This document shows, piece after piece, positions 1-34,086 of a stretch of 34,086 nt of DNA; position 1 is the first letter of the stretch; every line of letters begins with the position of its first letter. The stretch lies in the NCBI GenBank assembly GCA_003332265.1, contig QPGA01000042.1:1-34086 (forward strand). The letters run 5' to 3'. This DNA comes from Candidatus Accumulibacter meliphilus (GTDB lineage Bacteria > Pseudomonadota > Gammaproteobacteria > Burkholderiales > Rhodocyclaceae). The position numbers and the translations under genes are program-made. Below the pieces are notes generated by a model. That model was given only the letters and a program-made list of their open reading frames with translations, made no database searches and was not told the origin of the DNA.

Positions 1-2174
1 TGTTTGCCGACCTGCTGATCGGCGTGACCAGCTTCTTCCGCGATCCGGAGGCCTTCAAGGTCCTTGCCGGACGGATCATCCCGCAGTTGTTCGCCAACAA
101 GCCCGATGGCGAGGTCGTCCGCGTCTGGTCACCGGGATGCTCTACCGGCGAGGAGGCCTATTCGATCGCCATCCTGCTGCTCGAACAGATGGAGGCGATC
201 GAGCGCCGGTACGCGGTGCAGCTTTTTGCGACCGACATCGACGGGCGGGCGATGGCGACCGCGCGCGCTGGCCGTTATCCGGCGAGCATCGCCAGCGACG
301 TGTCGCCGGAGCGCCTGGCGCGTTTCTTTACCCGGGAGCCCGATGGCAGTGCTTACGTGATCAACAAGAGCGTTCGTGACCTGTTGATCTTTTCCGAGCA
401 GGACGTTTGCCAGGATCCGCCGTTCTCGCGGCTGGACCTGATCAGTTGTCGCAATCTGCTGATCTATTTCGGCCAGGAGTTGCAGCAGAAAGTCATTCCC
501 CTGTTCCATTACGCGCTGAATCCCGACGGCGTCCTGTTCCTCGGCACGTCGGAAAGCATCGGCGGTTTCACCGATCTGTTTGCCGTGGTGGACAGCAAGG
601 CGAAGCTTTACCAGCGCAAGGAGGGGGTTACTGGCGCGGCACGCCCGGGCCTGGGCTGGTTTCTGCCGTCCAGGCCGGCACGCTACCGGAGCGCTGCACG
701 GACCCGCCTTCCCGATGAAAGTGCCGCTGCGCGAGGTCACCGAACAAGCGATCCTGCAGCACGTCGTGCCGCCCTGCGTCTTGGTCAACGCGCAGGGCGA
801 CATCCTCTACCTGCATGGCCGCTGCGGCGCTTACCTCGAGCCGCAGCCCGGAGAGTCTGGCGCCAACAACGTGATCAAGATGGCCCGCCAGGGGCTGCAG
901 CACGAACTGAGCAAGAGCCTGCATCAGGCGAGTTGCAGCAAGGCCGCCGTCCGGGCCCCGGGGCTGCAGGTCAAGACCAACGGCGATTTTACGCGTGTCA
1001 ACCTGAGCATTCACCCGCTGACCACCGGCCCAGCCGCGACACCGCAGGCACCCCTGTACCTGATTCTCTTCGCGGACGCCGCCGCGGCCGATCCTGAAGC
1101 GCCGCCGCAGGCGGCCCTGCCGATCGGCGCCGGCGCCGGGCGCGCCGACGCGGCAGGCGCCGGCGCCGAAGCGGACAGCGACGCCCGCATCGCGGCCATC
1201 GAAGAGGAACTCCGGGCCAAGGACGAATACCTCCAGAGCATGCAGGAGGAACTCGAGACCGCCAACGAGGAGCTCCGATCGTCGAACGAGGAAATGCAGT
1301 CGGTCAACGAAGAGCTGCAATCGACCAACGAAGAACTGGAAACCTCCAAGGAAGAGCTTCAATCGCTCAACGAGGAACTGGCGACGGTCAACAGCGAGCT
1401 GCAGACCAAGGTCGGCGATTTGTCGCAGGCCAACAACGACATGAACAACCTGCTTGCCGGCACCGGCATCGCGACGATCTTCGTGGATGCGCAACTGCGC
1501 ATCCTGCGCTTCACACCGGCCGCCTCGTCGATCATCAACCTGATCCCGAACGATATGGGCCGCCCGGTGGCGCACTTCGCCGCCAACCTGTCGGCTACGA
1601 CCGTCTGGTGACCGACGTGCAGACGGTCATCGACACCCTGATACTCCATGACGCCAAGGTACAGACCGTCGATGGCCTGTGGTACCTGATGCGCATCCGA
1701 CCGTATCGCACCCTGGACAACGTGATTGGCGGCGCGGTGATCACCTTTGTCGACATCACCGAAATGAAACGGCTGGAGGACTCGCTCACCCAGGCCAATG
1801 CGCAGCTTCGCCGCCTGGCCGTCGTGGTCCACGACGCGTCCGACGCGATCACCGTCCAGGACCTGGAAGGCCACATCCTGTCCTGGAACCCGGCGGCGGT
1901 GAAGATGTATGGCTGGAGTGAGGCCGAGGCGCTGGAGATGAACACGCGCGACCGCATCCCGCCCCGGCTGCGCGAGTTATCTTTGGCCAGGATCCATCGT
2001 CTCAGCCGCGCCGAGGTACTCGCACCACAAATGACCCAAAGGCTGACCAGGGAAGGGACGGTGGTCGATGTCTGGCTGACGGCCACCGCGCTGGTCGACG
2101 AGGCCGGGCGGATGTACGCGGTGGCGACCAGCGAGCGGGCCAACAAAGCGGCGGTCGACGGCTCCGCGGGATGA
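1..2174 (+). pseudogene. CheR-type methyltransferase with coiled coil and PAS domains, frameshifted, 5' truncated by window edge
   Basis: The reading frame is open from the first bases (F-A-D-L-L-I-G-V-T-S-F-F-R-D), so the gene starts outside the window. The first part is a CheR SAM-dependent methyltransferase: GCSTGEEAYS (motif I), LFATDID and the CheR signature DLISCRNLLIYF. These enzymes methylate chemoreceptor glutamates. Next comes a long coiled coil of repeated NEEL/NEEM heptads (about 1195-1415), then a PAS domain ending in FVDITEMKRLE and a second PAS (about 1800-2160). This is the usual order in CheB/CheR-PAS hybrid proteins; a CheB part could lie upstream. Two frame changes break it. 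One lies somewhere in 640-715, between KLYQRKEG and MKVPLREVTEQ. The second is near 1593, where one missing G in 'tcggct' turns an expected SGYDRLV into a stop at 1611, and translation resumes at VTDVQTVIDTL. These may be true decay or assembly errors. Confidence 0.8.
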
Positions 2175-2178
2175 TGCC

Positions 2179-4464
2179 ATGGGGCACAAAAGTCAGCACC
2201 ATCACCCCTCGATGCCACCCATGGCCAACGACGCGCTGAGCGCCGAGCAAGCCATTCGCCAGCGTGCCGAGGAGGCGCTCCGGCAGCAAACCGATCGCGC
2301 ACTGGAAGAAGACGAAAGCCTGTCACACGAAGCGATCCGCGAAGCACTGCTCGAGCTGCGCGTGCATCAGATCGAACTGGAGATGCAGAACGAAGAACTG
2401 CGTCGGGCACAGCTTGAGCTGGAAGCCGCGCGGGCGCGCTATTTCGACATTTATGACCTGGCCCCGGTCGCTTACTGCAGCGTGAGTCAGGCCGGGCTGA
2501 TCCTGGAAGCCAACCTCACCGCGGCGACCCTGCTCGGCGTCGCCCGCGGCGCCCTGGTCAAGCTGCGCTTCAGCCGCTTCATTCGCAAGGCCGACCAGGA
2601 TGTCTTCTACCTGCACCACAAACAGGCCTTGTCAACAGGCCAGGCGCCAGGCTGCGACCTGCGCATGCTGAAGTTTGACGGGCAGCCATTCTGGGCGCAT
2701 CTGGAAACCGCGACGGCGCAGGACGCCGATGGCGCGACGGTGTTGCGCATCGTCATCAGCGACATCACCGAGCGCAAGCGGGCCGACGCCGATCTGCGCA
2801 TTGCCGCAGTCGCCTTCGAATCACAACACAGCATGATGGTCACCAATGCCCACCACCTGATCCTGCGGGTCAACCGGGCGTTCACCGAGGTCACCGGCTA
2901 CGCTGCCGAGGAAGTCATCGGCAAGACTCCCGGCATGCTGTCATCGGGCCTGCACGACGCGCACTTCTTCCGCACAATGTGGAAGACCATTCACAGTACC
3001 GGCATCTGGCAGGGAGAAATTTTTGACCGGCGCAAGAACGGCGAGGTCTATCCGACCTGGCTGACGATTTCTCCGGTGCGCGACGGCGCCGGCACCGTGA
3101 CCCATTACGTGGCCACGCATTTCGACATTACCGAACGAAAGAAAGCGGACCGGAAGATCGCCGAGATGGCTTTCTTCGATATCGTCACCGGGGTGCCGAA
3201 CCGCGCGCTTCTGCTCGATCACATGAAACAGGCGATGACCGTCAGCGAGCGCAACAGGACCTTCGGTGCGCTGCTGTTCATCGACCTCGACCACTTCAAG
3301 ACGCTCAACGATACGCTGGGACATGACCAGGGCGACCGGCTGCTCAAGACCGTCGCCCAGCGTCTCGTCGCGGGCATACGTGAGGGCGATACCGTGGCGC
3401 GACTGGGTGGCGACGAGTTCGTGATCCTCCTGGAGAACCTCAACGCCAACATCGACGAGGCGGCGACGCAGACCGAAATCGTCGGCGAGAAGGTTCTCGC
3501 CGCCCTGGCTCGCCCCTACCTGCTTGGCGCCGTCGATCATCGCGGCACGGCGAGTGTTGGCGCAACCTTGTTCCGCGGGCACGAAACATCGATCGACAAC
3601 ATCTTGAAACAGGCCGACATGGCAATGTACAAGGCCAAGGAAGCGGGTCGCAACAGACTGCATTTCTTCGACCCGACGATGCAGATCCTGGTGCTCAGGC
3701 GCGCCGAACTCGAGGCGAGCCTGCGGGGCGCTCTCCGCGAGAGCCAGCTCGAGCTCCACTATCAGCCGCAGTTCGCCGGCGACGGCAAGCTGATCGGAAG
3801 CGAAGCCCTGTTGCGCTGGCGACACCCTGTGCACGGCACGGTCGCTCCCGCGGAGTTCATTCCGCTTGCCGAACAGACCGGGCTCATTCTGGCGCTGGGG
3901 GACTGGGTTCTCGAAAACGTTTGTAATCAGCTGGCCAAATGGGCCGATCAACTGCCGCTGAACCGGCTCGCGGTGGCGGTGAACGTCAGTGCACGGCAGT
4001 TCCGCGAAGCGGCCTTCGCGGACAAGCTTCTGGCGATCCTCGGTGCGACGGGCGCCAATCCGAAATACTTGACGCTGGAGCTGACGGAGAGCTTGTTAGT
4101 GCATGATGTCGATGATCTGATCGAGAAGGTATCGCGGCTGAAAGCCCGCGGTGTGGGCTTTGCGCTCGACGATTTCGGTACCGGCTATTCGTCGCTGTCC
4201 TATCTGAAGCGCTTGCCGCTCGATCAGGTGAAGATCGACCAGTCCTTCGTGCGTGATGTGCTTGACGACAGCAACGAGGCGGCAATCGCCAGGGGCATCG
4301 TGGCGCTGGCTCACAGCCTGGAGCTGGAGGTGATCGCCGAGGGCGTGGACAGCGAAGCGCAGCGGGACTTTCTGGCGAGTGCCGGCTGCGACGCCTACCA
4401 GGGCTACTTCTTCAGTCAAGCGCTGCCGGTAGACGATTTCGAGGCCTTCGCGCTGCGCGCTTGA
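2179..4464 (+). CDS. PAS-PAS-GGDEF-EAL cyclic-di-GMP signalling protein
   Basis: A 761-residue cytoplasmic protein with no membrane segment visible. An N-terminal coiled coil (about 20-85) is followed by two PAS domains (about 88-200 and 205-320, each ending in a DITERK motif), a diguanylate cyclase domain and a phosphodiesterase domain. The GGDEF motif is intact at residues 410-414, with a product-binding inhibitory site RxxD at 401-404. The EAL motif is intact as EALLRW from residue 542. Further EAL catalytic elements are present: NVSARQF, LELTES, DDFGTGYSS from 664, and VKIDQSF. Both c-di-GMP synthesis and breakdown are therefore possible, probably tuned by PAS ligands. The start lies 4 bases after the broken CheR-PAS frame, suggesting one transcript. 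No clear Shine-Dalgarno precedes it, and ATG 2221 is an alternative start. Confidence 0.92.
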   Translation: MGHKSQHHHPSMPPMANDALSAEQAIRQRAEEALRQQTDRALEEDESLSHEAIREALLELRVHQIELEMQNEELRRAQLELEAARARYFDIYDLAPVAYCSVSQAGLILEANLTAATLLGVARGALVKLRFSRFIRKADQDVFYLHHKQALSTGQAPGCDLRMLKFDGQPFWAHLETATAQDADGATVLRIVISDITERKRADADLRIAAVAFESQHSMMVTNAHHLILRVNRAFTEVTGYAAEEVIGKTPGMLSSGLHDAHFFRTMWKTIHSTGIWQGEIFDRRKNGEVYPTWLTISPVRDGAGTVTHYVATHFDITERKKADRKIAEMAFFDIVTGVPNRALLLDHMKQAMTVSERNRTFGALLFIDLDHFKTLNDTLGHDQGDRLLKTVAQRLVAGIREGDTVARLGGDEFVILLENLNANIDEAATQTEIVGEKVLAALARPYLLGAVDHRGTASVGATLFRGHETSIDNILKQADMAMYKAKEAGRNRLHFFDPTMQILVLRRAELEASLRGALRESQLELHYQPQFAGDGKLIGSEALLRWRHPVHGTVAPAEFIPLAEQTGLILALGDWVLENVCNQLAKWADQLPLNRLAVAVNVSARQFREAAFADKLLAILGATGANPKYLTLELTESLLVHDVDDLIEKVSRLKARGVGFALDDFGTGYSSLSYLKRLPLDQVKIDQSFVRDVLDDSNEAAIARGIVALAHSLELEVIAEGVDSEAQRDFLASAGCDAYQGYFFSQALPVDDFEAFALRA

Positions 4465-4546
4465 TAGACGTATGCAGCGTCGTTTTCAGCCGGGCACGAG
4501 CAGGCGTTACGCAGGCCTTTTCGGTGCGGTCAGCCGAGAGTCCTCC

Positions 4547-4793
4547 GTTAATGTGAAAGTCGCGCAAGCGGCTCACGAATCTCCCGTCGCCCCTTGCGGG
4601 AGAAGGGCCGGGGGAAGAGGGAAACGGTCATGACTTTCATGACTTGGGGTGTCTCCACCTGTCATGACCGTTAATGTGAAAGTCGCGCATGCGACTCACG
4701 AAACTCCCGTCGCCCCTTGCGGGAGAAGGGCCGGGGGAAGAGGGGGGGCGGTCATGACTTTCATGATCTGGGGTGTTTCGATTGTCATGACCG
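4547..4793 (+). repeat. Dispersed two-module repeat, two tandem A+B copies
   Basis: Module A (4547-4620, again from 4670) starts GTTAATGTGAAAGTCGCGC, contains the hairpin CTCCCG...CGGGAG and ends in GGGGGAAGAGG. Module B is a palindrome with arms ACGGTCATGAC (4624-4634) and GTCATGACCGT (4661-4671) around a loop with TTTCATGAC. The second copy has arms at 4749-4758 and 4784-4793. The two A modules differ at only a few positions. The repeat fills most of the gap between the GGDEF-EAL gene and the convergent regulator. No ORF inside it looks real. Function unknown; it resembles a REP/BIME-like extragenic element. Confidence 0.85.
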
Positions 4794-4888
4794 TTAAAGT
4801 GGTCCCCATCCGAAGCGGATGGCCTGCCTTTCATGATTTCTCCTCTTTCGCCCATTGCGCCGCGTGGAGCTGCTGAAGGGCGGCGGCG

Positions 4889-5932
4889 CTACGCCATCTG
4901 CGCCGCGCGCCGCAGCTGATCGCCCAAGGCGCCGAAGCGACGGCGATATTGCGCCGGGGTCAGTATCACCTTGCGCTTGAACAGGCGTCCAAAGAAGCTC
5001 GTGTCCTGGTAGCCGACCTCTTCAGCAATGGCTTCGATCGGTAGATCGCTAGCCTCCAGCATCTGCTTGGCCTCCTCGATCCGTAGCGTGTGGATGTATT
5101 CGAGCGGGGTCGTTCCGGTGGCCAGTTGGAAACGCCGCTTGAACGTGCGCTCGGGAAGGCCAGACAGTTCCACCATCTGCATGACCGGTGCCTCCACACG
5201 GTAATTGGACGCAGCCCACAGCTGGCAACGCGAAATCAACTCATCGCTCGCGCGGCCGCCGCGGGTCAGCGACGCATACGCCATCGGACTGGTCTGATTC
5301 ATGTCAAGCAGGTTGATGCGCGCAACGTGCATCGCGTCCTCGGGCGAGGAAAAGCGTGCGATCAGCGCCAGCACCAGCATGTGCCACGCGATTCCGCTGC
5401 CAGCCATCAGGATGCGCCCTTCGGGGCCGGTGACCACCAGACCACGATCGGCATGCCAGCGGGTGCGCGGATGCTCACGTGCCAAGCGATCGCAGTAGGC
5501 CCAGTGCGAGGTCGCATCGCTTTCCTCAAGCAGCTCGGTTTCGGCGAGCAGCAGTGCGCCAGAGCAAGCGCAGGCCAGCGTTGCGCCCGCATCCCAGGCT
5601 CCGCGCACCCACGCTGCCGCGTCGCTGTAGCGTGCCGGCAGCGGCGCGTCGGGGGCGATCATCAAGTCGGTCACGCAGACGACCTGCGGCCGCGGGCAGT
5701 CGGCAAACGAGGCATCGGGTGTGATGCAAATGCCGTTGGCTGAACTGAAGGGCAAGCCGTCGGCGCTGACGACGAGCGGGCGAAATGGTGATTCGCCCGG
5801 CATGCCGCCATGCAGCAATTGCCAGTCGCGCCGCGTACCCGACAACAGGTCGTAGAAGCCATACAAGGTGGCGGCGCCGATCTCGGGAGTGCCGAGTAAC
5901 GCCACAGTCACCGGCTGAGCGGGAGTAGGCAT
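4889..5932 (-). CDS. GlxA-family AraC-type transcriptional regulator (DJ-1/PfpI-like domain plus HTH)
   Basis: A 347-residue protein. The N-terminal half (about 8-200) is a DJ-1/PfpI-like, amidotransferase-like domain, with a Cys-rich nucleophile-elbow region (LACACSGALLLAE) matching the family. The C-terminal 100 residues are an AraC/XylS DNA-binding domain: LPERTFKRRFQLATGTTPLEY is the first helix-turn-helix and IEAIAEEVGYQDTSFFGRLFKRK the second. GlxA-type regulators usually control nearby catabolic genes; the ligand here cannot be told. It is divergent from the small ORF and the TPR gene at 6029-7515, so those may be its targets. The start at 5932 gives a full-length protein. Confidence 0.9.
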   Translation of the reverse strand: MPTPAQPVTVALLGTPEIGAATLYGFYDLLSGTRRDWQLLHGGMPGESPFRPLVVSADGLPFSSANGICITPDASFADCPRPQVVCVTDLMIAPDAPLPARYSDAAAWVRGAWDAGATLACACSGALLLAETELLEESDATSHWAYCDRLAREHPRTRWHADRGLVVTGPEGRILMAGSGIAWHMLVLALIARFSSPEDAMHVARINLLDMNQTSPMAYASLTRGGRASDELISRCQLWAASNYRVEAPVMQMVELSGLPERTFKRRFQLATGTTPLEYIHTLRIEEAKQMLEASDLPIEAIAEEVGYQDTSFFGRLFKRKVILTPAQYRRRFGALGDQLRRAAQMA

Positions 5933-6028
5933 GGCAGTTTTGGCCGATTTGTTGCACGAATGCCTTTAGCGGGAACGACCATCGAACAAGAAACTGTGAG
6001 CCGTGTCAACCACCTGGAGGTGTTTCCC

Positions 6029-6148
6029 ATGCCCAATCCTATTGATATCTTTCTCGACCCCGTGACGCTCGCCGTACTGGCCATGTCCGCCGGCTTGTTC
6101 GTCTGGGAGCGTATCGCTCCCGGTCGTGATGTGTCAGCCCGCAACTGA
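6029..6148 (+). pseudogene. 39-residue membrane peptide, probable N-terminal stump of a sterol desaturase-family protein
   Basis: An ATG at 6029 has a good ribosome binding site (GGAGG at 6016-6020). The peptide starts MPNPIDIFLDPVTLAVL, continues through one hydrophobic helix, and stops after VWERIAPGRDVSARN. It resembles the first 30-odd residues of fatty-acid hydroxylase/sterol desaturase proteins, which continue for another 200 or more residues with His motifs. None of these follow, so this is probably a truncated remnant. It could instead be a genuine single-span small protein, since the ribosome binding site is intact and TTC38 follows 29 bases later. Confidence 0.45.
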
Positions 6149-6177
6149 AACGGAAACTGACTTGAAGGAGAAACGAA

Positions 6178-7515
6178 ATGAAGATGATTGACAGCACCGG
6201 TCACCGCGTCTCGGGTGCGAATGCGAAGAGCCTGCAGATGTACGAACAAGCGGCGCGAGAACTGCTGTGCATGGTCGACGACCCGGTCGCCAGCGTAGAA
6301 GCCGCTATTGCTGCCAGCCCCGAGATGACCATGGGGCATGTGCTGAATGCCTGGCTCAATCTGCTCGGCACCGAGCCATCCGGCATTGCGCCGGCTCACG
6401 CCAGTTTGGACGTGGCCGAAAGGCTTGACGCCGACGAGCGCGAGCGAGCGCATATCGACGCCGCCCGGGCTCTCGCCAATGGCCGTTGGCAGGAAGCGGG
6501 GTTTCGCCTCGAAGACCTGAGCGTGCGCTTCCCGCGCGATACGCTCGCGTTGCAGGTCGGGCACCAGATCGACTTTTTCCGTGGGGATTCGCGCATGCTG
6601 CGCGATCGCATTGCACGCGCGCTGCCGGCTTGGGACGCCAGCGTACCGGGTTGGCATGCGGTGCTTGGCATGCACGCGTTCGGGCTCGAGGAAACAGCCG
6701 ACTACCAGGGCGCGGAGGCGCAGGGGCGGCGCGCCGTCGAAGCTGAGCCGCGCGACAGCTGGGCCTGGCACGCGGTAGCGCACGTGCACGAGATGCGCAA
6801 CGCCACCCGGGCTGGCATCGAGTGGCTTGCGCCGACGCGCAACACGTGGGCGCAAGGCAGCTTCCTCGCTACGCACAACAGCTGGCATCTGGCGCTGTTC
6901 TACCTCGAACAGGACCGCCACGACGAAGTGCTGCGGCTGTACGACGAAGCCATCGGCGGCACGGGGTCGGAGCTCATGTTGGACCTGATCGACGCCAGCG
7001 CCATGTTGTGGCGACTGCACTTGCGCGGTGTCGCAGTGGGCGACCGCTTCGACGCCATTGCCAACCGCTGGGCCGCGGCCCATGTTGCCGGCCAATACGC
7101 GTTCAACGATCTGCACGCGATGATCGCTTTTGTCGGCGCCGGTCGAGCGCAGCAAGAGCACGCGCTGATCGAAGCCATGCGGGCGGCGTGCGCAAGCGAT
7201 GTCGACAACGCCATGTTCACGCGCGATGTCGGGCTGCCGGCCAGCCACGCGATTCAGGCGTTCGGCCGCGGCGACTTCGCCCGCGCCACGCAGCTGCTGC
7301 GCTCGATACGCAGCGGCGCGCACCGCTTCGGCGGCAGCCACGCGCAGCGCGATTTGATCGACTTGACCTTGCTTGAAGCCGCCCGGCGCGCTGGTGACCG
7401 TCGGCTGGCCGCGGCACTTGCCGCCGAGCGCTCGGCCCTGAAGCCGCGCAGCCCGTTGGTACAGCGGATGACCGCCACGAGCCGCATTGCTGCAACCCTT
7501 GCCGCCGCAGCGTGA
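6178..7515 (+). CDS. TTC38-like tetratricopeptide repeat protein
   Basis: A 445-residue soluble protein starting at ATG 6178 behind a strong ribosome binding site (GAAGGAGAAACGAA). It resembles the bacterial relatives of tetratricopeptide repeat protein 38: an early helical pair, the conserved segment DSWAWHAVAHVHEM, then a second block with THNSWHLALFYLEQ, typical of the family, and degenerate TPR helices to the end (RAAGDRRLAAAL region). No signal peptide or membrane helix is seen. The biochemical role of this family is not established. The 3' end is followed after 3 bases by a truncated alpha/beta-hydrolase start, which suggests a former operon with a hydrolase. Confidence 0.85.
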   Translation: MKMIDSTGHRVSGANAKSLQMYEQAARELLCMVDDPVASVEAAIAASPEMTMGHVLNAWLNLLGTEPSGIAPAHASLDVAERLDADERERAHIDAARALANGRWQEAGFRLEDLSVRFPRDTLALQVGHQIDFFRGDSRMLRDRIARALPAWDASVPGWHAVLGMHAFGLEETADYQGAEAQGRRAVEAEPRDSWAWHAVAHVHEMRNATRAGIEWLAPTRNTWAQGSFLATHNSWHLALFYLEQDRHDEVLRLYDEAIGGTGSELMLDLIDASAMLWRLHLRGVAVGDRFDAIANRWAAAHVAGQYAFNDLHAMIAFVGAGRAQQEHALIEAMRAACASDVDNAMFTRDVGLPASHAIQAFGRGDFARATQLLRSIRSGAHRFGGSHAQRDLIDLTLLEAARRAGDRRLAAALAAERSALKPRSPLVQRMTATSRIAATLAAAA

Positions 7516-7518
7516 AAG

Positions 7519-7701
7519 GTGAACAACGTCCAAGTTCCCAAGCCTCGGCGCGCGCAGCTCGCAAACGGACTTCGTCTGGAGAACCTCGAACAGGGTCCGC
7601 GTGGTGCCGCCACCATCTTGCTGTTGCACAGCAGTAGCGATTCGTGGCGATCGTTTGAGCCGGTGCTGCCGTCGTCGGCGCATGTGATCAGGCTGTCGTA
7701 G
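7519..7701 (+). pseudogene. Alpha/beta-hydrolase N-terminal fragment
   Basis: A GTG at 7519, directly after the TTC38 stop and preceded by GTGAAAG, begins a 60-residue frame. The part NGLRLENLEQGPRGAATILLLHSSSDSWRSFEPVLP matches the first two strands of alpha/beta-hydrolases, with LLLHSSSDS in place of the usual LLLHGYxDS oxyanion loop. The frame ends at TAG 7699-7701 just after HVIRLS, where homologues read a Q-R-G-H-G-type strand; after the stop the bases read RGQKR and then diverge. The Ser-Asp-His triad region is absent, so this is a non-functional stump. Confidence 0.6.
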
Positions 7702-7972
7702 CGCGGCCAAAAAAGGCGAGGTCGCGCAAGCGATCTCGCCGTTCTTGGGGGGCGTAGCGGCGGAGGGCTGCCGCAGGCAGTCCCCCAAGAGGGGGTAGAG
7801 CAAGCAGTGGTGTCACCAGCCTGCGCTTGGACAGGTTCGTAAAGTCACCACGCATCATGCCCGACACCTTCGGTTGCGGGATGCCCATGCGTTTCGCCGC
7901 CTCTTGTTGAGTCAGCCCAAGGGCGCGCATTGCCTTCCTGATTTCGACCGCCAAGCCGGTCTTGCCACGCAA
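7688..7972 (-). pseudogene. XRE-family HigA-like antitoxin fragment
   Basis: Residues 1-52 of this frame (7817-7972) are a clear XRE helix-turn-helix of the HigA/DUF-type antitoxin: IRKAMRALGLTQQEAAKRMG, then IPQPKVSGMMRGDFTNLS. After SKRRL the family sequence (a DRLGYDIEI-like tail) is lost and replaced by low-complexity translation of a structured, Pro/Leu/Arg-rich stretch. The N-terminus is also missing: the frame opens with RGKTGLA from a TTG and has no upstream start. No RelE/HigB toxin is found next to it. Both ends are therefore lost and the fragment is probably inactive, although the DNA-binding core is intact. Confidence 0.6.
7709..7740 (-). terminator. Rho-independent terminator reading the minus strand
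   Basis: Arms GGCGAGGTCGC (7715-7725) and GCGATCTCGCC (7730-7740) pair with one mismatch around GCAA. On the minus strand the stem is followed by six T (complement of 7709-7714). It would end transcription from the XRE/HigA-like fragment. Confidence 0.5.
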
Positions 7973-7986
7973 GAAGAGGGGTTGTC

Positions 7987-8127
7987 GTGAAATTCGCCAT
8001 CCTTTTCAGGGATGCAGGTTTTGCCATCGTGTGGAAAGAATTCGTCGCCACCGCGGCCATCGGTTGCCTGTTCTTCACCGCTGCGCTCCTACGCTTTCGC
8101 AAGACGGTCAGCAAGATGCGGGGTTAA
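7987..8127 (+). pseudogene. Probable C-terminal tail of an ABC-2 type transporter permease
   Basis: A 46-residue frame beginning at GTG 7987 contains a charged segment, one hydrophobic helix (FVATAAIGCLFFTAALL) and the ending RFRKTVSKMRG. The final helix followed by RFRK is how many ABC-2 export permeases end. No other permease sequence precedes it. The stop TAA (8125-8127) is supplied by the first bases of the repeat module that begins at 8123. Identification rests on a short segment. Confidence 0.35.
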
Positions 8128-8195
8128 TGTGAAAGTCGCGCACGCGACTCAGGAAACTCCCGTCTCCCCTCGCGGGAGAAGGGCCGGGGGAAGAG
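8123..8195 (+). repeat. Dispersed repeat module A, left half of a copy split by the IS110 element
   Basis: It matches module A of the 4670 copy from GTTAATGTGAAAGTCGCGC through CTCCCG...GCGGGAG to GGGGGAAGAG. At 8196 the match stops abruptly where the insertion begins. The remaining half, module B, resumes at 9629. Confidence 0.85.
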
Positions 8196-8220
8196 CAACT
8201 GTGTTCGAAGTCAAGCATTT

Positions 8221-9570
<1,350 letters not shown>

Positions 9571-9628
9571 ACCATCAATTCCAACCCCACCCTCGAATGA
9601 ACGAAAGACCACAAGACGAAAGATACAA

Positions 9629-9692
9629 GGGGGGCGGTCATGACTTTCATGATCCGGGGTGTCTCGACATGTCATGACCGTTAATGTGAAAG
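9629..9692 (+). repeat. Dispersed repeat module B, right half of the copy split by the IS110 element
   Basis: Palindrome arms CGGTCATGAC (9635-9644) and GTCATGACCG (9671-9680) enclose TTTCATGAT and GGGGTGTC as in other copies. It is followed by TTAATGTGAAAG (9681-9692), the start of another module A that breaks off there. The remaining 9693-9845 contains only a small hairpin (about 9717-9738) and no recognisable gene. Confidence 0.85.
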
Positions 9693-9845
9693 AAGGCACT
9701 TGGAAGGCGTACCAGACCCCGTCATGAAAAACGGGGAGACCCAACAGTCGTATCACCAGCCGCCATTTGCGCCCCTCGTCCGCTACCGACCCAGACCAAC
9801 CAAGGCCATAGTGATGCAAATTGTCCGCAGTGCAACGCCGGATCA

Positions 9846-10739
9846 TCACCACTCCTCCAGCCATTTTCGCAACTCCCGGGACGCCAGATCGACAAACGCC
9901 CTCAGCTTGGGTGGCATGAAGCGCTGGCGAGGATAGACAATGTGGAGCGGATCGGCTTGCGCCCGCCATTGCGGCAGGACTCGCATCAGTCGGCCATGTT
10001 CGCATTCCGGACGACACAGATAGACCGGCAGCAGGGCAACGCCATCGCCAGCCAGGGCCATTGAACGGATCACCCGCACATCGTTGACCATCACCTGGCC
10101 GGACATCGGAATGGTCACGCTGCCATTGCTGTCGTTCAGCGTCCAGGCATCCTTGCCGAGGGGCGTGAATTGCAGACAACAATGATCGAGCAGCGCCTGC
10201 GGAGAATCCAGCCGCGGTGCCGATTTCAGGTAGTCGGGGCTGGCGAAGGGCACCCAGCAGGCGATGCCGGCGTGTTTCGCAATCAACGTCGAATCCTTGA
10301 GATGGCCAGTGCGGATGGCGACATCAACGCCTTCGGCCACCAGGTCGACATAGCGATCGGTCAGCATCAATTCGACCCTGACCTTGGGGCAATTCCGGCG
10401 CAACTGATTGATGATGTCCGCCAGGATGCGATCGCCGATATCCGCCGGCGCCGTCACCCGTAACAGTCCTTTTGGCTCGCCATCAGCTTCCGTGACCGCC
10501 GCTTCGGCATCGAGCATATGGCCCACTCCGGTCGACGCATGTCGGTAATACAACTCGCCCGCATCGGTCAGGTGCAGGCGGCGCGTCGTTCGCTGCAGCA
10601 GCGTTACGCCGAGCCGCTTCTCAAGGCGCGCCACCCGGGTGCTGACGGTCGAGGTCGGCAAGCCCAGCAGGCGGGCAGCAGCGCTAAAGCTTCCGGCGTC
10701 CACCACCTTGACGAAGACGGCGGCTTCGTTGAGATCCAT
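9846..10739 (-). CDS. LysR-family transcriptional regulator
   Basis: A 297-residue LysR-type regulator. The winged helix-turn-helix is at residues 1-60 (FVKVVDAGSFSAAARLLGLPTSTVSTRVARLEKRLG) and the effector-binding domain runs from about 90 to 290 (GLLRVTAPADIGDRIL, DVAIRTGHLKDSTLIA). This arrangement belongs to the CrgA/DsdC-like branch in which the regulator is divergent from the gene it controls. Here the neighbour is a pirin gene 95 bp away. LysR-pirin divergent pairs are common in proteobacteria, so pirin is the likely target. The start at 10739 gives full length. Confidence 0.93.
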   Translation of the reverse strand: MDLNEAAVFVKVVDAGSFSAAARLLGLPTSTVSTRVARLEKRLGVTLLQRTTRRLHLTDAGELYYRHASTGVGHMLDAEAAVTEADGEPKGLLRVTAPADIGDRILADIINQLRRNCPKVRVELMLTDRYVDLVAEGVDVAIRTGHLKDSTLIAKHAGIACWVPFASPDYLKSAPRLDSPQALLDHCCLQFTPLGKDAWTLNDSNGSVTIPMSGQVMVNDVRVIRSMALAGDGVALLPVYLCRPECEHGRLMRVLPQWRAQADPLHIVYPRQRFMPPKLRAFVDLASRELRKWLEEW

Positions 10740-10834
10740 TGTTCAACTCATTGAAAAAAGTTTCCGTATTTAACCATCTAGTGCGCCAATCGTCTGCCTT
10801 CTAAACTGAAGCTCCTCACCAACGGAGTGCAGTC
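10740..10834. promoter_or_regulatory. Divergent LysR/pirin control region
   Basis: The 95 bp between the two starts are AT-rich compared with the surroundings (TTGAAAAAAGTTTCCGTATT from 10751). They must hold the promoters of both genes and probably the LysR site. I could not fix exact -35/-10 pairs. The pirin ribosome binding site is ACGGAGTG just before ATG 10835. Confidence 0.4.
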
Positions 10835-11701
10835 ATGAAAAAATTGGCATTCATCAAGCGCAGTAACGGCAAACACTGGGTCGGCGATGGCTTCCCGGTC
10901 AAAAGCATTTTTTCCTACAGCGACATCGCCGAGGAAATGTCGCCCTTCCTGTTGCTGGACTACGCCGGGCCGGCCGATTTTCCGCCGACCACGCGCAAGC
11001 TTGGCGTTGGCCAGCACCCGCATCGCGGCTTCGAGACGGTGACCATCGTCTACGCGGGCGGCGTGTCACACCGCGACTCGTCGGGTGGCGGCGGCACGAT
11101 CGGCCCGGGCGATGTGCAGTGGATGACGGCAGCTTCCGGCATTCTTCACGAGGAATTTCATAGCCCGGAATTCGCCGAAAAAGGCGGCGCCTTCGAGATG
11201 GTCCAGCTCTGGGTCAACCTGCCGGCTCAGGACAAAATGTCGGCGCCGGGATATCAGGGCATTACCGCCGGGCAGATTCCGGAAGTGGCGCTTCCCGACC
11301 AGTCTGGTACTGCACGCATCATCGCCGGCCAGTATGGCGACGCAACCGGTCCGGCCCGCAGCTTCACTCCGATGAACGTCTGGGATCTGCGCCTGCAGGC
11401 CGGCCATCGTGTCGCGTTCGAGCTGCCGGCCGGACATACCACGGCGCTCTTCGTGCTGCGCGGTGCCATTCGCCTCAGCGAGAGCCACATGGTGCGGGCC
11501 GCAGAACTGGCCGTCATGGAGCGTGAAGGCTGCCATCTTGAATTCGAGGTTACCGACGACACGACCCTGCTCTTGCTCAACGGCGAACCGCTCGCTGAAC
11601 CTGTCGTCGGCTACGGCCCCTTCGTGATGAATTCGGAGGAGGAAATCGCCCAGGCAATGAATGACTTCAACAGTGGCCATTTCGGACAGATCGGCCATTA
11701 A
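10835..11701 (+). CDS. Pirin family protein
   Basis: A 288-residue bicupin. The metal-binding motif of the N-terminal cupin is present as GQHPHRGFETVT, with further ligands in GILHEEFHSPE. The C-terminal cupin (about 170-285) ends in YGPFVMNSEEEIAQAMNDF, a strongly conserved pirin tail. Bacterial pirins are cytoplasmic iron proteins; some have quercetinase activity and others bind metabolic enzymes, and the sequence does not say which applies here. It is divergent from a LysR regulator. Its TAA stop lies inside the first bases of a dispersed repeat module (11698 onward), so the repeat abuts the coding end. Confidence 0.95.
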   Translation: MKKLAFIKRSNGKHWVGDGFPVKSIFSYSDIAEEMSPFLLLDYAGPADFPPTTRKLGVGQHPHRGFETVTIVYAGGVSHRDSSGGGGTIGPGDVQWMTAASGILHEEFHSPEFAEKGGAFEMVQLWVNLPAQDKMSAPGYQGITAGQIPEVALPDQSGTARIIAGQYGDATGPARSFTPMNVWDLRLQAGHRVAFELPAGHTTALFVLRGAIRLSESHMVRAAELAVMEREGCHLEFEVTDDTTLLLLNGEPLAEPVVGYGPFVMNSEEEIAQAMNDFNSGHFGQIGH

Positions 11702-11776
11702 TGTGAAAGTCGCGCAAGCGACTCACAAACCTCCCTTCTCACCTCGCGGGGGAAGGGTCAGGGGTGAGGCGGGGAA
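11698..11776 (+). repeat. Dispersed repeat module A, diverged single copy
   Basis: It begins ATTAATGTGAAAGTCGCGC at the pirin stop and keeps GCGACTCAC and the CCTCGCGGGGGAAGG segment, but has more mismatches than other copies. No module B follows. Confidence 0.75.
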
Positions 11777-11918
11777 TTCAGGGAGCATGCTCCCTGCCCG
11801 GCGAACGATTCCGGCGTGCAAGCCGGAATGCGCACTATAGTGGTCCCTGGAAATCAGACCGTGGTTTAAGCTGTGCTCCATGATGAGGAGCAAGAAGCGA
11901 TGAGTGAAATAACGACGC

Positions 11919-12053
11919 GGAAGGCAAAGTACTCGGCCAGGCGAACCATCAATTCGCTCATCGCGGATAGCCCTTCAGGTACACGTCCTCGTACTTGACG
12001 CTACGCGAGAGCCGCTCGACGAAGATGTTGTCGAAACCCGCCCCCGCCCATCC
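11919..12053 (-). pseudogene. IS3-family transposase OrfB C-terminal remnant
   Basis: On the minus strand the frame GAGFDNIFVERLSRSVKYED followed by VYLKGYP matches the conserved C-terminal rve region of IS3-family OrfB (DNIFVERLWRSVKYEDVYLK). A stop at 11958-11960 interrupts it. A shifted frame continues MSELMVRLAEYFAF, which is the next conserved part of the same protein. Beyond that the match ends. No OrfA or upstream catalytic domain is found, so this is a small decayed relic. Confidence 0.7.
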
Positions 12054-12516
12054 ATGCTGATGACCTACCTGGATCCCGAGCAGATCTTCAAGGTCCATCT
12101 GCAGGTCGCCGATATCGAGCAGGGCTGCGCCGGGCAGAGGATCGACCAGCAAGTCCCGATCGTTGGTCGCCGTGTCTTCTCCGCGTAGAACGGAGCCGAA
12201 ATCCTGCCGAACCAGCACTCAAGGGAGTTCGACACTCGGGCCGAATGTCGCTTCGAGCCTGCTCGTCGTCGGATTTGGCAGAGCTGACCTTCCCTGTTCG
12301 GCGCAATCGTCACGGTTACAAGCGGCACCCACCATGGCGCGACCTTGAGCAGGTGGGCAAATTCGGGATTTGACTGCTTTTTGAATCGCCGCCCCGAACG
12401 GCCAGACCAGCTGGCGGCGCGGATCAGTGATGAATGGCGAACATTGATGCCGGTGGTATGGCTTGCTGCCGGGCAATTGGCTATGATAGGCCTGCCTTTT
12501 CGCCAGAAGGGATCGC
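12054..12516. other. Intergenic stretch without a recognisable gene
   Basis: About 460 bp between the IS3 relic and the lipid operon. Open frames exist on both strands (for example minus 12219-12527), but their translations show no family features and they mutually overlap. A TATGAT hexamer at 12482-12487, 30 bp before the first operon gene, could be a -10 element, but no matching -35 at normal spacing was seen. Confidence 0.5.
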
Positions 12517-13143
12517 ATGCTTTCCATCTACGAGATCAAACCCCGTTTCCAGAGCCTGCTCCGGCCGCTGGCCACGCGATTGGCCGCCGCTGGTGTGACG
12601 GCCAATGCGGTGACGCTGGTGGCGATGGCACTTTCGGTGGCCCTTGGTCTGCTGCTGGCGATTTTTCAGCCCGGGGGGGCGGCGTATCTGGCCTTGCCGA
12701 TCTGGTTGTTTCTGCGCATGGCACTCAATGCCATCGACGGCATGCTGGCGCGCGAGCATGGGCAGAAGTCGACGCTGGGGGCCTATCTCAATGAGCTGAC
12801 TGACGTCATCTCGGATGCGGCGCTCTACCTGCCTTTTGCTTTCGTGGCACCTTTTGGCGCTTTGAGCGTAGGGCTGGTGATCTGGCTGGCGGCGGTATCG
12901 GAGATGGCCGGCGCGCTGGGACCGATGGTCGGGGCGTCGCGCCGTTACGAAGGGCCGATGGGGAAAAGCGACCGGGCTTTCGTGTTTGGCGCACTGGGCC
13001 TGTGGCTGGGGCTGGCGGGGCAGTTGCCGGCCTGGCTGGCCTGGCTGATGCCGGCTATCGCGCTGCTCATGGTGGTGAACATCATCAATCGCGTGCGCGC
13101 CGGCCTGTCCGAGATCCGCAGGCAACAACAAGGAGGAGGGTGA
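12517..13143 (+). CDS. ynbA: CDP-alcohol phosphatidyltransferase (YnbA-like)
   Basis: A 208-residue integral membrane protein with about six hydrophobic segments, starting at ATG 12517 behind AGAAGGGA. It carries the CDP-alcohol phosphotransferase signature from residue 74: DGMLAR, then G88 and D96. Such enzymes join a CDP-activated lipid to an alcohol with loss of CMP. The third acidic residue of the canonical motif is Asn here (N92 in LGAYLNELTDVISD), and an extra Asp follows at D100. From memory, E. coli YnbA has the same L-N-E pattern, so this is a subfamily trait rather than damage. It heads a six-gene operon; the next gene starts 3 bases after its stop. The acceptor alcohol is unknown. 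Confidence 0.85.
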   Translation: MLSIYEIKPRFQSLLRPLATRLAAAGVTANAVTLVAMALSVALGLLLAIFQPGGAAYLALPIWLFLRMALNAIDGMLAREHGQKSTLGAYLNELTDVISDAALYLPFAFVAPFGALSVGLVIWLAAVSEMAGALGPMVGASRRYEGPMGKSDRAFVFGALGLWLGLAGQLPAWLAWLMPAIALLMVVNIINRVRAGLSEIRRQQQGGG

Positions 13144-13145
13144 GG

Positions 13146-14930
13146 ATGGGGATGGCGATGAATGCCATGCATCGACTGAACGAACGTCCGGTGATCGAAA
13201 GCCATTTCGCGACCGACGACGGGGTCGAGCTGTTCTACCGCCACTGGCCGGCCAGCGGCACGCGCCGGGGCACGGTGCTGATGTTCCATCGCGGCCATGA
13301 GCATTCCGGGCGCATGGCACATCTGGTCGATGAACTGGATCTTCCGGATTTCGACGTTTTTGCCTGGGATGCCCGCGGCCATGGCCGCTCGCCTGGCGAG
13401 CGCGGTTTCTCGCCGAGCTTTGGAGCCTCGGTGCGCGATGTGCAGACCTTTGTCGATCATCTTCGCAACGCCCATGACGTGGCGCCGCAGGAGATGGTGG
13501 TGCTGGCCCAGAGCGTGGGGGCGGTGACGGTCGCGACCTGGGCGCACGACTACGCGCCGCAGGTCCGCGCGCTGGTGCTCGCCTCGCCGGCTTTCAAGGT
13601 GAAACTCTACGTGCCTTTCGCGCGGCCGGGCTTGCGTCTGCTGCAGAGGCTGCGCGGCAATTTCTTCGTCAACAGTTATGTGAAGGCGAAATTTCTGACC
13701 CATGATCCTGCGCGGCAGGCCAGCTTTGCTGCCGACCCGCTGATCACGCGCGCCATTTCGGTGCATATCCTGCTCGCCCTGTACGAGGCTGCAGAGCGCG
13801 TGGTGGCCGATGCGGCCGCGATCACCATCCCGACGCAGATGCTGATTTCGGGCGCGGACTGGGTGGTGCATGATCAGCCCCAGCACGATTTCTTTGATCG
13901 CCTCGGCAGCACGGTGAAGGAAAAGCATGTGCTTGAAGGTTTCTTCCACGACACTCTGGGCGAAGCCGATCGGGAGCGGGCGATCGCGCTGGTGCGCGGC
14001 TTCATTCTGCGCCAGTTCGACAGCCCCGCGCCGACGCTGGACCTGAACGATGCCGACAAGGCCGGGACCACTTTCGACGAGGCGCAGACGCTGGCCGCCC
14101 CGCTACCCGAAGGAAGCTTCAAGGGCTGGTGGTGGAAGATGTACCGCAAAAGCCTGCGCTGGGCCGGCATGGTGTCGGATGGCGTGTCCTTGGGGCATCG
14201 CACCGGTTTCGATTCGGGCAGCACGCTCGACTACGTGTATCGCAACGAGGCCAGGGGCGCGGGCTTTATCGGCCGCATGGTGGACCGCAACTACCTCGAC
14301 GCCATCGGCTGGCGCGGCATTCGCCAGCGCAAGGTACATCTCGAGGAACTGATCCGCGACGCCATGGCCCGCTTGCGTGCCGACGACACAGCAGTGCGCG
14401 TGCTCGACATTGCCGCCGGCCACGGCCGCTATGTGCTCGACGCACTGATGGCCGAAGGCACACGTCCGGAAAGCGTGCTGCTGCGCGACTACTCGACCAT
14501 CAACGTGCGCGACGGCCGCCGCCTGATCGCCGAGAAGAACCTGGCCGGCATCGCGCGCTTCGAAGAGGGCGACGCCTTCGATGCCGAGTCGGTGGCCGGC
14601 GCGCAGCCAGGCACCACGATCGGCATCGTCTCCGGCCTGTACGAGCTGTTCCCGTCCAACGACCTGGTTCGTGCTTCTCTGGGCGGCATGGCGAGGGCGG
14701 TGGAGGCGGGCGGTTATTTGATCTACACCGGCCAGCCCTGGCATCCGCAACTGGAGATGATCGCCCGCGCGCTGACCAGCCATCGCCAGGGTGAGCCCTG
14801 GGTGATGCGCCGGCGCACGCAAGCGGAAATGGACCAGCTGGTGCGCCAAGCGGGCTTCGAGAAAATCGGGCAACGCATCGATGAATGGGGCATCTTCACC
14901 GTCTCGATTGCGCGTCGCAAGGCGCCATGA
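13146..14930 (+). CDS. ynbC: Alpha/beta-hydrolase fused to SAM methyltransferase (YnbC-like)
   Basis: A 594-residue fusion, close to the length of E. coli YnbC. The frame is open further upstream, but ATG 13146 follows the upstream stop and a strong AAGGAGGAGG, so it is chosen. Residues about 15-310 are a lysophospholipase-like hydrolase: MFHRGHEHSGR oxyanion loop, nucleophile S123 in LAQSVGAV (first Gly of GxSxG is Ala), an acid in SGADWVVHD and His in GFFHDTLGE. Residues about 390-590 are a class I methyltransferase with motif I LDIAAGHGRY (D421). The substrate is unknown; a hydrolase plus methyltransferase suggests deacylation and methylation of the lipid made by the operon. Its stop overlaps the next start as ATGA. 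Confidence 0.85.
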   Translation: MGMAMNAMHRLNERPVIESHFATDDGVELFYRHWPASGTRRGTVLMFHRGHEHSGRMAHLVDELDLPDFDVFAWDARGHGRSPGERGFSPSFGASVRDVQTFVDHLRNAHDVAPQEMVVLAQSVGAVTVATWAHDYAPQVRALVLASPAFKVKLYVPFARPGLRLLQRLRGNFFVNSYVKAKFLTHDPARQASFAADPLITRAISVHILLALYEAAERVVADAAAITIPTQMLISGADWVVHDQPQHDFFDRLGSTVKEKHVLEGFFHDTLGEADRERAIALVRGFILRQFDSPAPTLDLNDADKAGTTFDEAQTLAAPLPEGSFKGWWWKMYRKSLRWAGMVSDGVSLGHRTGFDSGSTLDYVYRNEARGAGFIGRMVDRNYLDAIGWRGIRQRKVHLEELIRDAMARLRADDTAVRVLDIAAGHGRYVLDALMAEGTRPESVLLRDYSTINVRDGRRLIAEKNLAGIARFEEGDAFDAESVAGAQPGTTIGIVSGLYELFPSNDLVRASLGGMARAVEAGGYLIYTGQPWHPQLEMIARALTSHRQGEPWVMRRRTQAEMDQLVRQAGFEKIGQRIDEWGIFTVSIARRKAP

Positions 14931-16246
14931 ACAGCATCGGCTCCGCTCCGATCGGGCCGATCCGCTGGCAGCACAGCGTCGCCTGGTTGCTGCTGCTGGC
15001 GCCGCTGTTCTTCCTGAGCTACGGCTGGACCAACCAGCTGGCAGCCAGCCGCGGAGTGAGCGCGAGCATCGTCTTCGGCTGGGAGCAGGCGATCCCCTTC
15101 CTGCCCTGGACCATCGTGCCCTACTGGTCCATCGACCTGATGTACGGCTTGTCCTTCCTGGCCTGTCGCACGCCGCGCGAAGTCAATCACCACGGCCTGC
15201 GCCTGCTCAGCGCGCAACTCATCTCGGTGACCTGCTTCGTGCTCTTCCCCTTGCGCTTTTCGGGCGAAAAACCCGCCGCCGACGGTGTCTTCGGCACGCT
15301 TTTCGATGCCCTTGCCGGCTTCGATCTGCCCTACAACCAGGCGCCGTCGCTGCACATCAGTCTGCTGGTGATCATCTGGTGGGTGCTCGTGCGCCGCGCT
15401 TCGCCCGGCCGCCGCATCGTCTGGCATGTGTGGGCGCTGCTGGTGGCGGCGTCGGTGTTGACGACCTGGCAACACCATTTCTTTGACCTGCCCACCGGCC
15501 TGCTGGCGGGCCTGTTGTGCCTGTGGCTGTGGCCCGACCTGGGTAGGCCGCCGCTGTTACCGCCTGGCAAGGGGGAGGGCAGGCGACCGCGGCTGAGCCT
15601 GGGCTATTGTTGCGGCGCCATGATCTGCCTGCTGATGGCGGTGCAGGGCGGCTGGGCGCTGCTGGCCGCGTGGCCGGCGACGGCCCTGGCACTGGTGGCG
15701 GCCAACTACGCCTGGGCCGGCCCCGGCGGCTTTCAGAAGCACGACGGCCGTCAGAGCGTCGCGGTGCGCTGGCTGACGGCGCCCTACCGGCTGGGGGCAT
15801 GGATCAACAGCCGGCTATGGACCTGGCGAAAACCCGAGCCCGATCAGGTCGCCGATGCGGTCTGGCTGGGCCGCCTGCCGACCCCCGCCGAACTGGCCCG
15901 GCAGCGCTTCGATGCCGTCGTCGATGTCACCGCCGAATTCGATACGCCAAGCGGGGCGGCCCGCTCGCACAGCGTGCCGATGCTCGATCTGGCCTTGCCG
16001 TCACTGGCGACCCTGCGCCATGCCGCAGCGACGCTGGACACCGCCGTCGGGAACGGCGGCCGGGTCCTGGTGTGCTGTGCGCTCGGTTATTCGCGCAGCG
16101 CGCTCACCGTGGCTGCATGGCTGCTGCACAGCGGTCGCTGCGATTCAGTCGAAGCGGCGATCGCCCGAATCAGGGCGGCGCGACCACAGGTCGTGTTCTC
16201 CGAGGCTCACCTGACGCTGCTCAGGGACTTGTCCGATGCTCACTGA
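14927..16246 (+). CDS. ynbD: PAP2-like phosphatase fused to dual-specificity phosphatase (YnbD-like)
   Basis: A 439-residue membrane protein starting at ATG 14927, which overlaps the previous stop (ATGA). Residues about 15-270 form several membrane helices with PAP2-type motifs: PSLH (H143) for C2 and H183-x3-D187 in TTWQHHFFDLPTG for C3. The first motif KxxxxxxRP is not visible, as in inositolphosphotransferase-like PAP2 relatives. The C-terminus (about 310-439) is a cytosolic dual-specificity phosphatase with the Cx5R loop C384-ALGYS-R390. The residue before the catalytic Cys is Cys383 instead of the usual His. E. coli YnbD has the same architecture. Likely roles are lipid phosphate removal or head-group transfer. 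Confidence 0.85.
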   Translation: MNSIGSAPIGPIRWQHSVAWLLLLAPLFFLSYGWTNQLAASRGVSASIVFGWEQAIPFLPWTIVPYWSIDLMYGLSFLACRTPREVNHHGLRLLSAQLISVTCFVLFPLRFSGEKPAADGVFGTLFDALAGFDLPYNQAPSLHISLLVIIWWVLVRRASPGRRIVWHVWALLVAASVLTTWQHHFFDLPTGLLAGLLCLWLWPDLGRPPLLPPGKGEGRRPRLSLGYCCGAMICLLMAVQGGWALLAAWPATALALVAANYAWAGPGGFQKHDGRQSVAVRWLTAPYRLGAWINSRLWTWRKPEPDQVADAVWLGRLPTPAELARQRFDAVVDVTAEFDTPSGAARSHSVPMLDLALPSLATLRHAAATLDTAVGNGGRVLVCCALGYSRSALTVAAWLLHSGRCDSVEAAIARIRAARPQVVFSEAHLTLLRDLSDAH

Positions 16247-16679
16247 CGATGACTTCACGCCGCGCCTCGCGGCCGATGCCGCCGTCACCGCGGGTCTCCT
16301 CGACAGCGGTCGACCCCTTGCGTGGGTGAGCGGCACGATGCTGCTGATCATGGCCGTTGCCTGGCTGATGGGGCATCCGGTGGCTTTGCCGGCGTTCGTC
16401 GGCGCTGTCCTGATGGCAACGGTGCAGGGGGCTTTTGCCCAGCGCGTACGCTTCGACGCCGGAATCTTTCGCTTCTGGGCATCGCGCTGGCATCATCCGC
16501 TTTCACCGGCTGCCGATCTGGCGGCGTTCGATGTGCGTGTCGGTCGACAGGCGCCGCCGGCCGCTTCGGTCGAAGCGGATCTGGCCGAACGGCGACGCGG
16601 CGCGATCCGGCTGCTGATGTGGCAGGCTGCCTGCACTACCCTGCAACTCGGGTTCACCGCCATTGCCCTTTGGCCCTGA
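16236..16679 (+). CDS. Small membrane protein of the lipid operon, unknown function
   Basis: A 147-residue protein whose ATG lies 11 bases inside the end of the upstream phosphatase gene, indicating translational coupling. It has hydrophobic segments at about 30-45 and 48-65 (WVSGTMLLIMAVAWLMG, then ALPAFVGAVLMA) and one at the C-terminus (TTLQLGFTAIALWP). Between these is a soluble stretch with many Arg and Asp. I do not recognise a family, and E. coli ynbABCD has no equivalent that I know. Position and coupling suggest an accessory subunit for the phosphatase or acyltransferase. Confidence 0.75.
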   Translation: MLTDDDFTPRLAADAAVTAGLLDSGRPLAWVSGTMLLIMAVAWLMGHPVALPAFVGAVLMATVQGAFAQRVRFDAGIFRFWASRWHHPLSPAADLAAFDVRVGRQAPPAASVEADLAERRRGAIRLLMWQAACTTLQLGFTAIALWP

Positions 16680-16706
16680 CGGCACTTTTTTGCGAAGCGA
16701 CGAACG

Positions 16707-17327
16707 ATGATCGAAAAACTGTTTGGCCTGCTGTTGTGCAACTTCGCCAAGCTGCTCACCGGCGTGCGCCCGCTGTGGCAGAACTGCGAGCCCGAAGCGA
16801 AGCTGCGCGTGTACTTTGCCAACCACCGCAGCCATGGCGATTTCGTCTTGATCTGGGCGGCGTTGCCGGCTGTGTTGCGCCGTCAGACGCGCCCGGTCGC
16901 CGGCGCCGACTACTGGCTCGATAGCCGCTTCAAGACCTGGCTGATCAACAAGGTCTTCCACGCCGTGCTGGTGGATCGCCGGCCTGGGCGGGACGGCCCT
17001 GATCCGGTCGAGCAGATGGCCGCTGCGCTACAAGCCGGCAACTCCCTGATCTTGTTTCCCGAGGGCACGCGCAATCTCGACGAGGCGCTGCTCCCTTTCA
17101 AGAGCGGCATTTTCCATCTCGCGCAAGCGATGCCGTCGGTGGAGTTTGTGCCGGTGTGGATTGAGAACCTCGGCCGGGTGATGCCCAAGGGTGCGATCGT
17201 GCCGGTGCCACTTCTCTGCACGCTGACCTTTGGCGCACCTCTGACGCTGACCCCGGGAGAAGCCAAGGCCGAATTCCTTGCCCGCGCCCGCCACGCGCTA
17301 CTCGACCTCGCCCCGCCGGCGAACTGA
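16707..17327 (+). CDS. PlsC-like 1-acylglycerol-3-phosphate acyltransferase family protein
   Basis: A 206-residue LPLAT-family enzyme. The catalytic HX4D motif is NHRSHGD (H40, D45), and the acceptor-binding motif is FPEGTR at 117-122, preceded by VLVDRRPGRD. The N-terminus has a hydrophobic helix (LFGLLLCNFAKLL) that probably anchors it to the inner membrane. Such enzymes transfer an acyl chain to a lysophospholipid or glycerol phosphate, here perhaps feeding phosphatidic acid to the CdsA-like enzyme encoded next (14-base gap). It is shorter than typical PlsC (about 245 residues) but has all motifs. The ribosome binding site is weak. Confidence 0.88.
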   Translation: MIEKLFGLLLCNFAKLLTGVRPLWQNCEPEAKLRVYFANHRSHGDFVLIWAALPAVLRRQTRPVAGADYWLDSRFKTWLINKVFHAVLVDRRPGRDGPDPVEQMAAALQAGNSLILFPEGTRNLDEALLPFKSGIFHLAQAMPSVEFVPVWIENLGRVMPKGAIVPVPLLCTLTFGAPLTLTPGEAKAEFLARARHALLDLAPPAN

Positions 17328-17340
17328 CCCAGGAGCCGCG

Positions 17341-18282
17341 ATGAGCCCCGATCACACCCTGTTTAATGTGTTTGCTGCTGTTTTCGCCGCACTGGCTGTC
17401 GCCAGCGGCATTGCTGCCGGACTCAAGTGGCGGCTGGCGGCGGGCGCCTCTAGCGTTGTCATCGACAACCTCAACGCGCGCATCAACGCCTGGTGGTGGA
17501 TGGTCGGTGTACTGGCGGTGGCCTTCTGGATCGGCGAGGGCGGCATCATCGTCCTCTTCGGGCTCATTTCCTTCCAGGCGCTGCGCGAGTACATCTCGCT
17601 CACCCATACCCGGCGCGGCGACCACCACGCGCTGATGTGGTGTTTCTTCTTCTTTCTGCCCGCCCAGTACCTGCTCATCGCCATCGACTGGTACGGACTG
17701 TTCAGCATCCTGATCCCGGTGTACGCCTTCCTGCTGCTGCCGATCTCGGCCACCTTGTGCAGCGATGCCGAGCGCTTTCTCGAGCGTGCCGCCAAGGTGC
17801 AGTGGGGGTTGATGATCTGCGTGTATTGCATTTCGCACGTGCCGGCGCTGCTGACGCTGGAGATTCCCGGGTTTTTCGGCCGCAACGCGCAGCTGATCAT
17901 CTTCCTGGTGCTCACCGTGCAGTCGAGCGACGTGTTTCAGTACGTGTGCGGCAAGCTCTTTGGCAAACGCAAGCTGGCACCGGCGATCTCCCCGTCGAAG
18001 ACCCTCGAAGGGCTGGTCGGTGGCCTGCTCACCTCGACCGTCCTCGGTGCCGCCCTGTACTGGCTGACGCCTTTCAACGTCTGGCAGGCGGCCCTGGTGG
18101 CGCTGACCATCAACATCGTCGGCTTCTTCGGTGGCTTCGTGCTCTCGGCCATCAAGCGCGACCGCGGTGTAAAGGACTGGGGTACGCTCATCGAAGGCCA
18201 TGGCGGCATGCTCGACCGTGTCGATTCGATCAGCTTTTCGGCGCCGATCTTCTTTCACATCGTGCGTTACTGGTGGGTGTGA
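17341..18282 (+). CDS. ynbB: CdsA-like phosphatidate cytidylyltransferase (YnbB-like)
   Basis: A 313-residue protein with about eight membrane helices, starting at ATG 17341 after CCAGGAGCC. The CDS signature is complete near the C-terminus: SAIKRDRGVKDWG, then EGHGGMLDRVDS, with SPSKTLEG in the preceding loop. It should convert phosphatidic acid and CTP to CDP-diacylglycerol, the substrate of the CDP-alcohol transferase that heads the operon. E. coli YnbB is similar in size. It closes the operon; a truncated ORF follows 13 bases later. A housekeeping CdsA would be expected elsewhere, so this copy is probably dedicated to the operon's product. Confidence 0.88.
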   Translation: MSPDHTLFNVFAAVFAALAVASGIAAGLKWRLAAGASSVVIDNLNARINAWWWMVGVLAVAFWIGEGGIIVLFGLISFQALREYISLTHTRRGDHHALMWCFFFFLPAQYLLIAIDWYGLFSILIPVYAFLLLPISATLCSDAERFLERAAKVQWGLMICVYCISHVPALLTLEIPGFFGRNAQLIIFLVLTVQSSDVFQYVCGKLFGKRKLAPAISPSKTLEGLVGGLLTSTVLGAALYWLTPFNVWQAALVALTINIVGFFGGFVLSAIKRDRGVKDWGTLIEGHGGMLDRVDSISFSAPIFFHIVRYWWV

Positions 18283-18295
18283 TCGGAGTGGCACG

Positions 18296-18493
18296 ATGCC
18301 TCCGCCCCATTACGAGCACTTCGCAAAGGTTCTGAAAGCCCCTATTTGCAGCCGCCTATGGAGCTGGGGCGACGTGCGCGACGACGGCGCGATCTTCCTC
18401 CGCTGCTGGGATGAGGAGATCAAGAAGGGCGTCGCGCTACTGGGTAGTTCCTATGAAATTCCCCCGCAGGAATTGCCTCTATTGTGCGAATGA
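18296..18493 (+). CDS. 65-residue hypothetical protein, probably truncated
   Basis: ATG 18296 follows CGGAG at good spacing and comes 13 bases after the CdsA-like gene. The segment SRLWSWGDVRDDGAIFLRCW has the look of an N-terminal domain found in larger, poorly characterised proteins of the restriction/HNH type. Here the frame ends soon after, and its last bases overlap the convergent winged-helix fragment. I take it as a stump left by a rearrangement; a real small protein is possible. Confidence 0.4.
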   Translation: MPPPHYEHFAKVLKAPICSRLWSWGDVRDDGAIFLRCWDEEIKKGVALLGSSYEIPPQELPLLCE

Positions 18494-18718
18494 TTCTGAC
18501 ATGTTGAAAGCGGCTGGAAGGTCGATACGGCGGCAGCGGACGGCGGCCCACATTGCTTTCACGCCGTTTTGCGTGACCCGGTAGAGGCGAGAGTTGTTGA
18601 CCTTGGCGATCAGGGCATGGCCGCGCAGTTTGGCGATCAGGCGGCTGGTTCGATGCGTGCGCCGCTTGCCTTCGGCGGTGTTGTTGGGAGGGACCGTGTA
18701 AAGTTTGGCCTGTCCATG
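18479..18718 (-). pseudogene. Winged-helix domain fragment, N-terminus missing
   Basis: A minus-strand frame of 79 codons ends at a TAG (complement of 18479-18481). It contains HRTSRLIAKLRGHALIAKV followed by RLYRVTQNGVKAMWAA, which fits a winged helix with its recognition helix and wing, as seen at the C-terminus of some phage and transposon-linked proteins. There is no ATG in frame; a stop lies upstream near 18746. A ribosome-binding-like AAGGGAGG precedes an ATG in another frame that is soon closed. It is therefore a fragment. Confidence 0.4.
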
Positions 18719-18846
18719 TCGCCTCCCTTGCCGTGCGGTGGTCTACCTCCTAGGTGGGGTTGAGGATATTGTCCTCGCAAATTAAGGCGATTTCTGTCAA
18801 ATAACCTAGCATCTTGCTTGTCTTTTCGGCCGTCTTCTGCGTTGTC

Positions 18847-18885
18847 CGACAACAGTTACATAGTTCGACTATGCGCCTGTTGTCG
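18847..18885. repeat. 39-bp two-tier palindrome
   Basis: Outer arms CGACAACAG (18847-18855) and CTGTTGTCG (18877-18885) pair perfectly over 9 bp. Inner arms CATAG (18859-18863) and CTATG (18869-18873) pair around TTCGA. Three unpaired bases separate the tiers on each side. No T-run follows, so it is not an obvious terminator. The rest of 18719-19003 shows no gene. Confidence 0.6.
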
Positions 18886-19003
18886 CGCCTTGCAGTCGAC
18901 CGAAAATCCGGCGCAATCTGGCAGGTTCTTTTCCGGCAATCGCCTAAATCCGGCGGCATCGGGGGGCGACATCCCTTTTTGGTTGCGGCCAACGGCCGCG
19001 CTA

Positions 19004-19250
19004 ACGGTCATGACATGTGCGGACACCCCAAGTCATGAAAGTCATGACCGTTTCCCTCTTCCCCTGACCCTTCTCCCGCGAGGGGAGACGGGAGTTTCGC
19101 GAGTCGCGTGCGCGACTTTCACATTAACGGTCATGACAGGTGCGGACACCCCAAGTCATGAAAGTCATGACCGTTTCCCTCTTCTCCTGGCCCTTCTCCC
19201 GCAAGGGGAGACGGGAGTTTCGTGAGTCGGTTGCGCGACTTTCACATTAA
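19004..19250 (-). repeat. Dispersed two-module repeat, two tandem copies in reverse orientation
   Basis: B-arms ACGGTCATGAC/GTCATGACCGT occur at 19004-19014 with 19041-19051 and at 19127-19137 with 19164-19174. Each is followed by the reverse of module A, ending in GACTTTCACATTAA at about 19128 and 19250. The period is about 123 bp. The orientation is opposite to the copies at 4547, 8123 and 11698. Module A faces the 3' end of the minus-strand lipoprotein gene, 55 bp away. Confidence 0.85.
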
Positions 19251-19304
19251 GATTTTGGTCTTGCGAAATACATCGGCTGCCAGCCGCATCGCGTCGGCCG
19301 GAGC

Positions 19305-19601
19305 CTATTTGCTTACCGCCTCCTTGGCTTTGTCGGCGGCTTCACTGGTCGCGTCGGCGGCCTTGATGACCATCTCCCTGCTTGCTTCCTTGGCAGCCAG
19401 GGTAGCCTCGGCCGCGCTCTCCTTGACCACTACGGCGGCGTCACTTGCTGCAGCCTTTGTCGCCTCAGCGGCGGCGGCAACGGCGGTTTCCGCTTTTTTC
19501 GCAGACTCCTTCGCGGCCTTGACGGCGGCATCGTCTTGTGGACCGCAGGCGGCGACAGCCATGGCCAGAAAAGCAGAGAGAACGAGCGCGCGAGCTTTCA
19601 T
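19305..19601 (-). CDS. Small Ala/Lys-rich lipoprotein
   Basis: A 98-residue protein starting at the ATG complementary to 19599-19601, with CTGGAG 9 bases upstream. The first 19 residues (MKARALVLSAFLAMAVAAC) form a lipoprotein signal with lipobox VAAC, so the mature N-terminus would be a lipidated Cys. The remainder is almost wholly Ala, Lys, Glu, Val and Ser in heptad-like runs (KAAKESAKKAET, KESAAEATLAAKEAS), predicting one long helix or coiled coil in the periplasm. This recalls Lpp-like or YgiM/entericidin-type helical lipoproteins, but no specific family is recognised. Confidence 0.75.
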   Translation of the reverse strand: MKARALVLSAFLAMAVAACGPQDDAAVKAAKESAKKAETAVAAAAEATKAAASDAAVVVKESAAEATLAAKEASREMVIKAADATSEAADKAKEAVSK

Positions 19602-20070
19602 GGTGCAGTACTCCAGAAGGAAAGTTGTTGAGGCGGCGGAAACCCCGATAAGCTTGGCGAGAAGTCGACCAGTGCTGCGCATCAAACCATAATTGCAAGT
19701 CGCAGTAAACTCTCGACTGCCGCGGAAAGCCCTGCAGCAGGAACCCGCTGCAGCGGAGCGTTCAGGGAGGCGGTAAGGAAACGCCCGGGCGTGCGCTGGC
19801 CCGGCGAAGCAATCGGTCGCCTGTGTGCTGCCGCCGGTACAATAATATTGGAGTCGCCACAATTTCGGTGGCTCTTGAAGGACGCTGGGGCGAAGCTTGT
19901 TTCGGAATCATCGTCCACGCTACTGGCGAAGTCGCCGACGTAAATCGCCAAGCCGATTCCCGAGCGTACGCAACAGGAGCAAGCAAGCACTGTGCCGAGG
20001 TCTGAACCCCCGTGGCTTGGTGCCGTTCGAGCCTTGATTTGCGCAGCCATTTCAACAGGAGGAAGGTACC
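19602..20070. other. Intergenic region, no convincing gene
   Basis: About 470 bp between divergent genes. Small frames exist (19823-20005 plus, 19682-20050 minus), but their translations show no domain features. It probably holds the promoters of the lipoprotein and of the 342-residue gene. TACAATAATATT near 19837-19850 is the most AT-rich, promoter-like spot. Confidence 0.4.
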
Positions 20071-21099
20071 ATGGGTATTCTCGACTGGTTCAAGAACAGG
20101 CCGGGTCAATTCGATCCGGATCGGGGGTCTGAGGAGATGGTTCGCGGGGCGGTCGACAAGGCGATTACGCTGACCAACCCACGCCTCAAGCTGCTGCCCA
20201 ACTGCCCCAAGCGTCTGACGCCCGCCGTCAAGACGACGATCGAATACCTGCGCACGCTGGTCCAGGCGCTGCCCGCCGCACGACCGCTTTCGTCGGCCAT
20301 GTGGTCCTCCGATCCGGCTCTAAAGGCGTTCTTTGTCGCGTCCTCCGACATTCCGTCGGTTCTCGGCCGCTCGGACAATTTGCGCATCCTGTTCGACAAG
20401 TTTCCGGAACTCGATGAAGCTTGCCTGGTTCTGGGCATGGCGCTCAATGAAAAACGGGTCCTGGGAATGGCGCTGCAAGGAGGCATGGTGCAGCGCGACG
20501 TTGCCCAGACCAGCGTCAGCTTTTCGGACCACGGGACGCGCATTTGCGGCAGCGACGAGGCGCGTTTGCGCCGCATCGTCGGCGTCGAGGCTTTCGAATA
20601 CCTGCTTGGCCAGGCCTTGTCGGAGATTGGCCGGGAGCGTGTCGAAAGGCAGGAGCTGCAAGGAAGTCGTGCGCTGATGCGGGCACGCCTGCGGCTTCTT
20701 CAACAGCAGGGACCGGGCCTGGGGTCAATGTTCGGCGGAGCTCCGGCGGCAGCAAGCGAACAGGCCAGGCTGCAGGCGGAATTGCTGGAAAACGAGCGGC
20801 AACTGGAAGCTATCGGGGGCAGTGAATCGGTCCTGGACGCCGAACTCGAAAGCCTGAAAATGGTGCTCGAAAATCCGCAGCGCTATCTGAACGTCGAGAC
20901 AAAGCGCTTGCGGCTCAGCCCGATGAACGTGGTGATCGATGCGGCCAGCACGGACGCTGCTGTCGACGTCGATTTCGGCCTGGCAGAACTCAGGGGATCG
21001 CCGCCGATGCGCCGAGCTTTCGTGCTCGCACGCGTCGCGCGCAGCGAATTGCCGCCCCCGAAAAAGATCAATTTTGACGACGCGACGCGCTACCTTTGA
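20071..21099 (+). CDS. Conserved-looking hypothetical protein, unknown function
   Basis: A 342-residue soluble protein starting at ATG 20071 behind a very strong AGGAGGAAGG. It opens MGILDWFKNRPGQFDPDRG, has a helical N-terminal half (EEMVRGAVDKAITLTNPRLK; VKTTIEYLRTLVQALP), and a long coiled-coil region about 190-270 (RERVERQELQGSRALMRARL, EQARLQAELLENERQLEAI). The last 60 residues are beta-like (MNVVIDAAST, VDVDFGLAEL). I do not recognise the family. It stands alone, with a reverse repeat copy after it. Codon use fits a real gene. Confidence 0.8.
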   Translation: MGILDWFKNRPGQFDPDRGSEEMVRGAVDKAITLTNPRLKLLPNCPKRLTPAVKTTIEYLRTLVQALPAARPLSSAMWSSDPALKAFFVASSDIPSVLGRSDNLRILFDKFPELDEACLVLGMALNEKRVLGMALQGGMVQRDVAQTSVSFSDHGTRICGSDEARLRRIVGVEAFEYLLGQALSEIGRERVERQELQGSRALMRARLRLLQQQGPGLGSMFGGAPAAASEQARLQAELLENERQLEAIGGSESVLDAELESLKMVLENPQRYLNVETKRLRLSPMNVVIDAASTDAAVDVDFGLAELRGSPPMRRAFVLARVARSELPPPKKINFDDATRYL

Positions 21100-21135
21100 G
21101 GCGTCGACCTGGGCCGGCGTGTGCGAGGGTCGTTA

Positions 21136-21261
21136 ACGGTCATGACATGTCGGGATACCCCGGATCATGAAAGTCATGACCGTTTCCCCCTCTTCCCCGA
21201 CCCTTCTCCCGCGAGGGGAGAAGGGAGATTCGTGAGCCGCTTGCGCGACTTTCACATTAAC
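21136..21261 (-). repeat. Dispersed two-module repeat, one copy in reverse orientation
   Basis: B-arms ACGGTCATGAC (21136-21146) and GTCATGACCGT (21173-21183), followed by reversed module A to CATTAAC at 21261. It lies between the 342-residue gene and the universal stress gene, just upstream of a promoter-like sequence. Confidence 0.85.
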
Positions 21262-21290
21262 ACTGCCGCACAGGCCCTTCGTCCTTGAGA

Positions 21291-21320
21291 TTGACCGCGA
21301 TTCAGCTGAGCCCATATACT
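21291..21320 (+). promoter_or_regulatory. Possible sigma-70 promoter upstream of the universal stress gene
   Basis: TTGACC (21291-21296) and TATACT (21315-21320) are separated by 18 bp. The start codon of the stress protein is about 200 bp downstream, which would leave a long leader. Supported by consensus match only. Confidence 0.4.
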
Positions 21321-21525
21321 ACTTTCCACATCTTTGGCTTGGCCATCGTTTTGGGCAGGTGGGGTGGATGGCGGGGATGTCGGGAGGAGGGTGTGCCTGA
21401 GGGCGCATGCCGGCCTTGGACTCGCGATCAGGGGAACTGGCGTTTTGGTAAAATTTTCCTCGCGCCGGGAAAGAGCAGGGGCGTGCCGCCTCGCAGCCAG
21501 ACAACAACTACCAGGAGAACTGCAC

Positions 21526-21969
21526 ATGTTCAAAAACATCCTTATCCCCACCGACGGTTCGGTCGTGTCGCGCAAGGCCATCAAGGCCGGCATCCAGTTC
21601 GCGAAGTCGCTGGGAGCGAAAGTCACTGGCTACTACGGCATCGTGACGCTGCCATATTCCATGTTTGGCGACGGCGATATTATCGACAAGGGCATGGCGA
21701 GTAAGCTCGACCGGCTGCAGCGGGCCACCGGTGAGAAATTCCTTGAGGAGATATCCAAGGCCGCTGCAGCTGCCGGTGTCGAGTATGCTGGATTCACCAC
21801 CAAGCCAGCGTCGGCGTTCGAGGGCATCATCGAAACCGCGCGGAAGAAGAAGTGCGACGCTATCTTCATCGCCTCGCGTGGTCGCAGCGAGATCAAAAAG
21901 CTGCTACTTGGCAGCGTCACCCAGAAGGTGCTTTCACACTCCAAGGTGCCGGTGATCGTCTACCGCTAA
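21526..21969 (+). CDS. Universal stress protein, UspA family
   Basis: A 147-residue single-domain Usp. The start at ATG 21526 follows CCAGGAGAAC. The first strand is MFKNILIPTDGSVVS, with the family Asp in PTDGS. The C-terminal nucleotide-binding loop is IASRGRSEIKKLLLGSVTQKVLSHSKVPVIVYR, which has the G-x2-x9-G-S/T pattern (written here as GRSEIKKLLLGSV) of ATP-binding Usp proteins. Such proteins accumulate in stasis and stress and act in the cytoplasm. It is monocistronic, preceded by a long leader and a repeat copy. Confidence 0.93.
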   Translation: MFKNILIPTDGSVVSRKAIKAGIQFAKSLGAKVTGYYGIVTLPYSMFGDGDIIDKGMASKLDRLQRATGEKFLEEISKAAAAAGVEYAGFTTKPASAFEGIIETARKKKCDAIFIASRGRSEIKKLLLGSVTQKVLSHSKVPVIVYR

Positions 21970-22394
21970 GGGCGAGCGTTTTTTTGTATCCGGCAAGCTG
22001 CCGCTGCGGGCAGCGCTAGCGGCTTGGCGCCGCTTGTATGCGCCCGTTCGACCCGTGCGCACACCAAGCCGGCAGCCACCTCAAGAGCCTTCGCGGCGAC
22101 GCCGGCAAGGCCGGGAATCATTCCCGTCAGATCACTCGCTACAGCGTCGCTCGCGAGCTACATTCGCTCGCCCCGTCTTCGTGGCGAGCTGGATTAGGCC
22201 TGAGAAAAGCGAACTGTCGCGAACTGTCGATCAGTGACCTCGCTAAATTGGTAGCAGCATTATCTCAATAAGTGGTTCGTTATTGCACCGGTCGCCCGTG
22301 TAAAGTGGCGCCACTTCGGGGTGCGCAGTGTGCGGCCGGCTTCGGCCCTGATGACCGTTTCTGCAGATTGACCCGGCCAACAGGAGATAAGTCT
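21970..22394. other. Intergenic region upstream of gabD
   Basis: No gene is visible. A T-run (TTTTTTT, about 21979) follows the stress gene, and a GCTGCC/GGCAGC hairpin lies near 21995-22012, but they are in the wrong order for a terminator. The region before gabD must carry its promoter. A GTG-initiated upstream extension of gabD from 22272 is open but not family-like. Confidence 0.4.
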
Positions 22395-23849
22395 TTGGAG
22401 CTTGCCGATAAATCACTGCTCAGGCAGTTGTGCTACATCAATGGACAATGGGTCGGCGCCGATAGTGCGCTGACCTTCGCCGTCACCAACCCGGCTACCG
22501 GGGAGCACTTGGCGGACGTACCCGACGCGGGTGCGGCCGAGACCCGTCGCGCGATCGAGGCGGCGCAGCTTGCACAGCGCACCTGGAGTGCCAGGACTGC
22601 AGGTGAGAGGGCGAAGGTGCTTCGCCGTTGGTGTGAGTTGCTGCTTGCCAATCAGGAAGATCTCGCTCGCATCATGACTGCGGAGCAGGGCAAGCCACTT
22701 GCCGAATCGCGTGGCGAGATCACCTACGCCGCCTCGTTCATCGAGTGGTTTGCCGAGGAAGGAAAGCGCATCTACGGCGACATGATTCCTCCGCATCACG
22801 CCGACAAACGTATCCTGGTCAGCAAGGAAGCGATCGGCGTTTGTGCCGCGATCACGCCATGGAATTTTCCGGCCGCGATGATTACCCGCAAGGTTGGTCC
22901 GGCGCTGGCGGCGGGCTGCTCGGTAGTACTCAAGCCCGCTGAAGCGACGCCACTGTCGGCGCTTGCGCTGGCCGAGCTGGCGGAACGCGCCGGAGTCCCA
23001 AAAGGGGTCTTCAATGTGCTCACCGGAGACCCGATCGCCATTGGTGGCGAGCTGTGCGCCAATCCGACGGTCCGCAAGCTCAGCTTTACCGGGTCTACGG
23101 AGGTTGGTCGGATTCTCATGCAGCAGTGTGCGCCGACGATCAAGAAACTGTCGCTCGAGTTGGGCGGCAATGCACCGTTCATTGTCTTCGACGATGCCGA
23201 TCTGGATGCCGCCGTGCAGGGAGCGATGCTCTCAAAGTATCGCAATACGGGCCAGACCTGCGTCTGTGCGAACCGCTTGCTGGTCCAGGAAGGCGTCCTC
23301 GATCAATTTGTCGAAAAACTCGCTGCCGCAGTTGGCGCTCTGCGCGTCGGTAATGGGGCGGAAGAGGGGGTCACGCAAGGTCCGCTGATCGATGACGCGG
23401 CGATCGCCAAGGTGGAGGAACTGGTCGCCGATGCGCTTGGCAAGGGGGCTCGTGTCGTTTGTGGCGGCAAGCCCCACAGCCTCGGCAAGACCTACTACGA
23501 GCCAACGATACTGGCGGGGGTGACGGCGCAGATGCGCATCGCTCGCGAAGAAGTCTTCGGGCCGGTGGCGCCGGTGTTCGCTTTCAAGACCGAGGCCGAT
23601 GCGGTGGCCATGGCCAACGATACCGAGTATGGCCTGGCGTCCTATTTCTACACCGAGAATCTGGCGCGCAGCTTGCGGGTAGCCAGCGCCCTCGAATACG
23701 GCATGGTCGGCATCAACACCGGCCTGATCTCGACCGAGCTTGCGCCGTTCGGGGGCATGAAGTCGTCCGGGCTGGGTCGCGAAGGTTCCAAGTACGGGAT
23801 CGAGGACTACCTGGAAATCAAATACATCTGTATCGGCGGTATCGTTTGA
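22395..23849 (+). CDS. gabD: NAD(P)-dependent succinate-semialdehyde dehydrogenase (or glutarate-semialdehyde dehydrogenase)
   Basis: A 484-residue aldehyde dehydrogenase. The TTG at 22395 is chosen as start because CAGGAGATAAG lies at correct spacing and the length then matches GabD (482-484). The frame is open back to 22272, but that part is not family-like. The cofactor site (ITPWNFPAAMITRK, FTGSTEVGR), general base E255 in LSLELGGN and catalytic C289 in NTGQTCVCANR are present. It also has the GabD-typical C-terminus APFGGMKSSGLGREGSKYGI. It oxidises succinate semialdehyde to succinate, or as DavD glutarate semialdehyde to glutarate. It is followed after 32 bases by gabT, so the two form an operon. 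Confidence 0.92.
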   Translation: MELADKSLLRQLCYINGQWVGADSALTFAVTNPATGEHLADVPDAGAAETRRAIEAAQLAQRTWSARTAGERAKVLRRWCELLLANQEDLARIMTAEQGKPLAESRGEITYAASFIEWFAEEGKRIYGDMIPPHHADKRILVSKEAIGVCAAITPWNFPAAMITRKVGPALAAGCSVVLKPAEATPLSALALAELAERAGVPKGVFNVLTGDPIAIGGELCANPTVRKLSFTGSTEVGRILMQQCAPTIKKLSLELGGNAPFIVFDDADLDAAVQGAMLSKYRNTGQTCVCANRLLVQEGVLDQFVEKLAAAVGALRVGNGAEEGVTQGPLIDDAAIAKVEELVADALGKGARVVCGGKPHSLGKTYYEPTILAGVTAQMRIAREEVFGPVAPVFAFKTEADAVAMANDTEYGLASYFYTENLARSLRVASALEYGMVGINTGLISTELAPFGGMKSSGLGREGSKYGIEDYLEIKYICIGGIV

Positions 23850-23881
23850 GCCGCCAAGTCAAGCTTGCAAAGGAAATGAAC

Positions 23882-25189
23882 ATGAATGCACCGAGCGAAA
23901 AACTGAACCTCAAAACCAATTCCGAGCTGATGGCTCGGCGCACGGCAGCGCTGCCCAAAGGTGTCGGCCAGGGGCACGCGCTGTTTGCCGAAACTGCCAG
24001 GAATGCCGAAATCTGGGACGTCGAAGGGCGTCGCTGGATAGACTTCTGCGCGGGTATTGCGGTGGTCAATACCGGGCATTGCCACCCCCGGGTCGTCGAG
24101 GCGGCGCGCCAGCAACTGGCGGCCTTCACCCATACCTGTTTTCAGGTAGTGGCCTACGAATCCTACGTCGAACTGTGCGAGCGGCTCAATGCGGCCGCCC
24201 CGGGTAGTACGCCGAAGAAGTCGTTTCTGGTCAACACCGGCGCCGAAGCCGTCGAGAATGCCGTCAAGATCGCGCGTGCGGCAACTGGGCGTTCGGGCAT
24301 GATTGCCTTCGGTGGCGGCTTCCATGGTCGCACCATGTTCGGTCTCGCACTGACCGGCAAGGTGGCTCCCTACAAGATCAAGTTCGGGCCATTCCCCGGC
24401 GAGATCTTCCACGTTCCCTTCCCGAATGCCCTGCAGGGTGTTTCGGAGGATGATTCCATCGCGGCTATCGAGCGACTTTTCACGACCAGTATCGAAGCTT
24501 CGCGCGTTGCGGCAATCTTCATTGAACCGGTGCAGGGAGAAGGTGGCTATGTCCCGGCGCCGCTTGGCTTCCTGCGCCGCCTGCGGGCACTATGCGACAC
24601 GCACGGAATTCTTCTCGTTGCCGACGAAGTGCAGACCGGCATTGGCCGCTGCGGCAAGCTGTTTGCCAGCGAGCACTATGATGTCGAGCCCGACATCATC
24701 ACCTTGGCCAAAGGCCTCGGCGGTGGCTTGCCAATCGCCGCGGTAGTCGGCAAGGCGGCGATCATGGACGCTGCAGAGGTCGGCGGTCTGGGTTCCACCT
24801 ACGCCGGAAATCCGATGGCCGTTGCCGGCGCCCTGGCGGTACTCGACGTGGTGGCGGAAGAACAACTCTGTGCGCGCTCGATCGCTCTTGGCGAACACAT
24901 GCGCGAGCGATTTACCGCCATGCAGGAGAAATTCTCGACGATCATCGAGGTGCGCGGACTGGGGGCGATGACGGCCGTGGAGTTCTGCCGCAACGGCGAT
25001 GCAAAGCAGCCGGCAGCGGACATCGCTGTCGCCCTGAAGAATGAAGCGGCGCAACGCGGCTTGCTGCTGCTCTTGTGCGGGCCGCATGGCAATGTCTTGC
25101 GGGTAATGGTGCCACTGACCATTTCGGATGCCGTGCTCAACGAAGGCCTGGATATCATCGAGGCATCACTGCGGGCGGTGGGCGCCTGA
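23882..25189 (+). CDS. gabT: 4-aminobutyrate (or 5-aminovalerate) aminotransferase
   Basis: A 435-residue class III PLP aminotransferase. Of two in-frame ATG codons (23876, 23882), the second has better spacing from AAAGGA. Motifs: NTGAEAVENAVKIAR, FGGGFHGRTMFGLALTGK, EPVQGEGGYVPAP, the cofactor Asp in LVADEVQTGIGR, and the Schiff-base lysine K277 in LAKGLGGGLP. It moves the amino group of GABA or 5-aminovalerate to 2-oxoglutarate, giving the semialdehyde for the upstream dehydrogenase. The pair cannot be told from DavT/DavD by sequence reading alone, and both reactions are often catalysed. It converges on the minus-strand binding-protein gene. Confidence 0.93.
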   Translation: MNAPSEKLNLKTNSELMARRTAALPKGVGQGHALFAETARNAEIWDVEGRRWIDFCAGIAVVNTGHCHPRVVEAARQQLAAFTHTCFQVVAYESYVELCERLNAAAPGSTPKKSFLVNTGAEAVENAVKIARAATGRSGMIAFGGGFHGRTMFGLALTGKVAPYKIKFGPFPGEIFHVPFPNALQGVSEDDSIAAIERLFTTSIEASRVAAIFIEPVQGEGGYVPAPLGFLRRLRALCDTHGILLVADEVQTGIGRCGKLFASEHYDVEPDIITLAKGLGGGLPIAAVVGKAAIMDAAEVGGLGSTYAGNPMAVAGALAVLDVVAEEQLCARSIALGEHMRERFTAMQEKFSTIIEVRGLGAMTAVEFCRNGDAKQPAADIAVALKNEAAQRGLLLLLCGPHGNVLRVMVPLTISDAVLNEGLDIIEASLRAVGA

Positions 25190-25341
25190 ACTGACCGTCC
25201 GTGAGTGGCTCGTGCGACCGACCTTGCAAGGGTCGAAGCCACTGAGCTGTAGCGGATGCGGGCAGTCCGGCCATCTGCGTGGGCCTCAGGCTGATCAGCG
25301 GAGGCGGGTGCCCGCAGCGGTTTAGTCCGGTGTGGGAAAGT

Positions 25342-25378
25342 AAGAAAGGCCAGGCAGCGACGCTGCCTGGCCTTTCTT
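25342..25378. terminator. Bidirectional rho-independent terminator
   Basis: A perfect 17-bp stem: 25342-25358 (AAGAAAGGCCAGGCAGC) with 25362-25378, loop GAC. Both flanks are T/A-biased in the right sense. It lies between convergent gabT and the minus-strand binding-protein gene, and can serve both. Confidence 0.85.
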
Positions 25379-25424
25379 CAGTACACGAACGGTAGGTGCC
25401 GAATGCGTGCTTGCCCTTGCTGCC

Positions 25425-26333
25425 CTAATCGTAGGCCTTGTCGTTGGGCGATTTGTACAGCTTCTTGAGCGCGTACGAGAGGGCAAAGTTGAGGTTCAAG
25501 CCCTTCGGCGGGATCGGCTGCAGGAACCACTTGGTGTAGAGCTTGTCGGCTTCGCCTGAGGTCATCACTTTGGCCAGCGCCGCATCGACGACCTTCTTGA
25601 ACGCCGGGTCGTCCTTGCGCATCATGCAGCCATAGGCTTCATACGATTGCGGCGTACCGACCACGGTCCATTCGCGGGCGTTCTTGGCTTTGGCCATTTC
25701 CCCAAAGAGCAACACCTCGTCCAAGACGAAAGCCGCCGCGCGGCCGCTTTCCAGGATCAGGAACGCTTCCCCGTGATCCTTGGCGCTGATGATCTTCATC
25801 TTCATATTGTTGTCTTCGTTCATCTTGCGCAGCAGACGTTCGGAGGTTGTGCCGGCGGTGGTCACGACGTTCTTGCCAGCCAGATCGGGAAAATCCTTGA
25901 TCCCGGAGCTGGTCTTGGTCATTAGTCGAGTGCCGGCGACGAAGATGCTGTACGAGAAACTGACCTGTTCCCGACGTTCGGCGGTGTTGGTCGTCGAACC
26001 GCATTCGAGGTCGACGCTTCCATTCTGGACGAGCGTAATGCGATTCTCCGAGGTTACCGGCAGCAGCTTGATATCGAGCTTGGCAAGCTGCAAGTCGGCC
26101 TTGATTGCCTCCACCGCCTTGAGCATCATGTCCTGCGAGTAGCCGACCACCTGCTGCTTGTCGTCGTAGTACGAGAACGGAATCGACGATTCGCGATGGC
26201 CCAACGTGATCAACCCGGTCTCCTTGATTTTCTTGAGCGTACCGGTCAATTCCTGGGCCAAGACCGGAGCCGACAGCAGGGTGGCAGTGGCAAGCGTTAC
26301 AGCAATGGCGAGGCGCCGCGAAATAGTGAACAT
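25425..26333 (-). CDS. Glutamate/aspartate-type ABC transporter substrate-binding protein
   Basis: A 302-residue periplasmic binding protein. The start is the ATG complementary to 26331-26333, with GAGGAGAC upstream. The signal peptide is MFTISRRLAIAVTLATATLL ending near APVLAQE. The mature part is a GltI-like SBP-bac-3 fold: ITLGHRESSIPFSYYD, VDLECGSTTNTAERREQVSFS, DLAGKNVVTTAGTTSERLLR, and the tail KLYTKWFLQPIPPKGLNLNF. Family members bind glutamate/aspartate. No permease or ATPase gene is adjacent, so it is an orphan component here. It ends the minus-strand cluster, 45 bases after the C45 hydrolase gene. Confidence 0.93.
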   Translation of the reverse strand: MFTISRRLAIAVTLATATLLSAPVLAQELTGTLKKIKETGLITLGHRESSIPFSYYDDKQQVVGYSQDMMLKAVEAIKADLQLAKLDIKLLPVTSENRITLVQNGSVDLECGSTTNTAERREQVSFSYSIFVAGTRLMTKTSSGIKDFPDLAGKNVVTTAGTTSERLLRKMNEDNNMKMKIISAKDHGEAFLILESGRAAAFVLDEVLLFGEMAKAKNAREWTVVGTPQSYEAYGCMMRKDDPAFKKVVDAALAKVMTSGEADKLYTKWFLQPIPPKGLNLNFALSYALKKLYKSPNDKAYD

Positions 26334-26378
26334 CGTCTTTGTCTCCTCTTCAAACGGATAATTGGTCACCGGTCGGCT

Positions 26379-27398
26379 TCAGTTCGGGCCGCTCGGGAAC
26401 ACGATTTCGCGCTCGCCGGCATGCGGCGCGAGCACCGACTGCTGCCAACGCTGGTCTTGCCAGAGCAGCTCGACACGGCGGTCTGTCGGTTGGTACACGG
26501 CACTGTACAGCGTGCCGTAACCGCGTCGGTAACTGGTCTGGAACAGCGGCGGCTGCAGCAGTGCTGTCGTGAGTTCCAGCAAGGAATGCTTTTTGTCGAC
26601 CAGATGTTCCAGGGCGGCGAAGCGCTCGACGGCACAAGTTGCCTTGGCGTGCTGCGGCCAATCGACCTTGTGCTGGAAGTTGGTGACCGCCCGCCGGCGA
26701 CTGACATAGGGGGCTTCGTCGGGTCCGACGAACACGGTGGCCCAATTTCCGGAAGTGTCGAGCAGCGTGATGCTGTACGACATGTGTACGGGGAGGCGTT
26801 TGAGGATCGCGCAGGCATCCTCTACCGTGCTCGATACCTCCAGCACGTAGCGCATCACCAGCGGGATGCCGAAGCCCTTGCCGGTTTGCGTTCTGCCGCC
26901 GAAGCTCAGTGAAGCGGCCAGGCCCGCCTCGTTCATGCCATCCAACGCTCCCCATAGACAATCGCCCATGGCCAGCACCCGCTGGCCGCACCAGCGGGTG
27001 GCCAGCCAGTTGCCTTCCAGCAAGGCCGGGGCGTAGTCGTAGTTGCGCACCAGCGCCGGGTCTTGGGCGCCGCAAGGGTCGATCCACACTGCTTGCGAGC
27101 AACCGGCAATATAAGCCGGCGGGCACCACAAGGAAAGCGCGCGCGCCTCAATGTCGCCACCGCCGGCCAACTCGACCAGTCGCTCCCAGGTGGGCACCAG
27201 CTCCGGCATGTGCTGGCGCAGCGCGCGCCGGCTTTCAAGGTAGCTGGGGCGATCGAAGACGCCGCTGCGCAGGTACCAGTCGCGGTAGCCGGGCCAGCAG
27301 CGTTCGAAAAGCGCCTGCCACGAGGGGCCGGGAGCGTCCTCCACCAGCGCCGTAAATCGCTGGTGGATAGGCAGGTCCGCGTGCGGCACGGCGGTCAA
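26379..27398 (-). CDS. C45-family Ntn hydrolase / acyltransferase (AAT-like)
   Basis: A 339-residue Ntn-fold protein of the acyl-CoA:6-aminopenicillanate acyltransferase (peptidase C45) family. The likely nucleophile is C100 in AYIAGCSQAVW, exposed by self-cleavage in this family. Other family marks are VRNYDYAP and LWGALDGMNEAGLAASLSFGG. Relatives hydrolyse amides of beta-alanine or amines (for example beta-alanyl-dopamine and carcinine hydrolases) or transfer acyl groups. The TTG start at 27398 overlaps the TGA of the upstream ATP-grasp gene; GTG 27389 is the alternative. Coupling to an ATP-grasp ligase suggests that it cuts the amide the ligase makes, or a related one (inference). Confidence 0.85.
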   Translation of the reverse strand: MTAVPHADLPIHQRFTALVEDAPGPSWQALFERCWPGYRDWYLRSGVFDRPSYLESRRALRQHMPELVPTWERLVELAGGGDIEARALSLWCPPAYIAGCSQAVWIDPCGAQDPALVRNYDYAPALLEGNWLATRWCGQRVLAMGDCLWGALDGMNEAGLAASLSFGGRTQTGKGFGIPLVMRYVLEVSSTVEDACAILKRLPVHMSYSITLLDTSGNWATVFVGPDEAPYVSRRRAVTNFQHKVDWPQHAKATCAVERFAALEHLVDKKHSLLELTTALLQPPLFQTSYRRGYGTLYSAVYQPTDRRVELLWQDQRWQQSVLAPHAGEREIVFPSGPN

Positions 27399-28852
27399 AG
27401 GATCTTGAACGCGCCGGGCTCCGGTGCCGCCTCGTGCTCGGTGGTAACGATCGGTTTGCCGGCATAGTACTGCTTGATGCCGCGAATCCAGTCACGGGCG
27501 CGCAGGTTGAGCTTGAAGTTATCGTCCATCGAACGGCCACGCGTAATCAGGATACCGAGGTCGGCGCCCTCATAGCGATAGTCACCCGAACCGGTGATGC
27601 GCAGGAAGAAGGCCTCGCGTTCGCTGTCGATCGCCTGGCGGTTATAGTCGAAGCGCTGGAAGCTGACGCTGCCGTCTTCGCTCATGCGGTAAATGCCGGT
27701 GCCCGGCGCGTGCGTGACCTGGTCGACGTTCTTGTCAGTGTACTTCATCACCACCTGCGACCACGAATCGATGAAGTGCGGCTGCGCCCAGCGCTCGTTG
27801 ATTTCGCTGACGTTGAGATCGAAGGGGACGCCCGAGAATTCCAGCAGGTGGAAGAGGAAAAGCGGCGCATCGGCATAGGCAAAGGCCGCGTGGTTGGTCA
27901 TCGGGCTGGCGCCGCAGACACGCGGGTTCAGTTCGCCGAGATAGACGTCGCCGCTGTCCTGATCGATCAGGAAATCGAGGTCGAAGTACCCGCGGTAACC
28001 TTCCTCGATCAACTGGTTGCCAAAACGCTCGGTCATGCCTCTGACCTGGGCGCGCACGGCTTCCGAGAAGGAACCGGGGAAGACCTCGTTGCCACACCAG
28101 CCGCCCTTGTAGGGCGTCAGTTCGCTGGCACCGACGACTTCGGTAAGCATCGGTCCGACCAGCGTTCCCGACTGCGTGGCGCAGGCTTCGAGTGTCGCCC
28201 CACGGCAGTTGATGCGCTTCATGATCTTGATTTCAGGATCTTTGCAGATATCTTCCTTGTGCTTGTTGAAATCGTCTTCGGAAGAAATGAAGAAAGTCGT
28301 GTGGCCGGAATCACCGAAGGCCGACTGCAGGACCAGGTGCTTGCCCAGTCCGTGGCGCTCGGCAATTTCCATCAGATTGGCGAAGCTGCTCACCTTCTCG
28401 AGCGCGTTCGGTACCGACAACACGCCGGCCTTGTTGCCGATACGTACCGTCTCCATCTTGTTGTCGCAACGCTGGCGCAGTTTGGCCGGCGGAAACCAGA
28501 CTTCCATGCCCAGTTCCTTGGCCAGCTCCTCGGTCTTCTCGTCAAACATCAGGAAGGTTGCCGCCGGGCTGCCACCGCGGCGCTCGATGAAGTCGATCAC
28601 GTCCTTGTGCTGCAACATGTGGTTGTTGATGTCTTCGATCGACGTGAACTCGTCGTGCGGCGTCTCCTGCGGGACGAAGACGTTCGGATGCCGGCCATCG
28701 AAGCAATCGATGTAGCTGATGAAGCGGAAGCGGTTCACCCACTGGTCGATTCCCAGCAGATTGAAGTTGGTGGCGCTGATGAAATAGATCGGTCGCTCGT
28801 TGCGATGAAACATCAGCCGCAGGTCGGAAATTGTTTTTACTTTGAAAGTCAT
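27395..28852 (-). CDS. ATP-grasp ligase, substrate unknown
   Basis: A 485-residue biotin-carboxylase-like ATP-grasp enzyme starting at ATG 28852 behind GAGGAGAC. The N-terminal pre-ATP domain (MTFKVKTISDLRLMFHRNER) is followed by nucleotide-binding elements: KHLVLQSAFGDSGHTTFF (P-loop like), and YRGYFDLDFLIDQDSGDVYL with GELNPRVCGASP carrying the Mg-ligand Glu and Asn (about 304-306). ATP-grasp ligases activate a carboxylate as acyl phosphate and join it to an amine or thiol. No specific family such as carbamoyl-phosphate or glutathione synthase is recognised. It lies between an amino-acid decarboxylase and an amidohydrolase, so an amine made by the decarboxylase is a possible acceptor (inference). 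Confidence 0.85.
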   Translation of the reverse strand: MTFKVKTISDLRLMFHRNERPIYFISATNFNLLGIDQWVNRFRFISYIDCFDGRHPNVFVPQETPHDEFTSIEDINNHMLQHKDVIDFIERRGGSPAATFLMFDEKTEELAKELGMEVWFPPAKLRQRCDNKMETVRIGNKAGVLSVPNALEKVSSFANLMEIAERHGLGKHLVLQSAFGDSGHTTFFISSEDDFNKHKEDICKDPEIKIMKRINCRGATLEACATQSGTLVGPMLTEVVGASELTPYKGGWCGNEVFPGSFSEAVRAQVRGMTERFGNQLIEEGYRGYFDLDFLIDQDSGDVYLGELNPRVCGASPMTNHAAFAYADAPLFLFHLLEFSGVPFDLNVSEINERWAQPHFIDSWSQVVMKYTDKNVDQVTHAPGTGIYRMSEDGSVSFQRFDYNRQAIDSEREAFFLRITGSGDYRYEGADLGILITRGRSMDDNFKLNLRARDWIRGIKQYYAGKPIVTTEHEAAPEPGAFKIL

Positions 28853-28915
28853 TATTGTCTCCTCTTCGTTGTCACCACAAAAAGACTGCTGTGTTGGCGC
28901 TCGCCAGCGGTCATT

Positions 28916-31735
28916 TCATTCGCCTTCTGCCGCTTCGGCGCTGGCATTGACCTGCGCTTTCCAGACTGCGTTTGCCTGCCCGGCCAGTTCGAGTGCCGGT
29001 TCGGTAAAGATGCGAAAGCCCAGTTCAGGCCGGAAACCATGGATTTCGCGCACATCGAGTGCCTGCATGAATTGCAATATTTCGGCACTGATCACCTGTC
29101 CCGGCACGAGAATCGGGAAGCCCGGCGGGTAAGGGATGACGAACTGAGCGGAGACGCATTCGCGTGCGTTCCTGATCGCCTTGGCCGTATCGTCCATGGT
29201 CAGGTACTCGCAGTTGGCATCATCGTAGCTAAGGAAGAAGGCGCTGCGGACGTCGCCATCGCGCGTCTCGCTCTGCCCGTCCAGGCTGTGGCCGCGGAAG
29301 GCCTGGTGGAAGCACGAGAAGTTGGGCAACGGCGGCAGTTCCTGGGTGAGGGAGCGCACGCGTTTTTCATGGATACGAAGTTCCGGAGTGCTCATGTCGC
29401 GCACCCTGTTGTCCACGTCGCGGGCGATCTTGACCAGCACGCCGAGCAGGTAGGCGATCGTCGAGCGGGTGGTGCCGATGTTGGTCATGAACAGCACTGT
29501 ATTGCGCGAGGTCTTGTTGATCTGGATGTCGTACTTGTCCATCAGATACTTGTTCTTGATGGTGTCGCCATCCATCCCGGTCAGGCCGATGGCCAGCGTG
29601 GCGCGGCTCGGGTCAAGCGCAAACTCGTCGGACTGCCAGGCTTTCAACAGGTTTTCCCAGCCGGTCTCCATGTTGTACAGCGATTCGACGTGCGACTCGC
29701 GAAACTCCTCCGGCACCATGTCGGTCACGGTCAGGAAACGGAAGTGGCTGTTGAGCTGGGGATTCGCGGCCACCTGGTCGCGCAGGTTCATCGCCAGCTC
29801 GAGCTGGCGCTGCACCAGTTCGTAGCCTTCCATTTCCACTTGCCGCCGCCCGACATCGAGGGTCGCGAGGATCTGGTAGTTGGGCGAAGTCGAGGTGTGC
29901 GTCATGTAGGCTTCATGGAAGGCTTCCTCGGCCTTGTCCTTGAAGTCCTGGTCCCAGACGTGGATCATCGAGCCCTGGCGCAGCGCGGTCAGCGTCTTGT
30001 GCGTCGAATGCGTGGCGTAGACGCGCACCCGCGCCTTGCTGGGGTCGGGCAGCAAGCGGGTGTTCAGGACTTTCTCGTCGTCAGCCCAGTCGGCCTCGTC
30101 AAAACTGCTGGCGAATTCCGCATAGCGTTTGGCATAGGCCTCGCTCTTGAACATCTCGGTCAGCTTGGCGGCGGCACCCATGGCCGTGCGTGGGCGGTAG
30201 ACCGGGTGGAAACGCGCGAAGGCGAACCACGCCTCGTCCCACAGAAACACCAGGTCAGGCTTGATGGCCAGGCACTCGAGCATCAGCCGCTCGACGTTGT
30301 AGACGATGCCATCGAAGGTGCAGTTGGTCAGCAGCACCATGCGTACGCGGTTCAGCGTCCCGGCGCGGCGCAAGTCGAGCAGCGTTTCCTTGATGTGGCG
30401 AATCGGCACCGCACCGTACATCGAGTACTCGTGCAGCGGATAGGCCTCCAGGTAGGTGACCTGTGCGCCGGCCAGGACCATACCGTAGTGGTGCGATTTG
30501 TGGCAATTGCGGTCAACCAGAACAATGTCGTCGGGCCGGACGATGGCCTGGACAACGACCTTGTTGGCCGTTGATGTGCCGTTGGTGACCAGGAAAGTGC
30601 GGCGTGAGCCGAAGGCCCGCGCGGCATACTCCTGAGCCAGTTTCAGCGAGCCCGTGGGTTCGAGCAGCGAATCGAGCCCGCCGGAGGTGGCCGAGGTCTC
30701 GGCCATGAACAGGTTCATGCCATAGAATTGGCCGAGGTCGCCGATCCAGTTCGAATTCATGATCGACTTGCCACGTGCCAGCGGCAGGGCGTGGAAAACG
30801 CCGGTAGGCTGCTTCGCGTACTTGCACAAGGCGTCGAAGAACGGGGTGTGATAGCGCTCGGCAACCCCTTGCATGATCGAATGGTTGAGTTCGAGCTTGT
30901 CTTCTTCGCCGAAAAATATGCGGTTGAAGGTTTCCCCCGCCTTCGCGGCCACGTCTTCGACATTGACGTCGGTGACCAGATAGAGATCCAGCTCCGGACG
31001 CAACTTCGCGATCTGTCGACCGAGCAGCGGACCGCGCTCTGACTCCGGCAGCAACTCGCCGTCGACCTCAGCACCATCAATGTAGCGCCGCCCGACGAGT
31101 TCGCGGAAGTAGAGCGACCGGTAGGGAAAGCCGTAGCGGATCACCACTGCCTGCAGGTTGAAGTTCACCCACGATGCAACCAGTGCATCCTCAAAAGTCG
31201 GCACGACGACCACGTCGTAAACGAAATCGTCGTCAGGTCGGCGCTCGTTGCGCACCTGGCGATGCAGCGCTTCCTCTTCTTCGACCAGCATGTCGTCGAC
31301 GACCAGAACCTCGAAGTATGGGCAGCGCAGCTGCGCCTGGTACTCCTGCTCGCTTTCGATCTGCGAGGGCAAATCGGCATCGTTTTTCGCCCCCGTACCC
31401 TCGTGGCGATAGGTCAGCGAGGCCAGCGTGCGATGAAAGCGGCGAGCGATGATTGCGGCATGCGCCAGGTTGCCGCGATCGATGTGGCTACAGAGCTCGG
31501 CGAAGGCGCGGCGGCCTGGATACGCCCAACAGGCTTCAATTGGCCGCAAGGCTTCGGTCAAGGCGCCGATCTTGGTCAAGCGCTCTTCCCGACCGGGGTC
31601 ATCCTGTGCCAGCTTGGCGAGCTGCGAGAGGACGTCGACCAGCCCGATCCAGCTTTCCGATCGTACGTCCCAAACGCTGCGGTGGCGACTCAATGAGGTC
31701 GAGTCGGGGCCAACGGTGCCTGAATCTAGGTTCAT
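28916..31735 (-). CDS. Orn/Lys/Arg-type PLP-dependent decarboxylase, long form
   Basis: A 939-residue fold-type I decarboxylase, starting at ATG 31735 after CTGGAGAC. An N-terminal helical part (1-130) precedes a response-regulator-like wing domain (about 140-290; FEVLVVDDMLVEEEEA). The catalytic domain follows, with LFMAETSATSGGLDSL, TNGTSTANK, DRNCHKSHHYG, LWDEAWFAF and Schiff-base lysine K580 in YATHSTHKT. The C-terminal domain ends with PYPPGFPILVPG. E. coli homologues (AdiA, CadA, SpeC) have about 710-755 residues, so this is longer, mainly at the N-terminus and in loops. Substrate (Arg, Lys or Orn) cannot be fixed by eye. Unlike acid-resistance systems, the adjacent transporter is DASS-type, not an APC antiporter. 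Confidence 0.92.
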   Translation of the reverse strand: MNLDSGTVGPDSTSLSRHRSVWDVRSESWIGLVDVLSQLAKLAQDDPGREERLTKIGALTEALRPIEACWAYPGRRAFAELCSHIDRGNLAHAAIIARRFHRTLASLTYRHEGTGAKNDADLPSQIESEQEYQAQLRCPYFEVLVVDDMLVEEEEALHRQVRNERRPDDDFVYDVVVVPTFEDALVASWVNFNLQAVVIRYGFPYRSLYFRELVGRRYIDGAEVDGELLPESERGPLLGRQIAKLRPELDLYLVTDVNVEDVAAKAGETFNRIFFGEEDKLELNHSIMQGVAERYHTPFFDALCKYAKQPTGVFHALPLARGKSIMNSNWIGDLGQFYGMNLFMAETSATSGGLDSLLEPTGSLKLAQEYAARAFGSRRTFLVTNGTSTANKVVVQAIVRPDDIVLVDRNCHKSHHYGMVLAGAQVTYLEAYPLHEYSMYGAVPIRHIKETLLDLRRAGTLNRVRMVLLTNCTFDGIVYNVERLMLECLAIKPDLVFLWDEAWFAFARFHPVYRPRTAMGAAAKLTEMFKSEAYAKRYAEFASSFDEADWADDEKVLNTRLLPDPSKARVRVYATHSTHKTLTALRQGSMIHVWDQDFKDKAEEAFHEAYMTHTSTSPNYQILATLDVGRRQVEMEGYELVQRQLELAMNLRDQVAANPQLNSHFRFLTVTDMVPEEFRESHVESLYNMETGWENLLKAWQSDEFALDPSRATLAIGLTGMDGDTIKNKYLMDKYDIQINKTSRNTVLFMTNIGTTRSTIAYLLGVLVKIARDVDNRVRDMSTPELRIHEKRVRSLTQELPPLPNFSCFHQAFRGHSLDGQSETRDGDVRSAFFLSYDDANCEYLTMDDTAKAIRNARECVSAQFVIPYPPGFPILVPGQVISAEILQFMQALDVREIHGFRPELGFRIFTEPALELAGQANAVWKAQVNASAEAAEGE

Positions 31736-31839
31736 GACTTGTCTCCAGAGGTGCTGGCGGTCGTTGCCGCCGGCTATGTGGGATGCTCGATCGCACTACC
31801 CGTGGCGAGCGCGGGTAGCGCCTCCGCGGTTTGTTCGGA

Positions 31840-33252
31840 CTAGCCGACCCAGAGTATCCAGGGGGTGCCGATGACCAGAAACACCAGGGTGCAGAAGGCG
31901 GTTGTCGTCAGCCCCAGGCGGTACAGTTCGCTCTGCTTGAGATAGCCGCTGGCGACGAAGATGATGTTCTGGCTGCCGCCTTGTGGCGTAATGACCGAGA
32001 AGTAGCTACTGGCAAACAGCAGCGCGTAGGCCATCAAATGGACGGGAACGCCCGACTTCACGCCGACGTCGAGAAACACCCCGAGCAACGCTAGAACCTG
32101 CGCGTTCTGACTGACGAACCCGAAGTGGAGCAACACATAAATGACCAGCAAGGCAACGTAGGCGACCGGCCAGGCGAGGCCTTCCAGCCCGACAGCCAGT
32201 CGCTCGCCGACGTAGCCCATGAAGCCCATTTCGTTGAGCTGCCCACTCATGCCAAAAAGTATGGCCAGCCAGATGAAAGTGACCAGCGTGCCGCCCTGCT
32301 TGTTGATGTCTTCAAGCGTTAAAACGCCGCTGATCATCAGCGTGGCGAGACCGGCCAGGGCAATTGCCGTCAGGTTGAGCTTGTAGGGAGCCGCCAGTAT
32401 CCAGCCGGTGACCATGATCACAAAAGTCACCGCCGTGATCCACTCGTTGCGCGACATCGGCCCCATGGTCTGCAGCTCTTTGCGGGCGATGCCTGGAGCT
32501 TCCGGAGTGGCGGTGATTCCTGGCGGAAAAATACGATAGAGCAGAGCCGGGAGCAGGGCGATCACCACCAGACAGGGTACGCTGGAGGCAAGCAGCCAGG
32601 AGCCGAAATCAATGCTCATCCCGTGTTCGGCGGCGAGTGCTGCTCCGACCGGGTTCCCCGAGGTGGCGGTGAACCACAGTGCCGAAGTGATGGCCAGGCT
32701 GGCCATGCCGCAAAACATCAGGTAGCCGCCGAGGCGTCGCAGGTTCTCGTCGTCGGGTGTCGAGCCGCGGCTTTGCGCCAGGGCCAGGATCACCGGGAAG
32801 AGAACGCCACCGCGTGCGGTATTGCTCGGGAAGCCGGGGGAAATCAGGGTGTCGGTAATGAAGATGCTGTACGCCAGGCCGAGCGTCGATTTCCCGAACA
32901 GCGAAATCACATAGAGACTGATGCGTTTGCCGAGTCCGCTCTTGACCACCGCCTGCGAGACCAGGAAAGCGGTCACCACCAGGAGCACGATGGCGTTGGC
33001 AAAGGCACCGTAGGCCTTCTCCGGAGTCAGTGTGCCGGTGAGCACGACGATCGCACAAGCCAACACCGCCGAAGTGAAGAGCGGGAAGACATTGAGGACC
33101 ACGGAGGTGATTGCCGAGGCGAAGACGGCAAACAGATGCCAGGCCTCAACGGTCAGGCCCGCGGGAACCGGCGCGAACCAGAGGCCGAAAAATATGATCA
33201 GGAGGATCACCAGTTTCACGATCCTTCCCGTTCCGAAAGCGGCTGTACTCAT
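31840..33252 (-). CDS. DASS-family (SLC13) divalent anion transporter
   Basis: A 470-residue protein with about 11-12 hydrophobic segments, starting at ATG 33252 behind AGGAGGTCAAC. The DASS fold marks are the substrate-loop SNT motif in SPGFPSNTARGG and the second loop ITPQGGSQNIIF followed by ASGYLK. Family members move dicarboxylates, 2-oxoglutarate or citrate, by Na+ symport or exchange. Its start overlaps the stop of the upstream lipoprotein gene as ATGA. The decarboxylase gene follows after about 100 bp containing a CTACCCG/CGGGTAG hairpin. Import or exchange of succinate, glutarate or 2-oxoglutarate would fit with GabT/GabD chemistry (inference). Confidence 0.92.
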   Translation of the reverse strand: MSTAAFGTGRIVKLVILLIIFFGLWFAPVPAGLTVEAWHLFAVFASAITSVVLNVFPLFTSAVLACAIVVLTGTLTPEKAYGAFANAIVLLVVTAFLVSQAVVKSGLGKRISLYVISLFGKSTLGLAYSIFITDTLISPGFPSNTARGGVLFPVILALAQSRGSTPDDENLRRLGGYLMFCGMASLAITSALWFTATSGNPVGAALAAEHGMSIDFGSWLLASSVPCLVVIALLPALLYRIFPPGITATPEAPGIARKELQTMGPMSRNEWITAVTFVIMVTGWILAAPYKLNLTAIALAGLATLMISGVLTLEDINKQGGTLVTFIWLAILFGMSGQLNEMGFMGYVGERLAVGLEGLAWPVAYVALLVIYVLLHFGFVSQNAQVLALLGVFLDVGVKSGVPVHLMAYALLFASSYFSVITPQGGSQNIIFVASGYLKQSELYRLGLTTTAFCTLVFLVIGTPWILWVG

Positions 33253-33854
33253 TGTTGACCTCCTGCAGTGGTGGGAGCAACCGCACTGGGCGACCCGAGG
33301 CGAGCCCAGCCATTCAGATCGACGACCCGGCCAGTCAGTTCGCTGCCTTCGAAAGCGCCGATGCGCTTCCATTTGAAGCTGTATTCACCGCTAACGCCGG
33401 CGTAGCGACCGGTACCGCCAATAAGCTTGCCTTCGATCAGTAGGCCCGGGCCGAGCCCTTCACCGCTTAACTCGCTGAAGACCTTGTCGCCCTTCTCGTC
33501 GGTCCACACGCTGCGCCCCTGCAGGCCGGTGGTAGTGTCGGAAAAGCCGATGACCTGGGCTTGGAAACCGCGATTTATTCGCTGCTTGCCGTTTAGCAGC
33601 AGCGAACCGCTGAGTTGGAAAATGACGGCTTGGTGGCCAGGTCCGAGGTCGACGACCTGGCGTGTGCCGATGGTCGTCCAGTCGCCGGTGAAGCCTTGCT
33701 TCTCGTCGGCCGCCACGGTGCCCTCGGCGCTTGCAGCGCTAACTTTCGTCGCCGGTGGCGTCGCTGGCTGGCCGCAGGCGGTCACCAGTAGCACGCCGAG
33801 CAGGGCAATGCTTCTCGCGCAATGGTGTTTGCATGATGCATGTGGAAAACGCAT
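33249..33854 (-). CDS. Lipoprotein with allene-oxide-cyclase-like/dirigent-type beta barrel, function unknown
   Basis: A 201-residue protein starting at the ATG complementary to 33852-33854, with GGGAGGCAAG upstream; the frame is open to 33887 but that ATG lacks a ribosome binding site. The signal ends in LLGVLLVTAC, lipobox VTAC. After a linker rich in Ala/Thr, residues about 45-185 are beta-strand-rich with GGTGRYAGVSGEYSFKWK, the Gly-rich turn seen in allene oxide cyclase/dirigent-like barrels. It overlaps the transporter start by four bases and so leads the operon. A periplasmic ligand-handling or assembly role is conceivable, but none is shown. Confidence 0.8.
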   Translation of the reverse strand: MRFPHASCKHHCARSIALLGVLLVTACGQPATPPATKVSAASAEGTVAADEKQGFTGDWTTIGTRQVVDLGPGHQAVIFQLSGSLLLNGKQRINRGFQAQVIGFSDTTTGLQGRSVWTDEKGDKVFSELSGEGLGPGLLIEGKLIGGTGRYAGVSGEYSFKWKRIGAFEGSELTGRVVDLNGWARLGSPSAVAPTTAGGQQ

Positions 33855-33991
33855 AGTCTTGCCTCCCGTCGGTAAAAGAAGCGGCAAAACGCAAGCGACC
33901 GGTTCCTACGACCTCTGTAGGTGGCCCCCGCGTCCACTGTTTTGAAGACTAGCACTTTGTCCTTTGGCTAGCCAATATTTTTTGGCTCATT

Positions 33992-34086
33992 ATGTGTTTC
34001 GGGTTGTTAGCTGAGGAGCAACCCCAAGAGGGATTCGAGAAGTCGCTTTCCGCGATTTTTGGCGTTGTGAACGAACTCGAAGAAGC
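33992..34086 (+). CDS. Possible start of a gene running off the right edge
   Basis: An ATG at 33992 opens a frame (MCFGLLAEEQPQEGFEKSLS...) that stays open to the window end, 31 codons. The helical, acidic composition is plausible, but there is no clear ribosome binding site and no recognisable domain. The preceding 33855-33991 is AT-richer and probably holds the promoter of the minus-strand operon. Confidence 0.3.
   Translation, partial: MCFGLLAEEQPQEGFEKSLSAIFGVVNELEE

What the first reader, a model, noticed from the sequence alone, without database searches (positions are those of the whole stretch)
12517..18282. Six-gene ynb-like operon that could make an undefined polar lipid
The sequence shows, in one tightly coupled plus-strand unit, a CDP-alcohol phosphatidyltransferase, hydrolase-methyltransferase fusion, PAP2-DSP phosphatase fusion, small membrane protein, LPLAT acyltransferase and CdsA-like enzyme. 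Overlaps (ATGA; 11 bases) and gaps of 3-27 bases indicate co-translation. Known: E. coli ynbABCD has four of these families and its product is not established. Inference: acylation, CDP activation, head-group transfer, dephosphorylation and then deacylation/methylation would be a near-complete branch pathway, separate from housekeeping phospholipid synthesis.
Basis: partly seen in the sequence, partly recalled or inferred. Interest (0 to 1): 0.78.

Follow-up and report, generated by a model that had tools for sequence, protein, structure and literature searches.

The report
arc1/ynb lipid-synthesis defence operon
A bacterium related to Accumulibacter carries a six-gene operon that looks like a private assembly line for an unidentified membrane lipid; the same six genes in the same order help Pseudomonas survive lipid-cutting toxins fired by rival bacteria, and E. 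coli keeps a shorter, unexplained version.

Summary
The six genes are real and at the stated coordinates. The unit is the ortholog of Pseudomonas aeruginosa arc1A-F (PA2541-PA2536), a Gac/Rsm-induced cluster already shown to protect against T6SS attack, including lipase effectors. E. coli ynbABCD is a four-gene relative. The identification rests on published PA2541 and PA2536 primers whose start codons are the first codons of genes 1 and 6 of the same six-gene order. The order is kept in 97 of 108 loci read, and housekeeping cdsA and pgsA lie elsewhere in this genome. Two things go beyond the reading. (1) Gene 1 belongs to a CDP-alcohol phosphotransferase subfamily whose signature aspartates 1 and 3 are Asn (118 of 119 and 119 of 119 loci), so the assumed head-group chemistry is not assured. 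(2) The hydrolase-methyltransferase, PAP2-DSP and small protein are add-ons: an acyltransferase + CdsA-like pair recurs, often with Asn-type transferases of two classes. Best model: an inducible dedicated phospholipid branch that hardens or rebuilds the membrane. New member of a known kind, with an unusual enzyme signature.

The parts
12517..13143 (+). arc1A/ynbA: CDP-alcohol phosphotransferase, Asn-Asn subfamily (N71, N92 in place of signature Asp 1 and 3; D74, E93, D96, D100 kept)
   Evidence: Pfam PF01066 above cut-off; motif counts over 119 loci; PIPS-type PDB relatives
13146..14930 (+). arc1B/ynbC: monoacylglycerol-lipase-like alpha/beta hydrolase fused to Methyltransf_20; S123/D238/H268 and the Gly/Asp of the SAM motif kept in 109 of 109 loci
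14927..16246 (+). arc1C/ynbD: PAP2-type membrane domain (His-His-Asp kept in 105 of 105, C3 Arg absent) + DSP phosphatase (Cys-x5-Arg in 102 of 105, 3 gaps)
16236..16679 (+). arc1D: small protein, two predicted TM helices, conserved by position and weakly by sequence; in the loci read, seen only with the PAP2-DSP gene
16707..17327 (+). arc1E: LPLAT acyltransferase, His and Asp of the NHxSHGD motif in 108 of 109 (1 unread), FPEGTR motif kept
17341..18282 (+). arc1F/ynbB: CdsA-like CTP transferase, KR..KD..HGG..DR.D residues kept in 110 of 110 loci

Best explanation
The operon is the ortholog of arc1A-F: an inducible, dedicated lipid-synthesis branch. LPLAT makes phosphatidic acid (or a variant), the CdsA-like enzyme activates it to a CDP-lipid, and the Asn-Asn CDP-alcohol transferase moves the phosphatidyl group to an acceptor that probably carries a phosphate; the DSP domain then removes that phosphate. 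The PAP2 domain, the MGL-like hydrolase and the methyltransferase tailor the product. The resulting non-housekeeping phospholipid makes the membrane more resistant to, or quicker to recover from, phospholipase effectors of rival bacteria. Shown here: gene content, order, catalytic motifs, housekeeping copies elsewhere, identity with arc1. Published for Pseudomonas: induction and defence. Inferred: every reaction step, the product, and that induction and defence hold in this organism.
For: Published PA2541-start and PA2536-start primers contain the first codons of genes 1 and 6 of an ACDSLB operon, found in one of 25 genomes of that genus. Order kept in 97 of 108 loci with variable flanks. Catalytic residues of C, D, L and B are kept (counts in parts). 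Housekeeping cdsA/pgsA elsewhere. In the phylum sample 35 of 37 genomes with a YnbA-type gene also hold a YnbB-type CdsA (E <= 1e-65), including the 3 C-bearing genomes where it is not beside gene 1; 68 of 398 genomes hold one overall. Published: a second deletion (PA2536) on top of PA2541 adds nothing, basal expression is very low and Gac/Rsm-inducible (PMC8926400 sections 5-6); arc1A loss raises sensitivity to lipase effectors TseL and Tle1 (PMC12663445 passages).
Against: No lipid product is reported in the passages and sections read. Two signature Asp of gene 1 are Asn. None of the single B. thailandensis effector mutations tested relieved the arc1 defect, and only one arc1 gene passed the cut-off in the Tle3 screen; the lipase role is called auxiliary to arc3A. 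E. coli ynbB deletion alone has no phospholipid or MPIase phenotype, and E. coli has no LPLAT or small protein in its unit. In 12 of 20 LPLAT + YnbB-type pairs fetched no Asn-type transferase was seen, so that pair can serve without gene 1. arc3A (PF10101) was not found in the window's genome, 91% complete. No induction data outside Pseudomonas were seen.
Confidence: 0.6

Rival explanations
1. Emergency phosphatidylglycerol supply: a second, inducible LPLAT-CdsA-PgsA-PGP phosphatase line that refills ordinary PG after phospholipase damage.
For: Ting et al. note four products with homology to PG-synthesis enzymes. Two Arg that bind the acceptor phosphate in PIPS (R155, R195) align one column from, and with, conserved R153 and R192 of gene 1 (Arg in 117 of 119, 2 gaps), and a phosphatase is encoded.
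Against: Gene 1 matches archaetidylinositol-phosphate and PIP synthase models in 17 of 17 members and pgsA in 7 of 17 (E <= 0.001); Asn at two metal positions; no need for a methyltransferase.
Confidence: 0.2
2. Lysolipid clean-up cycle: LPLAT re-acylates and the MGL-like hydrolase destroys lysolipids made by phospholipases; genes 1 and 6 only recycle phosphatidic acid.
For: Hydrolase is nearest monoacylglycerol lipases among solved structures; arc1A contributes to lipase defence.
Against: Gene 1 (PA2541) was the deleted, strongly hit gene and PA2536 added nothing on top; three-gene versions without the hydrolase exist.
Confidence: 0.12
3. Glycolipid (MPIase-like) backup: the YnbB-type enzyme feeds CDP-DAG into GlcNAc-PP-DAG.
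For: YnbB overproduction raises MPIase in E. coli; described as a backup (PMC6362211, PMC7018664 passages).
Against: Explains only gene 6; ynbB deletion does not significantly change MPIase; none of the six products matched a glycosyltransferase family.
Confidence: 0.05

Closest known systems
Pseudomonas aeruginosa arc1A-F (PA2541-PA2536), antagonism resistance cluster 1
   Same: Same six families, same order and strand; primer-anchored starts of genes 1 and 6
   Different: The window's genome has no PF10101 (arc3A) match; regulation here unknown
E. coli K-12 ynbABCD (b1408-b1411)
   Same: YnbA, C, D and B families, Asn-Asn motif in YnbA
   Different: Order A-B-C-D; no LPLAT or small protein in the E. 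coli unit
Mycobacterial PIP synthase PgsA1 and archaeal AF2299 (CDP-alcohol phosphotransferases)
   Same: Best solved relatives by profile; D2, D4 and at least one phosphate-site Arg kept
   Different: D1 and D3 are Asn; R94 (inositol-phosphate) is V/I/L/M; S132 and K135 are not kept in my reading of the alignment
Three-gene units with a second Asn-Asn CDP-alcohol transferase class (motif CNxxDGxVAxE...N[ED]xPDR), found here
   Same: Same LPLAT and CdsA-like families beside, or one small gap from, an Asn-Asn transferase in 7 of 8 loci
   Different: No hydrolase-methyltransferase, PAP2-DSP or small protein seen in the unit; Arg follows D4

Membership tests
arc1A-F | six families in the order A-C-D-S-L-B on one strand | tested here: met
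arc1A-F | PA2541 is gene 1 and PA2536 is gene 6 | tested here: met
   primer pieces for both starts match exactly and their ATGs are the first codons of A and B; of 8 primer pieces tried 5 matched in the stretch and 3 did not
arc1A-F | Gac/Rsm-induced, defends against T6SS | not testable with these tools
   published for P. aeruginosa
E. coli ynbABCD | four families adjacent | tested here: met
   in the window S and L stand between D and B
E. coli ynbABCD | same gene order | tested here: not met
   ABCD against ACDSLB
CDP-alcohol phosphotransferase | Pfam PF01066 above cut-off | tested here: met
   32.9 bits, cut-off 22
CDP-alcohol phosphotransferase | four signature Asp (metal ligands D68, D71, D89, D93 in PIPS) | tested here: not met
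   positions 1 and 3 are Asn; the other two CDP-AP genes of the genome have Asp
PIP/archaetidylinositol-phosphate synthase | NCBIfam cut-off, and a basic residue after D4 | tested here: not met
   67.6 of 180 and 51.4 of 170 bits for the window protein; V/I/L/M at position 97 in 118 of 119, gap in 1
PAP2 lipid phosphatase | His-His-Asp core and Arg of the C3 motif (motif recalled) | tested here: inconclusive
   H157, H197, D201 kept in 105 of 105; the Arg position is V (103), I (1) or T (1); at E <= 1 PAP2 matches 13, PAP2_3 12 and PAP2_C 5 of 15 members

The most novel reading that the evidence does not exclude
Asn-Asn CDP-alcohol transferases are a distinct enzyme class with a rebuilt metal site. 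They evolved with a private acyltransferase and CDP-lipid synthase and make a phospholipid not yet described, used as an inducible shield against interbacterial phospholipases; E. coli ynbABCD is a reduced form.
Probability: 0.35. Interest if true: 0.78.

Novelty: new member of a known kind. Interest (0 to 1): 0.52.

Why it matters
It joins two separate stories, the orphan ynbABCD operon of E. coli and the arc1 defence cluster of Pseudomonas, whose chemistry is unknown in the papers read. That makes both testable in E. coli K-12. The Asn-Asn signature shared by two transferase classes that travel with the same acyltransferase and CdsA-like families is a concrete handle on the missing lipid. 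I did not find the ynb-arc1 link in print; this covers only the open-access library searched (listings), and 'ynb' occurs 0 times in the main texts of PMC8926400 and PMC12663445.

Tried and rejected
Sequence-only PDB searches of these two domains gave nothing firm (best E 0.053 and 0.0014). Inositol-phosphate as acceptor: considered because of the best family model, lowered because the residue after D4 is not basic in YnbA; in the second Asn-Asn class it is Arg (8 of 8), so there inositol-phosphate is not disfavoured on that ground. A flanking inverted repeat as an element boundary: rejected, the 70-base repeat has 60 matches across the genome. Own-genome arc3A: none found. Flank genes as extra pathway members: no non-operon cluster in more than 5 of 27 loci, by a crude ORF choice and single-linkage clustering; ten neighbours from six of the eight three-gene units showed no shared family. 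A hydropathy count for membrane orientation of the PAP2-DSP protein was uninformative.
Full report
What is there. Six plus-strand ORFs lie at 12517-18282. Their families are CDP-alcohol transferase (A), hydrolase-methyltransferase (C), PAP2-DSP (D), a small membrane protein (S), LPLAT (L) and CdsA-like (B). Letters A-D follow the E. coli ynb names. Spacing is tight: gap 2, ATGA overlap, 11-base overlap, gaps 27 and 13. The nearest named matches of protein C are an Accumulibacter MAG (90% in the best segment) and Azoarcus sp. L1K30 (86%).

Separate from housekeeping. The genome has two CTP_transf_1 genes, three PF01066 genes and five PF01553 genes, the operon's own included. The other cdsA sits in uppS-cdsA-dxr-rseP and one other PF01066 gene lies beside uvrC, as pgsA usually does (that usual place is recalled).

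Conservation. Methyltransf_20 occurs in 27 of 398 genomes sampled from the phylum, the window's own among them. Order ACDSLB holds in 97 of 108. The other eleven: 2 with A inverted and no L/B beside it, 2 ACLB, 1 AC, 1 with L/B divergent, 4 on contigs of under 8 kb (2 ACD, 1 ACDS, 1 BLACD), and E. coli ABCD. The loci were chosen for C and are not independent: some are the same or near-identical strains (for example L047 and L100), and the S threshold was permissive (8 bits). S is present in 101 of the 105 loci with D; the 4 without it are 3 short contigs and E. coli. It is absent from the 3 loci that lack D. Flanking genes differ: no non-operon cluster occurs in more than 5 of 27 loci.

Identity with arc1. 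A paper search for the PAO1 tags found eLife 2022 (PMC8926400), which names PA2541-36 arc1A-F (sections 5 and 6 read in full; other passages). I recalled the PA2541-PA2536 annotations and then tested them. The primer piece at the PA2541 start matches 1 of 25 genomes of the right genus. In that stretch its ATG is the first codon of A, and the ATG of the PA2536 start piece is the first codon of B, in an ACDSLB operon. Of 8 primer pieces 5 match exactly and 3 do not, so the genome is close to PAO1 rather than shown to be it. The paper says five of six products relate to phospholipid metabolism, four to phosphatidylglycerol synthesis; basal expression is very low and Gac/Rsm-inducible; deleting a second arc1 gene adds nothing; the defect was not relieved by any single attacker-effector mutation tested, and arc1 is said to serve a broader role. 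PMC12663445 (passages only) reports that arc1A loss raises sensitivity to lipase effectors, with an auxiliary role beside arc3A. PMC11888443 mentions arc1 once (one passage). Prior work on E. coli YnbB: CdsA paralogue, makes CDP-DAG in vitro, cannot replace cdsA, overproduction raises MPIase, deletion has no marked effect (PMC6362211 and PMC7018664, passages).

The unusual transferase. Across 119 loci with A (the 108 above, 10 without C, and the primer-matched Pseudomonas genome), signature position 1 is Asn in 118 and Ala in 1, position 3 is Asn in 119, the next residue is Glu in 119, positions 2 and 4 are Asp in 119 and 118 (1 gap). The one Ala (L160) also lost the AR arginine and stands without B or L. 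In PIP synthase these four positions bind the two metals, D89 (position 3) can bridge them, D93 (position 4) is the proposed base and R94 is crucial for inositol-phosphate (PMC6506517 and PMC4634129, passages). By the profile alignment the equivalents here are N71, D74, N92, D96 and a hydrophobic residue. R195 aligns with R192; R155 lies one column from R153, so that equivalence is approximate; both are Arg in 117 of 119 (2 gaps). My reading: a phosphorylated acceptor is likely, inositol-phosphate is not. The other two CDP-AP genes of this genome and two distant ones have Asp at both places.

Modules. Of 37 genomes with A at 160 bits or more, 27 have C and 10 do not. In 8 of those 10, A stands with L and B and without C, D or S; one has a broken A and a B fragment, one has A alone. 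Ten weaker A-like genes were read: 2 have Asp, 8 are a second Asn-Asn class (39-70 bits). Around those 8, L and B are beside it in 7 (in L179 and L180 after a gap of about 0.4 kb) and not in L174, whose genome has an L+B pair elsewhere. Seen from B: 69 YnbB-type places in 68 of 398 genomes (E <= 1e-65). For 44 a CDP-AP hit (a capped list) lies within a few kb, by my comparison of the two lists; I fetched 20 of the other 25. L is beside B in 20 of 20 (in two pieces in L200); an Asn-Asn transferase is also there in 7, a fragment in 1, none in 12. So L+B is the most stable pair, an Asn-Asn transferase is a frequent but not constant partner, and C, D and S are additions. Of the 37 genomes with A, 35 hold a YnbB-type gene somewhere, including the three C-bearing genomes whose A/C locus lacks it (G043, G253, G296); the two without are the one with the broken A and the one with A alone (G110, G287). 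These are raw counts, not corrected for relatedness.

The tailoring enzymes. The hydrolase is nearest monoacylglycerol lipases. The methyltransferase has no firm solved relative. The PAP2 part keeps its His-His-Asp but not the C3 Arg, and matches PAP2, PAP2_3 and PAP2_C models weakly; the last two hold AUR1- and sphingomyelin-synthase-type transferases (recalled), so transfer rather than hydrolysis is possible. The DSP Cys and Arg are kept in 102 of 105 loci (3 gaps). That the DSP domain faces the cytoplasm is inference; a hydropathy count was uninformative for this protein.

Mechanism and judgement. I take the operon as a dedicated, inducible phospholipid branch used against phospholipase attack (0.6). 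The arc1 identity itself I hold at about 0.9. Product, acceptor and order of steps are not known. The most novel reading is that Asn-Asn transferases form a separate class with a rebuilt metal site and an undescribed product (0.35).

Noticed in passing
window 11695-11764, 19002-19247: A 123-base repeat in tandem at 19002-19247, with an inverted 70-base copy of part of it at 11695-11764, lies on both sides of the operon; the 70-base stretch has 60 matches across the genome, so it is a dispersed repeat.
   Followed up: yes
L173, L175-L186, L195: A second class of CDP-alcohol transferases with Asn at signature positions 1 and 3 sits beside LPLAT and CdsA-like genes; function unknown.
   Followed up: partly
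L187-L189, L191-L194, L196-L200: LPLAT plus YnbB-type CdsA pairs without any Asn-type transferase within the 9 kb read: a two-gene unit of unknown purpose.
   Followed up: no
L159 and L160: A decayed unit (A with a stop, B fragment) and a lone aberrant A, consistent with loss after the partners go.
   Followed up: no
L154:861-1397: A VTT-domain (DedA-like) protein, under Pfam's cut-off (29 of 33.9 bits), next to one three-gene unit; seen in one locus only.
   Followed up: no
window 8224-9540: IS110-family transposase upstream of the operon.
   Followed up: no
window 2179-4461: PAS-GGDEF-EAL protein with both cyclase and phosphodiesterase domains.
   Followed up: no
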